Assembly (NCBI GenBank): GCA_958295945.1
Contig: OY282386.1
Span: 3,838,204-3,902,203 of the forward strand
Direction: 5' to 3'
Length of the DNA: 64,000 nucleotides
Source of the DNA: Candidatus Poribacteria bacterium
GTDB lineage: Bacteria; Poribacteria; WGA-4E; WGA-3G
The notes below the pieces were generated by a model, which was not told the DNA's origin, did not search any database, and saw only the letters and a list, made by a program, of their open reading frames with translations. Both the position numbers and the translations under genes were made by a program. Positions 1 to 64,000 of this stretch are shown piece by piece (the stretch's first letter is position 1; each line of letters opens with the position of its first letter).

Positions 1-549
1 GAAACAGAAAAGTTTCCACATGTAACATTCTTTTTTAATGATTACCGAGATGAGCCATACTCAGGAGAAGATCGTCAAATTATCCCTTCACCACGCGACG
101 TAACAACTTATGACCAAAAGCCTGAGATGTCTGCTCCAGGTGTAACAGTTGAGATGTTGCGTAGAATAAATATGGATAAATATGACCTGATGGTTCTGAA
201 CTATGCAAATGGTGATATGGTAGGACATACTGGTTCACTATCGGCTGCAATTAAGGCAGTTGAGGCAGTGGATGCAGGTGTCGGAAAAATTGTAAATGCA
301 GTTTTGGAGAAAGGTGGAGCACTCATCGTCACTGCAGACCACGGCAACTGTGAGCAGATGATTGATCCGGTTTCAGGTGGCATTCATACAGCACATACAA
401 CCTATGATGTTGATCTAATTGTTGCGGATGACAGATATAAGGAGCATCAACTCAAAACTGGTGGTAGACTTGCAGATATTGCACCGACAGTTCTACGACT
501 ACTCGGTTTACCACAACCTTCAGAGATGACAGGCGAATCCCTAATTTGA
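1..549 (+). CDS. gpmI: 2,3-bisphosphoglycerate-independent phosphoglycerate mutase, C-terminal part
   Basis: The frame is open from the first base of the window, so the N-terminus lies upstream. The product is the cofactor-independent phosphoglycerate mutase, which interconverts 3- and 2-phosphoglycerate in cytosolic glycolysis. The recognisable family signature [13 protein letters not shown] opens the fragment, followed by the GEDR and PSP segments. The C-terminal metal-binding part has [10 protein letters not shown] and a downstream HTAHTT that supplies metal-ligand His/Asp residues. The end ([13 protein letters not shown]) is the usual family terminus, so the 3' end is intact. About 182 of the usual ~510 residues are present. 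prs follows after 59 bases. Confidence 0.95.
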
Positions 550-608
550 ATGTGTTCAAACGATATACCCAAATAAATTGTCTCTATAATTACTAAGGAG
601 ATTTTGGA

Positions 609-1601
609 ATGTCCAATTTGATAGAACAAGTTCGTAGTGATTTCAGACTATTTGCAGGTCGAGCTAACCCCACATTGGCAAAAGAAATTGCTGCGAAATT
701 AGGTGTCGAACTGGGAAAAATTACAGTCGGTCCATTTCCAAACAGTGAAACACGTGTACAGATTGAAGAAAGTATACGCGGAACCGACATCTACATCGTA
801 CAACCGACATCAGAACCGGCTAATGAAAATCTGATGGAACTCCTTATTACCATTGATGCCATGAAACGCGCATCCGCACGACAAATCACGGCGATTATTC
901 CATACTTTGGTTATGCACGACAAGATCACAAAACTACTGGAAGGGAACCTATCAGTGCCAAACTTGTAGCAAACCTATTAACTACTGCAGGGGCAAGCCG
1001 TGTTATTGCTATTGATTTACACGTGCCACAAATTCAAGGGTTTTTTGATATTCCAATGGATCATCTCACTGCACTCACCACGTTAGCAGACTATTTTCGT
1101 GGAAAGGATATTCAAAACGGTGTAATTGTTGCCCCTGATGTAGGGCGTGCAAAACTCGCTGAAAAATATGCAAAAATTCTCCGTCTGCCTTTAGCCATTA
1201 TGCACAAAAGAAGAAACGGTGCTGATGGTCAAGATGTAGAGTTTGTTGAGTTAGTTGGCGATGTAAAAGGAAAAACGCCGATTATCATTGATGATGAAAT
1301 TGCTACGGGTGGCAGTATATATCAACAAGCGCAAGCCTTAGCTGCAGCAGGGGCAGAACCTGCCTATGTGAGCATCGCACATGCTGTTCTCGTAGGGCCT
1401 GCATTAGAAAGACTCAGACACCCATCAATTCGCGAAGTTGTCACTACAGATACAATCCCAATTCCAATTGAAAAGCAACTTGGTGGTAAAATAGAAGTGC
1501 TTTCTATTGCCCCACTGCTCGCTGAAGCGATTTTAAGGGTTCATCAACAAAGGTCTGTGAGTCAAGTTTTTCGAGATAAACATCTGGATTTTGCAGTATA
1601 A
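609..1601 (+). CDS. prs: Ribose-phosphate pyrophosphokinase
   Basis: This enzyme makes PRPP from ribose 5-phosphate and ATP, feeding nucleotide, His, Trp and NAD synthesis in the cytosol. The 330 residues are close to the family length of ~315. Visible motifs are the N-terminal LFAGRANPTLAKEIA, the flexible-loop YFGYARQDHK with the ATP-contacting RQD-x-K, DLHVPQIQGFFD in the middle, VVAPDVGR-like IVAPDVGRAKLAEKY, and the PRPP-binding loop IIIDDEIATGGSI. That loop reads DDEIATGGS where many family members have DDMIDTAGT. The start follows an AAGGAG Shine-Dalgarno about 8 bases upstream. Confidence 0.95.
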   Translation: MSNLIEQVRSDFRLFAGRANPTLAKEIAAKLGVELGKITVGPFPNSETRVQIEESIRGTDIYIVQPTSEPANENLMELLITIDAMKRASARQITAIIPYFGYARQDHKTTGREPISAKLVANLLTTAGASRVIAIDLHVPQIQGFFDIPMDHLTALTTLADYFRGKDIQNGVIVAPDVGRAKLAEKYAKILRLPLAIMHKRRNGADGQDVEFVELVGDVKGKTPIIIDDEIATGGSIYQQAQALAAAGAEPAYVSIAHAVLVGPALERLRHPSIREVVTTDTIPIPIEKQLGGKIEVLSIAPLLAEAILRVHQQRSVSQVFRDKHLDFAV

Positions 1602-1629
1602 CAATGTTTTCGCTCTTGCTGAAAAATAA

Positions 1630-2724
1630 ATGATTCCTATACTTTATCTTAGTCATTGTGGATCAAATATCGGTGGGGGCGAAAAACAACTCTATTACCT
1701 TGTAACGCATTTGGACAGAACATCGTTCGATCCTTATGTAATTTGTCCTGATGATGGTATTTTCGCACAACAGTTGAGAAATGCCAATATTCATACCACA
1801 ATTATAGACCTTCCACATTGGCGAAAAACTAAATCTATCTTATCCCGACATATATCTTCTTCTAAATTAACAGATTTTGCTAAACACAACAATATCCAAG
1901 TAGTACACACTTCAGATTCTTGGTTAAATCCATATTTGTGGAAATTGAAAAAAAGTCTAAGTATTCCAGTTATCTCACATGTAAGGAATATACTCAATCC
2001 TACACAAATTGCAAAGTACGACTTTGATTGTATGGATCAATTTATTGTTATTTCCAGTCAGTATAAACAATTCCTAGTGGATCACGGTATCGCATCGAAA
2101 AAAATAGATGTTATTCTAAACTGTGTTGACCTGTCGGAATTTCAACCAAAACATATACCACAGAAAAATCAGTCTGATCCTTTTGTTGTAGGATTAGTAG
2201 GACGTATTGAACCATTCAAACGACAGAAAGAATTTGTTGAGATTGCATCAAGGGTTTATCACGAGTGTCATAATGTTAGATTTCAAATCATCGGTTCATC
2301 ACTTGAGAACCCTAAACATAAGGCTTATGAACGTGAAGTAAGAGAATTTGTCGCAAAATACAAACTGGATGATGTGATAAAGTTTACTGGACATCAAAAT
2401 GACATGCAAAGTGCATTTCATGAAATAAACCTGTTAGTAACTTTGTCAGCAGGAAGTGTCATTGCTGAGGCAATGGCATCGGGATTACCTGTTATCGGCA
2501 CTCCTATCGGAAGCACTTCAGATATGATTGTTGATGGTGTGACAGGATGGGTTGATAAGTTAGATTCAATATCAAATAAGATAGTTCAATTTGTTAATGA
2601 CCGTAAACTCAGCAACAAAATGGGAATTGCAGCGAGGAGGCATGCAGAACGAAATTTTAGTATAGATTTACATAGCAAAAAAATGCAAACGATTTATTTG
2701 AAAGTGTTAAACAATTTCAGATAA
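1630..2724 (+). CDS. Glycosyltransferase family 4-like protein
   Basis: The 364-residue protein has two Rossmann-type halves, as in GT-B glycosyltransferases. The N-terminal half starts with SHCGSNIGGGEKQLYYL, the loop that usually contacts the nucleotide sugar and acceptor. The C-terminal half carries VGLVGRIEPFKRQKEFVEIA and an EAMASGLPVIGTPIGS segment typical of GT4 donor-sugar binding. The usual E-x7-E has its first glutamate replaced (SAGSVIAEAMASG), so the donor-site geometry is not the textbook one. No membrane segment is evident. Substrate and acceptor cannot be told from sequence; it probably builds a surface glycan or glycolipid. It sits 28 bases after prs. Confidence 0.85.
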   Translation: MIPILYLSHCGSNIGGGEKQLYYLVTHLDRTSFDPYVICPDDGIFAQQLRNANIHTTIIDLPHWRKTKSILSRHISSSKLTDFAKHNNIQVVHTSDSWLNPYLWKLKKSLSIPVISHVRNILNPTQIAKYDFDCMDQFIVISSQYKQFLVDHGIASKKIDVILNCVDLSEFQPKHIPQKNQSDPFVVGLVGRIEPFKRQKEFVEIASRVYHECHNVRFQIIGSSLENPKHKAYEREVREFVAKYKLDDVIKFTGHQNDMQSAFHEINLLVTLSAGSVIAEAMASGLPVIGTPIGSTSDMIVDGVTGWVDKLDSISNKIVQFVNDRKLSNKMGIAARRHAERNFSIDLHSKKMQTIYLKVLNNFR

Positions 2725-2730
2725 AATTGC

Positions 2731-2760
2731 TTGACAAAATCTCTAAATTTTCAGTATACT
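2731..2760 (+). promoter_or_regulatory. Sigma70-like promoter of Rpn-like gene, near-leaderless
   Basis: TTGACA at 2731-2736, an 18-base spacer, then TATACT at 2755-2760. The ATG at 2768 lies only 7 bases after the -10 box, so the predicted transcript starts at or within a base or two of the start codon. No Shine-Dalgarno can precede the ATG on such an mRNA. The same arrangement precedes the homologous gene at 36654. Confidence 0.75.
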
Positions 2761-2767
2761 TTATGCA

Positions 2768-3712
2768 ATGAGACAAGACTACGATAATATAACAAAGTTC
2801 ATAACTACAGATAATCCTAAACCTTTTACAGAATTGATTCTCGGTTATCAAAATGTAACCGTTCTGGAAAACCTGACGACTGAACAAATTACACTGAAGT
2901 CATCTGTAACGGATAGTACTTTAAGAGTTCAATTTCCTGATGAAGTCGCTATTCTCCACAATGAGTTTCAGACATACGACAGCCAAGAACCAATGCATTA
3001 CCGCATTGCTGGATATAACGGTTTTCTTATCAGAGAATATCAATTGAATGTGTACACAAGCGTTCTTTACTTACATCCGCAGGCAGGTAGAAATGATCCT
3101 GGATTCTATGAGTATACTGGTAATGAATGTGAATACAGAATTAGATATAGAGTCATAAGGTTGAATGAAATTGACGGAAAACAAATATTGGAGGCTCAAA
3201 TACCAAGTTTGCTACCACTGACACCTTTGATGAAACCGTCTCAAGGGATGAATCCAACGCAATGGTTGGACGAGTGTGTAGATGCAACGATTAATGCAGA
3301 TGTAGATACAGACATCAAAAGTATTATGTTTGCATCAATGGGCATATTTGGTAGTTTAGTTTATGATATGGAAAATTTAAGACAGTCTTTCCCAGATAGT
3401 TTCTGGTTGGATTTTCCTTTAATTCAAGAATATATTAAGGAAGCAAAAGAACGTGGTTTAGAACAAGGAATAATGCGCGGTATGGAACGCGGTTTAGAAC
3501 GCGGTATGGAACGCGGACAGATAATTGTTGTAATTGATCTTATCCTTGAAACGCTTACTGATCGATTCCAGAATGACGATGTACAAGATTTAAAACCCTT
3601 ACTTGATGAAATTGATGATATAGATCGACTTAAGCAGTTATTTAAAACAGTTCAGATAGTAGATAGCCTTCAGGAATTTCGGAATATGTTAAATAATCAG
3701 GAAGAATCTTGA
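2768..3712 (+). CDS. Rpn-like (PD-(D/E)XK) nuclease/putative transposase-family protein
   Basis: The 314-residue protein belongs by resemblance to the Rpn / YhgA-like group of recombination-promoting nucleases (PD-(D/E)XK fold). It shares its whole length with the protein at 36654-37574: the block DEVAILHNEFQTYDSQEPMHYRIAGYNGFL, split here, matches EAVLHIELQLHDSTEKPMWARNAHYHGYL of the other only in part, and both then have YLHP/YFHP-DAG-x-NDPG. The H-x-E-x-Q pattern is the likely active-site core. A Gly-Arg-Glu repeat stretch (residues ~225-252, ERGLEQG, ERGMERG) precedes a charged, probably helical C-terminus; such repeats are typical of this group. No partner gene is evident. Confidence 0.7.
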   Translation: MRQDYDNITKFITTDNPKPFTELILGYQNVTVLENLTTEQITLKSSVTDSTLRVQFPDEVAILHNEFQTYDSQEPMHYRIAGYNGFLIREYQLNVYTSVLYLHPQAGRNDPGFYEYTGNECEYRIRYRVIRLNEIDGKQILEAQIPSLLPLTPLMKPSQGMNPTQWLDECVDATINADVDTDIKSIMFASMGIFGSLVYDMENLRQSFPDSFWLDFPLIQEYIKEAKERGLEQGIMRGMERGLERGMERGQIIVVIDLILETLTDRFQNDDVQDLKPLLDEIDDIDRLKQLFKTVQIVDSLQEFRNMLNNQEES

Positions 3713-3781
3713 TTGTTTTAGATACTTAGGAACGAGATAAAAATGAATGGGATAGTTTCATTGAATAGAGGAACATTTTGA

Positions 3782-4642
3782 ATGCTAACACAGGAACAGA
3801 TTGATTCTTATCAGAAAAACGGTTATATCGCTGTCGCTTCAGTTCTAACAGAGGAGGAGGTGTTAGCACTTCGCCGGGTTACTGATGAATTTGTTGAAAA
3901 ATCCAGAGAGGTTACTGAGCATAATGACGTTTTTGACCTAGAACCAGGACATACCCCTGCTAACCCACGTGTACGTCGTATCAAAAATCCATGTCTTTAC
4001 CATTTAGTCTACGACCAAACCTTAAGACATCCAGATATCCTTGAAATCGTATCACAACTCATCGGACCTGATATTCGGTATAATGGACATAAACTTAACA
4101 TGAAGTATCCCGAATATGGTAGTCCCGTTGAATGGCATCAAGATTGGGCGTTTTACCCGCACACAAACGATGATCTGCTCGCAGTAGGTGTAGTAATCGA
4201 CGATATGACTGTTGAGAATGGGGCATTGATGGTGATCCCAAGTTCACATATAGGTCCTACTTTGGATCATCATCAGAACGGTGCATTTGTCGGTGCTGTT
4301 ACCGATCCAAATTTCAAACCTGATGGTGCTGTACCAATTGAAATAGCGGCTGGTGGTATTACAATACACCACGTCAGGGCATTGCACGGATCTGCACCAA
4401 ATACATCAGATAAGTCTCGTCGCTTGTTGCTATTCCAATACTGTGCTGTAGATGCTTGGCCCCTCAAGGGCATTCCTGATTGGGAGACTTTCAACGACTT
4501 CATCATTCAAGGTGAACCAACAAACCAACCCAGAATCATAGCAACTCCTGTCCGAATGCCTGAACCTTATTCCGAAAAAAAGGGTTCAATCTATGAAGTT
4601 CAGTCTATACTTGAGAACGCATTATATACGAATAAACAATAG
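3782..4642 (+). CDS. Phytanoyl-CoA dioxygenase (PhyH) family protein
   Basis: This is a 286-residue non-haem Fe(II)/2-oxoglutarate dioxygenase of the PhyH family. It opens with TQEQIDSYQKNGYIAV, the usual start of these proteins. The iron ligands are visible as H119-x-D121 in VEWHQDWAFY and a distal H202 in RALHGSAPNTS; the following Arg-Arg in DKSRRLLLF is placed to bind 2-oxoglutarate. The set of catalytic residues is complete, so it should be active, but the substrate is not indicated. It ends with no gap against the convergent gene at 4643, so the two stop codons abut. Confidence 0.88.
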   Translation: MLTQEQIDSYQKNGYIAVASVLTEEEVLALRRVTDEFVEKSREVTEHNDVFDLEPGHTPANPRVRRIKNPCLYHLVYDQTLRHPDILEIVSQLIGPDIRYNGHKLNMKYPEYGSPVEWHQDWAFYPHTNDDLLAVGVVIDDMTVENGALMVIPSSHIGPTLDHHQNGAFVGAVTDPNFKPDGAVPIEIAAGGITIHHVRALHGSAPNTSDKSRRLLLFQYCAVDAWPLKGIPDWETFNDFIIQGEPTNQPRIIATPVRMPEPYSEKKGSIYEVQSILENALYTNKQ

Positions 4643-5383
4643 TTAAGATGACGAAACTAAAATGTCTTCTACAACTGTCGGTACTAAATGTGAGATAGAT
4701 TCACCTTGATCTAAACGTTTACGCACTTCTGTAGAAGAAACATCAGCGTAACAATCTGGAAGTATCAGACACGACATATATGAACTGTAGGGTTGAACCA
4801 TCGGGGTGTCAAGAAACTCATTTATTGTTTCAAAATCTACATTCTCACGATTTGCCGCTATAAATCTACACTGCGAAAATAGGTCTCTTAGCTCATTTGT
4901 TATATCCGTATAATATTTCGGATCAAAAATTCGCACCAAAGTGTCATATCCTACAATGAAGTGATATTGTGTATTCTCAGGATAAACTGCTTTCAATGCA
5001 CTTATCTTATCTATATAACGACCATGACTGGAAATACCGATTGACACATTGTTCCCTTCCTCAGCCAGACCTTTCAGCGTAAGAATTCGTCCTGCTAACG
5101 GCATCCCATATTCATCCTTATCAACATTCGCTTTGGCAAGTAGGAGCAGCATCTCATTCAGTTGGAAACGCACTTGTGCTTCCTCAAACATTTTAATATG
5201 GGCAATAGTGATAGGATTAAATGAACCAGAGAAAACCCCTAACTTTTCACCGGTTTCACTTATCGGATGTGAAGACCGATGTACAATCACTATTTTAGGT
5301 GGAGCATTCGTGTCTAATTCATCGATAAGATGTGAGTATTCTGCAAATTCAGGATAGGTGTAAAACTTGTCAAGGAATTTCAT
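4643..5383 (-). CDS. Nicotinate-nucleotide adenylyltransferase-like nucleotidyltransferase
   Basis: The 246-residue protein has the nucleotidylyltransferase signature G-S-F-N-P-x4-H (residues 53-62, GVFSGSFNPITIAH) and a C-terminal STEVRKRL, the ISST-x-IR equivalent that closes over ATP. This is the NadD/NMNAT fold, which transfers AMP to nicotinate mononucleotide or a similar substrate. It is longer than typical NadD because about 48 residues precede the fold, so an adenylyltransferase of other specificity is possible. Its ATG overlaps the stop of the upstream mazG by one base (TAATG), which implies translational coupling. Confidence 0.75.
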   Translation of the reverse strand: MKFLDKFYTYPEFAEYSHLIDELDTNAPPKIVIVHRSSHPISETGEKLGVFSGSFNPITIAHIKMFEEAQVRFQLNEMLLLLAKANVDKDEYGMPLAGRILTLKGLAEEGNNVSIGISSHGRYIDKISALKAVYPENTQYHFIVGYDTLVRIFDPKYYTDITNELRDLFSQCRFIAANRENVDFETINEFLDTPMVQPYSSYMSCLILPDCYADVSSTEVRKRLDQGESISHLVPTVVEDILVSSS

Positions 5384-6162
5384 TACTCATCCTTTTTCAC
5401 TTCTTCCCAAATTTCATCAAGTTCTGCAAGTGTTTGGTCAGATATACTTTTTCCATGGTTCTCTAACACATCTTCCATTCTTTTGAAACGATTAATGAAC
5501 TTACGGTTCGTTCTTCGCAATGTTTCTTCTGCCTGTAAATCCAAAAAACGACACAAATTCACTACAGAAAAAAATAGATCCCCGATTTCATTTTCTATTG
5601 CATCAACATCACTATCTTTCAGGCTCTCCTTCACTTCTGCCAATTCTTCGTCTACTTTGTCAATGACATCAGAGATATGATCCCAATCAAAACCAACCCG
5701 TGCGACACGTTTTTGTATTTTCTGCCCTCTTAGCAATGCTGGCAATGCGATTGGAATACCATCAAGTACTGATTTTCTATCTTCATATCCTGCTTCTTGA
5801 CTTTTTATTTTCTCCCAATTGTTCACAACATCTTCAGCATTATCAACTTGAACATTACCAAACACATGCGGGTGTCTCCGAATTAATTTTTCAGTCAATG
5901 TCTCAATCACATCATTTATGGTAAAATCTTTGTTTTCAGCAGCAATCTGTGCTTGCAGCATTACATTCAGCAAAAGGTCACCAAGTTCCTCTTTCAGTTT
6001 TGATGGATCCTCTGAATCTATGGCTTCAACTGTTTCATAAGTTTCTTCTATAAGTGTTGATTTCAATGATTTATGCGTCTGTTCTCGATCCCAAGGACAC
6101 CCGTTTTCGCTTCGTAATGTTGCTATTACCTCAATGAGTGATTCAAATAGATCATCATTCAT
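5383..6162 (-). CDS. mazG: Nucleoside triphosphate pyrophosphohydrolase MazG
   Basis: MazG hydrolyses NTPs/dNTPs to monophosphates and pyrophosphate, cleaning nucleotide pools in the cytosol. The 259 residues match the two-domain enzyme. The first domain has CPWDREQTHKSL, then EETYE and KEELGDLLLNVMLQ, the E-x2-E-(12-28)-E-x2-D magnesium site. The second domain has VDEELAEVKES and ENEIGDLFFSVVNLCRFL. It is the middle gene of a three-gene minus-strand run: 15 bases after the hypothetical gene at 6178-6879, and overlapping the adenylyltransferase downstream. Confidence 0.93.
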   Translation of the reverse strand: MNDDLFESLIEVIATLRSENGCPWDREQTHKSLKSTLIEETYETVEAIDSEDPSKLKEELGDLLLNVMLQAQIAAENKDFTINDVIETLTEKLIRRHPHVFGNVQVDNAEDVVNNWEKIKSQEAGYEDRKSVLDGIPIALPALLRGQKIQKRVARVGFDWDHISDVIDKVDEELAEVKESLKDSDVDAIENEIGDLFFSVVNLCRFLDLQAEETLRRTNRKFINRFKRMEDVLENHGKSISDQTLAELDEIWEEVKKDE

Positions 6163-6177
6163 AAAATTACTAATCCT

Positions 6178-6879
6178 TTATTCGGTTTCATTTTCATGTA
6201 GGTTTTCTAATTGGAGTATAAGTTGACCAAGTTGGAATCTGAGTAACATCGTATATATTTGTAGTAGCAATGTTACTTGTGCGTCTGTCGTTAGATCACT
6301 GACTTGTATTAGTTGCAAAAATTTCTCTGCACGTTCACGAATTTCTTCCGACTGTTCCAGATCAATCGGTTCTGCTTGCTTGTTGCTTTCTTTAATGTAC
6401 TGCCATATCCTGTCTTGTATTTCAAGCATATAGTTTTTAGTCATAGCAGTGCGCGCATTCTTAGCTGAGTCTACCCAGATAGTGTTCGCTTTCCAATTCA
6501 ACATAAATGCTATACTATTGATTAGTACATCACGTAATGAATCCTCACCAGATAGCAATTCCTCAATATTCGTGATACCTTCCGCCTCAGCGGAAAAAGT
6601 CCGAACACGTTTAAAATCTTTCAAATTCGTCATCAACAGTTCGTTATCACTGATCAGTTGCCAAAAACTCGCACTCGTTGAAAGTAGAACATCAACTTGG
6701 GAATTAATTTCATCAGGCATCTGAGCGCGTATACAGAAATTGTGGACACTGTGCAAACGACTACGGAATCTCTGCAAGTCAACAGCAGTCTGAAATTCTG
6801 ATGGATTTGCCACCTGTGGAAGTAGATATTGACGGATATGAGATAATATGGTATCAATCGTCGCTACATTTGCGTTCAT
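6178..6879 (-). CDS. Hypothetical protein, first gene of the mazG operon
   Basis: No family is recognised. The 233-residue product is soluble and largely helical in appearance, rich in Leu, Gln and acidic residues, and has no signal peptide, membrane segment or obvious catalytic motif. It starts MNANVATIDTILSHIRQYLL. It lies immediately upstream of mazG on the same strand with a 15-base gap, so it is probably cotranscribed with mazG and the adenylyltransferase. A role in nucleotide metabolism would be guesswork. Confidence 0.65.
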   Translation of the reverse strand: MNANVATIDTILSHIRQYLLPQVANPSEFQTAVDLQRFRSRLHSVHNFCIRAQMPDEINSQVDVLLSTSASFWQLISDNELLMTNLKDFKRVRTFSAEAEGITNIEELLSGEDSLRDVLINSIAFMLNWKANTIWVDSAKNARTAMTKNYMLEIQDRIWQYIKESNKQAEPIDLEQSEEIRERAEKFLQLIQVSDLTTDAQVTLLLQIYTMLLRFQLGQLILQLENLHENETE

Positions 6880-6972
6880 TCTTACATGCCTTCCATTATG
6901 CTATTACCATCATGATAACAAATCTATCTGTATTATTCAATGTAAATTGATATTTTGACAGAGGTGTTTTCA

Positions 6973-7170
6973 CAGGGTTATTTAGTTTTAAGAAATATCA
7001 AATGAACGGCATTACTGAAAGTTTATATTGTGAGTCGTGTTTAGATCCACTCTCCTTTTCTTCATAAATGTTCATGGTAGTAGGCACACGGAGTGTGCCT
7101 ACTACTTTGCATTGCCTTATATTGATATGTGAACAAATCTATCAGAATTACCGAAAACTAAATAACCCTG
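6973..7170. mobile_element. MITE-like element with 17-bp perfect TIRs and 10-bp target duplication
   Basis: CAGGGTTATTTAGTTTT at 6973-6989 is exactly repeated in reverse complement at 7154-7170. The element is flanked by the direct repeat GGTGTTTTCA at 6963-6972 and 7171-7180, a 10-bp target-site duplication. No open frame of note lies inside the 198 bp. It does contain a perfect 13-bp hairpin (7077-7089 with 7093-7105, loop GGA), GTAGTAGGCACAC. This is a non-autonomous transposon mobilised in trans; the transposase family is not identified. Confidence 0.85.
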
Positions 7171-7226
7171 GGTGTTTTCAACACAACTTGACACAAAACT
7201 GATTCTTATGATAAACTGTTCACATC

Positions 7227-7754
7227 ATGAAAATCAAATTGTCTTTCTTCATTTTCCTTCTATTAGCAAACATCGCAACCCATGCAAAAGAAGAACCACC
7301 GAAAGTTGGTGAGCTTGCACCCGAATTTGCCCTTCAAGATTTTGAAGAGAAATTATATTCTTCAAAGAAACTACGCGGGAAAATCGTGTTCTTGATTATG
7401 GGTAATAGGAAAATACGGAAGGAAGATGACAAATGGGCAGAAGCATTCAAAAAGGACTTTAAGGAAAACAAGAAAGTTACCGCATTCATAATAGCAGACA
7501 TGCGAAGTGTTCCAGGTTTCATTCCAAAACGCTTCATCCGATCACAAATAAAGAAAAAACCGCCCCCTGTTAAGTTTCTGTTTGATTGGAAAGGTGAGAT
7601 GCATAAAAAGTACCAGACTGATAAAAAGAAACCCAATCTTTATCTGATTTCACAACAAGGAAAAATCGTGTTTCATAAAAAAGCGGATTTCAAACCAAAG
7701 TTATACGGCGAACTGAAAAAACAGATTGAAACTCTATTGAATACAGCACGCTAA
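7227..7754 (+). CDS. Secreted redoxin-fold protein lacking catalytic cysteines
   Basis: The 175-residue protein has a Sec signal peptide (MKIKLSFFIFLLLANIATHA) and then a thioredoxin/peroxiredoxin-type fold starting PKVGELAPEFALQDF, the usual opening of AhpC/TSA and ResA-like proteins. Where the redox-active cysteine should be, the sequence reads VFLIMGNRKIRK. No cysteine is present anywhere in the mature protein. It may therefore be a binding or scaffold protein rather than an oxidoreductase. It is highly basic (many Lys) and stands alone, preceded by the MITE at 6973-7170. Confidence 0.7.
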   Translation: MKIKLSFFIFLLLANIATHAKEEPPKVGELAPEFALQDFEEKLYSSKKLRGKIVFLIMGNRKIRKEDDKWAEAFKKDFKENKKVTAFIIADMRSVPGFIPKRFIRSQIKKKPPPVKFLFDWKGEMHKKYQTDKKKPNLYLISQQGKIVFHKKADFKPKLYGELKKQIETLLNTAR

Positions 7755-7804
7755 ATCACTTTTGTTAAAAAAGTGTATTTAAAGTGAGTTTGATAATTAG
7801 ACCT

Positions 7805-7935
7805 AAAGTGGATATTCAAATGAAGTTTAAATAAATATATCGGTAATCTAGTAGAGAAAACGGTCGTAGGGGCGGGGTTTCCCCGCCTGCATATTACCGA
7901 ATTAATAAATTAATCTTCATTTGAATATCAAACTT
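7805..7935. repeat. Palindromic repeat element with GC-rich core hairpin
   Basis: The arms pair across ~130 bp. GATATTCAAATGAAG (7811-7825) is perfectly inverted at 7915-7929, and CGGTAAT (7841-7847) at 7893-7899. The centre holds the hairpin GGCGGGG-TTT-CCCCGCC (7871-7887). There is no coding potential and no clear target duplication. The right arm partly recurs at about 47361-47378 (taataaattaatcttcat), so it is dispersed. The stretch 7936-8016 holds nothing I recognise. Confidence 0.7.
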
Positions 7936-8016
7936 AATTTCTTTTGACCCAAATTGAGAGTATATTTATTCATTAATGCTAAAAATATTAAAATGTTATT
8001 TGGAAATAGGGAGAAA

Positions 8017-8159
8017 CTTAGTGGTTTACTCGCTAAACATTTATTATAGACAAAACTTATGTAATAGGTTCAAAAGTCCCCACCCCTCGCTTTCGGAGGG
8101 ATAAAGGGGGTGTATTTACGGAATTCAAAATACAAATACTTACCGAATAAACCACTTAG
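8017..8159 (-). mobile_element. MITE-like element, family B, copy 1
   Basis: The ~143-bp element is bounded by imperfect inverted ends: CTTAGTGGTTTACTCGCTAA at the left, and the reverse complement of CTAAGTGGTTTATTCGGTAA at the right. Its body is the reverse complement of the element at 9582-9724 with roughly 75-80 % identity by eye, including a shared GGATAAAGGGGGTGTATTTA. It holds no ORF. No convincing target duplication is visible. Confidence 0.75.
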
Positions 8160-8369
8160 GTTATGATAATCTAATTCTTTGCGTTGTTTTCTATATTTAT
8201 GAAAAATTATATTGAATTTTCTATCTTAATATGAAATAATATGATATTATAGAACACAGATTAGTAAAGATTGGTATGACAAAAATGGGTGCAGTTTATT
8301 CAAACTCACCTGACATAACGCGAAACTCACGCAAAAGTGAGATTCATTATCTATAGGAGATAAAACAAG

Positions 8370-9053
8370 ATGAAATTTGTATTGGTATTAGCAGGATTTG
8401 TGTTGATGATAGTCTATTGTGTTATCAGCACGATCAACATGGCACAAGCGGAGGAAGTCTTGGGTGTAGGAACGGCTTCACTGATAGGAGGAGACCTAAC
8501 CGACCCAGAAGACGATGGTGCACCGGATGCAAATGAAGGTTACAACGCCATTTTCTCAGCCAACGAAGAACCCGGATTCGGGGGCGGGGAATTTGCGTTT
8601 AATGTTTTTGATAACATCCTTGGCGGCGGCAATGCCAAATGGTGCTGAGGACGTGGGGGTGGCATTCCGGAGGAAGGCCTACACGTGACAGCTGAGTTTG
8701 ACGAGCCGTACGCATTGACACACTTCACCGTATCTTCAGCGAACGATGTTCCTGAGAGGGACCCTTCAGTGTGGGAGGTTCAGGGGTCGAACGACGGCAA
8801 TGAATTTACGACCATCTTTGCTCACGACGGGGGTAGCCTTTGGCCTCAGCGGCTGCAAGTCGTCCTTTTTGAGGCAGGCGAAGATTACGACGTTCAAAAA
8901 ATCGGGTATCGGTTTTTTCGGCATGTTACTTTTGAAACCGTTGGGGCGAACTTTCAAATTGGCGAAATTGAGTTCTTCGGCGATGATAGTTATCCCGTAG
9001 ACCCTAAAGCCAAGATCACAACCACATGGGGAAGCATCAAAAACGTCCGATAA
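8370..9053 (+). pseudogene. Secreted F5/8-type (galactose-binding-like) protein with in-frame TGA
   Basis: A Shine-Dalgarno (AGGAG, 8356-8360) precedes ATG 8370. The frame encodes a signal peptide (residues 1-28, ending in AQA-E) and an N-terminal domain with ANEGYNAIFSANEEPGFGGG. It meets TGA at 8646-8648 just after NAKWC, then stays open in the same frame to 9053. The downstream part, LTHFTVSSANDVPERDPSVW and VQGSNDGNEFTTIF, continues the same discoidin-like domain. The C-terminus is KITTTWGSIKNVR, a tail seen on two other secreted proteins here. The TGA is most simply a nonsense mutation; recoding is possible but unproven. The gene is GC-richer than its surroundings, suggesting a different origin. 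Confidence 0.75.
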
Positions 9054-9348
9054 GTACCAATATCGGACATTTTCTAATTCGGCTTGAATCCAGTAATAAC
9101 CAGGTTTGAGCCGTTTTTCATATCCGCTTGAAACCGTTTGGACTGTCCTGTGGAGGACATTTTCGATTATGAACCGCGGAAATCTTCAGGCTCATATTGA
9201 TTATGAGTTTATAGCAGTGGTTCATCTTGGCGCGAATGTCAGCAAAAAAGCGAATGCAATGATCATGAGGCGTGCCGCCGTGGGTAACCTAATCTAATAT
9301 AACCCAAGTTTCTACCTATAAATTCTTTTATATCCATAGATTTTTACA
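9054..9348 (+). other. Unassigned stretch, possible decayed coding sequence
   Basis: A 63-codon open frame (9106-9297) is present, and a second frame over 9150-9180 reads a plausible protein segment. This suggests a frame-broken remnant. I recognise no family, and no Shine-Dalgarno supports the short frame. Confidence 0.3.
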
Positions 9349-9513
9349 ATGAAAAACCCTATGGAATTAACTATTGTAGCAGTGTATACGATTTGTGAGG
9401 TTCTTTTAATTTCACGCGGACATCATACTGATCCGCAAGCAAAAATGTCTGATGCCGAGGTTAGGCATGCTGCTATTATCGCAGCAGGTTATTTTGGAGA
9501 TAATCATCGCTGA
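9349..9513 (+). pseudogene. IS982-type transposase N-terminal remnant
   Basis: A 54-codon frame reads a transposase N-terminus: LTIVAVYTICEVLL, then GHHTDPQAKMSDAEV and AAIIAAGYFGDNHR. The DPQ-x-K-MSDAEV pattern followed by a Leu/Ala helix and YFG-x-N is the start of IS982-like transposases from memory. The catalytic domain is missing and the frame stops at a TGA. It is followed by a perfect palindrome (9520-9535, TTGGGTATATACCCAA). Confidence 0.6.
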
Positions 9514-9581
9514 AACTACTTGGGTATATACCCAAAGGAAATAGGTAGCAACTTAGGTTATATAATCAAATGCATTTTAGT

Positions 9582-9724
9582 CTAAGTGGTTGACTCGCTA
9601 AGTTTTTATGTTTTGAATACACTAAATACACCCCCTTTATCCCGTCCCCTGAAAGCGGAGGAGGATTTTGAACCTATTACGCAAGTTGTGTATATAATAA
9701 ATATTTAGCGAGTAAACCACTAAG
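9582..9724 (+). mobile_element. MITE-like element, family B, copy 2
   Basis: This is the second copy of the element at 8017-8159, in the opposite orientation. Its ends are CTAAGTGGTTGACTCGCTAA (9582-9601) and the inverted CTTAGTGGTTTACTCGCTAA (to 9724). The end lies only 13 bp upstream of the start codon at 9738. A promoter-like pair sits inside it (9668-9696), so the insertion may drive the next gene. Confidence 0.75.
9668..9696 (+). promoter_or_regulatory. Promoter-like sequence inside MITE copy 2
   Basis: TTGAAC (9668-9673), a 17-base spacer, and TATATA (9691-9696; an overlapping TATAAT lies at 9693-9698). It points toward the gene at 9738 and lies wholly within the repeat element. Confidence 0.45.
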
Positions 9725-9737
9725 TAGGAATGATGTA

Positions 9738-10589
9738 ATGGATACAAAATCTGAAATCAAGAAATACTTATCTTACCCAATGCTTTTAATTGGTAGCGGG
9801 TCATTTTTCGGTGTGATCGGATGGTTGGGATTAGCAAATGCTGCAGAAAGTCTAATCTTTTTTCTTGGTTCATCACTACTCTCATTAACCGGTTCAATGA
9901 CCACCTTATGTGGACTCATGAGTCTTGAAAGATTCCCGCCAAGCAAACAAAAATTCAGGAAATTAAAATCTGATATTGCTATGCATCTAAAGATGCATTA
10001 TCCTACCTACATTATTGAAGTTGAAAAATCCAAACAGAAGTATAAGGAACTATACGAACAACTTCGATCTATTCGTACTTATTTTGAGGTATATCGTCAG
10101 GATGTAAGAAACTTACGGTCTGAGTTAACTCTCATTGAAAAACAACTACAACAGAATTTAAAAGACAATGCACCAATTATTGACAATGATAGTGCTGATG
10201 CTATTGCAAAGAAGCTGCTTTGGTCTGAAAAACAGATACAACTTGCCGAACTCAGTGAACAATTTGATAAATTTACTCAGTCTTTTTCATCCATAGATTT
10301 AGAACGATATCGTGATGACCTTACATATATCAGTGGAGATCAGATACAATTAGAACAGGGAATCGAATACTATCGTGAATTGATGATATTATGTAGTCAA
10401 TCAAGCACAAAATATGACAAAATCATCACTGCCAAGAAGAGGGTAGAAAAGGTTGACAGTTTGATATCGCGTCAAGAAAAAAGACTTTTAGACCTTGAGT
10501 CAGCAATGGATACAAAATGTGAGGAAGTAAAATTTGAGTTATCTCACTTTCGTGAACGGTTTGAGGATTTCAAGACTGATGGAGCTTGA
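9738..10589 (+). CDS. Hypothetical inner-membrane protein with cytoplasmic coiled coil
   Basis: No family is recognised. The 283-residue protein has two closely spaced hydrophobic segments near the N-terminus (about residues 12-32, YPMLLIGSGSFFGVIGWLG, and 38-60, LIFFLGSSLLSLTGS). The remainder, about 65-283, is rich in Glu, Lys, Gln and Leu with heptad character and looks like a long coiled coil. It could be a membrane-tethered scaffold. The next gene, a nucleotide-sugar epimerase, starts 28 bases later on the same strand, so they may be cotranscribed. The family-B MITE ends 13 bp before its start. Confidence 0.6.
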   Translation: MDTKSEIKKYLSYPMLLIGSGSFFGVIGWLGLANAAESLIFFLGSSLLSLTGSMTTLCGLMSLERFPPSKQKFRKLKSDIAMHLKMHYPTYIIEVEKSKQKYKELYEQLRSIRTYFEVYRQDVRNLRSELTLIEKQLQQNLKDNAPIIDNDSADAIAKKLLWSEKQIQLAELSEQFDKFTQSFSSIDLERYRDDLTYISGDQIQLEQGIEYYRELMILCSQSSTKYDKIITAKKRVEKVDSLISRQEKRLLDLESAMDTKCEEVKFELSHFRERFEDFKTDGA

Positions 10590-10617
10590 TGTTTCATTTT
10601 GAAACACAGGGATTGAT

Positions 10618-11589
10618 ATGAAATATCTTGTCACGGGATGTGCTGGATTCATTGGTTGGAAAGTCACTGAATTCCTAATAGCAGATGGACATACCGTTAT
10701 AGGTATAGACAATATTAATGACGCGTATGATGTAACGGTAAAAAATTGGCGGCTTGCACAACTTCAAGAGTTGTCAGAATTTTATTTCCACAACGTAGAT
10801 TTGTGTGATCGTTTCGCTCTTGAACAGACATTTGAGGAATCTTTTGATGCTGTGATTAACCTTGCAGCACGTGCAGGTGTTCGCCAATCAGTTGAGAATC
10901 CTTGGATCTACATTGATACCAACATAACCGGCACTCTCAATTTGCTTGAGTTGTGTCGTGCTAAAGGCATTAAGAAATTTGTTTTAGCATCCACATCCAG
11001 TTTGTATGGAGCAAAAAATCCCCTTCCGTTCAGCGAAGATGCCGACACTAACGGACCATTATCCCCCTACGCTGCCTCAAAAAAAGGCGCAGAAGCACTC
11101 TGCCATAGTTATCACCATCTCTATGATTTAGATGTAACAATCTTCCGATTTTTTACTGTTTATGGACCTGCAGGAAGACCGGATATGAGTGCGTTCCGAT
11201 TTGTTAAGTGGATAAGTGAGGGAGAACCTGTAATCGTATATGGAGATGGAAAGCAATCCTCTCGTGATTATACCTATGTTGAAGATATTGCCCGCGGCGT
11301 TATAGCCGGTTTGAAACCACTCGGATATTCAGTCATTAACCTCGGATCTGATAGTCCTATCGTACTTATTGATACGATTAGATTAATTGAAGAACTTGTT
11401 GGCAAGAAAGCCGTTCTTTCACATCAACCTTTCCATCGCGCTGATGTGCGTGCAACATGGGCAAATATCCAGAAAGCAGAGCAGCTGTTGGGATGGCGAC
11501 CAGAAGTAACATTCCGTGAAGGAATCACAGCACTTGTGGGGTGGTATGAAGAAAATCAAGATTGGGTAAAAGTTATTCCGACCGAGTAA
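10618..11589 (+). CDS. NAD-dependent epimerase/dehydratase (UDP-glucuronate 4-epimerase-like)
   Basis: This is a 323-residue extended short-chain dehydrogenase. The NAD-binding G-x2-G-x2-G is VTGCAGFIGWK at residues 5-15. The catalytic S-T-S and Y-x3-K are in LASTSSLYGA and SPYAASKKGAE. The sugar-binding end shows FRFFTVYGPAGRPDM and GDGKQSSRDYTYVEDI. The combination most resembles UDP-glucuronate or UDP-glucose 4-epimerases that supply sugars for surface polysaccharide. Substrate is inferred only. All catalytic residues are present. Confidence 0.88.
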   Translation: MKYLVTGCAGFIGWKVTEFLIADGHTVIGIDNINDAYDVTVKNWRLAQLQELSEFYFHNVDLCDRFALEQTFEESFDAVINLAARAGVRQSVENPWIYIDTNITGTLNLLELCRAKGIKKFVLASTSSLYGAKNPLPFSEDADTNGPLSPYAASKKGAEALCHSYHHLYDLDVTIFRFFTVYGPAGRPDMSAFRFVKWISEGEPVIVYGDGKQSSRDYTYVEDIARGVIAGLKPLGYSVINLGSDSPIVLIDTIRLIEELVGKKAVLSHQPFHRADVRATWANIQKAEQLLGWRPEVTFREGITALVGWYEENQDWVKVIPTE

Positions 11590-11693
11590 GCAATTGCAAT
11601 GTTCATTACAAAAAGCAAGACACATTTATCACAGACCCCGCACTAAAAATGACCTATGGGACACTCTAACATAATTTTCAAGACAAGCTTGAT

Positions 11694-14600
11694 ATGAAAT
11701 ACTTCTATTCGTTATTCTTTGTAATCTTCATTCTAATTTCTTGTAATCCAACTAATGACATCAATCGTAATGTTAAACGCGATTTAGCAATTACTGTCAG
11801 TACAGAGGTAGGAAAAGGAACGCATGACCATGTTGGGGAAGCAACAGGAAGAGTTCAAAGAACGGATGCTTTTCTGTCTATATTTGTTCCATCATACCGA
11901 CACGAACATTCCCCACCTTGGTCTATGAAGTTACTGTTCTATAATATTCGTGGTGTCTTCTTCCATAATCCATCAACAATTGAAGAATCTAATAAAAAAT
12001 ATGGAAATTGGGGAGGAAAGATATCAATAACTACAAACGAAGGACATGAGGACATAACTGTAAAAGGAGGAACTTTTCCTCAGTGCCTGAAACAGAAAAC
12101 GGTAGTGACTGTCAATGATGTTTATCGCCATACAGAATTAAAGACTGCTTTGATAAATGGCGCGCGATACTTATGGTTCGCTGAGGGTGTCGGTATTGTG
12201 AAAATACGATATGAACACTCTAATGGTATCGTCACTGAAGCTGAATTAATTGATTATAAAATTGCAGAGAAGAGTGATGAATACTTCCCGCTAACATCTG
12301 GAACGACTTGGACATATCGTTGGCAGGATGACTTTTACAAACAACCACTTATTGACACAATAACAGTTGAACCCAGGAAGCCATATAGGGGAGCCTTTCC
12401 ACTTAAAGTAGAAGTTACATCGGAAGCAGGTGAAGAGATGGGATCTGGCAGTTTTGAAGTAACAAAACATCGTATGTCTTTGGAATTAAGCTCACGTGGA
12501 TCATCTTATAGTGGGAATCACAAAGGACGAGATTTAGTTCCAGGGTCAACAACTATATTTGATAGCCATCTCAGTTCTATCTGGTCGAAACTACTTGAAT
12601 ATCCGCTTAGAATAGGCAACACATGGGAACAGGAAGGATTGTATAATTCCCGGGTACAGTCTACATTAGTAGGCTATGAAACAGTAGACGTAGGACCTAA
12701 CAAGTACCAAATGTGTCTCAAACAGAAATCTGTTTTTTCAGGTGCAACTACTGAATCAGACGCAAACGAGGAAACACTTCAACGGATTGCTATGATAAAC
12801 GGGACACGTTATATTTGGTATGCAAAAGGCATCGGAATCGTGAAAATGATATATGAGCATTCCAACGGTGTTATCACTGAAGCGGAATTAGCTGAATATG
12901 TGATACCAGAAAAAAGCAATGAGTACTTTCCTCTGGACCTTGGTACCTCTTGGACTTATACATGGCAGAACGACTATCACATAGCACCTATGACTGAAAA
13001 AGTTCGAGTAGTTGAGGAAGGAAGCGGACATGAGACACAACTTAAGAATGCACACTATGTAGTCAATATTTCTGCTGACAAACCAGGAGAAGCACATATA
13101 GAATGTAAATTTACAACGGAAGAGGTTACAGGAAATAAAATCAGACTACGTCCCAGTTCAGATGATGTTTATATTATCGGTCATACAATAAAGATGGAAG
13201 ATTCCACGAAAAAGAGAGCAGGCAAATCTGGTGGGGCAGGTAGTTGGGATTTCAAATTTAGAGACGGTTATTCATCTCCACTCACAATGACCTATGATGT
13301 TTCAATAGAGCATGCACAACGGATTAGAACGTTTAGAGAAAACCAAGGTTGGCCACAACATCTTAGATACCAGACAATGGAACCTGACCACAAGCAAGAT
13401 AGAACATTTTGGACAGGAAAAGCACTATTTATAGTTGGTGGGACGAACCGTGATATTAAAGTTTCATTTAATCTTCCGAAAGGATGGCTTGTCTCAACAC
13501 CGTGGAGAAGCATTAGTAGAGATAATACAAGATTCGCAGTATCTAATCAATCTGAATTAATTAGTTCCTTAATACTCATTGGACAACACAGTGAGTTAAT
13601 TGCCAGATCAGGTAAGACTAAAGTTACACTCGCGATTGCGGGTGATTTGCGTCCTTTTGAAGACAGTATACATGATACTGTTGAAAAATATCTAAGTACA
13701 TATCTACAGATACTTAAGCGAGGACCTAATGAAAATGTTCTGTTTATTATAAATCCGTATGTGACACATGATCAAAATGGTTCTGAAGGTCGAGGCATCA
13801 CTCGGAGTGTAAGTATACTTATGGATAATTGGTTGGATGAAACAAATAGACACTTATGGGGACCATTCCTTGGACATGAAGTTTTTCATATTTGGAATGG
13901 ACTTACTGCATTACAAGCATTTAGCGGTCATGAACATTGGTTTGTTGAAGGTGTTACTGACTACTACTCTGACATGGCTTCACTTCATCTTGGATACCTT
14001 ACAGAACGTGAATATTTGAATAGAATTGAAGCTGCTTGTGAGAGTTACCTATCCGTTTCAAATGAATATGCAATAGGAGATGCAAGAGATACTCGACTGA
14101 GTTATGATGGTGGCAGGCTAATCGCTTTAGCATTGGATCATGAGATACGAGAACATAAGAAAAACAGGAAAAGTTTAGATAACGTCATGCAGCTAATGTA
14201 TAAAAAGTTTGACGATATTGATGAAGAATACACACAGAGCGACATCATTAAAATAACTAATAAAGTATCGGGAGAAGATTTCCTGCCATTTTTTCAAGAA
14301 TATGTTGAGGGAAAGGCACGGCTTCCACTCACTGACTATTTTGGAAAAGCAGGTTTAGACCTGCAGGTAACATCTGAAGAACTACCAACATCCGAATATG
14401 TGATGAATGTCCTAAAGTCAAGTATAGGTCAAAATAAGAACGTTGAAGTCGTTGGTATCAATGGTTCACGAATTGGAAACATGAAAGAACTGAGAAAAAT
14501 CGCTAAGCACTGGAAATCAGGTGAAGTCGTAACACTGTTGTATGAAGACAACGGTAAAACAGTTACAAATACGACAACATTGAAAGGTGTATCTGAAACA

Positions 14601-14699
14601 CCACCGACTGAGAATGAGATAGTTGTTCATATTCTTGAAAAACCCGATAACACTAAATTACAACGGGCAATATTATCGGATATATTAGGAAGAAATTAA
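11694..14699 (+). CDS. Large lipoprotein with M61-like metallopeptidase site and PDZ-like C-terminus
   Basis: The 1001-residue product begins with a lipoprotein signal peptide (MKYFYSLFFVIFILISC, lipobox ILISC). It carries two copies of a ~100-residue unit, near residues 125-225 and 340-435. Both contain CLKQK, INGxRY, EHSNG-x-x-TEAEL and EYFPL-x-x-G-T-x-WTY. A gluzincin-type zinc site follows: HEVFHIWNG at 728-736, with the third ligand likely in WFVEGVTDYYSDM, about 20 residues on. HE-x2-H followed by W-N and EG-x-T-x-YY is the pattern of M61 glycyl aminopeptidases. The last ~100 residues (VEVVGINGSRIGNMKEL) look like a PDZ domain, as in M61 proteins. Substrate unknown; likely periplasmic or outer-membrane anchored. 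Confidence 0.75.
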   Translation: MKYFYSLFFVIFILISCNPTNDINRNVKRDLAITVSTEVGKGTHDHVGEATGRVQRTDAFLSIFVPSYRHEHSPPWSMKLLFYNIRGVFFHNPSTIEESNKKYGNWGGKISITTNEGHEDITVKGGTFPQCLKQKTVVTVNDVYRHTELKTALINGARYLWFAEGVGIVKIRYEHSNGIVTEAELIDYKIAEKSDEYFPLTSGTTWTYRWQDDFYKQPLIDTITVEPRKPYRGAFPLKVEVTSEAGEEMGSGSFEVTKHRMSLELSSRGSSYSGNHKGRDLVPGSTTIFDSHLSSIWSKLLEYPLRIGNTWEQEGLYNSRVQSTLVGYETVDVGPNKYQMCLKQKSVFSGATTESDANEETLQRIAMINGTRYIWYAKGIGIVKMIYEHSNGVITEAELAEYVIPEKSNEYFPLDLGTSWTYTWQNDYHIAPMTEKVRVVEEGSGHETQLKNAHYVVNISADKPGEAHIECKFTTEEVTGNKIRLRPSSDDVYIIGHTIKMEDSTKKRAGKSGGAGSWDFKFRDGYSSPLTMTYDVSIEHAQRIRTFRENQGWPQHLRYQTMEPDHKQDRTFWTGKALFIVGGTNRDIKVSFNLPKGWLVSTPWRSISRDNTRFAVSNQSELISSLILIGQHSELIARSGKTKVTLAIAGDLRPFEDSIHDTVEKYLSTYLQILKRGPNENVLFIINPYVTHDQNGSEGRGITRSVSILMDNWLDETNRHLWGPFLGHEVFHIWNGLTALQAFSGHEHWFVEGVTDYYSDMASLHLGYLTEREYLNRIEAACESYLSVSNEYAIGDARDTRLSYDGGRLIALALDHEIREHKKNRKSLDNVMQLMYKKFDDIDEEYTQSDIIKITNKVSGEDFLPFFQEYVEGKARLPLTDYFGKAGLDLQVTSEELPTSEYVMNVLKSSIGQNKNVEVVGINGSRIGNMKELRKIAKHWKSGEVVTLLYEDNGKTVTNTTTLKGVSETPPTENEIVVHILEKPDNTKLQRAILSDILGRN

Positions 14700-14725
14700 T
14701 TGTTGAAGAGGAGGTAACAAGAGCT

Positions 14726-14761
14726 ATGAATCCCAAGAGACTTGTGATATTTATAGTCGTT
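14726..14761 (+). pseudogene. 5' fragment of a gene cut by IS1 copy 1
   Basis: A strong Shine-Dalgarno (AGGAGG, 14709-14714) precedes ATG 14726. The codons MNPKRLVIFIVV read like the beginning of a signal peptide. The IS1-family left end (GAGGGTGTTAAC) begins at 14762 and replaces the rest of the gene. The remainder is not found after the element, so a deletion accompanied or followed the insertion. Confidence 0.55.
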
Positions 14762-15724
14762 GAGGGTGTTAACCAAATAATGATGCAAAAATTAGCAAGA
14801 TACCCTCTGAATCTCGCAGCCTCATCTCAACTGAAACACTTCTAACATTTATGACAGAAGTTGCCAATGAAAAAATAGACTAATTCTTTCATTGACTTAT
14901 CTGGCTAAAACCTATATCCTCCTGAAAACAAACAGGCTCTTACCGGAGGATACCATGAAGCATTGTCCAAGATGTCAATCTATACTCATCGTCAAAAATG
15001 GGTTGGCAGAATGCGCGTTTGGCATTCTGCATGAATGAAAAACAACGCTATAAATGCAAGCACTGCAAATACCAATTCACATGCACAACACCCCGCGGAC
15101 ACCCACCTGGGCATAAGAGGTTATCTGTGCTTTTATATTGTCATAGCATTTCAATGAACGCTATCTCAAAACTTTTTGATGTCTGGACAACTGCTGTGCT
15201 GAAATGGGGACGAAACTTTGCTAAAAAGCAAGCACCTAAACCCACACTTTCACCCGGCACGCCTGTTGTTTTGGAACTTGATGAAATGTGGCATTATATC
15301 CAAAACAAGAAAAACAAACTTTGGATATGGAAAGTGCTTGATAGAACCACCGGATACCTCATAGATTGGGAATGTGGGGCGCGCGACAAAGAAACCCTTG
15401 AAAAACTCGCAACACGTCTCGCTGCCCTCAATGTTAGCGTATATTGGACGGACAAATGGCAAGTCTATGAATCCTTATTACCTGCCTCAAAACATGTTCA
15501 AACGAAAGCAGAAACGCATCGGATTGAACGCAATAATTGCACAATGCGCCACTGGTGTGGGCGTTTTAAACGCAAGTCTATTATTGTTTCCAAAACCTTA
15601 GAGATGGTAAACCTAACAGTTGCCTTGTTCGCCCGATTTCGTGTCAATCGTGTCAATGGAAATGTTTTTGACATCTTAGAGGAGGGTGAAATGACACCGA
15701 ATATCATTATTTATAGTGAACTTT
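14762..15724 (+). mobile_element. IS1-family element, damaged copy
   Basis: The left end GAGGGTGTTAACcAAATAATGATGC matches the intact copy at 18836. The right end after the transposase (AATATCATTATTTATAGTGAA) keeps the subterminal part but has lost the terminal GTTAACACCCTC. With one degenerate end and a frameshifted transposase gene, it cannot move by itself. Confidence 0.8.
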
Positions 15725-15726
15725 GA
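14955..15726 (+). pseudogene. IS1-family transposase, frameshifted by a small palindromic insertion
   Basis: ATG 14955 encodes the zinc-ribbon start MKHCPRCQSILIVKNG, but that frame ends at TGA 15036. The rest (NEKQRYKCKHCKYQF onward) is one frame over, open from 14998 to 15726. The junction contains GCAGAATGC-gcgtttg-GCATTCTGC, a 9-bp inverted repeat absent from the intact copy. About 28 extra bases therefore shift the frame. The DDE residues survive: LELDEMWHYIQNKKNKLWIW, YWTDKWQVYE and RIERNN. No catalytic role is expected from separate halves unless frameshifting occurs, as in classical InsAB'. Confidence 0.8.
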
Positions 15727-15825
15727 AATTATTGGGGCACTCTAATAAATCTATTTTGAACAGAACGGACAACAGAAGTTGTAGCGCAAACTAAAAGTTG
15801 ACGCTACAAAAGTGCCCCATTAATT
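15727..15825. repeat. Small inverted-repeat element (GGGGCACT ends)
   Basis: AATTATTGGGGCACT (15727-15741) pairs with AGTGCCCCATTAATT (15811-15825) with one mismatch. ATT flanks the GGGGCACT core on both sides. An inner hairpin pairs TGTAGCG with CGCTACA (15780-15807). It has no ORF and is likely a MITE or REP-type element abutting the damaged IS1 end. Confidence 0.6.
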
Positions 15826-16007
15826 ATATGTTTTACTATAGTTAATACCCTTCCATTTCTAATTGGAAATTTCTTATAACTCTCCGTTTAATATCTAAAA
15901 ATCGGTAATGATGGAAAAACTAACGGAATTAGTCGTTTTGGGATTCGTCATTTTTTCTAAATTTATAACTTGACATTATTTTACCATTTATAGTATCATG
16001 CTTAAAT

Positions 16008-16089
16008 CATGAAAACTTGGTAGAGAATCTTACCCGCGTCGCAAGGCGCGGTCTCTACCAAAACCAAGTAAGATTGGGAAGTTTTCATG
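16008..16089. repeat. Palindromic repeat element
   Basis: CATGAAAACTT at 16008-16018 is inverted at 16079-16089, and the arms extend imperfectly to GTAAGATT. Inside, GGTAGAGA (16019-16026) pairs with TCTCTACC (16052-16059), and CCGCG with CGCGG. This is a GC-rich cored dispersed palindrome of the type seen throughout the window. The rest of 15826-16207 shows no gene. Confidence 0.6.
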
Positions 16090-16207
16090 TGTAGTGTTTT
16101 CATGAATCAAACCGTTAACATTATATTTATAGAATCAGCGACAAATAATCTCTTGGCATTTAGCTTATTACATCGCTGACACTACTCCATTTATATAGGA
16201 GTTCATA

Positions 16208-16312
16208 ATGAAGTTGCAAGTTGTTTTAACCACACTTGTTGTCATTCTTTTGTCACTCTCTTTGTCACTGTGTCTTGTTGGCTGTGTTACCAGTTCATAT
16301 AATAGACATTAG
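16208..16312 (+). pseudogene. Short lipoprotein gene interrupted by the IS5-type element
   Basis: TAGGAG precedes ATG 16208. The peptide is a lipoprotein signal (LTTLVVILLSLSLSLCLVGC, with lipobox LVGC) followed by VTSSYNRH and a TAG. That stop is created at the boundary with the IS (16310-16312). Joining across the element after removing one ATT duplication continues the frame as YLDLKVCKHVNCRSPFLI and a TGA near 17430. The ancestral product was therefore a ~52-residue lipoprotein of entericidin-like size. The match across the junction is my reconstruction. Confidence 0.6.
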
Positions 16313-17369
16313 ACATTATATGAATTTAAATTACAGTTGATTTTAATTTAAATTAAAGTTGATTTCTGGCATAATAAAGAAAATTATGCTTTGGAGATTA
16401 ACTCATGAACAAATATGATGAAATAAAGGACGATCCGGGTAAGTTCCAAAAACTAACGGGTTGGACGACTGAAGAATTTTTGGCACTTCTTCCGATTTGG
16501 ACGACACATTTTTTAGCGTTTGTCTCTACAAAAACACTTGATGGTCAAGAACGAAAAAAAAACGGCGTTATACCACGGACAAAAATAGTCGTTTGTCAAA
16601 TATGGAAGATAAACTTCTGTTTATTTTGATTTCTGGACGACACGCATGGACCCAAGATGCTCATGGTATGTTCTTTGATATGTCTCAACCTGAGACAAAT
16701 AAATGGATACACCTACTTTCACCGATATTAGACCAGGCATTAGATGAACTCGGTGAGTTGCCATCTCGTGAGGCAACTCCTGATACTTTTGAAAAAGAGA
16801 CAGTTGTTGAAAGTGACACACCGGCACCCGAACATTATTTCCAAGATTGCACAGAGCGTCCGATACAGCGTCCGAAAGACCAACAAGCACAGAAGGACTA
16901 TTATAGTGGCAAAAAGAAACACCATACTGTCCAGAATAATCTGCTTATTAATGCTGCGTGCAAGATATTGGTATTGTCTCCTACTTACAAAGGCAGCAGA
17001 CATGATAAACGTATTGCCGATGAAACAGTATCTTTTTTGCCAAGTGGTAGTTATTTATACCAAGATTCCGGTTTTTTAGGTTTTAATCCTGCTGGTATTA
17101 CTGTTGTCCAACCGAAAAAGAAACCCAAAGGTGGTGAACTGACAGCAGCTGAAAAAGCAAGAAACCGGGAAATATCGTCTATCCGTATCCGTGTAGAACA
17201 TGTGATTAGTGGTGTCAAAAGATACCGCATAGTCAAAGACAAGTTGCGCAATTGGAAACAAGGTTTCAGCGATTTAGTCATGAAAATCTGTTGTGGATTA
17301 CATAACTTTCGTCTAAACTTCAGACCTTGGTGTTATGACAAACATTTCGATTAAACTTATATAATGTCT
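16311..17369 (+). mobile_element. IS5-type insertion sequence, 1059 bp, with ATT target duplication
   Basis: The inverted ends are AGACATTATATgAaTTTAA at 16311-16329 and the reverse complement of AGACATTATATaAgTTTAA ending at 17369. ATT flanks both sides (16308-16310, 17370-17372). It encodes one transposase in two overlapping frames. Both ends and the catalytic triad are intact, so it may still be active. Bases 17373-17516 beyond it hold the tail of the interrupted lipoprotein frame and no other gene. Confidence 0.85.
16405..17354 (+). CDS. IS5-type (DDE_Tnp_4-like) transposase, probable -1 frameshift product
   Basis: The first frame starts at ATG 16405 (MNKYDEIKDDPGKFQKLTGW) and carries the helix-turn-helix lead. 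At 16554-16562 there is a run of nine A, read as A-AAA-AAA. A -1 slip there joins QERKK to KRRYTTDKNSRLSNMEDKL and opens the frame to 17354. The fused ~316-residue protein matches family architecture. It has an N-terminal HTH with FDMSQPETNKWIHLL, then the DDE residues in DCTERPIQRP, LYQDSGFLGF and RVEHVISGVKRYRI. The alternative is a simple indel in the A run. Confidence 0.8.
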
Positions 17370-17516
17370 ATTATTTAGATTTGAAGGTTTGCAAACATGT
17401 TAATTGTAGATCTCCATTTTTGATTTGAAATCCGCTATGATTTCAAAAAATATACAGCTAGCCATATGGTTACCTATATATCAATTACGCGCTTTTCACA
17501 CCTACCACTAAGATCG

Positions 17517-18050
17517 CTACCAATCCATAGGATGTATACCATCAACATATTGCACACGATCTCCAGTGAGGTACCCGCTGATGTCTACATCTTTCATAAA
17601 GGATTCCCCTGATAATGCTTCAGTTCCATGTATTCTTCCCCATGAATGTCCATGTCCGGGTATATCCGTATCCATCTGTATACGAAAACTGAGTACTGCC
17701 AATATTGAATCATACGTCCCGTTTGAATAATACTCTCCCATATCGTCTTCATCTACAAGAGTTATTTCATCAACAGTCTCGTCAGGATTTATAACTGTAA
17801 CAGTCCCGTCAACTTTTACGGTGCCGTTGTACCAACCATACCAACCTTTAGGGGCACCAAGTACCGTAGACGCAATATGTATATCATGAAATCCCCAAAT
17901 CTGGGTTAAAGGATCCTTGATGTGTTGATAAACACATCTGGTCCGAGCATAAGCATTCAGATCTTCATCACTTGGAGATGAATAGATAAAAACATTCATA
18001 ATAAATAAACATAATGTGATAATAAATAAACGTAACATATTTCGAATCAT
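17517..18050 (-). CDS. Hypothetical secreted protein
   Basis: No family is recognised. The start is placed at ATG 18050, because GAGGAG lies just upstream and an earlier ATG at 18101 would overlap the preceding gene by 50 bp. The 177-residue product begins MIRNMLRLFIITLCLFIMNVF, a signal peptide or anchor. The mature part contains WGFHDIHIAST and a GYLTGDRVQYVDGIHPMDW end, and is rich in Asp, Gly and Tyr, suggesting a beta fold. It directly follows 18052-18813 with a 1-base gap, so the two are probably translated from one mRNA. Confidence 0.6.
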   Translation of the reverse strand: MIRNMLRLFIITLCLFIMNVFIYSSPSDEDLNAYARTRCVYQHIKDPLTQIWGFHDIHIASTVLGAPKGWYGWYNGTVKVDGTVTVINPDETVDEITLVDEDDMGEYYSNGTYDSILAVLSFRIQMDTDIPGHGHSWGRIHGTEALSGESFMKDVDISGYLTGDRVQYVDGIHPMDW

Positions 18051-18051
18051 C

Positions 18052-18813
18052 TTACTTCTCCTCTTTGAGAAATATATGCGGATCAATCCCCGCATCGTCA
18101 AAATTTACAAGTTTTATACCTGGGGGCGTGCTACCGGCCTCAATTTGAGGAATAATATATGCTAAATCTGGGCCGGTTTTTATTCTCGTAAACAACCGGT
18201 TTACTGTACCGTCTCCTAACGGAATATCTATATATTTCACATACACAACATCTGTATAATGGGGATATATTTTGCCGTAGGCAGTACTCGCCCCCGTAAT
18301 ATTCTTGTGTCCCTGTTTCCATAACTTGACTAATACACGATCAAGAAGTTCAATATTATCTAATGCATGGCTTGGCATTCCTACTCCTGTAGGATATTTT
18401 AACCATATTGGCGGATTCAGTGGATAATCGTCTGGCACCGTTGGATAAGGTCCGAAACCAAAAGGTGAAACAAGATTTTCTGCTACTGCAGCATTTTCCG
18501 TTGTCGTTGAAACTTGTCGTTGTTCTGTTCCAACGTTATTCTTAACTTCAGTAGTCGCTTCGGTTATAGGAATATCCGCAGTTGGTATCGTGTTTTTTAC
18601 AGAGACATCATCCGCAGATTGTTCTATTACACCTTCTTTCTCAGATGTCTTCTTGTTTGTCTCTAATTGATGTAGAAAAGTGTCAGCAGTATCAATTGAT
18701 TTTCTGTAATGTGCTATATCATACTGATACCACAGCACACACGTAACGGATAACATTATTAAAAATCCAAATGCACAGAGAACCCATTTGTTGGTAATAA
18801 AGTTGACAAACAT
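18052..18813 (-). CDS. Hypothetical membrane-anchored protein
   Basis: No family is recognised. The 253-residue protein has one N-terminal membrane segment (about residues 10-29, LCAFGFLIMLSVTCVLWY). A low-complexity Thr/Glu/Val-rich linker (about 45-110) follows, then a C-terminal domain opening PFGFGPYPTVPDDYPLNPP and containing GASTAYGKIYPHYTDVVYVKY. The start has AAGGAGACATAAG upstream. It pairs with the secreted protein at 17517-18050. The pair is flanked by IS elements and may be cargo or a stranded fragment of an older operon. Confidence 0.6.
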   Translation of the reverse strand: MFVNFITNKWVLCAFGFLIMLSVTCVLWYQYDIAHYRKSIDTADTFLHQLETNKKTSEKEGVIEQSADDVSVKNTIPTADIPITEATTEVKNNVGTEQRQVSTTTENAAVAENLVSPFGFGPYPTVPDDYPLNPPIWLKYPTGVGMPSHALDNIELLDRVLVKLWKQGHKNITGASTAYGKIYPHYTDVVYVKYIDIPLGDGTVNRLFTRIKTGPDLAYIIPQIEAGSTPPGIKLVNFDDAGIDPHIFLKEEK

Positions 18814-18835
18814 CTTATGTCTCCTTATGATAATA

Positions 18836-19758
18836 GAGGGTGTTAACTAAATAATGATGCGAAAACTCACAGTCCCTCTAAACTGCGTTGCATCACAACT
18901 AATTGTTTAAATGCTAACATATTTGGCAAAAGGTGTCAACAGAAATCAAACGATTTTTCTTGACTTATGTGCCGATAATGTGTATTCTCTTCAAAAACAA
19001 CCACTTTACAAGGAGAATATCATGAATAAGTGTCCAAGATGTCAAAATGAGGACTTTGTGAAAAATGGTTTCGTTAACGAAAACCAACGCCATAAATGTA
19101 AACTTTGTGGGTATCAATGGACGCGCACGACACCCCGAGGACATCCACCCGAGCATAAAAGGGTGTCTGTGCTTTTATATTGCCATGGCATTTCAATGCA
19201 TGCTATCTCAAAACTTTTTGATGTCTCTGTCCCTGCTGTGCTGAACTGGATACGCACCTTTGCGAAAAAGCATGCACCGAAACCCGCGCTCACACCTGGC
19301 ACACTTGTTAGTTTAGAACTTGATGAGATGTGGCACTACATCCAAAACAAGAAAAACAAACTTTGGATATGGAAGGCATTGGACAGAAACACGGGACACC
19401 TCATAGATTGGGAATGCGGTGGACGCAACGCAGAAACCCTCACAAAACTGACAAATCGCCTTGCTATTTTCAATGTCAAGAGGTATTGGACTGACAAGTG
19501 GCAGGTCTATGAAACCATCCTACCTCCTTCAAAACATGTTCAGGATAAAGCAGAGACACACGGTATTGAGCGTAATAACTGTCAGATGCGGCATTGGTTC
19601 GGCAGGTTCAAACGTAAGTCCATTATTGTTTCCAAAAGCGTGGAAATGGTAGACCTAACGATTGCTTTGTTTGCGCGGTTCCGTGTCAATGCGGACATGT
19701 TTGACATTTTAAATCTCGGCGGAGGACAACCAAATATCATTAGTTAGTTAACACCCTC
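18836..19758 (+). mobile_element. IS1-family element, intact copy
   Basis: The ends are GAGGGTGTTAACTAAaTAATGAT at 18836-18858 and its inverse with one mismatch ending at 19758, giving a 923-bp element with a full transposase. It is ~4 kb from the damaged copy at 14762 and in the same orientation. Clear target duplication is not visible. It lies against a truncated tnpB, whose 5' part is missing. Confidence 0.85.
19022..19747 (+). CDS. IS1-family transposase (single-frame)
   Basis: The 241-residue transposase starts at ATG 19022 after AAGGAGAATATC, rather than at an in-frame ATG at 18911 with no support. The order is: an N-terminal zinc ribbon CPRCQNEDFVKNG with HKCKLCGYQW; a helix-turn-helix region (SMHAISKLFDVSVPAVLNWIR); and a DDE catalytic domain with LELDEMWHYIQNKKNKLWIW, YWTDKWQVYE and THGIERNNCQMRHWFGRFKR. 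All catalytic residues are present in one frame, unlike classical IS1, which needs InsA/InsB frameshifting. Confidence 0.9.
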   Translation: MNKCPRCQNEDFVKNGFVNENQRHKCKLCGYQWTRTTPRGHPPEHKRVSVLLYCHGISMHAISKLFDVSVPAVLNWIRTFAKKHAPKPALTPGTLVSLELDEMWHYIQNKKNKLWIWKALDRNTGHLIDWECGGRNAETLTKLTNRLAIFNVKRYWTDKWQVYETILPPSKHVQDKAETHGIERNNCQMRHWFGRFKRKSIIVSKSVEMVDLTIALFARFRVNADMFDILNLGGGQPNIIS

Positions 19759-20035
19759 ATATAACGAACATGCTAAAAAATAGAAGTTTAGCAAAAGCAT
19801 TAGCAGTGCATTCGGAGGGTTTCTACAGAAACTCAAGACGAAAGCAGACGCATTAGGAATACCCATCACAGAAGCACCGCAATTCTATGCATCCAGTAAA
19901 ACTTGTTCCAGTTGCGGACATAAGAAAAAAGACCTAACACTTTCAGAGATAACATATCACTGCAGCGTATGCCAATATCAAGAAGATAGGGATGTAAACG
20001 CTGCAATAAACCTAAAAAACCTCGCTGTCGGATAG
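19759..20035 (+). pseudogene. TnpB (IS200/IS605 RNA-guided nuclease) C-terminal remnant
   Basis: The 3' part of tnpB reads in two frames. NMLKNRSLAKA (from about 19767) is followed by a one-base loss near 19799. It continues SSAFGGFLQKLKTKADALG, then the zinc ribbon TCSSCGHKKKDLTL and YHCSVCQYQEDRDVNAAINL to TAG 20033. The CSSCG...C-x2-C plus DRDVNAA, which holds the last RuvC aspartate, is diagnostic of TnpB. The 5' two thirds are gone, replaced by the IS1 copy, so no nuclease can be made. Confidence 0.88.
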
Positions 20036-20168
20036 ACAGAGAGAATAAACGCCTGTGGAGTCCGAATAAGACCTCACACAGTTCAGAATAGAGGCACGAG
20101 AGACGGAAGCAGGAATCACATAGAGGAGAGTTATGTGTTTCAAAGAAGCACACGACTTTAGTCGTCGT
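20036..20168 (+). ncRNA. omegaRNA-like scaffold and IS605-type right end
   Basis: Downstream of the tnpB stop the sequence has the features expected of TnpB guide RNAs. One is an imperfect stem pairing CTGTGGAGTC (about 20052-20061) with GACCTCACACAG. Another is the segment ACGAGAGACGGAAGCAGGAA. The last is a terminal hairpin ACGAC-ttta-GTCGT (20152-20165), of the kind that marks IS605 right ends. The scaffold would read out into flanking DNA from about 20169. Expression is unknown; the call is by resemblance. Confidence 0.6.
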
Positions 20169-20474
20169 GAGTATCACCGTTACAGTGCAACTGAACCGGG
20201 TATCGGATTAGAAGCAGGTCAATTCCTCGTTGAACAGAAAATAGTTATGGCATGTTGTGATAACTGGGGTGTCGAAGTAGTACCGAATCCTGATGAATCT
20301 CTGGTGTTTCCAGTACATCAGTTGTTTCTTGTCAAACACGGCATATACAATCTTGAAAACATGATTACGGAGGAATTGGCAGCAGAAAAAGTCTACGAAT
20401 TTGCATTCAGTTATGCCCCGCTTCGTCTTAAAGGGGCAACAGGTTCTCCCGGTAATCCAATTGCAATTAGATAA
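20169..20474 (+). pseudogene. Cyclase family protein, C-terminal fragment
   Basis: About 100 residues of a cyclase/kynurenine-formamidase-like family protein remain. They start at the IS605 right end with EYHRYSATEPGIGLEAGQFL, then CDNWGVEVVPNP and VFPVHQLFLVKHGIYNLEN, ending FSYAPLRLKGATGSPGNP. The N-terminal metal-binding H-x-G-T-H part is missing, so it is inactive. The TnpB element inserted in the gene and a later deletion removed the front. A fused frame from ATG 20133 exists but is probably accidental. Confidence 0.7.
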
Positions 20475-20532
20475 TTACCGTCAAGATTGACAACCTGTGT
20501 TACCAACAAACCATTTTCGTTTATAGGTCACA

Positions 20533-21387
20533 TCAATCAAGTTGTGGGTCAAGTGCGTCACGTAGTGCATCACCAAGTAGATTGAAACCTAAAACAACGA
20601 GGAAAATAGCAACACCAGGTGCAGTAACTGCCAATGGGGCTTTGTGAATAAATTTCGTGTTTTCATTAAGCATCGCACCCCATTCTGGAACGCCTATCTC
20701 CGCACCGAGTCCAAGAAAACTCAATCCCGCTGCATCTAAAATCGCAGCACCAATACCTAAAGTCGCTTGTACAATCAACGGAGCAATGCAGTTCGGCAAT
20801 ACTGTAGTTACCAAAATTCGGCCATCACTTGCCCCGATTACCTTTGCAGACGTGACATAATCTAACTCCCGAACTTTGAGAACCGATGCACGTAAAATAC
20901 GTGCATACTGAGGAATATAGACAATAGAGACTGCGATAATTGCATTCGTAAGACTCTGACCCAGAATCGTGACAATCACCATTGCAAGTAGGATACTTGG
21001 CATTGCCAATAACATATCCATCAAACGCATGATGCTATTATCTAACCATCCTCCAAAATATCCAGCAATTGCTCCAAACAAAGTGCCAAACCCAAGTGAA
21101 AAGGTCATAGCAATAAAACCTACTTTCAGGGATATACGCGATCCGTAAAGCACACGGCTAAATATATCCCTTCCTGCACCATCTGTTCCAAGTAGATGTT
21201 CACCTGACCATACAATTAAACGATTTTCAACATCTGTAGCCTTCGGTTTGTGTGTTGCAATTTGTGGTGCGAAAACAGCGATAATGAAGAAAAAGAGTAT
21301 AATAGATGCACCAATCGTCGCTGAACGATGACGTAGGAGTTTTCTGAATACATTAGGTTGACCAGTAGATATTGGATGTGTGTTCAT
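20533..21387 (-). CDS. ABC transporter permease, DppC type
   Basis: This 284-residue inner-membrane protein of a peptide/nickel-type uptake ABC system has about six membrane segments. It opens FRKLLRHRSATIGASIILFF, the usual DppC/OppC start. The cytoplasmic EAA-like loop is DAAGLSFLGLGAEIGVPEWG, which contacts the ATPase. It overlaps the DppB-type gene upstream by 4 bases (ATGA), so the two are translationally coupled. No substrate-binding protein or ATPase gene is adjacent, so the rest of the transporter is encoded elsewhere. Confidence 0.9.
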   Translation of the reverse strand: MNTHPISTGQPNVFRKLLRHRSATIGASIILFFFIIAVFAPQIATHKPKATDVENRLIVWSGEHLLGTDGAGRDIFSRVLYGSRISLKVGFIAMTFSLGFGTLFGAIAGYFGGWLDNSIMRLMDMLLAMPSILLAMVIVTILGQSLTNAIIAVSIVYIPQYARILRASVLKVRELDYVTSAKVIGASDGRILVTTVLPNCIAPLIVQATLGIGAAILDAAGLSFLGLGAEIGVPEWGAMLNENTKFIHKAPLAVTAPGVAIFLVVLGFNLLGDALRDALDPQLD

Positions 21388-22406
21388 ACCGCTTCATCCC
21401 CTACTCTGATACGCGGATCAAAATAGGCATATAATAGATCCACAATAAGATTGACGAACATAAAGAGTGCAGAAACAAACAGGACACCACCTTGCACCGC
21501 ACGTACGTCACGTGATTCAACTGCATCGCGCAACCATGAACCTAGTCCAGGCCATGAGAAGATATGTTCTGTTAGAATTGCACCTCCCATTAAATAACCG
21601 AATTCAAGTCCTATTACCGTAAGAACCGGTACCATGCTATTTTTTAACGCATGTTTGATAATAACCCTCCATTTGGACAATCCCTTCGCATAAGCAGTGG
21701 TAATATATGGTTGATTCAACACTTCAAGAATACTTGAACGTGTCATTCGGGCAATAATAGCTAAAGGTATAGTTCCTAATGTTATAGCCGGGAGAATTAG
21801 ATGGGAAACTGCACTCTTAAATGCAGTAAAGTTCATGACAAGCAATGTATCTAATAGGTAAAAACCAGTATGGGTTTCAATATCCAAACTCAAGACAGTG
21901 TCTAATCGTCCTGTTGCAGGTAATATCCCTAAAACATGTGAAAATAGTAGGATCAACATCAATCCTAACCAAAATATAGGCATTGAAATTCCAGCAAGAG
22001 ATGCCGACATGGAAAAATAGTCCCAGAACCTACCACGAAAGACAGCAGCGATGATACCAGCAGTAATGCCGAAAACTATTGAAAACATCATCGCAGCAAG
22101 TGTTAATTCAGCAGTTGCGGGAAAATATCTTCTGATTTCGTCAACAACGGGTTCTTTTGTTTTAAAGGAGTTTCCTAAGTCAAGGTGGAGGAGGTCCCAT
22201 AGGAATTTTGCGTATTGGTAATAAAGCGGTTTGTCAAGTCCAATATCCTCTCGGATTTGTTCTAACACTTCTTGAGTGGCGCGTTCTCCAGCGATTGTGA
22301 GAGCCGCATCACCAGGTATCAGATGTACCATCAAAAACACAAGGATAGAAACTCCAAGAAGTGACAATCCGATGGAGAGAAATCGTTGAGCTAAATAGGA
22401 GAGCAA
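21384..22406 (-). CDS. ABC transporter permease, DppB type
   Basis: This 340-residue partner permease has the standard DppB/OppB start MLSYLAQRFLSIGLSLLG with FLMVHLIPGD. Its EAA-type loop is TTAYAKGLSKWRVIIKHALK, and the C-terminal end DLLYAYFDPRIR is typical. It forms the translocation pore with the DppC-type protein encoded 4 bases overlapping downstream. The cargo (peptide, nickel, opine or sugar) is not evident. Confidence 0.92.
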   Translation of the reverse strand: MLSYLAQRFLSIGLSLLGVSILVFLMVHLIPGDAALTIAGERATQEVLEQIREDIGLDKPLYYQYAKFLWDLLHLDLGNSFKTKEPVVDEIRRYFPATAELTLAAMMFSIVFGITAGIIAAVFRGRFWDYFSMSASLAGISMPIFWLGLMLILLFSHVLGILPATGRLDTVLSLDIETHTGFYLLDTLLVMNFTAFKSAVSHLILPAITLGTIPLAIIARMTRSSILEVLNQPYITTAYAKGLSKWRVIIKHALKNSMVPVLTVIGLEFGYLMGGAILTEHIFSWPGLGSWLRDAVESRDVRAVQGGVLFVSALFMFVNLIVDLLYAYFDPRIRVGDEAV

Positions 22407-22463
22407 TATTCAAGCCTCATACTGCATAAGATAATGAGTTGACCAGAAAAAATAGGAGTGAAA

Positions 22464-23294
22464 TTAGAAGAATGGGTTGTGCAACTTTTCTTCTCCAACT
22501 GTTGTCGTAGGACCGTGTCCAGGGAATATTCTCACTTCATCAGGTAAAGTAAGAATATTATCACGAACACTATTTATTTCATCTTGATAAGATATGTTAG
22601 GTCCACCAACTGAACCTGCGAAAATCGCATCTCCTACGAATGCAGCAGTATGTGTGTGAAAACTACATCCACCTGGCGTATGTCCGGGAGTATCAAGGAC
22701 TGACACCTTCAGTTCACCGACATTCACAACATCAGAATGCCCAAGTTCATGCAATTTACCAGCACTTTTGGGTTTCGGTTCTTCTCTATGAATGTACGTT
22801 GTGCATCCCGTTGCACTTTGCAGTCTTGGTAACCCATCAGTATGGTCACTGTGTGAGTGTGTCAATAGAATAGCAGTAGGATTTGCCTTATGTTTGCCTA
22901 ACTCTCGCAAAATCAGTTCAGGACTTGCAGCAGTATCAATGATAGCTGCCTCATTTGTAGCTTTACATATCAGGATATACGCATTAACAGGCCAACCCCC
23001 TATAGGTGCACTCACTGCAATCACATCAAGTACATCATCAAATTGTTGAATAGGTTCAGGTTCCCATTCTTCATTCGCAATTGCATGTAGTTTTGCACCA
23101 TCCAGATTGAGTACTTCAGCAAGTTTATATACTTGCACTTCAGTCGGTTTTAAGGTATACTGTTCCATACTGGATAAGTCTGATTCTGATAGACCCGCTG
23201 CAGTAGCAGTTTCTTTCTGAGACAGGTTTTGTCCACGACGCGCTTTACCAATTATGTCACCAAATTCGTCTTCAAGTGAATAAGCCATATTCAT
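22464..23294 (-). CDS. XRE-family HTH fused to metallo-beta-lactamase-fold hydrolase
   Basis: The 276-residue protein joins two domains. Residues ~12-68 form a Cro/C1-type helix-turn-helix (GKARRGQNLSQKETATAAGL, with LSSMEQYTLKPT). Residues ~88-276 form an MBL-fold hydrolase with H-x-H-x-D-H (HSHSDH, 146-151), TPGGCSFHTHTAAFVGDAIF and FPGHGPTT. All zinc ligands expected for a glyoxalase-II-like hydrolase are present. Fusion of a DNA-binding domain to this fold suggests a regulator that senses or processes a metabolite, by inference. AAAGGAG precedes ATG 23294, with a second ATG at 23288. It is 57 bases upstream of the Dpp-type permeases on the same strand. Confidence 0.82.
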   Translation of the reverse strand: MNMAYSLEDEFGDIIGKARRGQNLSQKETATAAGLSESDLSSMEQYTLKPTEVQVYKLAEVLNLDGAKLHAIANEEWEPEPIQQFDDVLDVIAVSAPIGGWPVNAYILICKATNEAAIIDTAASPELILRELGKHKANPTAILLTHSHSDHTDGLPRLQSATGCTTYIHREEPKPKSAGKLHELGHSDVVNVGELKVSVLDTPGHTPGGCSFHTHTAAFVGDAIFAGSVGGPNISYQDEINSVRDNILTLPDEVRIFPGHGPTTTVGEEKLHNPFF

Positions 23295-23385
23295 ATTCTC
23301 CTTTATCGTGTTGTGTGTGTGAAATTATAGCAAAAAAACAGGTGTAGTGCAATCCAAATAACACATAAACAACAGGAGTCATCAA

Positions 23386-23961
23386 ATGCAGACTCATATA
23401 AACAATAACTTAGACCAAACAGATGCATCCCTCAATCAAATAGATTCTGATATGACATTTGAGGAATTCTTTGACAGTGATATTAAGGGGTACGAATTTG
23501 TTAATGGAGAATTGATAAAGATGTCACCACCAACAATGGAACATGGTGAGATTAGCATGAGTCTCATTTTGCCTTTAGGTAATTATGTTCGTGATAAACA
23601 GTTAGGCCGTTTGTATCCCGCAGATACAACTTTTAATTTAGGAGATAGACTAGTAAAACCAGATCTTGCGTATGTTTCAAATGAACGGTTGCCAGATAAT
23701 AGACGACAAGGGGCACCAATTCCTCCTGATTTAGCTGTTGAAGTAACTTCACCATCAGATTCCCAATATGATATAATAGAAAAAGCACTTGCATATTTGG
23801 AAGCTGGAACACGACTTGTGTGGGTGATAGAACCCATAGCACAGACAGTAACCGTATACCGTTCTAAATCGGATATAAAAACGCATACACACAATGATAC
23901 ACTTACTGGTGAAGATGTGCTTGAAGGTTTCTCATGTCCTGTAGCACAGCTTTTTGAATAG
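23386..23961 (+). CDS. Uma2 family endonuclease (DUF820), array gene 1
   Basis: The 191-residue PD-(D/E)XK-fold protein begins after an AGGAG. The Uma2 pattern is visible: TFEEFFDSDIKGYEFVNGEL at the front, then VKPDLAYVSN and PPDLAVEVTSPSD with the catalytic D and E-x-x residues, and YLEAGTRLVWVIEP. It ends ALYEGDVLEG-like (GEDVLEGFSCPVAQLFE). Three paralogues in a row share the last ~20 residues almost exactly. The biological role of this family is unsettled; PD-(D/E)XK nuclease activity is inferred. Confidence 0.85.
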   Translation: MQTHINNNLDQTDASLNQIDSDMTFEEFFDSDIKGYEFVNGELIKMSPPTMEHGEISMSLILPLGNYVRDKQLGRLYPADTTFNLGDRLVKPDLAYVSNERLPDNRRQGAPIPPDLAVEVTSPSDSQYDIIEKALAYLEAGTRLVWVIEPIAQTVTVYRSKSDIKTHTHNDTLTGEDVLEGFSCPVAQLFE

Positions 23962-23979
23962 AAATGCGGAGGAATAAAT

Positions 23980-24549
23980 ATGAATTCACATAACTCAAGC
24001 GTATTCTCACAAGATGATATGCTACCAGAAAATATCACTATGACATTGGAAGAATTCTTGGAGAGTGATTTTGAGGGATATGAATACGTTAAAGGAGAAG
24101 TCATACAGATGCCAGCTGCATCGTTGGAACACGGTATTATTTGCGCTAAAGTCTTTTTGCATTTGGGTACGCATGTGCAGGAACATCAACTCGGGATAGT
24201 TGTTACACCAGACACAGGATTCCAGGTTGGTGAACGGGTGTTAAAACCAGATGTTGCATTTCTTTTCAGAGATTGTATTCCAGAAAACCTGAGTAGAGCG
24301 TGTCCTGTTCCACCAAACCTTGCTGTTGAGGTTATTTCCCAAACTGATTACTCAAGACGTATCATTGAAAAAGCATTTGCTTATCTGGAAGCTGGTACAC
24401 AGATGGTTTGGGTATTTGAACCACTCGGGAAAACTGTGACGGTATATCGTTCGGAAACAGACATTGAGTTACTCACACGGAAAGACACTCTCACTGGTGA
24501 AGATGTCGTTGAAGGTTTTTCATGTCCAGTTGCACAACTTTTTGAATAA
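23980..24549 (+). CDS. Uma2 family endonuclease (DUF820), array gene 2
   Basis: The 189-residue paralogue of its neighbours lies 18 bases after array gene 1, with GCGGAGGA ahead of the ATG. The fold motifs are TLEEFLESDFEGYEYVKGE, VLKPDVAFLF and PPNLAVEVISQTD. The second differs from gene 1 at the residue after VEV (ISQTD for TSPSD). The C-terminal block TLTGEDVVEGFSCPVAQLFE is nearly identical across the three, consistent with recent tandem duplication or gene conversion. Confidence 0.85.
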   Translation: MNSHNSSVFSQDDMLPENITMTLEEFLESDFEGYEYVKGEVIQMPAASLEHGIICAKVFLHLGTHVQEHQLGIVVTPDTGFQVGERVLKPDVAFLFRDCIPENLSRACPVPPNLAVEVISQTDYSRRIIEKAFAYLEAGTQMVWVFEPLGKTVTVYRSETDIELLTRKDTLTGEDVVEGFSCPVAQLFE

Positions 24550-24586
24550 GATGGATACACTACACAAAAAATGTGGAGGAATGAAA

Positions 24587-25156
24587 ATGAATTCACAAAA
24601 CATAATTGAACATAACCATAGCACTCCTTTACCAGATAACTTCACTGTAACATTGGAAGAATTTTTTGAAAATGATATTGAAGGTTATGAATACATAGAT
24701 GGAGAATTAGTTCCAATGGCTGCAGCAGTAATTTTACATGGAAAAATAAGTGTCAGAGTAATCCGATATCTAGACCCTTTTGTTCATCAGAACAAATTAG
24801 GTCAAGTATATACAGCTGAAACTTCATTTCTCGTAGGTGAACGTGTAATGAAGCCAGATGTTGCGTACGTGGCAGCATCACGTGTTCCAGAGGATGAAAC
24901 AAAAGGGTTTCCAATACCACCTGATCTTGCAGTTGAGGTTATTTCTCCTTCAGATATATTTTGGAATGTATATGAAAAAGCACTAGCATATTTAGAAGCA
25001 GGAACACGACTCGTTTGGGTGATTGAACCCGTAGCACAGACAGTAACCGTATTCCGATCAAAAACAGATATAAGGACACTTACACAAAATGATATTCTAA
25101 CTGGTGAAGATGTGGTTGAAGGTTTCTCATGTCCAGTACCACAACTTTTTGAATAA
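24587..25156 (+). CDS. Uma2 family endonuclease (DUF820), array gene 3
   Basis: The start is placed at ATG 24587, because GGAGG lies 7 bases upstream and the resulting 189 residues equal array gene 2. An upstream in-frame start at 24464 would overlap gene 2. Motifs are TLEEFFENDIEGYEYIDGEL, VMKPDVAYVA and PPDLAVEVISPSD. The end is GEDVVEGFSCPVPQLFE. The sugar isomerase gene follows after 9 bases, so all four genes may share an mRNA. Confidence 0.85.
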   Translation: MNSQNIIEHNHSTPLPDNFTVTLEEFFENDIEGYEYIDGELVPMAAAVILHGKISVRVIRYLDPFVHQNKLGQVYTAETSFLVGERVMKPDVAYVAASRVPEDETKGFPIPPDLAVEVISPSDIFWNVYEKALAYLEAGTRLVWVIEPVAQTVTVFRSKTDIRTLTQNDILTGEDVVEGFSCPVPQLFE

Positions 25157-25165
25157 GGAGATTTT

Positions 25166-25924
25166 ATGAAACTTGGTTTAGTAACATATAATATGGCAAA
25201 AGATTGGGATATTCCCACAATTATTAAGAACTGTTCGGAGACAGGGTTTGAAGGAGTTGAGTTACGTACAACCCATGCCCACGGTGTTGAAGTTAGTCTC
25301 TCTTCAAATGAACGAACAGATGTGAAAAAGCAGTTTGAAGATTCCCCAATTGAACTTGCAGGCTTGGGATCTGCTTTTGACTATCATTCAACGGATCAGG
25401 ATGCAGTTCGGCAAAATATAGATGGAACAAAAGAATATTCTCAATTGGCAGCAGATGTTGGAGCACCAGGTGTTAAGGTCCGTCCCAATGGTTTGCCAAG
25501 TGAAGTTCCTGTGGAAAAGACATTAGAACAGATAGGATTAGCATTACGTGAATGTGGTGCATTTGCTGATGACCTTGGTGTGGAAATACGTCTTGAAGTC
25601 CACGGCGGTGGAACATCTGAACTCAGACACATTCGCACAATTATTGATGTTGCTGACCATGACAATGTGTATGTCTGTTGGAACTCTAACTTCGGGGAAG
25701 TGGAAGATGGATCAATACAGAAAAACTTCAACTATGTCAAAGGTAAAATCGGATTAGTTCATATCACAGAATTACATCGTAGAGAATACCCATGGCGTGA
25801 ACTTTTTGCTTCATTGAAAGAGTCTGGATATAATGGCTATACTTTGGCAGAAATTGCTGGAAGTTCTGATCCTGTACGGGTTATGAATTTCTATAGGGCA
25901 CTATGGGAAGAATATAACAGATAA
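25166..25924 (+). CDS. Sugar phosphate isomerase/epimerase (TIM barrel, AP-endonuclease 2 family)
   Basis: The 252-residue TIM-barrel protein begins MKLGLVTYNMAKDWDIPTII, the usual first strand. Metal-ligand positions are likely in GFEGVELRTTHAHG, RLEVHGGG, CWNSNFGEV, LVHITELHRREYPW and TLAEIAGSSDP. These Glu/Asp/His positions follow the xylose-isomerase-like family order. It probably isomerises or epimerises a sugar or inositol derivative in the cytosol; no pathway partner is adjacent. AAGGAG precedes the ATG directly. Confidence 0.8.
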   Translation: MKLGLVTYNMAKDWDIPTIIKNCSETGFEGVELRTTHAHGVEVSLSSNERTDVKKQFEDSPIELAGLGSAFDYHSTDQDAVRQNIDGTKEYSQLAADVGAPGVKVRPNGLPSEVPVEKTLEQIGLALRECGAFADDLGVEIRLEVHGGGTSELRHIRTIIDVADHDNVYVCWNSNFGEVEDGSIQKNFNYVKGKIGLVHITELHRREYPWRELFASLKESGYNGYTLAEIAGSSDPVRVMNFYRALWEEYNR

Positions 25925-25945
25925 TTACAAAAGGAGAACATTAGA

Positions 25946-26620
25946 ATGAGACACTTATCACTTCTTCTGCTTTGTTCTTGCTCAATTATGATATTCTCAA
26001 ATAATGCTATTGATGCTGCAATTGATCCTGATTCCATTGTTGGCATCTGGCTTCTTGACGAAGGGCAAGGTAATGAATTCAAAGATACATCTGTTAACGG
26101 TAATGATGGAGAAATCCACGGTGCCAAATGGACAGATGGAAAAATCGGAAAAGGTTTAGAATTTAATGGTGCTAATCGGGCTGAGATTCCCGGTAGCAAG
26201 TCAATTGATGACTATCTTAACGGTTTCACTTATCTTCTATGGGTAAAACCAACTGGAAATCCACCAAATGTAAATACACGTGTTATTGAACATGATTGGC
26301 ATAATCCTACAATACAGATCGGACCAAATGATTATTACGGTAGTATTGCCGCCAACGCGGACCAAGCACAAACGAATGTGCGAGGCGGTGCATGGGAGAT
26401 GGATGAGTGGAGTTTTGTTGCAATAACCTATGATGGTGATATCCTCAAATTGTTTGTTGATGGAGAATTTGTTGGTGAAAAGGCAGTTGGGAAACCTGAT
26501 GAGAAATTGGGTGCTGAAATACGTCTTGCTTCATGGAGAAATCCTGGATGGAACTTTACCGGTGTCCTTGATGAGGTCGCTGTTTTCAACGAACCACTTT
26601 CAAATGATGATCTAAATTAA
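25946..26620 (+). CDS. Secreted LamG-like (concanavalin A-fold) protein, stop before its tail
   Basis: The 224-residue product has a signal peptide (MRHLSLLLLCSCSIMIFSNNAIDA) and one ConA-like lectin domain of the LamG/laminin-G_3 type: GIWLLDEGQGNEFKDTSVNG, then FTYLLWVKPTG, WSFVAITYDGDILKLFVDGE and LDEVAVFNEPLSNDDL. In the standard layout the last helix continues. Here it ends at TAA (26618-26620), after which the same frame stays open for 29 codons and ends in a conserved tail (see 26621-26710). It is likely exported and binds a glycan or matrix component. Confidence 0.8.
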   Translation: MRHLSLLLLCSCSIMIFSNNAIDAAIDPDSIVGIWLLDEGQGNEFKDTSVNGNDGEIHGAKWTDGKIGKGLEFNGANRAEIPGSKSIDDYLNGFTYLLWVKPTGNPPNVNTRVIEHDWHNPTIQIGPNDYYGSIAANADQAQTNVRGGAWEMDEWSFVAITYDGDILKLFVDGEFVGEKAVGKPDEKLGAEIRLASWRNPGWNFTGVLDEVAVFNEPLSNDDLN

Positions 26621-26710
26621 ATCATGAACAACGGACTGGAAGAAGCACTGTCTGTAGCTCCTACAGAGAAAATGACAACTACATGGGCACGAATTAAAGG
26701 ACTCAGATAG
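26621..26710 (+). other. In-frame continuation of the LamG protein: detached C-terminal tail
   Basis: Immediately after TAA 26618 the frame reads I-MNNGLEEALSVAPTEK and MTTTWARIKGLR before TAG. The DDLN-x-IMNNGLEEAL join is what one expects of an intact LamG protein, so the TAA looks like a point change. The tail TTTWARIK matches those at the ends of the genes at 8370 and 44882. Confidence 0.65.
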
Positions 26711-26715
26711 AAAAC

Positions 26716-27105
26716 ATGAATCATATTGACTTCTATAGTGCAAAGTTGGAATATGAGACCGATTCTTGGGATCTAAGTGAAGCACTTGATAACGGTGAAG
26801 ATGTAATCGTTATAGACGCACGTTCACAAGAAGCGTATTCACTTGAACATATTCCAACTGCAATCAATATTCCTCACAGAACTATGTGTGAGGACTCAAC
26901 CAACAAACTTGATAAGTCTAAATTATATGTCACTTATTGTGATGGAATCGGGTGTAACGCCTCTACCAAAGGTGCTTTGAATATGTCAAAATTAGGTTTC
27001 AAAGTCAAAGAATTAATGGGTGGATTAGATTGGTGGAAACGCGACGGTTATGAAACCGAAGGTGAACAAGGCGTTGAAGGCACAAAAATCAACTGTGGTT
27101 GCTAA
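26716..27105 (+). CDS. Rhodanese-like domain protein
   Basis: This is a 129-residue single-domain rhodanese. The fold markers are VIVIDARSQEAYSLEHIPTAINIP, containing the CH2A-type motif, and the active-site loop beginning C75 (YCDGIGCNAST), with a second Cys at 80. The tail is KVKELMGGLDWWKRDGY. The two cysteines in the loop would permit persulfide handling or thiol exchange. It ends CGC-like (INCGC), adding more thiols. It is cytosolic and lies 5 bases after the LamG tail stop. Confidence 0.88.
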   Translation: MNHIDFYSAKLEYETDSWDLSEALDNGEDVIVIDARSQEAYSLEHIPTAINIPHRTMCEDSTNKLDKSKLYVTYCDGIGCNASTKGALNMSKLGFKVKELMGGLDWWKRDGYETEGEQGVEGTKINCGC

Positions 27106-27128
27106 ATTTTAGAAATATACATTTTTAT

Positions 27129-27157
27129 TTGCATTTATGTTTTTGATTATGTATAAT
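27129..27157 (+). promoter_or_regulatory. Promoter of tRNA-Asn
   Basis: TTGCAT at 27129-27134, a 17-base spacer, and TATAAT at 27152-27157. The tRNA begins 26 bases downstream. Confidence 0.6.
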
Positions 27158-27182
27158 TAATAGCGTAGTATGTAATTCATAT

Positions 27183-27255
27183 TCCCTCATAGCTCAGTTG
27201 GTAGAGCAGATGGCTGTTAACCATCGTGTCGGCGGTTCGAGTCCGTCTGGGGGAG
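27183..27255 (+). tRNA. tRNA-Asn (GUU)
   Basis: The cloverleaf folds with acceptor TCCCTCA / TGGGGGA, D-arm with AGCTCAGTTGGTAGAGC, anticodon loop CTGTTAA giving GUU, and T-loop GGTTCGAGTCC. Discriminator is G; CCA is not encoded. It is followed by a strong terminator. Confidence 0.95.
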
Positions 27256-27261
27256 TTTTCA

Positions 27262-27302
27262 AATATGTTGATAGGTTCAATAGCCTGTCAGCATATTTTT
27301 TT
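27262..27302 (+). terminator. Rho-independent terminator after tRNA-Asn
   Basis: AATATGTTGATAGG pairs with CCTGTCAGCATATT (14 bp with two G-T type mismatches) around an eight-base loop. A run of T follows, to 27302. Confidence 0.85.
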
Positions 27303-27335
27303 GCTTGTATTTTGTATGTTACAACTTCTATAGCA

Positions 27336-28964
27336 TTAGGAAACACGCAAGCTAAAATCTTTCAACCACCCAATTGAATCTATCAGTTCATTCTGATTCT
27401 CCTGCATCATAACTTCAATGAGAGTAGGTTTTTCTGCAGAGAGTGCTTTAAATAAAGTTGGTTTAAAGTCCTGCAAATTCTCAACCCTCCATGCTTCAGC
27501 ACCAAACGATTTGGCAAATTCAACGAAATCTGGATTATGTAAATCTGTGTCAATAGTTCGTCCTTCAAAACCCTTTATTTGAGAACCTTTAATTGCAGTC
27601 AATGCGTTATCATTCACTACTATAGCAACAACATTGAGACCATATTTCATCGCAGTTGCCATCTCCATTGCTCCCATCATAAATCCGCCATCACCGCTAA
27701 AACATATAACCGGACGATCAGGAAATGCAGCCTTTGCACCGATAGCAGCAGGATAGGAATATCCTAATGCAACACCGATATTCGGATGTAGAAATGTGTG
27801 TGGATTATAGGTGGGCAGTTCAGCAAAAGTTGCGTATCCGATTGAATGGACATCAATAGAGTAGATTGTATCTCGTGGGAGAACATCTTGGAGGTCAGGA
27901 ATAATTGGTAAAGGTGGTTGTGAATCAAACTTTGCACGTAGTTTCGGTAGCACTTCATCCCAACCGTTATCACTTGTGGGAACATCTTCAATAAGTGATT
28001 GCAGGGTAAGTTTTAAATCTCCGACAACACCAACATCACATGGATATTCACTTCCAATCTCGTTTTCATCTTCGTCAATCTGGATAAACGTGTTCGGAAT
28101 GTGCATAGACCAATTACGCGTATCAATTGAAGTAAACCTTGGTCCGATCCCAATTAAACAGTCACTTTGTTTGAGTGCTTCTTTACCTAAAAACTCGTAA
28201 CAGATTCGTAGTGCCAATCGATGGTCTTCAGGCAACGCACCTTTCGCACCACGAGAGACTATTACAGGAGCATTCAGTTTTTCGGCAAGCAACCTTAACT
28301 CATTTCTTGCACTTGTATGAATGACAGCAGAACCAGCAAAAATCAGAGGGTATTTCGACTTCCGTATTATATCTATAGCTGCACTTATGTCAGAATTGTT
28401 GGGTGGTGGTAAGTCATCACGTTCAACCCGTTGAGGGATTCTGACTTCAGCATTGCCAGATGTCACATCCATCGGAAATTCTAACACGATTGGTCCAGGT
28501 CTACCATTTCTCATTGCTTTAAATGCGTTTTCAATGACTATTGGAATCTCTGGGACAGTACGCGCAATTGCACAATACTTAGTGATTGGTTCAAAAAACC
28601 GCATCTGGTCCAAACCGTGAAACATCTTACTCGGATGTCTCTTGTAAGTATCTGAATGACTCTGTCCTGTAATCAGCATAACAGGGATACAATCTGTGTA
28701 TGCTTCCAAAATCCCTGTTGACGCATTACTTGCACCCGGACCGGGTACAGTAATGGCTACACCTACATCACCTGTTGCGCGTGCAAATCCATCTGCCATC
28801 AGGGTTGCTGAGTATTCATGTCTAACAAGGTAATGATTAATAGAGCCAGAACCGCGACGCAGCAGGGAATCGTAGATTTGAATGTTCTGCGTCCCAGGCA
28901 TACCGAAAACGGTTGTAACCCCTTGTGCTTTCAAACATTCAATAAGTATATCTCCACCGTTCAC
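27336..28964 (-). CDS. Thiamine-diphosphate-dependent enzyme (acetolactate synthase-like)
   Basis: The 542-residue ThDP enzyme has the three-domain order of the acetolactate synthase / benzoylformate decarboxylase group. The N-terminal PYR domain holds the catalytic Glu in VRHEYSATLMADGFARATG and GPGASNASTGI. A central domain follows, then the C-terminal PP domain with GDGGFMMGAMEMATA...NDNALTAIKG, the ThDP/Mg motif. Substrate is uncertain; family members decarboxylate or ligate 2-oxo acids. The start is GTG 28964, with AGGAG upstream. It is the last gene of a three-gene coupled unit with a 44-residue peptide and an ABC ATPase. Confidence 0.88.
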   Translation of the reverse strand: MNGGDILIECLKAQGVTTVFGMPGTQNIQIYDSLLRRGSGSINHYLVRHEYSATLMADGFARATGDVGVAITVPGPGASNASTGILEAYTDCIPVMLITGQSHSDTYKRHPSKMFHGLDQMRFFEPITKYCAIARTVPEIPIVIENAFKAMRNGRPGPIVLEFPMDVTSGNAEVRIPQRVERDDLPPPNNSDISAAIDIIRKSKYPLIFAGSAVIHTSARNELRLLAEKLNAPVIVSRGAKGALPEDHRLALRICYEFLGKEALKQSDCLIGIGPRFTSIDTRNWSMHIPNTFIQIDEDENEIGSEYPCDVGVVGDLKLTLQSLIEDVPTSDNGWDEVLPKLRAKFDSQPPLPIIPDLQDVLPRDTIYSIDVHSIGYATFAELPTYNPHTFLHPNIGVALGYSYPAAIGAKAAFPDRPVICFSGDGGFMMGAMEMATAMKYGLNVVAIVVNDNALTAIKGSQIKGFEGRTIDTDLHNPDFVEFAKSFGAEAWRVENLQDFKPTLFKALSAEKPTLIEVMMQENQNELIDSIGWLKDFSLRVS

Positions 28965-28967
28965 GCA

Positions 28968-29102
28968 TCACTCTCCTTTGTGCTTTTTCAAAAAGTCTTC
29001 CAACCAAGCATCCGGATCACGTCCCAGTTTCCGAAGAAACAGACAACCTATTTTCTTAACATAATTTGGAAGAAGGTTAAATAATTTTAATTGCCAGCTC
29101 AT
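28968..29102 (-). CDS. 44-residue small protein between ABC ATPase and ThDP enzyme
   Basis: The ATG at 29102-29100 overlaps the TGA of the upstream ATPase gene (ATGA), which strongly suggests translational coupling. The product MSWQLKLFNLLPNYVKKIGC continues LFLRKLGRDPDAWLEDFLKK and HKGE. It is basic and amphipathic, with a hydrophobic N-terminal half and a charged helix. Its TGA is 3 bases before the GTG of the ThDP enzyme, and its last codons contain that gene's AGGAG. No family is recognised. The tight overlaps argue that it is a real gene. Confidence 0.6.
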   Translation of the reverse strand: MSWQLKLFNLLPNYVKKIGCLFLRKLGRDPDAWLEDFLKKHKGE

Positions 29103-30277
29103 ATTTTTTTGGATGACAGATCAGATCTTGTCAATAGGGTATTACCTGTCATTTTATCAAACAAGTGTATTCGGCCTGGAACAAAAGATACATTGATATG
29201 TTCCCCAATTTTTGCTTCAAAGTTGGGTGATGTGCGAGATTTGATTATCGTATGCGAACCATCAGCATCTTTTCCAAGCGTAATTTCAACTATAGTCTCA
29301 GCACCCAACGGCTCAACGCTGTATACTTCCGCTTTAAATGTATTGACATCAGAATCAAGGGGATTCGCGACGAATTCATGACTAACAAGAACATCTTCAG
29401 GATGTGCACCGATTACTAATTCTCGATTTGTATCTATTTCATTTAATGATTTTGCAGCAAGGTCATCACGAATGGCAAATGTATGTTCTTCGTTTCCATT
29501 ACCAGACAATTTAACTTGGTATGTTCCATTGTTGCTATAGATGTTACACGGAATACAGTTCATGCTTGGACTACCAATAAAACCTGCCACGAATAAATTC
29601 GCAGGATGGTTGTATATCTCGGAAGGTGTTCCCAACTGCTGTATACTACCAGATTCCAAGACCGCGATACGGTCTGCCATAGACATCGCTTCTACCTGAT
29701 CATGCGTTACATAAAAGGTAGTGGTTCCGAGTTGACGTTGCCGCCATCTAATTTCAACACGCATTTCAGCACGTAATTTTGCATCAAGGTTAGAAATCGG
29801 TTCATCCATGAGAAAAACCTGTGGACGGCGCACCATTGCCCTACCTAATCCTACGCGTTGTGTTTCTCCACCACTCAACTGATTTGGAGTTCGCATGAGA
29901 AGATGCTCAATATGTAACATCTGAGCAATATCTCGCACACGACTGTCTATTTCTTGTGCTGATAATTTACGAGGATGTAGTGGGAAAGCCATATTCTCGT
30001 AAACAGACAAGTGAGGATAAAGAATATGTGATTGAAACACAAATGCAACATCGCGCTCAGCAGGGGTTTTGTCATTGACACGCACATCGTCTAAATAGAT
30101 ATTACCCTCTTCAGGCTTGTCTAAACCAGCAATACAACGGAGTGTAGTCGTTTTTCCAGCACCAGTCTGTCCCAGCAAGACAAAGAATTCCTCGTCTTTT
30201 ACATCAAGTCTTATGTTGTCTAAAGCAGTGAGTTCACCAAAACGTTTTGTAATATTCTCAAGTTTTACTGTTGCCAT
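29099..30277 (-). CDS. ABC transporter ATP-binding protein, UgpC/MalK type
   Basis: The 392-residue ATPase has Walker A GQTGAGKTTT, the Q-loop VFQSHILYPHL, signature LSGGETQRVGLGRA, Walker B VFLMDEP and H-loop VTHDQVEAM. The C-terminal ~150 residues form the OB-fold (MOI) regulatory extension found in carbohydrate-importer ATPases such as MalK and UgpC. No permease or binding protein is near, so it may energise a distant importer. It shares no cargo evidence with the downstream ThDP enzyme. Confidence 0.9.
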   Translation of the reverse strand: MATVKLENITKRFGELTALDNIRLDVKDEEFFVLLGQTGAGKTTTLRCIAGLDKPEEGNIYLDDVRVNDKTPAERDVAFVFQSHILYPHLSVYENMAFPLHPRKLSAQEIDSRVRDIAQMLHIEHLLMRTPNQLSGGETQRVGLGRAMVRRPQVFLMDEPISNLDAKLRAEMRVEIRWRQRQLGTTTFYVTHDQVEAMSMADRIAVLESGSIQQLGTPSEIYNHPANLFVAGFIGSPSMNCIPCNIYSNNGTYQVKLSGNGNEEHTFAIRDDLAAKSLNEIDTNRELVIGAHPEDVLVSHEFVANPLDSDVNTFKAEVYSVEPLGAETIVEITLGKDADGSHTIIKSRTSPNFEAKIGEHINVSFVPGRIHLFDKMTGNTLLTRSDLSSKKI

Positions 30278-30354
30278 ATTTGTTTAGTCTTTGATAAGAT
30301 ATATCTCTATTATTGCATAAATTGTCTTGAATGTCAATACATAGACTGTGCAAG

Positions 30355-30662
30355 GGGTGTGTAAAGTTTAGTCACTAACTTCTCACCAACTATTGTAGGG
30401 TAGGGTTCCCTGCCCGCCCGTTGCCTTACAGGACAAGGAATGGCGGGGCACAGAGACCCGGGGAATCATGGCGAATACCAAACGCGTATTCGTCTAAGCG
30501 CATTCATACCCGACAAATGCCACACGGGAATGCCTCAATGGCATTCATACCCGGGGAACGCCTACAGGCGTTCATACCGTTGATTACTTGATTTGGCACT
30601 ACAATAGATTACAGGTTTTTCACTTGAATTGACGTCTACGGTGACAAAAACTTTACACACCC
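30355..30662. repeat. Inverted-repeat element with GGGTGTGTAAAGTTT ends and internal hairpin array
   Basis: GGGTGTGTAAAGTTT (30355-30369) is inverted near 30648-30662 (AAACTTTACACACCC). The same end sequence forms the 65-bp element at 59846-59910, and a solo end occurs at about 32230-32244. Inside, three successive hairpin units each end in TTCATACC: near 30481-30511, GAATGCC/GGCATTC (30528-30546) and GAACGCC/GGCGTTC (30556-30573). No clear target duplication flanks it. The rest of 30278-31026 shows no gene. Confidence 0.65.
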
Positions 30663-31026
30663 TAGAATGGAAGTATTGTTTTTGTCCAAAAGTATTCATA
30701 CCGTTTATTCTTAATTTTCGAGATCCTGAAGCAAGACAATAGAATCCCAATAGATTTACCATTCAATCCATTGTCCTCAACACCCAAAAAGACCCATACC
30801 CAACACTCAAATAAGTTATAATTATCAATAGTTTGATTCTTAATTCAATAATTACTGTAGGTTGGGTTAAGTAACGAATTCCAACATGATGAAATCTATT
30901 GAGCAAGATTTTTGGGTTTCGGACATCAACCAACCGAAGGATACATTTGGGTTAAATTATAGAACTCAAACTACGATTGAATTCAAACAAATTGCACACA
31001 ACACTAAAAAAGGAAGGAACATCAGA

Positions 31027-31791
31027 ATGACACAAGGACAAATCAAGGAACACATCAGCAAAGTCCACGCACGACACTACAATTGGGAAACCAAAGGAAC
31101 AGCATTTGACTATGCCCATGACCTTTGGGATACCGCACTCCAATGTATTGAACACAAAGACACTGCCGACAAAACAGAACTCGCAAAACAAACCCATGAC
31201 ATACTCCACAGTACAGGAAGTCTTGCAAAATGCCTCACAGACAACTTCAGAAAACTCGTTATCATCCATCACGTACGAGGACTCACAACATCACGAACCC
31301 TTGACTTCATCCTACCCGATGAGACACTAAAAGATGTGACACCCTTCCACGTATTCAAATTTTCAAACGTCTGTGGATACGACAACATAAAAAACTTCCT
31401 ACTCATGCGAGTGAGTTACCTAAAGCCCACAGACCCACGATGGCCTGACAAAAAATACGGTGCATACTGGGCACAAGAAAGGAGAGCATACTTAGACACT
31501 ATAAACGACATTCCCCTCACACACATAAAGGAGCAAATCAATGCTCTATTTGAACACTATCAGACGCTTGAGACACACTTCAGAACAGCCTTCGAAAGCA
31601 AGGAAATAGAGAGACTCCATAAAGCAAAGTTACAAACCATCGCCGCAATAAACATACTCACAGGCAACTCAGGCACCAACCTAAAACAAGAAATCACTCC
31701 CAAAAACGTCACACAAAACCTACTCAACGGTATTACCACAAACCAAAAACAGATTACGACCAACCAAGGTCAAGATCTGTCCAGAAAATGA
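31027..31791 (+). CDS. Hypothetical protein of foreign-looking composition
   Basis: No family is recognised. The start at ATG 31027 is preferred because AAGGAAGG lies just upstream; an in-frame ATG at 30886 lacks one. The 254-residue product is soluble and helical, with a conserved-looking core FHVFKFSNVCGYDNIKNFLL and WPDKKYGAYWAQERRAYLD. Codon use favours C-ending and ACA/CAC-rich codons, unlike its neighbours. It is flanked on both sides by the GTGTGTAAAGTT repeat ends. Recent acquisition, perhaps with a mobile element, is an inference. Confidence 0.55.
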   Translation: MTQGQIKEHISKVHARHYNWETKGTAFDYAHDLWDTALQCIEHKDTADKTELAKQTHDILHSTGSLAKCLTDNFRKLVIIHHVRGLTTSRTLDFILPDETLKDVTPFHVFKFSNVCGYDNIKNFLLMRVSYLKPTDPRWPDKKYGAYWAQERRAYLDTINDIPLTHIKEQINALFEHYQTLETHFRTAFESKEIERLHKAKLQTIAAINILTGNSGTNLKQEITPKNVTQNLLNGITTNQKQITTNQGQDLSRK

Positions 31792-32362
31792 ACAATAATA
31801 GAAAAAACATACCCCATTTACTTGTTTTTTCAAATTTAGAGAAAATAAAATGCCGCCATGAACCCATACCACAACAGAATCGGAAGCACATTTCACAAAA
31901 AAAGAAAAAACAAGTAAATATGAAACTTTCGGAGGACTTTCATACCTCCCTGCACAGTAGCAGGCACGCTCCGCGTACCATTTTTTCTCTTTTTGGAAGG
32001 TTTTCAAAACCCGATTCTTCAGGTTTTGGATCAAAGAATAGGGGTTACAAACCCTCCAACAATGGAGAATCCAGCTATTTATTTCTTAAAAAGACGCCTA
32101 TGGTTCGTTTTCAAAACCAATTCAGCATAATTCACGCGTATGTTGATGAACATCTCAAGGAAATTACCCAATTGATTTCCTTATCTTCATACAGGACTAA
32201 AGAAAGCAGAAGTGTGTATATCTGTGCCAAAAACTTTACACACCCAAAACTAAATCATCCGCTGGATTATTTTTTAAATAGGTTGACGACTGCAATCAAA
32301 TCTGGTAATCTTATATGCAGAAATTATTTCAAATTTTGCAAAAAAACACAGTGGAGTGATAG
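31792..32362. other. Intergenic region with small hairpins and a solo repeat end
   Basis: No gene is supported; an open frame across 31788-32384 has no Shine-Dalgarno and no protein-like composition. The region holds GGAGG-actttcata-CCTCC (31933-31951). AAAAACTTTACACACCC (near 32228-32244) matches the ends of the elements at 30355 and 59846. Confidence 0.5.
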
Positions 32363-33991
32363 ATGTCAACAAATGCAGAACTGATTGAAAATTGGCGTGA
32401 TGCCCCTGCACCACTACTCGGTATATTACACGCTTTTCATGACAGAGATGGATATATCTCAGAAGAAACATTGCGTGACATTGCAGTCGGATTTCGGATA
32501 CCACTCGCTGAACTGTTTGGTACTTTAACTTTCTATCACCACTTTTCACAAAAACCTCCAGGACAAGGTGCACCGCGTGTCTGCACCGGTCCCGTTTGCC
32601 GATTAAATGGAGGTCTGGAAATCCTTGAATCTTTAAAACCGGAAGGGGCAACACCAATGGCTTGTGCTGGAAGATGTGACGATTTTGTTCCAGTGCTAAA
32701 AGGACATGAAGTATTCACTGGTACGCAAACTGACATTCTCTCAGTAGAACCTACTCCATTACCGCCTCCATATCTAGGTGAAAAAGAAGAATGTATTTTT
32801 GCACATATCCGAGAACCAGGTCAAAACACGTTTGAGGGATATCAATCTACTGGTGGATATGAAGGATTAAAACTTGCACTTACAACATTGACACCTAATG
32901 AAGTAATTGATATATTAAAAGAAAGTCAACTTGCAGGCAGAGGCGGTGCTGGATTTCCTACAGGAATGAAATGGGAATCGGTATTGGATGCAACAGGTGA
33001 AACAAAAACGATTGTTTGCAATGCAGATGAAGGGGAACCAGGCTGTTTCAAGGATAGAGTTATTCTTGATTATTCACCTCATATGGTAATTGAAGGGATG
33101 ACGCTTGCGGCTTACGCGACAGGTGCTACGCAAGGATTTATATATCTTAGATATGAGTATCCTGAAACTTTGAATACTCTTGAACAAGCAATCAAGGAAG
33201 CAGAATCAGCTGGTCTTGTTGGCGATGGTATTCTCGGTGAACAGTTTAATTTCCATATATATATTAGACGTGGTGCTGGGGCTTATGTCTGTGGTGAAGA
33301 AGGTTCATTGTTAAATAGTTTGGAAGGTAAACACCCATTCCCAAGGAACAGACCACCTTATCCAGTTACGCATGGGTTTGAAAACTTGCCTACAGTTGTA
33401 AACAATGTGGAAACACTGGCAGCCACCACGAAAATTATACGACACGGAGCTGCGTGGTATAAAGGTTTGAGTTACCATGAAGATATTGCTGGAACAAAAA
33501 TCATTAGTTTGTCAGGTGATATACGACAACCAGGGAATTATGAAGTACCATTCGGACTTCCACTCAAAACTCTCCTTTATGATTGGGCAGGTGGACCTAA
33601 GGATGGGAAACAATTCCAAGCAATTACTTCTGCAGGTTTGTCAGGTGGATTCATTGTGCAAAGTGATTTTGATATTACTATCGATGAACCGAGTTTTCAG
33701 AAGGTAGGCTCAATGCTCGGAGCAGCAGGAATAATGGTTTTTGATGATACACGTGATATGCTTGATGTCGCACACAACGCAATGGAGTTTTTTGCTGATG
33801 AATCATGTGGAAAATGTTTCCCTTGTCGTATCGGAACACATAGAATAACAGAACTATTGTCAGAACCACTGCATACGAAATCAATAAAACTTATCTCAGA
33901 AATAGGTAACGTAATGCGGGCAACAAGTGCTTGTGGACTCGGGACAGCTGCACCGAATGTATCGGATAGTTTGTTGCGAATGATTCCGTAA
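32363..33991 (+). CDS. NuoE-NuoF fusion (NADH dehydrogenase input-module type flavoprotein)
   Basis: The 542-residue protein fuses two Complex I-type subunits. Residues ~1-140 form a NuoE-like thioredoxin-fold ferredoxin with C74-x4-C79 and C101-x3-C105 for a 2Fe-2S cluster. The rest is NuoF-like: GRGGAGFPTGMKWE binds NADH, NADEGEPGCFKDR and GAGAYVCGEEGSL bind FMN, and ESCGKCFPCRIGTHR with a downstream Cys (TSACGLG) holds a 4Fe-4S cluster. Such fusions occur in Complex I, NAD-linked hydrogenases (HoxF) and formate dehydrogenases (FdsB). It lies 16 kb from a nuo operon lacking E, F and G, so it may be its diaphorase, but its partner is unproven. Confidence 0.85.
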   Translation: MSTNAELIENWRDAPAPLLGILHAFHDRDGYISEETLRDIAVGFRIPLAELFGTLTFYHHFSQKPPGQGAPRVCTGPVCRLNGGLEILESLKPEGATPMACAGRCDDFVPVLKGHEVFTGTQTDILSVEPTPLPPPYLGEKEECIFAHIREPGQNTFEGYQSTGGYEGLKLALTTLTPNEVIDILKESQLAGRGGAGFPTGMKWESVLDATGETKTIVCNADEGEPGCFKDRVILDYSPHMVIEGMTLAAYATGATQGFIYLRYEYPETLNTLEQAIKEAESAGLVGDGILGEQFNFHIYIRRGAGAYVCGEEGSLLNSLEGKHPFPRNRPPYPVTHGFENLPTVVNNVETLAATTKIIRHGAAWYKGLSYHEDIAGTKIISLSGDIRQPGNYEVPFGLPLKTLLYDWAGGPKDGKQFQAITSAGLSGGFIVQSDFDITIDEPSFQKVGSMLGAAGIMVFDDTRDMLDVAHNAMEFFADESCGKCFPCRIGTHRITELLSEPLHTKSIKLISEIGNVMRATSACGLGTAAPNVSDSLLRMIP

Positions 33992-34055
33992 ATTATATGT
34001 TGAAATTGAAGTGTTATGTAGTTCATAATTTGACAAGTTATTCCAGAATATTCTG

Positions 34056-35252
34056 ATGTGGACACGAGGATTTATATCTCTTTGTCTCATCGTATTTGTA
34101 ATCGGATTGATTACGGGTCCTGTTCACTTTTTCTTTCCAGTATATGCAGCATCAGAATTAGGAAGAGATGCCTTTTTTGCTGGAATTTTACGAGCAATAC
34201 CTATCGGACTCGGAGGAATTACTGCTCTTATTGGAGGAACACTCAGTGACCGCTTCGGAAGAAAACCAACTTTACTTATCGGTATGTCCGGCGCGGTTGT
34301 AATTGGGGCACTCTTCACAACACAAATACCTCTGTTTATATGGGGTATTCTGTGTTATCAGGGAATCGCTTCAGGTTTCAAAACATCAGGAGGACAATCA
34401 TATTTAATCAGTGCTGTACCATCTAACAAACTTGGTTTTGCAACAGGTCTCTATTTCATCAGTAGTACTATCGGGAGCGCATTAGGAAATGCTATCGCAG
34501 GCGAAACCATTCATCGAATAAATTTTCAAATATTTGGTGTAAGTTCAGTTGTTTTTTCTGGACTACTGTTTTTGGGGGCATTTCTTTATTTACCACGTGT
34601 GCGACAGAGTAGTCAGATTGTTGATGAAAATCAAAAAGGTATCTGGAAATCGGCACTCAACATAGGGAAATATATCAACCTTTGTCGCAGATCAAACATT
34701 CGGATGTTAATAGGCTTACGCATTTTTCCGACCTATTATTGGGGTTCAGTCAATCTACTCATGCCGATTCTAATATTTCAATTTGGTGGCAATAGAGCAG
34801 CAGGTTATTACGGAACGATGAGTCTAATTTTTGCCTTTGCTTGTCAGTTGGTCACTGGTAAAATTTGCGATACAAAAGGTCATAGACTTACTGCTTTAGT
34901 AGCAAATATATTCATCACACTTCTTGCTTTTGGATTAGTGTTTTTTCACAACTCGTTATTCGGACTGGAATTGTTTGGGATACTCGGTGCTGGTGCTGCT
35001 TGGGCACTTTCAACTACAATACCACGGTTTATCAATGAATTTACAACTCCTCAAGAGAAGGGACACGGCGTAGGTCTAACACATTTAGCTTGGAGCACCG
35101 GATTTCTTCTCGGTTACGTCGCAAGTGGGTATTTGCTGAAAATTTCTACGCATTTGCCTTTTCTTGTTGCAGGAGTTTTTCTTATTTGTTCATCTTGTAT
35201 TGCCTATAAACTATTTAATATAAAATCACCAATTAGAAAGGAACACCTATGA
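34056..35252 (+). CDS. Major facilitator superfamily transporter
   Basis: The 398-residue membrane protein has about 12 hydrophobic segments. MFS motif A is visible as GGTLSDRFGRKPT between segments 2 and 3. A related loop, TGKICDTKGHR, opens the second half. It is a cytoplasmic-membrane uniporter, symporter or drug exporter; no specificity residues are recognisable. Its stop overlaps the start of the next gene (ATGA), which suggests coupling. Confidence 0.82.
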   Translation: MWTRGFISLCLIVFVIGLITGPVHFFFPVYAASELGRDAFFAGILRAIPIGLGGITALIGGTLSDRFGRKPTLLIGMSGAVVIGALFTTQIPLFIWGILCYQGIASGFKTSGGQSYLISAVPSNKLGFATGLYFISSTIGSALGNAIAGETIHRINFQIFGVSSVVFSGLLFLGAFLYLPRVRQSSQIVDENQKGIWKSALNIGKYINLCRRSNIRMLIGLRIFPTYYWGSVNLLMPILIFQFGGNRAAGYYGTMSLIFAFACQLVTGKICDTKGHRLTALVANIFITLLAFGLVFFHNSLFGLELFGILGAGAAWALSTTIPRFINEFTTPQEKGHGVGLTHLAWSTGFLLGYVASGYLLKISTHLPFLVAGVFLICSSCIAYKLFNIKSPIRKEHL

Positions 35253-35776
35253 ATATTGTTGAACTTGATTTAGAAAATGCTGAACACCTTGAACTTACCA
35301 AATCGGAATGGCGTTTTGCTGAGGGACTTGTCCCCGGTGAACCAAATGGCGGATTAGTGAATCTGATGCCAGATTCACCAGCGCGAAATGCTGATTATGA
35401 CGATTCAGGTTGGGACGTTTGTGAGAATATTCAAGAAATCGTACTCTCCGGTCTATGTTTTGGATGGTATCGGATTACCGTCACAATTCCTGAAGAAGTT
35501 GATGGAAAGTCTGTTGCTGGGTCAAAAGTGTGGTTTCACACCTGTATTGATGACTACGGTGAAGTCTGGGTAGACGGTGAAATTGACTTGGCCTTCGGTG
35601 AATCTGGACGTGGTGCTGCTTCTGGATTCAATGCACCACAACGGGTCGTTGTATCCGAAAGTGCTGAACCCGGTGCGAAACATGTCCTTGCCTGTTTGGC
35701 TATAAACGGACCACTGGCAAGACCGGGAGGCGGCATTTTTCTCCGTTTTGCAAAACTTGAATTTGAAACCGAATAA
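35249..35776 (+). CDS. Galactose-binding-like domain protein
   Basis: The 175-residue protein has no signal peptide. It resembles the sugar-binding jelly-roll at the front of family 2 glycosidases: DYDDSGWDVCENIQEIV, then FGWYRITVTIPEE and KVWFHTCIDDYGEVWVDGE. No catalytic domain follows, so it is a stand-alone binding module. It starts with a 4-base overlap on the MFS gene and may act with that transporter on a shared ligand. Confidence 0.65.
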   Translation: MNIVELDLENAEHLELTKSEWRFAEGLVPGEPNGGLVNLMPDSPARNADYDDSGWDVCENIQEIVLSGLCFGWYRITVTIPEEVDGKSVAGSKVWFHTCIDDYGEVWVDGEIDLAFGESGRGAASGFNAPQRVVVSESAEPGAKHVLACLAINGPLARPGGGIFLRFAKLEFETE

Positions 35777-35790
35777 ATTCAATATAATGT

Positions 35791-35817
35791 TGTGGGGTGG
35801 CTCTATACCATCCCACA
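35791..35817 (+). terminator. Hairpin after the galactose-binding-like gene
   Basis: TGTGGGGTGG pairs with CCATCCCACA around a 7-base loop with one mismatch. It lacks a strong T run, so termination is probable but weak. Confidence 0.5.
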
Positions 35818-35838
35818 TTGATTTAGGATAAGCACGAT

Positions 35839-36561
35839 TTGACTACAAATAGAGAAAAAGTAAACAGTATTCAAGAAACCCCAAAAGGCGTTGTTCTACT
35901 CAGTGGTGGGTTAGATTCAACCACAACCTTAGCTATCGCAACTGCTGAAGGTTATGACTGCTATGTGATGAGTTTTCAATATGGACAACGAAATAATCTG
36001 GAATTAAGATTTGCACAAAATATCGCAAAATCATTTGAGGCAAAACAACATACTATTATTGACATAGACCTTCGTATATTTGGTGGATCAGCTCTAACTG
36101 CAGATATTGAAGTACCCAAAGATTACTCAAACACAGAATTAAGTGAAGGTATTCCTATTACTTATGTGCCTGCTCGTAACACGATTTTCCTTTCTTATGC
36201 ACTTGCGTGGTCTGAGGTCCTTATTGCAGATGCAATTTTCATAGGTGTTAACGCTATTGACTATAGTGGATACCCAGATTGTCGTCCTGAATATATTCAA
36301 ACCTATGAAAAGTTGGCAAACCTTGCGACACAAACAGGAGTGGAAGGAAAAACGAAAGTAAGAATCTGCACGCCTCTTATTGAAAAAACAAAAGCAGAGA
36401 TTATCCAAATTGGAACATCTTTGGGTGTAGATTATAGTCTTACGCTGAGTTGCTATGATCCAGATCCTGAGGGTAGAGCATGTGGTAAATGCGATAGTTG
36501 TCATCTTCGTAGAAAAGGATTTGAAGATGCTGGCATTCCTGATCCAACGCTTTATCGTTAG
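35839..36561 (+). CDS. queC: 7-cyano-7-deazaguanine synthase
   Basis: QueC converts 7-carboxy-7-deazaguanine to preQ0 with ATP and ammonia, on the path to the tRNA base queuosine or to DNA deazapurines. The 240 residues show the PP-loop [17 protein letters not shown] and the zinc site with Cys in SCYDPDP, then [28 protein letters not shown]-like [16 protein letters not shown] and [18 protein letters not shown] are family signatures. The start is TTG 35839. No other que gene is in the window. Confidence 0.95.
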
Positions 36562-36617
36562 ATATTGTGCCAGAATTCCTTTGTAAGTGGGATTGCTGAC
36601 TGATAATTTCTTTATAC

Positions 36618-36647
36618 TTGATATCTGCTAACAACTTGCTGTATAAT
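36618..36647 (+). promoter_or_regulatory. Sigma70-like promoter of second Rpn-like gene, near-leaderless
   Basis: TTGATA (36618-36623), an 18-base spacer, and TATAAT (36642-36647). ATG 36654 follows after 6 bases, so the mRNA would start at about the start codon. This duplicates the layout at 2731-2760. Confidence 0.75.
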
Positions 36648-36653
36648 GTCTAT

Positions 36654-37574
36654 ATGGCACAGCAATATGATACTCTAGGAAAAGATATCCTGAACGAACG
36701 TATAGACGAAATCGCACAGTTTGTTTTAAACGTGCCTAGTGTTGAAGTGATTGCGGACCTTGATACCGAGCAACAAATAGTCAGAGCGTTTCGTACAGAC
36801 ATCACAAAACGCATCCGTTTTAAGACCCACGAAGCTGTTTTACACATTGAGCTTCAACTCCATGACAGCACAGAAAAACCGATGTGGGCTCGGAACGCAC
36901 ACTATCACGGATATCTTGTCGCTGAACATCAGATGCATGTCTATTCCAATGTCATCTACTTTCATCCAGACGCAGGCAAAAACGATCCGGGGTATTATGC
37001 GTACAGTTGGAATGGTTATGATTACCGACTCAGTTATAAGGTGATACGACTCATTGAGATTGAGGGACAATCCATTTTAAAGGCACAAACACCAGGACTG
37101 TTACCGTTCACACCACTCATGAGACCTCCAAGTGGTATGACACCTGAACGGTGGATAAGACAATGTATAGAAGCAACGGTGGCTACGTCTGTTGATCCCG
37201 AGACAAAAGGAAGTTTACTTTACGGGCTTTCAGTCTTCGGAAGTCTTGTACATGATGCAAGTTTGTTTGAACAAATACCGGAGGAACTTATGCAAGAATC
37301 TCCTTTTTTCCAACGCCAACGCGAAAAGTTTATCGCACAAGGTATTACACAAGGTATTACACAAGGTATTACACAAGGTATTACACAAGGGGCAAAAGAG
37401 GCTACCCTCAAAAATCTTCTGTCAGTACTCAATGCGAGATTCCACTTAGAGTCGGTACGTACTCTAGTGCCAGCACTTGAAAACATAGATGATTTGGAAC
37501 GTCTTGAACAGCTGCACCTCACTGCCGTTAATGCGGAAGACTTTGAAACCTTCTTAGAAGCTCTCATTGAATAG
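36654..37574 (+). CDS. Rpn-like (PD-(D/E)XK) nuclease/putative transposase-family protein
   Basis: This is a 306-residue paralogue of the gene at 2768. The start is set at ATG 36654 because the promoter -10 box lies 6 bases before it; an upstream in-frame start at 36618 lies inside the promoter. The likely nuclease core is HEAVLHIELQLHDS. YFHPDAGKNDPGYYAYSWNG and LLPFTPLMRPPSGMTPERW are shared with the other copy as YLHPQAGRNDPG and LLPLTPLMKPSQGMNPTQW. Residues 230-245 are four QGIT repeats, encoded by exact 12-bp DNA repeats, ahead of a helical C-terminus. Confidence 0.7.
   Translation: MAQQYDTLGKDILNERIDEIAQFVLNVPSVEVIADLDTEQQIVRAFRTDITKRIRFKTHEAVLHIELQLHDSTEKPMWARNAHYHGYLVAEHQMHVYSNVIYFHPDAGKNDPGYYAYSWNGYDYRLSYKVIRLIEIEGQSILKAQTPGLLPFTPLMRPPSGMTPERWIRQCIEATVATSVDPETKGSLLYGLSVFGSLVHDASLFEQIPEELMQESPFFQRQREKFIAQGITQGITQGITQGITQGAKEATLKNLLSVLNARFHLESVRTLVPALENIDDLERLEQLHLTAVNAEDFETFLEALIE
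37341..37388 (+). repeat. Four tandem 12-bp repeats in the Rpn-like gene
   Basis: GGTATTACACAA occurs four times without mismatch at 37341-37388, encoding GITQ each time. Slippage would add or remove four residues without changing frame. Confidence 0.9.
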
Positions 37575-37608
37575 GGGCATCTGAAAACGCAGGACGTTCA
37601 CAAGAAAT

Positions 37609-38325
37609 ATGATAAAAGCAGTATTCTTTGATTTTTATTACACATTAGGTGTCTGGGGACTACCATTGCAAGATAGTCTTCAAAAGATTGCAGATAGATA
37701 TCAATTTGAAATTGATTGGGAACGATATACTAAAGCAGTTCAGAATCTGTTTGCTGATGCATCTGATACGGATCCTTCTAATCACTCATTGTTAGATACT
37801 TTAGATAAAATAGTTGAAAGTTATTGTACATTTATCCAAGAACTTGGTGTTAAAGAACATGCAGACCAAATGGCATGGGAATTACTTCAAGCAGGTCACT
37901 CGCTCTTTGCTGCAAATGTTGCCACGCTCTACGACGACGTTGTTCCAACGCTTCAACGTTTGCAGGATGATGGTTACAAGTTAGCAATCGTCTCAAATTG
38001 GGATACACCCTTAGACCCATTGGCAGAACGTTTGGGAATTGCTCAGTATTTTGATGCAATCACCGCATCACACGATACGCGTGTTCGGTCAGCAAAACCG
38101 GATCCACATATATTTGAGTATACATTGAATGCAGTGGGTGTTTCTGCAGAGGAAACCGTGCATGTAGGGGATACTTATGAAGCAGATATTATCGGGGCAC
38201 AAGGGGTAGGCATTCGTCCAATACTGATTGATCGAGACGAGCCGTACGTTGATAGGTGGGATGAGACGATTCGCAGTCTTGCTGAGTTGCCGGAACTGCT
38301 GAATAGGCATGAAGAATCAGAATAA
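37609..38325 (+). CDS. HAD-superfamily hydrolase with DxYxT nucleophile motif
   Basis: The 238-residue HAD enzyme has motif I as FFDFYYTLGVW. The usual second Asp of DxDxT is Tyr, as in haloacid-dehalogenase-like members. Motif II is IVSNWD, motif III the Lys in SAKPDPHIFEYTL, and motif IV HVGDTYEADIIGAQGVG. The C1-type helical cap lies between motifs I and II. The enzyme could be a dehalogenase-like hydrolase or a phosphatase; the motif favours the former group, by family knowledge. It stands alone, 34 bases after the Rpn-like gene. Confidence 0.82.
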   Translation: MIKAVFFDFYYTLGVWGLPLQDSLQKIADRYQFEIDWERYTKAVQNLFADASDTDPSNHSLLDTLDKIVESYCTFIQELGVKEHADQMAWELLQAGHSLFAANVATLYDDVVPTLQRLQDDGYKLAIVSNWDTPLDPLAERLGIAQYFDAITASHDTRVRSAKPDPHIFEYTLNAVGVSAEETVHVGDTYEADIIGAQGVGIRPILIDRDEPYVDRWDETIRSLAELPELLNRHEESE

Positions 38326-38327
38326 AT

Positions 38328-38356
38328 TTGATCTTTTTCGCGTAATATCGTATAAT
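38328..38356 (+). promoter_or_regulatory. Promoter of the TPR gene
   Basis: TTGATC (38328-38333), a 17-base spacer, and TATAAT (38351-38356). The -35 begins just after the HAD stop codon, and the ATG is 42 bases past the -10. Confidence 0.6.
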
Positions 38357-38397
38357 GAAATTCAAGTTAAATCGCAAAGGATCGTGGAGATTAGTAC

Positions 38398-40308
38398 ATG
38401 AATGATCAAACCATCCATGTGTTAGGCGAATCTATCCAATCCAATTCGAAAAATATAGCAAATGACTACGTCAGCAAAGGAAGAAATTTCTTTCGTAAGC
38501 GTCAATACGATAACGCTATTGATGCCTTTACTGAAGCAATTAAACTTGACCCGAGTAATATTGATGCCTACAATAACAGAGGAAAAGTTTATCATCTCCG
38601 AAACAAGTTTAACCTAGCTATTGAAGACTTCACTAAAGCAATTGAACTTGACTCGAACAATACTGATGCCTACTATAACAGAGGACAAGTCTACTCTCAC
38701 GTACGCGAACTTAACTTGGCGGTAGCTGACTTTAAAAAAAGAATTGACCTTAGATCTGAAGACCCAAAGACTTACTTTTGCAGGGGCAAAGATCATTTCA
38801 ACGACAAAAAAATAGAGGTAGCTATCGCTTATTTTACTAAATCCCTTGAACACTATCCCGAATCTAGAAAAGTCTACAATCATAGGGGATGGGCTTACTA
38901 TATTAAGCGCGAACGTGATCTAGCTATTCAAGATTTCACTAAAGCAATTAAACTCAACTCAGAAGATGCTATAGCCTATAAAAATAGAGCGATAGTTTAC
39001 TTCAGTTTCAGTCAGAATAGGCCCAAATGTGATCTAGCTATTCAAGACTTCACTAAAGCAATTGAACTCAACCCAGAAGATGCTAAAGCCTACAACTATA
39101 GAGGAAAGGTTTATTCTCTTAAGAAAAAATACAAACTAGCTATTCAAGACTTTACTAAAGCAATTGAACTTAATTCAAAAGATGCTAAAGCCTACAACTA
39201 TAGAGGAAAGGTTTATTCTCATAGGAAAAAATACGATATAGCTATTCAAGACCTCACTAAAGCAATTGAACTCAACCCAGAAGATGCTATACCCTATATC
39301 AATATGGGTTTCGTTTTCTCCCGCAAGGGTAATTATAATTCGGCTATTGATAACTTCAACGAAGGTATCCGACTTCATCCGTATAATGCCTCTGCTTATA
39401 CCTATAGGGGATTTGCCCACCTTCGCATAGGGGATTTTGATTTGGCTATTAAGGATTGTAACAAAGCTATTGATCTGAGTCGGCATAAACCATATGCTAT
39501 ACCCTACAACTATAGAGGGCTGACCTACGCAGCTCAAGAGAAGTATGCAATGGCTATCAATGACCATACCACCGCCATTGAAATCAAGCAAAATTATTGG
39601 GCATCTTACAACTTCAGAGGACTTTCCTACGCTGCTCAAGGGTCCTATGATAAAGCTATTGACGACTACGATGAAGCCATTAGTCAGTATAGGAAAAAGA
39701 TAGAAGAAGGGGAGCATGCTTGGATATACCTCAATAGAGGCAAGGCACACGAAAAAAAAGGTGAAATTAAACAAGCTATCGCTGACTACGATAGGGCAGT
39801 TAGGATCTGCCCTAATTACAGCGAAGACCTTGAGGATACTAACTTCAAATATTGGGCACAAGACGCGGTTGACGAAGCCATTGAGTTGTTGAGCAGTCAG
39901 ATCTCTTCTCGGGAAAAACTAAACACACAAGACACTTGTCAAAACCTGCATATCAAAGAAAAAATGAGCTCGCTGGCGAAAAGCACTACTGAGAGGTTTA
40001 TAAAACTATTAAACAGCCTGATCCCTTTTCAGAAAAAACAAGCAATACAAGTTACCCATCGAAAACTCTCAGGAAGCGAATTTACCCCTCAGAAAAAAGG
40101 AAAAAGAGTAATTACACAAAACGACTGTCAAACTTCTGAGGATCATTACTACCTGGGAATCATATCACTCCTTGAAAATGACCTGGTTCCGGCGAATAGA
40201 GCTTTCAGAGAGGCATCCAAACTTGGGTACGACAGTAAAAAGGTTAAATGCCATATTGAGAACTTGGAAAAATTAGACCCAAGTAGATTTCAAAATAATG
40301 AGCATTAA
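38398..40308 (+). CDS. Tetratricopeptide-repeat protein
   Basis: The 636-residue protein is built of about 13 TPR units, from residue ~22 to ~480. Each has the pattern A-Y-x-N-R-G-x-x-Y and D-L-A-I-Q-D-F-T-K-A-I-E-L. Several adjacent units are near-identical at DNA level (for example around 39040-39290), indicating recent internal duplication. A more divergent tail (480-636) contains another TPR-like pair. No signal peptide or catalytic domain is present. It is a protein-interaction scaffold of unknown partner. GGAG precedes the ATG. Confidence 0.85.
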   Translation: MNDQTIHVLGESIQSNSKNIANDYVSKGRNFFRKRQYDNAIDAFTEAIKLDPSNIDAYNNRGKVYHLRNKFNLAIEDFTKAIELDSNNTDAYYNRGQVYSHVRELNLAVADFKKRIDLRSEDPKTYFCRGKDHFNDKKIEVAIAYFTKSLEHYPESRKVYNHRGWAYYIKRERDLAIQDFTKAIKLNSEDAIAYKNRAIVYFSFSQNRPKCDLAIQDFTKAIELNPEDAKAYNYRGKVYSLKKKYKLAIQDFTKAIELNSKDAKAYNYRGKVYSHRKKYDIAIQDLTKAIELNPEDAIPYINMGFVFSRKGNYNSAIDNFNEGIRLHPYNASAYTYRGFAHLRIGDFDLAIKDCNKAIDLSRHKPYAIPYNYRGLTYAAQEKYAMAINDHTTAIEIKQNYWASYNFRGLSYAAQGSYDKAIDDYDEAISQYRKKIEEGEHAWIYLNRGKAHEKKGEIKQAIADYDRAVRICPNYSEDLEDTNFKYWAQDAVDEAIELLSSQISSREKLNTQDTCQNLHIKEKMSSLAKSTTERFIKLLNSLIPFQKKQAIQVTHRKLSGSEFTPQKKGKRVITQNDCQTSEDHYYLGIISLLENDLVPANRAFREASKLGYDSKKVKCHIENLEKLDPSRFQNNEH

Positions 40309-40468
40309 TGGGCAGAAGTTCACCATAAAGCGTTAAAAAAATATATTGTGAGTATTTTCTCTTATATTTGAAGAACCACACAAATTTTAGATAATTGTTA
40401 ATTCATCATAAAGTTTCGGTTTCTATAGATTATCAAGAATTTTCCATTAAATTCAGCATTCCAATAAC

Positions 40469-42334
40469 TTACCAATCGTAGTCAGGCCATCTCCTCCGTA
40501 GAGTTGGCTCGTAATCTTTATTGGCAAGGATAGTGAGCATTGTATGGGCACGACTCATGCCAGTATAGAACACCCTGGCTAAATGCTCTTCCCGGGTAAG
40601 AACGATGCCTCCTGATAGTTCAACCTCCTCGCCAGTTCTTGGTATAACCAAGATCACCAAATTACTTTCTAAGCCTTGGTAATCATAGACATCACTGTAC
40701 TTTAATATGTCACCTTCAGAAGAACTGTCTTCTGTGCCTTCATGTAAGGAACGAAGTTTCCATCCAGCGTATTCTCCGCCATAATTATTGACAAGTTCAT
40801 CAAACACGTCATTATCACGACTAGAATGACTGGACAACAATATACTCTCTGTAGACTTACGACCCTTGTTGCGATAAGTAGATATTAAGTCTTTTAGCAT
40901 TTCATTTAACTCATCTAATGAGTCGAATATCTTGATTTCGACATGTGGACCGTACACACCAGATCTGGGGAGCGACTTAATTTCAACTAAATTAGCTACT
41001 GCATCAGATATCTCGTTTGTATTCCGACAATTAGTTCTTAATCTATCGTTGGACCAATGGATCCCCTCACCAAAGTTTTTCAATACATCCGTACCTTCGT
41101 TACGATCAAGGGTGACGATGGTTTGGTACCTGAAATCGCCGAACATCGTCCACTTTCCTTTGGCTAATCCTTGTTTTAATAACGCATCCATCAACTTCAG
41201 GAATACCTCATCACACAAATTCTGTGCTTCGTCAACAATTAGATAATCAAAGATACCTCTCTTTTCCGGATCAGGATCTTTATTATCAATAACCTGCCTG
41301 ATATCCTTAACTGTATTTTCTATGAATTCTTCCCAGCCATCATTTAGGTAACCTAACCTCAATGTTTGCTCAAGTTCAGGTGAGTCATCCAACCTTTTTT
41401 CATGTTTTTTGGATAATTCGGGTAAAGCAATGTTTTCTCCAAAAATTCTACCTGGCAGCGTGGCGGGTGTTCCTGCTATAATTCTGCCATTACTATTATT
41501 GGAAACTGCCGCCGTCGATTTTTCAAAATCATCTATTAGATAACGGTTGCTGCACAGTAGACCTACAATCTCGCCCTTTTCGCATCGTCGTTTTGCGAGT
41601 TCCTTTGCTAAAACTGTCTTTCCTGTTCCAGCCGCACCATCAATCACGCAACGGTCATTAAGCTCTACATGATCTAAGCTGCTAAGTTGATCCATTGTCA
41701 GACGCAGCAACTGCCTATGCGAAGTTTCCGGATCATCACAGTATATGATTTCCGTTGGTCCATCAATCGGAACTAAATCAGATCGTAGTTTAACCAATAA
41801 TTCCTCTTGTGCTTTATCCCAATCATCTGGATGCATTGCAAGTGCGTCAACATCATGAGGTAGCTGTCGAAAAAAATAATCCTCTAATGTGTCTTCCAAA
41901 CTATCAAGATCCACAGATTTCCTGTCACCATCAGCAAAAACAATTTCAACTTGTTCATGTGTTTTATTATTCGGTACTAATACTACGGCACATCCAAGTG
42001 AAAGCGGAGAATCATCTCTGAAGTGAGTAGTTTCATATTGAGTTCTCAAGTCCTCCATGATATCATGTACTAAATCTATATCTGATTTACTCCAAGGAAA
42101 TCGAAATGATTTACCTTTTACAAGAATGCAAACTACATACAAGAGATCTGGGATAAAAATAATAAAATTAACAACGCGCGAACTTGAGGGATTTATCCTT
42201 TGAGGAACTTCTATAGAATTGAATATAATCCAGTCCCCAGATGTTGAAGTTATACCATGTTTGAAAGTATTAAAAATGGTCGTTTCCGCGGGGCCGGCAT
42301 GACTTGGAATTTCATCAGGGAGCATTTCTGGCAT
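40469..42334 (-). CDS. Superfamily I helicase-like ATPase with degenerate NERD-type N-terminus
   Basis: The 621-residue protein has an N-terminal region (about 10-80) laid out like a NERD nuclease domain. The expected acidic and E-x-K residues are changed: RVVNFIIF stands where IDF is usual, and ILVKGKSF where EVKG is usual. The ATPase follows with Walker A GAAGTGKTVLAK (about 232-243), Walker B/DEAQ LIVDEAQNLCDE (about 364-375), and C-terminal motifs QGLESNLVIL and RVFYTGMSRAHTMLTIL. It looks like a UvrD-type helicase or DNA/RNA translocase. Defence or repair roles are known for NERD-helicases, but here the nuclease appears lost. There is no partner gene. Confidence 0.75.
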   Translation of the reverse strand: MPEMLPDEIPSHAGPAETTIFNTFKHGITSTSGDWIIFNSIEVPQRINPSSSRVVNFIIFIPDLLYVVCILVKGKSFRFPWSKSDIDLVHDIMEDLRTQYETTHFRDDSPLSLGCAVVLVPNNKTHEQVEIVFADGDRKSVDLDSLEDTLEDYFFRQLPHDVDALAMHPDDWDKAQEELLVKLRSDLVPIDGPTEIIYCDDPETSHRQLLRLTMDQLSSLDHVELNDRCVIDGAAGTGKTVLAKELAKRRCEKGEIVGLLCSNRYLIDDFEKSTAAVSNNSNGRIIAGTPATLPGRIFGENIALPELSKKHEKRLDDSPELEQTLRLGYLNDGWEEFIENTVKDIRQVIDNKDPDPEKRGIFDYLIVDEAQNLCDEVFLKLMDALLKQGLAKGKWTMFGDFRYQTIVTLDRNEGTDVLKNFGEGIHWSNDRLRTNCRNTNEISDAVANLVEIKSLPRSGVYGPHVEIKIFDSLDELNEMLKDLISTYRNKGRKSTESILLSSHSSRDNDVFDELVNNYGGEYAGWKLRSLHEGTEDSSSEGDILKYSDVYDYQGLESNLVILVIPRTGEEVELSGGIVLTREEHLARVFYTGMSRAHTMLTILANKDYEPTLRRRWPDYDW

Positions 42335-42446
42335 ATTAACTTCTCCTTAATAAACGCTATATAATAAAGAATTCATAAGTCAATAATAACACATCCACCA
42401 CATTTTTCAAATTAAATTTGTCTCTTCCATTTTGGCAGAATTGTTA

Positions 42447-43183
42447 CTACTCTTGCGGATTCCTCTCGGATGATGTTGTTTGCAACTTCAACCGCTCAAT
42501 TTCCTCTCTGAGTTGTGCCAATTCTGTTTCAGCTTGTTGAGATCGAATTGTTGCGGCGTCAGCAGGTGTTTCTAACCACTTGTCCGAAGCAAAATCGTAA
42601 AACCCGAGACCTTCACCACGTAAACGCAATTCTAATTCTAAGGTTGCGGAAGCAACACCTCCGTCAACATTAGATTGAATCGAAATATAACCCCTATCCA
42701 CAAGCCGAAAACCCATTAAAGGTGACGGTAATAAGTTTCTTTCAGCATCATAGAGAAAATATTCCACAATCCCTATTTCCGCATATAGTTCTTTCTTTTC
42801 GCGTAAATCCTTCCGATATGTATTTTCGCTTGAAAATTCTAATACAAAGTCTGGCGGTTTACCCTCTTCCCAAAGCCGATATGTACGACGCTGTTTTTGC
42901 CAACACCAAAAAGCGACAAACACGTCAGGTGATATAGATTTTTTAGGATTACCCTCTACTAATACATCATCATATTTCCCGAAACACAAACATCAGCGGT
43001 ATCCTTGTAATGTTCTGAAAGCGTCTGTAGAATCTCTATAAGCGCATCTCGATGGAGTTCTGTCTCTGCCATAGGTTTTCCATCCGATTCTGGATAAAAT
43101 ATATCCTTTTCATCCGTTGGAGCATAGCGCGTTCGATAGGCGGAATCATCTATTGAAGGTTTTCTTTTTTTATCTGCCATCAT
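42447..43183 (-). pseudogene. Uma2 family endonuclease with a frameshift
   Basis: Two minus-strand frames together make one Uma2 protein. The first (from 43183) reads to ADVCVSGNMMMY and stops at 42959. The second continues VEGNPKKSISPDVFVAFW and PPDFVLEFSSENTYRKDL to 42447. Restoring one base near 42965 fuses them. The PD-(D/E)XK residues (SPDVF, DFVLEF) are in the second part, and the C-terminus is a coiled coil (ETELAQLREEIERLKLQ). A single-base deletion is the simplest account; assembly error is possible. Confidence 0.75.
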
Positions 43184-43234
43184 CGCATCTCCTTTGTTTG
43201 GTCAATAGTAGAAAAGTTATTTGTTTTGAGGATG

Positions 43235-43501
43235 TCAACAAATTCTATCTAAATTTTCAGCAGAAGTCAAGGAAAACGCAACATCGATATTCACTTCGGT
43301 TACGAAAACGTCCAAGGCAGGTTCCTCAGCTTCGAGTTCTTCTTTTCCAAAAGTCTCAATATAAAACCGGATCGCAGAAGTTACGTCCGCAACACTTTCT
43401 TTGTATGTATCGCCTTGCCCTATGACAACACCTTTGAGTCCAAGTGGATAGGCGACATAACCATCAATATGTTTCTCAACAATCACTTTAAACGGTTGCA
43501 T
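43235..43501 (-). CDS. HicB-like antitoxin-family protein, no HicA partner
   Basis: The start is ATG 43501, because AAAGGAG lies 6 bases upstream. The 88-residue protein opens MQPFKVIVEKHIDGYVAYPL, with GVVIGQGDTYKESVADVTSA following. This is the HicB partial RNase-H fold. In toxin-antitoxin pairs a small HicA RNA-binding toxin sits beside it; none is present on either side. It may be a stand-alone HicB-fold regulator. It directly precedes larA-like 43529 only by strand order (it is downstream, 27 bases from its end). Confidence 0.7.
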   Translation of the reverse strand: MQPFKVIVEKHIDGYVAYPLGLKGVVIGQGDTYKESVADVTSAIRFYIETFGKEELEAEEPALDVFVTEVNIDVAFSLTSAENLDRIC

Positions 43502-43528
43502 TTTGTACTCCTTTTTATGGAAATTCAT

Positions 43529-44806
43529 CTACCCATTGAACTGTGTTCGCAATGCCCACAATCCCTGTCCCGGTTCACTAATATAATAGAATCCATCATC
43601 ATTGAACCCATCTGCAAGTGTTCTTGGATTATATAGTGCCAACACATCCTCCAATGGCATCCATTCATAGCCTACAGATTCAATTTCTTGTTGAGATAAA
43701 TGTTCTGTGGCATAGACAACCTTGAATCGTCCCTCAGTACTGCCGTGAATTAAATGTGCAGCAGCAGATAGATTCTCTCTGAGTTCTGAATTATTCTCAA
43801 CTGCTTTGAGTGTTGCAGGTGTTCCACGATAACCGTACTTACGGATTAGTCTGTCAATTTCTGAATCCTCTCCAAACTCGCGTAATCCAGGTGCAATAAT
43901 GATCAACTCACCATCATCAGCCATCGCCATACGAGTCCGATAGATCGCTTTGTTTCCCAGCCAAGTGCTTCTGAATTCACGCGGATCTAAATAGACCACT
44001 GCTTTAGACAACGGTGCATCTAAAAAATTCATATTTACATTTCTACTCAATTCCGCTGCGATTTCAAATGTCTGTGCATCATCTCCAATGTATAGTCCAC
44101 GCATAATCCGTTCACCATCTTCATCTACATCCATAACACTCATGATATAGATAATTCCAAGTTGTTTCAAATAGCAGGAATGTGCATAATTCAGCACGCG
44201 TCTAACAGATGTATCGGTGCGACCCATTAACTTCTCCATGCCATCAACAGCACCGAGGAAATGTGTCTTATTTATCATTTCAACCCCACCTATTCCTACA
44301 AGGACATTCTTGAATCCGTTAGCAATACCGATAACTTCATGGGGAATCACCTGTCCAACAGAGATAACGAGATCATATTCCCTCTCAACGATGCGACGAT
44401 TAATCGCTACAGGTATACTATAATCCAGTTTCCCAGCAGATACCTCACGGATAAACTCAGATGGCACTTCACCAAAAGTGAACAGACCAGACCGCCAATT
44501 ATGTTCATGGTAAACTGCATTTGGTAACTTCCCATACATCTCAGCAATATGTTCACCAGTCATTGGGGCATGTGTACCGATAGCCGGAAGTATGTCAAAA
44601 GCCTGACCATTTCCACTGTCCCAGAGTTCATATAGAATACGTGTGAGTTCACCAGCATTTGAATGTAATCGCGTTATATCAGGTGGAATTACCAAGATCT
44701 TTTTCGGAATGCCACCTAACTTTAGCAGTGCCTCATGAATACATGCTTTTTTCTCTTCAGTTGATATAATTGAATCTTGTGCACCATGTGCTATGTATGT
44801 TGACAT
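43529..44806 (-). CDS. LarA/DUF2088-type nickel-pincer-dependent racemase family protein
   Basis: The 425-residue protein belongs to the lactate-racemase-like family (LarA N-terminal domain, DUF2088). PPDITRLHSNAGELTRIL and the AIGTHAPMT loop are characteristic near the front. GFKNVLVGIGGVEMINKTHF gives the Lys and His of the cofactor-binding segment. LarA uses a nickel pincer nucleotide to racemise 2-hydroxyacids. Substrate here is not known, and the larB/C/E cofactor genes are not in the window. It follows a ConA-like secreted protein gene on the same strand, with a hairpin between. Confidence 0.8.
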   Translation of the reverse strand: MSTYIAHGAQDSIISTEEKKACIHEALLKLGGIPKKILVIPPDITRLHSNAGELTRILYELWDSGNGQAFDILPAIGTHAPMTGEHIAEMYGKLPNAVYHEHNWRSGLFTFGEVPSEFIREVSAGKLDYSIPVAINRRIVEREYDLVISVGQVIPHEVIGIANGFKNVLVGIGGVEMINKTHFLGAVDGMEKLMGRTDTSVRRVLNYAHSCYLKQLGIIYIMSVMDVDEDGERIMRGLYIGDDAQTFEIAAELSRNVNMNFLDAPLSKAVVYLDPREFRSTWLGNKAIYRTRMAMADDGELIIIAPGLREFGEDSEIDRLIRKYGYRGTPATLKAVENNSELRENLSAAAHLIHGSTEGRFKVVYATEHLSQQEIESVGYEWMPLEDVLALYNPRTLADGFNDDGFYYISEPGQGLWALRTQFNG

Positions 44807-44841
44807 TTTGTATATCTCTTATGTCTATTTGTAATCAATAA

Positions 44842-44866
44842 GGGTGGTAATATATTATTACCACCC
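44842..44866 (-). terminator. Perfect hairpin between ConA-like and LarA-like genes
   Basis: GGGTGGTAATA pairs perfectly with TATTACCACCC around TAT. On the minus strand it follows the gene at 44882, with only a short T-rich stretch after it. Confidence 0.6.
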
Positions 44867-44881
44867 ACAATGACATGAAAA

Positions 44882-45622
44882 CTAATATGAGGATTTTATT
44901 TGTCCCCATGCCGTGCTTAACTTATCCTGTGGTTCAACAAGCAAAACCAGATCGTCAACGCCATCCCCGATAAAGAGGTTATCAATATAAACAAGACCGT
45001 AATTGCCGAACTTTCCTGTTTTATAGTCCCCATCTTTAGCCTCTGTAGCAACAGCGATGTCTTCAAAAGGTGTTTTATCATCTCGTTCTTTGAGCTTAAA
45101 AGTGAATGAATCGCCATCTAATGTGAGTTGTGCGCGATACCAAACCTGCGGCTTGTTTTCCACCATCCCATCCGCTATAAGCGTCCAACCACCATGCTGT
45201 TTCCAAAATTGATACGGTTTATTACCTTGCCGGCGGTCACTCAGATAGAACTTCCCACCATCTTGATAGCGAAAGACAACTCCCATGTAAAAGTCATCGG
45301 GAAACATCATATCCCATTCAGCAACATAATCGTCCCAATCATCTTCTCCACAAACATAGATAGATCCGCCAGGACCATCATGCCGTGATGCATCGGATGC
45401 TTTGTCAGATGTTTTCAACACTTTGTTTCCAGCATCTTTGGGATCGGCAACAACTATTGCCTTCGTATTACCAGCAAACCCAATATCCCAGTTATTCGGT
45501 TCCTGGTCTATTGAATCTTTCTCAAAATCGTCATGAAACAACAAATCTGCTGATGCCTTCATTGAAACTAACGTAGTTAATATAAACATAGCACCAAATA
45601 AAAACAATAGCGGATAACGCAT
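44882..45622 (-). CDS. Secreted ConA-like-fold protein with conserved C-terminal tail
   Basis: The 246-residue protein has a signal peptide (MRYPLLFLFGAMFILTTLVS, cleaved near ASA-D) and a jelly-roll domain starting LLFHDDFEKDSIDQEPNNWD. Family-like features are YVAEWDMMFPDDFYMGVVFRY and WYRAQLTLDGDSFTFKLKER. These match the DUF1080/3-keto-disaccharide-hydrolase-like ConA group, but no catalytic residues are identifiable. The last residues, KLSTAWGQIKSSY, repeat the tail of the secreted proteins at 8370 and 25946. It is likely exported; glycan binding is inferred. Confidence 0.75.
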   Translation of the reverse strand: MRYPLLFLFGAMFILTTLVSMKASADLLFHDDFEKDSIDQEPNNWDIGFAGNTKAIVVADPKDAGNKVLKTSDKASDASRHDGPGGSIYVCGEDDWDDYVAEWDMMFPDDFYMGVVFRYQDGGKFYLSDRRQGNKPYQFWKQHGGWTLIADGMVENKPQVWYRAQLTLDGDSFTFKLKERDDKTPFEDIAVATEAKDGDYKTGKFGNYGLVYIDNLFIGDGVDDLVLLVEPQDKLSTAWGQIKSSY

Positions 45623-45693
45623 ATCTTTCTCCTATAAACAGTTTTGAATTTGGACTTGATATTTTTGTAAATCTATTATATCATATAATGAAT

Positions 45694-47148
45694 CAATACC
45701 TTCGCCAAAAAAATTGTTGAATAAATTGGGCAAATGTCCTAAAGTTATGCAAATATATTAATAAAATAACTTTGAAAGGACAATTGCCCATGCAAGTAAT
45801 TATAGCACTTTTTGCAGTTTTTGCACCACATATATCTGCAACGACAGGACGCCAATTATCATGTGTTGTCCTCGCAGTGCTTGCGATGACAGGACGGGTC
45901 ACCATGTTAAATATCTCTCGTTGGACATCAAAAGGCGGTAGCTACCGCACACTTCAACGCTTTTTCAACACGGTGCTGCCTTGGCCGACCCTCTTCTGGG
46001 TGTTTTTTCGCACACACCTGCTTGATCGTGAAAGCGAATATATCATCGTAGGAGACGAAACAATCAAGCCCAAAACGGGTTCAAAGACTTTTGGTTTAGA
46101 CCGTTTCTTTTCTTCAACACATGGCAAAGCGATCCCAAGTTTGTCATTCTTAGCCGTGTCCTTAGTGAGTGTCAATGAACGGCGTTCTTATCCAATGGCT
46201 ATAGAACAAATCGTCCGAGATGACACATCATCGACTTCAGCTGCCAAACAAGATGCTACCCCAAAGGACCCCTTGAAACGCCCGCGTGGACGCCCAAAAG
46301 GGAGCAAAAACCGAGATAAAACCGATGTCGTGATTATCGGTGTTTTGAAACAACTTCAAATTATGATCAAAACGCTACTGTCAAAAGTCGGAGGTGCGAT
46401 CCAACTCCGGTATTTAGTGCTTGATGGATATTTTGGACATAATAACGGAGGACAAATGACAAGACAATGTGATCTCCATCTCATCTCAAAACTTCGCTCG
46501 GATGCCGCACTGTTTTGGCAACCGACAGACGAAAAAGAAGGCCCCGGACGCCCACGGCTCTACGGGGAAAGGTTCAACCCACAACAGATTGATCCGAAAT
46601 ATCGCATCTCTATCCAAACCGATGGAAATATCAGAACCGACATCTATCAAGGACACCTGCGAAACCAAAAGTTCCCAGAACTTCTAAACGTCGTTTGCCT
46701 CCTCAAGACAAACTTGAAAACAAAAAAGCAATCACACATCCTATTGTTTAGTTCTGATTTAGCATTAGACGCAGAAAAGATGATTGACTATTATTCCCTT
46801 CGTTTCCAAATCGAGTTCAACTTCCGGGATGCGAAACAATATTGGGGATTGCAAGATGCTATGAATGTCAACAAAGAACCCGTGAACACTGCAGCAAATC
46901 TATCAATGTTTATGATCCATGTCAGTGCGAAACTCATGGAAAAGGACAGATGTCAGAATCCCGAATATAGTGTATTAGATCTCAAATCGCGCTACCGAGG
47001 GCTGAAATATGTGCATGAAACATTAAAAATGCTTCCGCAAAAACCTGAACCAATTGTTATTCAGCAAATCACTGAACATCTGGGTTCAATCGGTGCTATT
47101 CATCACACACAACCCAATCTTAACCCAGGATAATTGGCGAAGGTATTG
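45694..47148 (+). mobile_element. IS4-type insertion sequence, complete
   Basis: The 15-bp ends CAATACCTTCGCCAA (45694-45708) are exactly inverted at 47134-47148. One transposase gene fills the 1455-bp element. Flanking target duplication is not clear (AAT / TAA only). It appears intact. Confidence 0.88.
45790..47133 (+). CDS. IS4-type DDE transposase
   Basis: ATG 45790 is favoured, with AAAGGA 9 bases upstream; a TTG at 45772 is in frame. The 447-residue transposase has the first catalytic Asp in YIIVGDETIKPKTG, the second in LRYLVLDGYFGHN, and the Glu in the IS4-type Y-x2-R-x-Q-I-E segment YYSLRFQIEFNFRDAKQYWG, with Lys downstream. An RPRGRPKGSKNRDK basic linker sits between. All catalytic residues are present. 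Confidence 0.9.
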   Translation: MQVIIALFAVFAPHISATTGRQLSCVVLAVLAMTGRVTMLNISRWTSKGGSYRTLQRFFNTVLPWPTLFWVFFRTHLLDRESEYIIVGDETIKPKTGSKTFGLDRFFSSTHGKAIPSLSFLAVSLVSVNERRSYPMAIEQIVRDDTSSTSAAKQDATPKDPLKRPRGRPKGSKNRDKTDVVIIGVLKQLQIMIKTLLSKVGGAIQLRYLVLDGYFGHNNGGQMTRQCDLHLISKLRSDAALFWQPTDEKEGPGRPRLYGERFNPQQIDPKYRISIQTDGNIRTDIYQGHLRNQKFPELLNVVCLLKTNLKTKKQSHILLFSSDLALDAEKMIDYYSLRFQIEFNFRDAKQYWGLQDAMNVNKEPVNTAANLSMFMIHVSAKLMEKDRCQNPEYSVLDLKSRYRGLKYVHETLKMLPQKPEPIVIQQITEHLGSIGAIHHTQPNLNPG

Positions 47149-47480
47149 TAATACCAAAGACGGTAGGTATGGTTCCTAGTCGCACCATAGGTGTCAAATT
47201 AGCAACCACAACCCGCTGTAAGCGCGCTGGACATATCTGTGAATGCACGGTGATTATCTGAACTAACAAACATGCCTGTTAGTTAGTCAGTTATGTTTAT
47301 ATGATCCAGCACGCTTACAAAGCGCACCTACAAATTTTGGGGTGATTAAGAATACCCGTTTAATAAATTAATCTTCATACGGGACTAAAGAACTGGAGGC
47401 TATTCGTCTCCTATAAACATTCCGTCCCTAAGGGACTACTGTCAATGTTGATGCACCATATAATTATGCACACGTCTCAT
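47149..47480. other. Intergenic repeats, no gene
   Basis: The stretch holds GTAAGCGCGCTGGA (about 47219-47232) and its inverse with one mismatch (about 47304-47317). It also holds a GGTAGG...GCACC REP-like motif at 47164-47188 and the palindrome GTCCCTAAGGGAC near 47423-47435. CTTCATACGGGACTAAAGAA near 47373 partly matches a segment near 32187. Confidence 0.5.
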
Positions 47481-48248
47481 TTAAATCTTGGTGTTGGGAT
47501 GCCACAGGTGTTTGTCAGTGATACCCAGTTCTTTAAGGATCGGGTTGAGTAGTGATATTTCTTCCATCTGCTTTGTGCTATGTGCATCACTACCTATGAG
47601 CAATTTCACATCTCTTTCTAAACACAGCTGATAAAATTCAACGAGATGTAGTTGATTGTATCTGACCATCTTTGGGCTGATTTCTATACCCAGTCCACGT
47701 TGAGACACAAGGTCAAGTTGAAATATCAGCCGCTTTTGCTCAACATTACGCATCATCTCCTGACTAAATGCTGCAATTTCCTCTTTTGAAAACTGGAAAA
47801 CATCGGGGGAGAGTAGAAATGGATGGACGATTGCATCAGTTATAGGACATGCAACCGCTGCTTCAAACATGTAGATTTCATGAAGTGCTACCCGTCGCGG
47901 ATCGCTGAAACTCTTGGGTTGTGCTACGCCACGCAGATGATAATGATTTGGAGCCATCAGCACATAATCAAAATATGATGCCAAACGTATATTTATTGAG
48001 GTCGACTGATATTCCAACATCTGTGATTCCACCCCGAAATGCACTCTAATTGTAGGTTCTGTTTTCTTAATTGCCTGGTGTGCGGCTTGAATCGTTTTTA
48101 TTTTTGATTGATAACTGTAATCATGGTCTGTGATTCCGATCAATTCAACACCTCGTATCTGTTGAAGTTGTATTATTTTTTCTATACTTAGATCATTGTC
48201 TGCACATCCAGAAAGTTGGGTATGGATATGGTAGTCACAACTATACAT
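47481..48248 (-). CDS. PHP-domain phosphoesterase (histidinol-phosphatase-like)
   Basis: The start is ATG 48248, with AAGGAG upstream; an ATG at 48263 overlaps that site. The 255-residue PHP protein begins YSCDYHIHTQLSGCADND, with H-x-H as first metal ligands, then LIGITDHDYSYQSK (D-H), HFGVESQML (E), the downstream DAIVHPFL (H), and LLIGSDAHSTKQ (D-x-H). The set of trinuclear-metal ligands appears complete. It could be a histidinol phosphatase or another phosphoesterase. It is divergent from the nuo operon across 259 bases. Confidence 0.82.
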   Translation of the reverse strand: MYSCDYHIHTQLSGCADNDLSIEKIIQLQQIRGVELIGITDHDYSYQSKIKTIQAAHQAIKKTEPTIRVHFGVESQMLEYQSTSINIRLASYFDYVLMAPNHYHLRGVAQPKSFSDPRRVALHEIYMFEAAVACPITDAIVHPFLLSPDVFQFSKEEIAAFSQEMMRNVEQKRLIFQLDLVSQRGLGIEISPKMVRYNQLHLVEFYQLCLERDVKLLIGSDAHSTKQMEEISLLNPILKELGITDKHLWHPNTKI

Positions 48249-48410
48249 TTTGTACTCCTTCAAACTATATCATTCCTAATAAGATTATTGCAAACTTTTG
48301 AACGGATTGCAACAAAAAATTCAATAAAAACATTACTGTCAACAAAATCGCTTCAAGGTGATCTCTAACTTTTTCAGATAACGGAAACACGTGAGTTGTC
48401 ATTTTTTTTA

Positions 48411-48440
48411 TTGCACTTATCAACAAATTTAGGATATACT
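48411..48440 (+). promoter_or_regulatory. Promoter of the nuo operon
   Basis: TTGCAC (48411-48416), an 18-base spacer, and TATACT (48435-48440). The nuoA ATG is at 48508. Confidence 0.55.
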
Positions 48441-48507
48441 TAACAAGAAAAATACGACATAACGCATAATCAAAACAAAACTATGGTTCAGATATAGGAT
48501 GTTATAA

Positions 48508-48906
48508 ATGCTGTTTAATTTTGCCAATGTGCTAATCTTTTTAGTTGTAGGGTGTCTGTTTGTCATCCTCAATCTCACAATTTCTCGTCTTCTACATACA
48601 AAGATATTTTCAGGTGAAAAGTATATCCCTTATGAATGCGGGGAAGACCCGATTGGCGACACACGGATAAAGTTCAACACCCGATTCTACGTCATTGCAC
48701 TCATCTTCTTAATATTTGATGTTGAAGTCATTTTCCTACTACCGTGGGCAGTTGTGTTTAGAGATATAGGTCTTTTGGCATTTATAGAAATGCTTGTTTT
48801 TATTGCTATCTTGTTAGTTGGACTTGCTTATGTTTGGGCAAAAGGTGATCTTGAATGGATAAAATCTACGCAGTTAGAGGTGCAATCCATACAGAGAGAG
48901 GAATGA
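48508..48906 (+). CDS. nuoA: NADH-quinone oxidoreductase subunit A
   Basis: This 132-residue membrane subunit of Complex I has three transmembrane segments. The family signature is [43 protein letters not shown], of which the ECG and DVE cores are typical. It lies at the junction of the membrane arm with the quinone module. It is first gene of an 11-gene nuo operon, and its stop TGA is separated by one base from the ATG of nuoB. Confidence 0.93.
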
Positions 48907-48907
48907 T

Positions 48908-49543
48908 ATGATACTTGAAGAGAAGTTAGACAAAAACGTAATTGTCACCTCAGTTGATGCAGTTGCGAACTGGGCACGTTCTTCAGCACTCTGGCCGATG
49001 ACATTCGGATTGGCCTGTTGTGCAATTGAGTTTATGGCAGCTGCTGCGTCCAATTATGACTTAGACAGGTTCGGGGCAGGTGTACCACGTGCAACCCCTC
49101 GACAATCAGACTTAATGGTAATATCAGGCACAGTTACGCTCAAGATGGCTACACGTATTAAAAGGTTGTATGAGCAGATGCCTGAACCGAAGTATGTTAT
49201 CTCTATGGGAAGCTGCGCTACAAGTGGTGGACCCTATTGGCAACACGGATATCACGTACTTAAAGGTGTAGACAGGATTATTCCTGTTGATGTATATGTT
49301 CCTGGATGTCCTCCACGTCCTGAAGCACTCATTGAGGGTTTGCTGAAATTACAAGAGAAAATCAAGACACAAACAGTTGCAAAACGCACCAATGCGCCAT
49401 TCTTAAAAAGGCTCTTTACAAAAACAGAATGGTACGAAATTGAAAAAGCAGAAAAAGCAGAAAAAGCAGAAAAGGCTGAAGGTGCTGATGAGGAAGTCGA
49501 AACAACCACACCTGAAGAAGAAACCGTCGAGAAAACTGCCTAA
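48908..49543 (+). CDS. nuoB: NADH-quinone oxidoreductase subunit B
   Basis: This subunit carries the terminal 4Fe-4S cluster N2. Ligands are visible in [10 protein letters not shown] (two Cys), [10 protein letters not shown] and [14 protein letters not shown]. The 211-residue length exceeds the usual ~160-180 because of an acidic/Lys tail from ~176, with the EKA unit repeated and then ETTTPEEE. The tail is encoded by short repeated units (49441-49474). Confidence 0.93.
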
Positions 49544-49576
49544 AAATGTCGTTATCTCATCTGGAGAAGATAATAC

Positions 49577-50062
49577 GTGAACCCAGAAGAAATCTACAAA
49601 ACCCTGTCCGACAAGTTTGGTGGAGCAATCCTCGGTTATGACACAGAACTTGCTGGCGACCCCAATATTCAGATCGCACCGACAGCAATTGCCGATGTGT
49701 GTCAATTCCTCGCTGAAACCGACACATTGGCGTTTGATTCTTTGATGTGCCTTAGCGGTATTGATTTGGGTGTTAAAGAGGAAGACCTCTCTATCGTTTA
49801 TCATCTCTACGGAATGCAACATCGCCATACTGTAGTTCTGAAAACATCAGTTCCGAAAACAGACGCACACCTTCCTACCGTTTCACATATTTGGAAAACA
49901 GCAGACTGGCACGAACGTGAAGCGTATGACCTATACGGAATTTTGTTTGAAGGACATACCGACCTAAGGCGTATATTACTACCAGATGATTGGGAAGGAT
50001 ATCCACTCCGAAAAGATTACCAAGAACCAGATTTCTATCGCGGCATGCGTGTGCCATATTAG
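49577..50062 (+). CDS. nuoC: NADH-quinone oxidoreductase subunit C
   Basis: The 161-residue peripheral subunit starts with GTG 49577. The C-terminal signature HEREAYDLYGILFEGHTDLRRILLPDDWEGYPLRKDY is typical, here noted by its DLYG and RRILLPDDWEG parts. It is separate from nuoD, not fused. It contacts NuoD at the quinone-binding region. Confidence 0.92.
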   Translation: MNPEEIYKTLSDKFGGAILGYDTELAGDPNIQIAPTAIADVCQFLAETDTLAFDSLMCLSGIDLGVKEEDLSIVYHLYGMQHRHTVVLKTSVPKTDAHLPTVSHIWKTADWHEREAYDLYGILFEGHTDLRRILLPDDWEGYPLRKDYQEPDFYRGMRVPY

Positions 50063-50117
50063 ACAAGACTTGACATTAATATACGTTATAGATTAAACAA
50101 AGCAGATAATCCACATT

Positions 50118-51323
50118 ATGGAAAGCACACAACAAACAGAATCAAAAATCATAGAGTTAAAGCCGTTCACTGATGAAATGATAGTCAATATGGGACCTCA
50201 GCATCCGAGCACACACGGGGTGTTACGGTTGGAATTGAGGCTAGACGGTGAGATAGTACGTGAAGCGATTCCACATATCGGGTATCTCCATCGCTGTTTT
50301 GAGAAACACTCCGAAAATCTCTCTTACCCTCAAATCATCCCTTTTACGGATCGGATGGATTACGTTGCAGCGATGAATCAGAATTGGGGATTTTGTCTTG
50401 CTGTAGAGAAATTGCTTGAAGCGGATGAAACAAAAGATTTTGAAGTGCCAGAGCGAGCAGAATATCTACGTGTATTAATCTGTGAATTAAATAGGATTGC
50501 AAGTCACTTGCTTTCTTTTGGCACTTACGGCATGGACATCGGAGCATTTACACCGTTCCTCTATGCTTTTCGCGATCGGGAACGCCTTCTCTTGCTTTTT
50601 GAGAAGGTCTGTGGTGCGCGGCTCACCTATAACTATATTCGCATCGGCGGTGTCTCTGAAATCATTCCCTTGGAACCCGGTTCCATAGCGGAACAGAATT
50701 ATTTAGACGAAATAGAAGGTTTTCTTGATTACTTTGAACCGAAGATTGATGACTATAACGATCTGCTAACATCAAACAGTATTTTTTCTGAACGGACTAT
50801 GGGAGTTGCTGTTATGTCCGAAGAGATGGCACTCAGTTATGGTGCTACGGGGCCAAACCTTCGTGGTTCAGGTGTAGACTGGGATTTACGACGAGACGAA
50901 CCCTATTCTATCTATGACCGATTTGAGTATGATATCCCTGTTGCTAAGGATATTCCTGAGTTAGGTGCTGTTCTCGGAGACTGTTGGAGTCGCTACAAAA
51001 TTCGTATGGATGAAATGAAAGAGTCTGTCAAGATAGTACGACAAATTTTGGCGGAGGGTCTCCCTGATGGACCGGTCATGGCTGACATGAAGGCTGTCCG
51101 TCCTCCAAAAGGTGAAATCTATTTCCGTAGTGAAGCACCGCGAGGTGAACTCGGATTTTATATCGTGAGCGACGGCACACCGAAACCCGTGCGTGTCAAG
51201 GGACGTTCTCCATGCTTTAGTGCGCTGAGTGCACTGCAAGAACTGAGTCGTGGCTTGATGGTGGCAGATATTATCGCGATTATTGGTAGTATTGATATTG
51301 TGATGGGAGAGGTTGATCGGTAA
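50118..51323 (+). CDS. nuoD: NADH-quinone oxidoreductase subunit D
   Basis: This 401-residue 49-kDa-type subunit forms the quinone pocket with NuoB. NMGPQHPSTHGVLRLELRLD, containing the quinone-site His, is at the front. The middle has NRIASHLLSFGTYGMDIGA and the end VMGEVDR with DR-like terminus. FE-x-x-x-GARLTYNYIRIGG is present. Length and motifs are normal. Confidence 0.95.
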   Translation: MESTQQTESKIIELKPFTDEMIVNMGPQHPSTHGVLRLELRLDGEIVREAIPHIGYLHRCFEKHSENLSYPQIIPFTDRMDYVAAMNQNWGFCLAVEKLLEADETKDFEVPERAEYLRVLICELNRIASHLLSFGTYGMDIGAFTPFLYAFRDRERLLLLFEKVCGARLTYNYIRIGGVSEIIPLEPGSIAEQNYLDEIEGFLDYFEPKIDDYNDLLTSNSIFSERTMGVAVMSEEMALSYGATGPNLRGSGVDWDLRRDEPYSIYDRFEYDIPVAKDIPELGAVLGDCWSRYKIRMDEMKESVKIVRQILAEGLPDGPVMADMKAVRPPKGEIYFRSEAPRGELGFYIVSDGTPKPVRVKGRSPCFSALSALQELSRGLMVADIIAIIGSIDIVMGEVDR

Positions 51324-51354
51324 ACCATCATTGACGGTTGGTATAGGAGATTAG

Positions 51355-52596
51355 ATGCCAGAAATATTATCTGAGAGTTTCTTTCCAAAAATAAACCTGC
51401 AAGAAAGTTCCAATTGGGCAAAAGATTTTGTGCAGGAAGTTGTCATCCCACGTTTGCCAGAAGCAGTGGCGGGACACTTTTCTGTGGAATTACTCGCGAT
51501 TCTTGTAATGTTATTATGTGCAGGTATTTTCGTTGCTGTAGTCCCCTTACTTCCATTGGTATTGGTTCTTGCAGAACGAAAGGTCGCTGCACGTTTTCAG
51601 AATAGAACTGGACCAATGCGTGTTGGACCTTGGGGAACTCTGCAAACATTGGCAGATGGAATAAAGCTTATCTTTAAAGAGGATTATATCCCACCACAAG
51701 GTGATAAAATCCTTTTCATGCTTGCCCCTTATGTCATATTTGCATGTTCTTTCGCTGTTTTTGCTGCAATCCCTTTTGGACAAAATATCTTAGTGAGCGA
51801 CTTCAACATCGGCATTTTCTATATCATGGCAATCTCTTCAGTGATTGTCATGGGTGTGATAATGGCGGGATGGTCATCCAATAGTAAATGGTCCCTGTTA
51901 GGTTCACTTCGTTCTGCTGCACAGATTGTCAGTTATGAAATCCCTCTCGGTCTCTCTATATTGACTATTGTAATGCTCGTAGGAAGTTTGAGCATGAGTC
52001 AGATTGTAGCAAGTCAGGCTGGTGGTATTTTTACTTGGCTGATATTTCGGTCTCCTTTTACTTTTCTTGCATTCTTTATTTTCTTTATATCTGCTATAGC
52101 TGAAGTCAACCGAACACCATTTGATCTGCCAGAAGCAGAGTCTGAGATCGTTGCTGGATTCCATACAGAATATAGCGGCATGCGATTCGCGCTTTTCTTC
52201 ATTGCCGAATACGCAAATATGTTCGCTGTGAGTGCAATTGCAGTAACGCTCTTCCTCGGTGGATATGAAGGTGTCTTACCGGGTTATGATTTTCTTGGTG
52301 GATTACCAGGATTTGTTCTAAAAACATTGGGGCTTGTCTTCCTTATGATGTGGTTGAGATGGACACTACCACGGCTACGCGTTGATCAACTCATGAATCT
52401 GTGCTGGAAATACTTTATCCCGATTTCATTCTTTAATATATTTGGCACAGGAATATGGGGTCTGATTTTTGAAACAGATGATGTATGGAGTATCGGCATC
52501 AGTTGCGCTATTATTTATATTGGTCTAATCAGTGCTTATGCGATTGCTGGAAGGATTTTTGCACGTAAACCTGAACCTCAACCAAGTTCTGCTTAA
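51355..52596 (+). CDS. nuoH: NADH-quinone oxidoreductase subunit H
   Basis: This 413-residue membrane subunit forms the quinone entry channel. It has about eight transmembrane segments. Family motifs are AERKVAARFQNRTGPMRVGP, then EVNRTPFDLPEAESEIVAGFHTEYSGMRFALFF (its EAESE core is the functional loop). The N-terminus is longer than usual by a soluble ~35 residues. Confidence 0.95.
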   Translation: MPEILSESFFPKINLQESSNWAKDFVQEVVIPRLPEAVAGHFSVELLAILVMLLCAGIFVAVVPLLPLVLVLAERKVAARFQNRTGPMRVGPWGTLQTLADGIKLIFKEDYIPPQGDKILFMLAPYVIFACSFAVFAAIPFGQNILVSDFNIGIFYIMAISSVIVMGVIMAGWSSNSKWSLLGSLRSAAQIVSYEIPLGLSILTIVMLVGSLSMSQIVASQAGGIFTWLIFRSPFTFLAFFIFFISAIAEVNRTPFDLPEAESEIVAGFHTEYSGMRFALFFIAEYANMFAVSAIAVTLFLGGYEGVLPGYDFLGGLPGFVLKTLGLVFLMMWLRWTLPRLRVDQLMNLCWKYFIPISFFNIFGTGIWGLIFETDDVWSIGISCAIIYIGLISAYAIAGRIFARKPEPQPSSA

Positions 52597-52607
52597 TTGA
52601 GAGAATT

Positions 52608-52895
52608 ATGAACACGATGATATGCATTTTGGAGAAAGCGAAACATAAAACTATTTGTCACTTAAACCATATAGGATTATCAATGCTAATTATAGGATGG
52701 ATAATCCTAGAATACGGGAATTTGATAGGGTGGACACTGAGTTCGCGGGGTGTAATCGGAGCTGTGTTGATCTGTAGCGGCTGCTACTGCTGCACATGGG
52801 CAACAAAGGATAGCAAGGTACTTTTGTTTTTTAGCGGTTTTTTTAGTGCCTGCCTATTAATCCTTGTGCTTACTAAATTGAAAGGTATTTGGTAA
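52608..52895 (+). CDS. Small membrane protein inserted in the nuo operon
   Basis: No family is recognised. The 95-residue product has three predicted membrane segments: about 22-40 (IGLSMLIIGWIILEYG), 48-64 (GVIGAVLICSGCYCCTWA) and 70-90 (VLLFFSGFFSACLLILVL). It contains several Cys. It lies between nuoH and nuoI in the same direction, 12 bases after nuoH and 46 before nuoI, where no Complex I subunit is normally encoded. It may be an accessory subunit or assembly factor, or an unrelated insert. Confidence 0.65.
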   Translation: MNTMICILEKAKHKTICHLNHIGLSMLIIGWIILEYGNLIGWTLSSRGVIGAVLICSGCYCCTWATKDSKVLLFFSGFFSACLLILVLTKLKGIW

Positions 52896-52941
52896 ACCGA
52901 CTTAAGTATGAAAACTATAGACCTACAAAGGAACATTCGTT

Positions 52942-53661
52942 ATGGACAAATACATACGCAACATATACAAGGGTGTTTACACCGTTCTCGTCGGCATGCG
53001 GATTACGATTCGGCAGTTCTTTGAACCGAACGTGACGCACCAATACCCTTACGAACACGATTTTGAAAAGAAACAGAATGTTCGAGAAATTCCAAAAGGG
53101 TATCGTGGTCAACTCTACAATCGGATTGAGGATTGCATCGGGTGCAAAAAGTGTGAGATGATTTGTCCTGTGGATTGTATCACAATTGAAGGCACGAAAC
53201 TCCCAAAAGGTGAACAACTGTGGGATAGCATGAACGTTGTGCATCTCAAAGATGGTCGTGAAATCATCGGTCTCATTGAAGGCAGCGACAAGAAATTAAA
53301 TCTTGATGAACCAATCACGCTTACGAATATCACTTCTCGCCAAGGAACGCAGGAAGTTGTTGACCGTTTAGAAGAGTCGGGAGATGAGAACCGAACCCAA
53401 ACAATTTCTGGAGAAGAAGTCTCTCGTGTTGTAACACGAAACCCCGTGGTTTTCTATCTTGACCAATTTGACATTGATATGTCTCTCTGTATGTATTGTG
53501 GACTATGCACCGAAGTTTGTCCGACAGAGTGTCTTACTATGAAGGATACGCTTGAGGGAATTGAATACTCAAGTTTTGACCGCAACGACTTAATATTCGA
53601 ATTTGACAAACAAGAGATGTACGGAAAAGATGAAACCGAGGAAGTTGAAGCTGCTGATTAG
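52942..53661 (+). CDS. nuoI: NADH-quinone oxidoreductase subunit I with inter-cluster insertion
   Basis: The subunit carries clusters N6a and N6b. Ligands are C65-x2-C68-x2-C71-x3-C75 (CIGCKKCEMICP) and C183-x2-C186-x2-C189-x3-C193 (CMYCGLCTEVCP). The spacing between them is 107 residues against about 30-35 in most NuoI proteins. Residues ~95-165 are extra: VHLKDGREIIGLIEGSDKKL looks like an Sm/OB-like beta strand pair, followed by an acidic segment (ESGDENRTQT). Both cluster sites are intact. The C-terminus is acidic (DETEEVEAAD). Confidence 0.92.
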   Translation: MDKYIRNIYKGVYTVLVGMRITIRQFFEPNVTHQYPYEHDFEKKQNVREIPKGYRGQLYNRIEDCIGCKKCEMICPVDCITIEGTKLPKGEQLWDSMNVVHLKDGREIIGLIEGSDKKLNLDEPITLTNITSRQGTQEVVDRLEESGDENRTQTISGEEVSRVVTRNPVVFYLDQFDIDMSLCMYCGLCTEVCPTECLTMKDTLEGIEYSSFDRNDLIFEFDKQEMYGKDETEEVEAAD

Positions 53662-53686
53662 AAAATCTTGAAGGATAGTTGCATAG

Positions 53687-54205
53687 ATGGATTTTACACT
53701 CAAAACATTTATTTTTTACGGTTTTGCACTGCTAACAATCGGTTCAGCATTGGCAGTGGTAACCCTTCGTAACATCGTTCACACGGCATTTGCACTGATG
53801 GTCACACTGTTCGGTGTCGCAGGATTATATGTCTTTCTACAGGCAGATTTCCTTGCTGCAACACAGGTAATCGTCTATGTTGGTGGAATTCTGGTGCTCA
53901 TCCTCTTCGGTGTTATGATGACAAGTGGACGGTTAGAGATGCGTATCCATATTGAACGTGGTCAACTGCTGTTGGGTGCTGGAATTTCAATTGCGCTGTT
54001 GATGCTGCTCTTGACAGTCATTGCGAATATGCCTGTTTGGAAGAATCTGACCGATGATGGAAGATCGCTTGAACCGACAACTGAACAGATTGGCACTATG
54101 ATTTTGCAAGAGAAGTTTTTACTACCGTTTGAAGTGGTCTCCGTACTGTTGTTGGTAGCATTAATTGGTGCTGCCCTTATTTCTCGCAAGGAGGTTAGGG
54201 ATTAA
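53687..54205 (+). CDS. nuoJ: NADH-quinone oxidoreductase subunit J
   Basis: This 172-residue membrane subunit has five transmembrane segments. Signature: VTLRNIVHTAFALMVTLFGVAGLYVFLQADFLAATQVIVYVGGILVLILFGVMM, seen here as its HTAFAL, ADFLAATQ and YVGGI cores. It follows nuoI by 25 bases. Confidence 0.92.
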   Translation: MDFTLKTFIFYGFALLTIGSALAVVTLRNIVHTAFALMVTLFGVAGLYVFLQADFLAATQVIVYVGGILVLILFGVMMTSGRLEMRIHIERGQLLLGAGISIALLMLLLTVIANMPVWKNLTDDGRSLEPTTEQIGTMILQEKFLLPFEVVSVLLLVALIGAALISRKEVRD

Positions 54206-54229
54206 TCCTTCGCACCTTTAGGGTAAAAA

Positions 54230-54562
54230 ATGAGTCTACAACACTATTTGGTAATCAGTTCAATTCTATTCACACTCGGTATTTTCGCAGTGTTAACTCG
54301 GAAGAATGCTATCAGTATTCTAATGGGTATTGAACTAATTCTCAACTCATGCAATCTAAATTTCGTAGCATTTTCTCGATTTGTTGAACCAGCTAAAAAT
54401 ATAGTTGGTAGGGATGACTATCTCCTTGATGGTCAGATAATCGCTATCTTCGGTATTGTGCTTGCCGCCGCAGAAGCAGCTGTTTTTCTCGCAATTATTC
54501 TCGCAATCTACCGTGAATTCGGTAGTATACGTCCAGACGAAGTAGATACGTTAAAAGGTTAG
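54230..54562 (+). CDS. nuoK: NADH-quinone oxidoreductase subunit K
   Basis: This 110-residue, three-segment membrane subunit carries conserved proton-path glutamates: GIELILNSCNLNFVAF and AAAEAAVFLAIILAIYR. It is slightly longer than the usual 100 residues because of a loop at ~50-60 (EPAKNIVGRDDYLLDGQ). Confidence 0.93.
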   Translation: MSLQHYLVISSILFTLGIFAVLTRKNAISILMGIELILNSCNLNFVAFSRFVEPAKNIVGRDDYLLDGQIIAIFGIVLAAAEAAVFLAIILAIYREFGSIRPDEVDTLKG

Positions 54563-54577
54563 AAAGTAAATTAAAAT

Positions 54578-56776
54578 ATGGTTGTTCCCTTAATAAGTAT
54601 CATCCTACTTGCTCCGCTTGCTGCCTTTACCATTTTTGCCCTATTCGGATTAGCAAAACGGAGTTTCCCACGGCAAGATATTTTGTCAACTGCTGCGATG
54701 CTTGTCGCGCTCGGTTGTTCTCTCTATCTCTTGAATGAGACATCCGATCCGAAACCGCTTACTGTTGAGTGGCTTTCACTGGGTAGTATTACCTTATCCA
54801 TGGGGTTTTATCTTGACAGCGTTACGGTGATAATGTTGATTGTCGTCACGCTGGTGAGTAGCCTTGTCCACATCTTCTCTATAGGCTACATGCACGGTGA
54901 TCCACGGTATCCAAGGTTTTTTGCATTTCTATCGCTTTTCTCATTTTCCATGCTGTTTTTGGTGGTATCTGATAACCTACTCGGTATCTACATCGGTTGG
55001 GAACTTGTCGGTCTCTGCTCCTATCTACTGATCGGTTTCTGGTTTGAAAAGGACTCCGCTGCGAATGCATGTAAGAAGGCGTTCTTGACAACACGAGTCG
55101 GTGATGTTGGAATGTTCATCGGCATGATGATGTTGTTTAAACAATTTGACACTCTTTCCCTATATGGAACAGATGGCATTTTTGAAGCAGTGAGAACATT
55201 AGAAGCAGGACAAATAGCATGGCTTTCGGCAGCCGGAATTCTTATCTTCTGTGGTGCTGTGGGTAAATCTGCACAAGTGCCGTTGCACACATGGCTACCC
55301 GATGCGATGGAAGGTCCTACGCCTGTCAGTGCGTTAATCCACGCTGCTACAATGGTTGCCGCTGGTGTCTATCTCGTGGCACGGATGTTCCCCATTTTAA
55401 CACCAAGTTCGTCTCTGGTAATTGCTTATGTAGGTGGCATTACTGCAATCGTTGCAGCAACAATTGCGATTGTGCGATTTGACATCAAGCGCGTTTTGGC
55501 ATACTCTACCGTGAGTCAATTAGGGTTTATGATGTTGGCACTCGGTGCGGGCAGTTATGTTGCAGGTCTTTTCCACCTGACAACGCATGCATTTTTCAAA
55601 GCGTTGCTGTTCCTCGGTTCTGGAAGCGTTATCCACGCCTTCCACGCAATGCACGCACATCATGACGAAGAGCATGCAGACGATAACGAAGATGAACACG
55701 ATAATCACAGTTTAGTTCACGAACACGGTTCTGAAATCCCACCCGACCAAGATATGCGGAATATGGGTGGACTTCGGCGTAAAATGCCGTTTACCTTTTT
55801 CACAATGCTCATCGCTACGTTGTCTATCTCTGGTGTCCCTTTTGTTTTTTCAGGTTTCTGGAGTAAAGATGCGATTTTAGGTGGTGTGCTTGAACGTGCA
55901 ATGGGGTGGAATTCAGTACACCACTACATCCTGTTTGGTGTGGTTCTGCTTGCAGCAGGAATTACAGCATTCTATATGTTCCGTCTGATATTCATGACTT
56001 TCTTCGGAGAACCACGCAATCAAGAAATGCACGACATGGCACACGAATCCCCGTGGGTGATGGTAGTGCCACTTCTCATTTTGGCAGCTCTCAGTTTACC
56101 CGTTGTGAATAAGTGGTGGTTCAAAGAAGGTTATATTAATAAACCGTACCAAGCACATGTTCATGAACCAACACATGCGCAGCTCAGACCTGATTCCAAA
56201 ACAGGTGATACAAATTTCGGTTTTTCAAATTTCGGTATTTCCGAAGCAGAAGCAGCTGAAGAAGAAGGTGGACATGATACTGAACATGCTGATGACGCAC
56301 ACCATGGTCACGGTCCAGCACATACAATCGCAATGGTGCTGTCTATCATCGTTGCAGGTTTAGGAATACTGCTTTCTTGGCTATTCTACCACAAACGAAG
56401 GTTCACTGCGGAATCTGTCGCCACTACTTTCCGACCAGTCTATACATTATTTTGGAACAAATACTACTTTGACGAATTCTATAATGGTGTGTTAGTCGCA
56501 CTTACGGTATGGAAATCACGACTTTTCGCCAAATTTGACCTTTCTATCATTGATGGCATCGTCAACGGTGTTGCTACAATAACACGTGCAATTTTTGCCG
56601 CATTCATTGGCTTTTTTGATAACCGGGTCATTGATGGTATTGTCAACCGTGTGGCAAAGGTAATATGGTCTGTCGGTGGCAGAGTTCGAAGAATTCAAAC
56701 AGGAGCTATACAAACCTATCTCTTTGTCGTTCTTGGTGGGATAGTTTTGATTATTTTGATATTCCGGGTATTGTAA
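54578..56776 (+). CDS. nuoL: NADH-quinone oxidoreductase subunit L with His-rich loops
   Basis: This 732-residue antiporter-like subunit is the distal proton pump. GWELVGLCSYLLIGFW (catalytic Glu) and LPDAMEGPTPVSALIHAATMVAAGVYL are standard. Two His/acid-rich loops are extra. One lies about 350-388 (FHAMHAHHDEEHADDNED and HDNHSLVHEHG), and one about 555-585 (EEGGHDTEHADDAHHGHG). Total length exceeds the usual ~610-650 accordingly. Confidence 0.93.
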   Translation: MVVPLISIILLAPLAAFTIFALFGLAKRSFPRQDILSTAAMLVALGCSLYLLNETSDPKPLTVEWLSLGSITLSMGFYLDSVTVIMLIVVTLVSSLVHIFSIGYMHGDPRYPRFFAFLSLFSFSMLFLVVSDNLLGIYIGWELVGLCSYLLIGFWFEKDSAANACKKAFLTTRVGDVGMFIGMMMLFKQFDTLSLYGTDGIFEAVRTLEAGQIAWLSAAGILIFCGAVGKSAQVPLHTWLPDAMEGPTPVSALIHAATMVAAGVYLVARMFPILTPSSSLVIAYVGGITAIVAATIAIVRFDIKRVLAYSTVSQLGFMMLALGAGSYVAGLFHLTTHAFFKALLFLGSGSVIHAFHAMHAHHDEEHADDNEDEHDNHSLVHEHGSEIPPDQDMRNMGGLRRKMPFTFFTMLIATLSISGVPFVFSGFWSKDAILGGVLERAMGWNSVHHYILFGVVLLAAGITAFYMFRLIFMTFFGEPRNQEMHDMAHESPWVMVVPLLILAALSLPVVNKWWFKEGYINKPYQAHVHEPTHAQLRPDSKTGDTNFGFSNFGISEAEAAEEEGGHDTEHADDAHHGHGPAHTIAMVLSIIVAGLGILLSWLFYHKRRFTAESVATTFRPVYTLFWNKYYFDEFYNGVLVALTVWKSRLFAKFDLSIIDGIVNGVATITRAIFAAFIGFFDNRVIDGIVNRVAKVIWSVGGRVRRIQTGAIQTYLFVVLGGIVLIILIFRVL

Positions 56777-56794
56777 TAAACTACCCGTGATGGG

Positions 56795-58348
56795 ATGAGG
56801 AGGATCCCTACGAGAATGGATCAGATATTGTTATCTCTAATGATTTTTGTCCCGTTGCTTGGGATGGTTGTTGTTTTTCTTCTACCTAATGATAGAGAAG
56901 AATTAATAAAACGCGTTGCACTTGCTTTTACGCTTATACCACTGGTACTTGCAGTCTATCTGTTTATTGACTACAACAAATCCAGTGCAGAAACACAGTA
57001 CTTTGTTAGCGTACCTTGGATTGATACTTTTCATATTAATTATCACGTCGGTATAGACGGTTTAAGTGTAACCCTTCTACTCCTCACTGCCCTTTTGGGA
57101 CCGATCTGTGTCCTTGCCTCTTGGCGCAATATTGAGAAAGGTCTGAAGGCATACATGGCACTGTTCTTGTTGCTTGAAACCGGTATGTTGGGTTTCTTCG
57201 CTTCGTTAGACTTGTTCCTCTTCTTTGTTTTCTTTGAACTGACACTCCTCCCGATGTATTTCCTCATTGGTGTGTGGGGTGGACCGCGCCGAGAATACGC
57301 TGCTATTAAATTCTTCCTCTATACATTATTCGGTAGTGTGCTAATGCTGGTTGCGATCATTGCAGTATATCTCAGAAGCAATATCATAAACGATGTTGCT
57401 GAGGGATTACGTACGTTTGATATTCCAGAACTCATTCAGAGAGCAACTGTTGAAGGACATGCCTTAGGTGATTCCAAGTTCCAAATGTGGGTATTTCTCG
57501 GTTTCTTTATCGGTTTTGCAGTTAAAGTGCCTATCTTCCCGTTCCATACTTGGCTTCCCGATGCACACGTTGAAGCACCTACAGCAATTAGCGTTATCCT
57601 TGCAGGTGTCTTACTGAAAATGGGAACTTATGGATTTGTGCGGATTAACATGGCGATGTTCCCCGAAGGTTTAGACTATTTCACAAATGGCGATGGTTTT
57701 TTGGGGCATAGTCTGGCACTACTCGGATTTATAAATATTGTATACGGTTCCTTCTGTGCATTAGCACAAACCGACTTCAAAAAGTTAGTCGCATATTCCA
57801 GTATCGGACACATGGGATTTGTTATTTTAGGACTTGCAGCAAGAAACGCCGAAGGCATTAACGGAGCTGTTCTACAGATGTTTAATCACGGTGTTATCAG
57901 TGCAATGCTATTCCTACTTGTCGGTGTTCTCTATGACCGAGCACATCATCGTGAGATAAACGGCTTTGGTGGATTAGGAAACAGAATGCCTATTTATACA
58001 GGTATTACAACACTTGCGTTTATGGCATCTTTGGGATTACCCGGTTTGAGTGGATTTATCGGAGAAGCACTATCATTATTCGGTGCATTCCAAGAATTCC
58101 CACTGCTAACCATCCTCTCTACGATAGGTATTGTCGTTGGTGCAGCATACTTCCTCTGGACACTCCAAAGAGTTTTCTTAGGGGCACTCAATCCTAAGTA
58201 TGAAGAACTCCCAGAAATCAATCGTAGGGAAATCTTAACATTAGTGCCACTCGGAATACTAACCATTGTCCTCGGTATTTGGCCCAACATCGCAATTGAT
58301 ATGTTCAGCAAATCTGTGACCAATCTCGTAAACATAGTAAGTATATAG
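56795..58348 (+). CDS. nuoM: NADH-quinone oxidoreductase subunit M
   Basis: This 517-residue antiporter-like pump contains YHVGIDGLSVTLLLLTAL, FVFFELTLLPMYFLIGVWG (catalytic Glu) and FHTWLPDAHVEAPTAISVIL. The start may instead be ATG 56816 (MDQILLSLMIF), which would leave GAGGAGG about 13 bases upstream; the choice is open. Confidence 0.93.
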   Translation: MRRIPTRMDQILLSLMIFVPLLGMVVVFLLPNDREELIKRVALAFTLIPLVLAVYLFIDYNKSSAETQYFVSVPWIDTFHINYHVGIDGLSVTLLLLTALLGPICVLASWRNIEKGLKAYMALFLLLETGMLGFFASLDLFLFFVFFELTLLPMYFLIGVWGGPRREYAAIKFFLYTLFGSVLMLVAIIAVYLRSNIINDVAEGLRTFDIPELIQRATVEGHALGDSKFQMWVFLGFFIGFAVKVPIFPFHTWLPDAHVEAPTAISVILAGVLLKMGTYGFVRINMAMFPEGLDYFTNGDGFLGHSLALLGFINIVYGSFCALAQTDFKKLVAYSSIGHMGFVILGLAARNAEGINGAVLQMFNHGVISAMLFLLVGVLYDRAHHREINGFGGLGNRMPIYTGITTLAFMASLGLPGLSGFIGEALSLFGAFQEFPLLTILSTIGIVVGAAYFLWTLQRVFLGALNPKYEELPEINRREILTLVPLGILTIVLGIWPNIAIDMFSKSVTNLVNIVSI

Positions 58349-58357
58349 GAGATATGT

Positions 58358-59833
58358 GTGGAACCTTTAAAGAATATAGAGAGTCTTGCCTATATCATTC
58401 CAGAGATTGTCCTTGTAGTGTTCGCTGTAGCCGTGATTATCTTTGATCTCTTTGTCAAAGATAATGAAAGTGATTGGGTCGCATATCTATCGTTGATAGG
58501 CATTGGGTGTTCTCTAATTGCTATCTTCATAACAAATTCGCTTGTTGATATCAATAAACCAATATCCCTATTCTTAGGGATGATACGGTTGGATGGATTC
58601 GCGATATTTTTCAAAATCCTGCTGTTACTGGCAACCGCCGCAACTATCCTTTTCTCCCTCCGTTCTGAAGAACTTGATGTCAGATTAAAAGGCGAATACC
58701 ACACATTATTGTTAGCTGTTACTTTCGGAATGTTCCTTATGGCATCATCAACGAATCTATTGATGATTTTCATTTCTTTGGAAACGGTTAGCCTTACATC
58801 ATATATTCTTGCGGGATTTTTGACCCACAGTCCCCGTTCAAGTGAAGCAGCTTTCAAATATATCACCTATGGTGCTGTCGCATCCGGAACGATGTTATTC
58901 GGGTTATCACTCTTATTTGGCATGGCAGGCACAGGTGACATTACACAGATTAGTTCACAGATTGCAACTGTGCTGGAATCTGGAGATGTGTCTGCTCTCG
59001 GTGTGCTTATTGCTATCACTTTCATTCTTGCGGGTATAGGTTATAAAATCGCTTCCGTTCCATTCCACATGTGGTCACCCGATGTCTACGAAGGTGCACC
59101 TATACCAATAACCGCATTCTTATCAGTTGCATCAAAAGCCGCTGGTTTTGCGCTGTTTCTCAGATTTTTCTACACAGGATTTGACACTCCTGAAATCATA
59201 CAATCAATTGACTGGAGGCTGTTATTAGCAATTGTTTCAGCACTCACGATGACTGTAGGAAACCTCGCTGCCCTTCCGCAACGGAACGTCAAACGTTTAT
59301 TAGCATATTCAAGTATTGCACACGGTGGGTATTTATTGATGGGGGCAGCATTGTTGACACCTGAAGGCCTTGGTGCCATTATCTTTTATCTCATCGTTTA
59401 TCTTTTCATGAACTTAGGTGCATTTTATGTTGTCGTCCTTATAGCGAATGAATCTGGTAGTGAGATGATTGAGGGGTATCGTGGACTTTCCTCACGCGCG
59501 CCTTATGTTGCAGGCGCAATGGCAATCTTCCTATTTTCACTCACTGGTATTCCGCCCTTCGCGGGTTTCTTCGGTAAATGGCTGTTATTCAACGCTGTCA
59601 TCAGTGAAGACTTGTATTGGTTAGCATTTATCGGATTGTTAAATAGTGTCGTATCGCTCTATTACTATGCACGTATCATCAAAGCAATGTATCTTGAATC
59701 TGCTGAAGATACAGATATTTTCTCCTTTTCTAAGAGCACCTTTGCACTTTTAGGTGTTTTTGTTGTTCCCACAATTCTCATCGGATTTTTAAATATCTTT
59801 TATTCCCTCTCTAAGAAGATAACCCTACCATAA
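58358..59833 (+). CDS. nuoN: NADH-quinone oxidoreductase subunit N
   Basis: This 491-residue antiporter-like pump is the last subunit gene of the operon. It starts with GTG 58358, preceded by GGAG. Motifs are FISLETVSLTSYILAGFL (Glu), PFHMWSPDVYEGAPIPITAFLS and LLAYSSIAHGGYLLMG. The operon ends here: no nuoE, F or G follows. A repeat element begins 12 bases after the stop. Confidence 0.93.
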   Translation: MEPLKNIESLAYIIPEIVLVVFAVAVIIFDLFVKDNESDWVAYLSLIGIGCSLIAIFITNSLVDINKPISLFLGMIRLDGFAIFFKILLLLATAATILFSLRSEELDVRLKGEYHTLLLAVTFGMFLMASSTNLLMIFISLETVSLTSYILAGFLTHSPRSSEAAFKYITYGAVASGTMLFGLSLLFGMAGTGDITQISSQIATVLESGDVSALGVLIAITFILAGIGYKIASVPFHMWSPDVYEGAPIPITAFLSVASKAAGFALFLRFFYTGFDTPEIIQSIDWRLLLAIVSALTMTVGNLAALPQRNVKRLLAYSSIAHGGYLLMGAALLTPEGLGAIIFYLIVYLFMNLGAFYVVVLIANESGSEMIEGYRGLSSRAPYVAGAMAIFLFSLTGIPPFAGFFGKWLLFNAVISEDLYWLAFIGLLNSVVSLYYYARIIKAMYLESAEDTDIFSFSKSTFALLGVFVVPTILIGFLNIFYSLSKKITLP

Positions 59834-59845
59834 TTTGATTGGCTG

Positions 59846-59910
59846 GTGTGTGTAAAGTTCTTGTCAAAATATCACAGTATCCATTGTAGTGCCAAAAACT
59901 TTACACACCC
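59846..59910. mobile_element. 65-bp MITE with 8-bp target duplication
   Basis: The ends GTGTGTGTAAAGTT and the inverted GGGTGTGTAAAGTT bound 65 bp. ATTGGCTG is duplicated on both sides (59838-59845 and 59911-59918). The ends match those at 30355-30662 and the solo end near 32230. It has no coding capacity. Confidence 0.85.
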
Positions 59911-59926
59911 ATTGGCTGCGAATAGA

Positions 59927-59956
59927 TTGACAAGGCAACATCCTTTAAGGTATACT
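59927..59956 (+). promoter_or_regulatory. Promoter of tRNA-Gln
   Basis: TTGACA (59927-59932), an 18-base spacer, and TATACT (59951-59956), 16 bases before the tRNA. Confidence 0.7.
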
Positions 59957-59971
59957 TAAACTGAAAGTCAA

Positions 59972-60042
59972 TGCCCGGTCGTCTAATGGTAGGACGCATG
60001 GCTCTGGACCATGTAGTGAAGGTTCGAGTCCTTCCCGGGCAG
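59972..60042 (+). tRNA. tRNA-Gln (CUG)
   Basis: The acceptor TGCCCGG / CCGGGCA closes the cloverleaf. The D-arm has CGTCTAATGGTAGGACG, the anticodon loop CTCTGGA gives CUG, and the T-loop is GGTTCGAGTCC. Discriminator is G; CCA is not encoded. Confidence 0.95.
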
Positions 60043-60094
60043 TCATTTTACCACTGTTTTTGCAGTATCGTATTACAAATAGAGAGGAGATGAA

Positions 60095-60529
60095 ATGGAA
60101 CGGGTTGAAACTTCACCTGAAGATTATATCGCAAGCCAAGCACCTGAAATTCAGTCAGTCTTAGACAAACTTCACACACTCATTAAAACTGCATTACCGG
60201 ATCAAGACATGTGTATGTGGGAAGGGGTTTTCTGGGGTGGCAGTGAACAACGGATTATCGGATACGGCAATTTTTCCTACGTCCGTTCAGATAAAAAGAA
60301 AGTGGAATGGTTCTTGATTGGATTGACAAAACAGAAGAATTACTTTAGTATCTATGTGAATGCGGTTGAAGGGAAACAATACTTGGCAGAAATCTATAAC
60401 TCTCGACTTGGCAAAGTCAAGACAGGTAAAAGCAGCATTAGTTTTCGTAACTTGGATGACATAAATCTTGATGTGTTATGTGAAATGATTGAACATGCTG
60501 ATAAACTAACAACTGAAAACGAATCGTAA
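60095..60529 (+). CDS. DUF1801-type protein
   Basis: The 144-residue protein matches the DUF1801/YdhG-like fold. It starts TSPEDYIASQAPEIQSVLDKLHTLIKTAL, whose helix pair is typical, and continues CMWEGVFWGG and a central sheet (VEWFLIGLTKQKNYFSIYV). Function of the family is not established. GAGAGGAG precedes the ATG. It lies between tRNA-Gln and tRNA-Glu. Confidence 0.75.
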   Translation: MERVETSPEDYIASQAPEIQSVLDKLHTLIKTALPDQDMCMWEGVFWGGSEQRIIGYGNFSYVRSDKKKVEWFLIGLTKQKNYFSIYVNAVEGKQYLAEIYNSRLGKVKTGKSSISFRNLDDINLDVLCEMIEHADKLTTENES

Positions 60530-60584
60530 ATTACACAAAGAACAACTTTGATAGGAATTCCATCCGAATAAAAACAACTTTTGT

Positions 60585-60656
60585 GCCGCTATCGTCTAGG
60601 GGTTAGGACAGATGGTTCTCAGCCATCAAACCGGGGTTCGATTCCCCGTAGCGGTA
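60585..60656 (+). tRNA. tRNA-Glu (CUC)
   Basis: The acceptor GCCGCTA / TAGCGGT closes with one G-T pair. The anticodon loop TTCTCAG gives CUC, and the T-loop is GGTTCGATTCC. Discriminator is A; CCA is not encoded. Confidence 0.93.
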
Positions 60657-60750
60657 TCACATTACATTTATGGACGGGACCAATACCCGTCCATTGTCTT
60701 AAGGCGTGAAACCATTTAACATTGACTTCCATACACTGGAGAATGCATAC

Positions 60751-62820
60751 ATGCAGGATACCCCTAAACACACCAACCGACTAATTCACGAAACGAGTCC
60801 TTACCTACTCCAACACGCACACAATCCCGTTGACTGGTATCCGTGGGGTGAAGATGCATTGGAGCTTTCAAAACGCGAACAGAAACCGATTCTGTTGAGT
60901 ATCGGTTACTCCGCATGCCATTGGTGTCACGTGATGGAACGCGAGTCTTTTGAAAACGAGGATATCGCTGAAATCATGAACGACCTGTTCGTGAACATTA
61001 AGGTAGACAGAGAGGAACGTCCCGATTTAGATGAGATCTATATGAGTGCTGTCCAAGTCATGACACGTCACGGTGGATGGCCAATGACTGTGTTCCTAAC
61101 ACCAGACCTGAAACCGTTTTACGGTGGCACTTATTATCCACCTGAAGATAGATACGGTAGACCGGGGTTTCCAAAAGTAATGCAAGCCGTATCAGAAGCA
61201 TTCAATGAAAAAAACGAGCAAGTACTGGAACAAGCGGATCAGATCACGACGCAGCTCAATCAGATGAGCAATCTTGTGGATCCTCATGAACATGAACTCA
61301 CTGAAGAACTTATGGATAAAGCATTCCAACATTATCGTTCCACGTTTGATTCGCAATACGGTGGGTTTGGGAATGCCCCCAAGTTTCCACCCAGCATGGG
61401 ACTCCCCTTTCTACTCCGATACTGGCATCACAGTGGCAACGAATATGCATTAGAAATGGTTGAACTTACATTACAAAAGATGGCACGCGGTGGCCTGTAT
61501 GACCAACTCGGAGGTGGCTTCCACCGATATTCTACAGATGAACGCTGGCTCGTGCCACATTTTGAAAAAATGCTCTATGACAACGCGCAACTTGTTGTCG
61601 CATATTTTGAAGCATACCAAGCTACACAAAACACTTTCTATCTTGACATCACCACAGAGACATTAGATTATGTGCTACGTGAGATGTATGACTCTGAAAA
61701 CGGTGGCTTCTATTCCACACAAGATGCCGATAGTGAAGGTGTAGAAGGTAAATTCTTTGTCTGGGAACCTAACGATGTAGAAGACATTATCGGTGAAGAG
61801 AACGCTGAAATATTCTGTGAATATTACGACATCACACCCCACGGCAATTTTGAAGGAGAGAACATCCTCCATGTTCAAACACCTGTTGATATCTTTGCAC
61901 GGAAGATAGGAATGGATATTGAAAAACTTGAAACACTCCTTGCAGATAGCAGACAGAAACTTTTTGATGAGAGAGAAAAACGCATCAAACCGGGATTGGA
62001 TGACAAGATCCTGACCAGTTGGAACGGCATCATGATCCGTGGTATGGCGATAGGATATCAATTAACTGGGAAATCTGAATACCTTACTGCATGTGAAAAA
62101 TCTGCTGAATTTGTCCTAACAACACTCTCCCAAGATAATGGACTGCTTTTACGCACCTATCGTGCTGGCAAAAGTCACCTCAATGCATACCTTGAGGATT
62201 ACTCTTATTTCATAGCAGGTTTGATCGCATTATACGAAGCAAGTTTTGAACCTAAATGGTTGACTGAAGCGGAACGTCTTGCCAACATTATGATTGACCA
62301 ATTTGGTGATCCATCAAATGAGGGATTCTTCTTCACAGGGAAATCACACGAGACTCTCATCGTGCAATCAAAGTCTGCTTATGACGGTGCAACACCTTCT
62401 GGGGCATCAATGGCAATTCATAGTCTTTTGCGGCTTGCCAAGCATTTGGACAAACCCGAATTTCATAACAAGGCAGTAGAGACGTTGAAACTCTATTTTC
62501 ATCAGATGGATGTGATGCCATCAGGTTCTGGACAGTTGTTGTGTGAGTTAGCGTTTTTATTGTCTACACCGAAAGAGATAGTTATAATTGGTGAAAAAGA
62601 AGGGACACAAACCAAAGCGATGTTGGATGCATTACACAACATTTACCTTCCCAATAGAGTTATCGCATTGAGTGATTCTAAAGACGGTAACACCTTGCCG
62701 CTCCTCGTAAATAGGTCACAGATAGATAACACTGCCACCGCTTATGTGTGTGAAGATTATGTCTGCAAAACGCCGACAACCGATGTTGACGTATTCTTGC
62801 AGTTATTATCAGTAGAATAA
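60751..62820 (+). CDS. Thioredoxin-domain protein of the YyaL/SPATA20 family
   Basis: The start ATG 60751 is favoured, because GGAG lies 8 bases upstream; a GTG at 60706 is in frame. The ~689-residue protein opens [25 protein letters not shown], here noted by its [14 protein letters not shown] core. A thioredoxin-like domain (DUF255) with [14 protein letters not shown] follows; the CxxC is intact. The remainder (~170-689) is an alpha/alpha toroid like cellobiose-epimerase folds. Family function is not settled. Confidence 0.9.
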
Positions 62821-62904
62821 GTGAATATAAATACAACTATCGTCAATAAAAGTAGACAATCTTATAAGATACATCTTGTTCGTAGGATATAGGGAGGAAA
62901 AGAA

Positions 62905-64000
62905 TTGAAGTATATTACATGTTGCCAAGTATTTCTCATACTATTAGTTGGTTTTCTAATCGGATGTGGAGAAAGTGAAGAACGAGAACCGATTATCCCA
63001 GTCGTGACATTAGAATTCTTGGGTTACTCTGACACTGACAACGCACAGTTCTCAATAACTGTGAAGCCGAATACTCAAGAGTTGCCGGTATTGGTTGTAT
63101 TCACCTCAGAGGGAAAAGAACCTTTTCATGTTTGGAATGTTCACAAAAGGGGTCCAATAACACAGATTTTTTCGGTGCTACTTGATACCTCTGTCACTTG
63201 GGAAGCTTCTATTGTTGCATATTCAGAGGAAATAACAAAGGAGTATCCTTTGGGACTTTCAGGCATTTCCGTTGATGCTCTAAGCGAATATGTGTTAGGT
63301 GATGCTACACGAGTTACAACAACTCCGTTAGAAATATCTGTTGATAATGAGATTGTTATCCCTGAAGGTATGGTGTTGATTCCAGAAGGTGAATTTCAAA
63401 TGGGTGGAGATGATCCAGAAGCAGAAGATCGTGAAAAACCTGTGCATACAGTCTATGTAGATGCCTTTTATATAGATATACACGAGGTGACTGTTGGAGA
63501 GTATAGTAAGTTTGTCAGAGAAACAGACAGCAATCCGTTACCACCGTGGTCTAATGAACGGTCTCCTACGAGTGAACATCCAGCCGTAGGCATAAGTTGG
63601 CATAATGCGATGGCTTATGCGGTATGGGCAAATAAACGTTTGCCTACAGAAGCAGAATGGGAAAAGGCAGCACGTGGTGGATTAAATGACATGAAATATC
63701 CGTGGGGAAATACTGATCCAGATGGGACACAGTGTAATTATGCCGATAAGAATACTGTTGATCTCGTATGGAATTTTGACGGTGGCGAACAACGGATCAC
63801 TTGGGCAGATGAGGATGTTGATGATGGGTATAGATTCAACGCACCTGTCGGGAGTTTCCTACCGAACCCTTACGGCTTATACGACATGTCAGGCAATATA
63901 TGGGAATGGTGTCTTGATGAATACGATGAAGAATTCTATGCGAACTCTCCGCGTGAGAATCCGATATCAGGCATGGATATAGTTGATATAATAGATAAGT
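62905..64000 (+). CDS. SUMF1/formylglycine-generating-enzyme-like lipoprotein, 3' end beyond window
   Basis: The start is TTG 62905 after AGGGAGG. A lipoprotein signal (LILLVGFLIGC) is followed by a ~130-residue beta region. The FGE-sulfatase domain then begins MVLIPEGEFQMGG, with HTVYVDAFYIDIHEVTVGEY, WHNAMAYAVWANKRLPTEAEWEKAARGG and YGLYDMSGNIWEWCLDEY, each a family hallmark noted here in parts. The frame runs off at 64000. Whether it modifies sulfatases or is a binding-type member (lacking the active Cys pair) cannot be seen from the part present. Confidence 0.9.
   Translation, partial: MKYITCCQVFLILLVGFLIGCGESEEREPIIPVVTLEFLGYSDTDNAQFSITVKPNTQELPVLVVFTSEGKEPFHVWNVHKRGPITQIFSVLLDTSVTWEASIVAYSEEITKEYPLGLSGISVDALSEYVLGDATRVTTTPLEISVDNEIVIPEGMVLIPEGEFQMGGDDPEAEDREKPVHTVYVDAFYIDIHEVTVGEYSKFVRETDSNPLPPWSNERSPTSEHPAVGISWHNAMAYAVWANKRLPTEAEWEKAARGGLNDMKYPWGNTDPDGTQCNYADKNTVDLVWNFDGGEQRITWADEDVDDGYRFNAPVGSFLPNPYGLYDMSGNIWEWCLDEYDEEFYANSPRENPISGMDIVDIIDK

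Follow-up and report, generated by a model that had tools for sequence, protein, structure and literature searches.

In the PEP-CTERM, GlyGly-CTERM and LPXTG tails, which go with exosortase, rhombosortase and sortase, respectively, the conserved motif is followed by a hydrophobic membrane segment and a basic end. In dockerins and cellulosome docking modules, a modular C-terminal element links proteins that act on or bind carbohydrates to a shared partner. The type A C-terminal sorting domain of the type IX secretion system (T9SS; TIGR04183/PF18962) is a folded Ig-like beta-sandwich of about 70-80 aa (40-55 aa in its short form) with motifs A to E. In Bacteroidota, the flexible linker between the cargo and the T9SS domain is cut by the sortase PorU (PMC11969387), and a single-cell study of 2014 described T9SS sorting domains, but reported no structural genes of the system, in Poribacteria (PMC3909097).

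Sponges harbor Poribacteria as abundant symbionts that are uncultured, and the C-terminal tail reviewed below bears on how these bacteria display proteins. It was recognized in a 64,000-nucleotide stretch (the window), which spans bases 3838204-3902203 of a 5.34-Mb genome in one contig.

The tail and its place in the window and the genome

The initial annotation proposed three secreted proteins with a common C-terminal tail. When one mismatch is allowed, the tail pattern occurs exactly three times in the window (0.07 expected by shuffling), and these are the three tails, each at a stop (Table 1); however, only one of the three genes is intact, namely the third, which lies on the minus strand, a correction to the earlier reading. 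Likewise, the feature originally drawn at 26621-26710 does contain a tail, but its start is nothing other than the point just past the in-frame TAA of the LamG gene.

Table 1. Tail-bearing genes of the window, their tails, and further features discussed in the text
Feature	Position	Strand	Remarks
Discoidin-like (F5/8-like) secreted-protein gene, tail-bearing	8370..9053	+	Interrupted by in-frame TGA 8646-8648; intact homologues on contig L151
Tail VDPKAKITTTWGSIKNVR	8997..9050	+	Stop directly after; translation, one-mismatch pattern
LamG (ConA-like) secreted-protein gene, tail-bearing	25946..26710	+	Interrupted by in-frame TAA 26618-26620
Tail VAPTEKMTTTWARIKGLR	26654..26707	+	Stop directly after; translation, one-mismatch pattern
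ConA-like/DUF1080-like secreted protein, tail-bearing	44882..45622	-	Intact, 246 aa; Sec signal peptide MRYPLLFLFGAMFILTTLVSMKASA
Tail VEPQDKLSTAWGQIKSSY	44885..44938	-	Stop directly after; translation, one-mismatch pattern
453-aa ORF	45772..47133		Adjoins the intact tail gene; similar copies in L061, L081 and L056
SprA-like T9SS translocon gene	G000:C1 ~1010676-1017098 (locus L082:4677-11099)		

Regarding the interrupted genes, the in-frame TGA stands at a position occupied by Cys (in WCC) in two intact homologues from one Poribacteria contig, 76-77% identical, and judging from the sequence it could be either a nonsense mutation or a selenocysteine codon. Readthrough of the in-frame stops was considered and set aside; the TAA takes the place of a sense codon, the TGA stands at the Cys of the homologues, and a scan of 0.8 Mb showed no tRNA-Sec, although this is not conclusive. 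The 453-aa ORF next to the intact tail gene recurs in similar form in three more of the sampled genome stretches and is probably a transposase.

The tail core (AARNNNDCNACNRCNTGGRSNNNNNTNAAR, i.e., K-x-[TSA]-T-[TA]-W-small residue-x-hydrophobic-K), searched as a strict DNA pattern, gives 52 matches in the genome of the window and none with a reversed-pattern control, and a shorter pattern gives 55 against one. In translation, each of the 55 tails found ends 1-10 residues before a stop. Run over 0.86 Mb of this genome, a tail HMM trained on other genomes only yields 33 matches scoring 8 bits or more (one in reversed proteins), 32 of them 0-9 residues from the C-terminus. The tail is thus not a rare motif, with about 60 copies in this genome and presence in 85/85 genomes of the phylum.

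The consensus of 271 tails is V-[ED]-[PA]-x-[GD]-K-L-[TA]-T-T-W-[GA]-x-[IL]-K, followed by one to six residues and the stop. While about 13 residues preceded by a separate linker had been annotated at first, the conserved unit comprises about 15 residues and includes that "linker." The V is kept in 93% of the tails, P/A in 89%, K in 92% and the last K in 96%, although W and some other columns are partly preset by the search pattern, so that the measured conservation partly reflects it; the V, P/A and G/D columns are not preset and therefore constitute the unbiased part of the signal. In degenerate tails, the Thr residues are variable but L, W, [GA/S], [ILV], and K are retained, as in HLSLTWSRLK and VEPKEKLALRWADVK. 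The spacing of L, W, and I/L (i, i+4, i+7) would fit an amphipathic helix.

Over the 52 intact tail proteins of this genome, the tail has a net charge of +2.4 and is not hydrophobic. The absence of a hydrophobic anchor, as originally noted, is borne out by a top 19-residue hydropathy of 1.33 in the last 30 residues and a mean of -0.61 over the last 20. No Pfam or NCBIfam model covers the tail in these 52 proteins, and no mention of the motif was found in the open-access literature, where its letters retrieved only nucleotide strings and unrelated text.

Cargo proteins and distribution of the tail

A signal-peptide-like N-terminus, called with a simple hydropathy rule rather than a trained predictor, is found in 21 of 23 tail ORFs but in 201 of 631 other ORFs (p = 9e-9), as well as in 3/3 tail ORFs of a random 400 kb sample; non-secreted proteins accordingly do not carry the tail as often. 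Of the two tail ORFs without such an N-terminus, one is an interrupted gene and the other a start-site artefact. Among 63 tails examined in the genome of the window, 52 are on intact signal-peptide proteins and 11 (17%) on frames that are broken or lack a signal, which suggests rapid gene turnover, and hence a cargo that turns over fast, or assembly errors. The 52 intact proteins have no mature membrane segment, and a lipobox cysteine at the cleavage site was matched, doubtfully, in one of them only, so that they do not qualify as lipoproteins.

After removal of the signal and the tail, these 52 proteins fall into 14 clusters without detectable BLAST similarity and belong to many Pfam families, which upholds the original view that no single shared domain accounts for the tail. 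These are clusters of sequences and not of folds, because distant ConA-like folds may underlie several of them. Laminin_G_3 is found in 27 of the proteins, while the remainder include DUF1080-like, F5/8 type C, CBM9, TolB/DPP-like propellers, PA14, HmuY, LRR with a metallopeptidase, DUF4960, and others; the 14 clusters are mostly of carbohydrate-binding or surface-type folds. Within a set of 52 LamG homologues, the mean pairwise identity is 0.60 in the tail, 0.24 in the LamG domain and 0.11 in the linker, and the V of the tail is conserved even though the search pattern did not demand it.

In an AlphaFold2 model of a LamG member, pLDDT is mostly above 90 in the ConA-like domain, below 50 in the linker and about 61 in the tail, which forms a short helix. 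What is predicted past the LamG domain is limited to one helix, then a disordered linker and a helix of 6 residues, the low-confidence tail helix being located at W-x-x-L-K; the model thus places the tail on a floppy linker outside the LamG fold. A second model, made from the window's own protein with four sequences, has a pLDDT of 33. With Foldseek, the LamG model matches ConA-like binding domains at large, in line with its LamG identity.

The tail pattern can be found in all 85 Candidatus Poribacteria genomes searched, with 3-105 matches each and at most one per genome for the control. The supposed restriction to this lineage holds in the main, since, of the 80 loci listed in a scan across 84,980 species, 78 are titled Poribacteria, but not strictly, because a sponge-associated metagenome bin recorded as Pseudomonadota (G085) and contigs of T4-like phages carry the tail as well. 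In G085, three tails are found on signal-peptide proteins unrelated to LamG. The GC content of the tail-bearing contigs equals that of the rest of this genome, and lon, located beside two of the tails, is closest to order mates (41-42% identity vs 37-40% in Poribacteria); these contigs are therefore probably not mis-binned poribacterial ones. Single pattern matches in G095 and G113, the other two in the 43-genome order of G085, were discarded, as they are not at the ends of real ORFs. Two tails of G086, recorded as Planctomycetota, are on contigs of deviating composition, which may be mis-binned.

With regard to mobile elements, the consensus tail peptide has no match among plasmids. At least three IMG/VR contigs (L245, L254, and L256) encode a LamG protein with its own signal sequence that ends in VEPKLKLTTTWGEVKK, IKSKLKLTTTWGEVKK or IEPKNKLVTTWGEMKKWK. 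Such contigs carry T4-like replication genes, namely a phage DNA polymerase, UvsX, a gp41-type helicase, and a gp44-type clamp loader. By eye, one neighboring product on the phage contigs resembles the MotA/ExbB type and another MscS.

No dedicated enzyme linked to the tail genes was found in their neighborhoods. DUF6785 membrane proteins, the one neighboring family considered, adjoin tail genes in three distant loci but were rejected as a partner, since over 592 kb of tail-bearing DNA their proximity to tails does not exceed what their number predicts. Polytopic membrane proteins of the DUF6785/DUF6784 type are strongly expanded in all 85 Poribacteria (7 to at least 15 scored copies per genome and up to 86 candidates) and were absent from 14 control genomes.

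Type IX secretion and the possible function of the tail

The genome of the window encodes a SprA-like protein of 2140 aa, matching TIGR04189 with E = 1.8e-43, which is under the curated cut-off. Such matches are found in 44/44 Poribacteria tested, mostly with a length of about 2150-2300 aa where the contig allows, and this phylum-wide presence bears on the puzzle of T9SS sorting domains described without structural genes (PMC3909097). No SprA-like protein was detected in seven genomes outside Poribacteria, including the tail-bearing G085 and G086, nor in the 14 control genomes; G085 and G086 are both MAGs that may be incomplete, and mis-binning is possible for G086. On either side of the SprA locus, a tail gene is located within about 16 kb, from which no linkage is claimed.

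T9SS-type C-terminal domains (PNPFNPETW) number 36 in the genome of the window and 6-92 in the others sampled, with none in G085, G086, and G093. Poribacterial proteins bearing them match TIGR04183 (E 1e-8), whereas none of the 52 tail proteins does. The two elements nevertheless meet: one tail HMM match in the genome of the window is internal (SVEPHGKKSITWGRLKT-VEVLQNYPNPFNPETW) and immediately N-terminal to a T9SS-type domain, and a tail-like segment, with a degenerate Thr run, precedes 8 of 79 such domains (about 10%), always exactly 8 residues before PNP (0.085 expected from shuffling). Since PorU cuts the linker, a protein cleaved at this junction would end, in its mature form, with the tail or close to it. 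On a simple reading, the tail and the T9SS domain could be alternative routes to the same place, the tail decaying once a T9SS domain has been gained.

It can be hypothesized that the tail is a modular C-terminal tag for docking to the envelope or surface, a reading to which we give a probability of about 0.5. The three checks set in the initial annotation, on rarity, on cytosolic proteins and on one shared domain, all turned out in favor of a tag, and the phage-encoded LamG proteins that retain the tail speak for it as well; against it count the lack of DUF6785 enrichment near tail genes, the low confidence of the tail helix, the conservation preset by the search pattern and the 11 of 63 tails on broken or signal-less frames. 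Tail proteins would cross the inner membrane by the Sec route and then expose their last 15 or so residues on a flexible linker; this short stretch of positive charge would probably form an amphipathic helix, one face of which carries L, W, and I/L. A putative conserved envelope partner would recognize this peptide and hold the lectin-like cargo in or on the outer envelope, although the tails could act in the periplasm rather than at the surface. In Poribacteria, the tag would work beside T9SS as a functional alternative to the T9SS domain, either as the protein end or, in a minority of T9SS cargo, in degenerate form at the exact junction with that domain.

The main rival to a docking tag, which we regard as unlikely, is that the tail is a minimal T9SS signal, read by the translocon or a shuttle like the type A C-terminal domain, with export via SprA. 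The SprA-like proteins of all Poribacteria tested, the T9SS-type domains of the same genomes and the fact that a degenerate tail can directly precede one of them all suit it, as do the short T9SS domains (40-55 aa) of Prevotella intermedia and the 22 residues of HBP35 that are enough for export (PMC11969387, PMC10202324). However, the tail aligns with the junction before the domain and not with the PorV-contacting motifs B, D, and E, no T9SS model recognizes it, and G085 and G086, MAGs that may be incomplete, have tails but neither detectable SprA nor T9SS domains. Moreover, tail and domain counts do not covary (24 tails and 7 domains in G001, 3 and 21 in G009). Somewhat less probable again is cutting of the tail by a dedicated sortase-like transpeptidase that joins the cargo to an envelope polymer, with Lys, Thr, and Trp as recognition residues. 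Strong conservation over 15 residues with variable ends is what sorting signals look like, and the tail proteins have no other anchor; yet such a substrate would have no membrane anchor to hold it, cleavage would remove little since only 1-6 residues follow the motif, and no enzyme was found linked to the tail genes.

A signal for periplasmic handling, i.e., for docking of a chaperone or quality-control factor or for protection against C-terminal proteases, rather than for localization, appears improbable. An exposed tail on soluble Sec-exported proteins would be in line with it, and its occurrence in phages and in G085, a genome with three tails, suits a function needing no large machinery, but confinement to a subset of exports rich in glycan-binding proteins and to nearly one phylum ill fits a general folding need. 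It is even harder to credit that the tail simply came along with a single family of paralogues and does nothing by itself, a very improbable reading. While about half of the tail proteins (27/52) are LamG paralogues, 14 clusters remain after tail removal, the tail is more conserved than the LamG domain attached to it, and unrelated G085 proteins end in the same tail; furthermore, the AlphaFold2 model of the LamG member speaks against one shared C-terminal domain that includes the tail.

The docking tag can be extended, tentatively and with less confidence than the tag itself, to a new class of envelope sorting in which a 15-residue tag free of a membrane segment and its receptor would coat the cell with lectin-like proteins, in parallel to a previously unreported poribacterial T9SS, and T4-like phages would have adopted the tag so as to put a protein of theirs into the envelope of the host. 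A tag on about 50-100 lectin-like proteins in many genomes would provide a list of candidate envelope or surface proteins and a handle on the machinery, and the phage copies suggest that the tag can be taken over by others, in which case a foreign host could be used to test it.

Comparison with known systems

The tail and the T9SS type A domain (poribacterial form YPNPFNPETWIPY...) are alike in being C-terminal on Sec-exported proteins with diverse N-terminal domains, in occurring many times per genome and in the same organisms, and in that a degenerate tail can directly precede the domain. Unlike the T9SS type A domain, the tail consists of 15 residues outside the modelled fold, without motifs A to E, and is present in a genome without detectable SprA; accordingly, the AlphaFold2 model of the LamG member shows no C-terminal beta-sandwich. 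As with the PEP-CTERM, GlyGly-CTERM, and LPXTG tails, a short conserved C-terminal motif is found on many unrelated secreted proteins of one lineage, but neither a hydrophobic segment nor a basic end follows it.

The tail can also be likened to a modular C-terminal docking element of the dockerin type, although dockerins are folded Ca-binding domains of about 60 aa, whereas the tail proteins have no such sequence and no scaffold protein was found. Targeting peptides of microcompartments and encapsulins resemble it as short terminal peptides, exposed on a flexible linker and probably helical, but they act on cytosolic proteins while the tail proteins carry Sec signal peptides. As a kind, the C-terminal sorting or attachment tag is thus known, while a phylum-wide tail of this kind with neither membrane segment, folded domain nor known machinery appears to be new.
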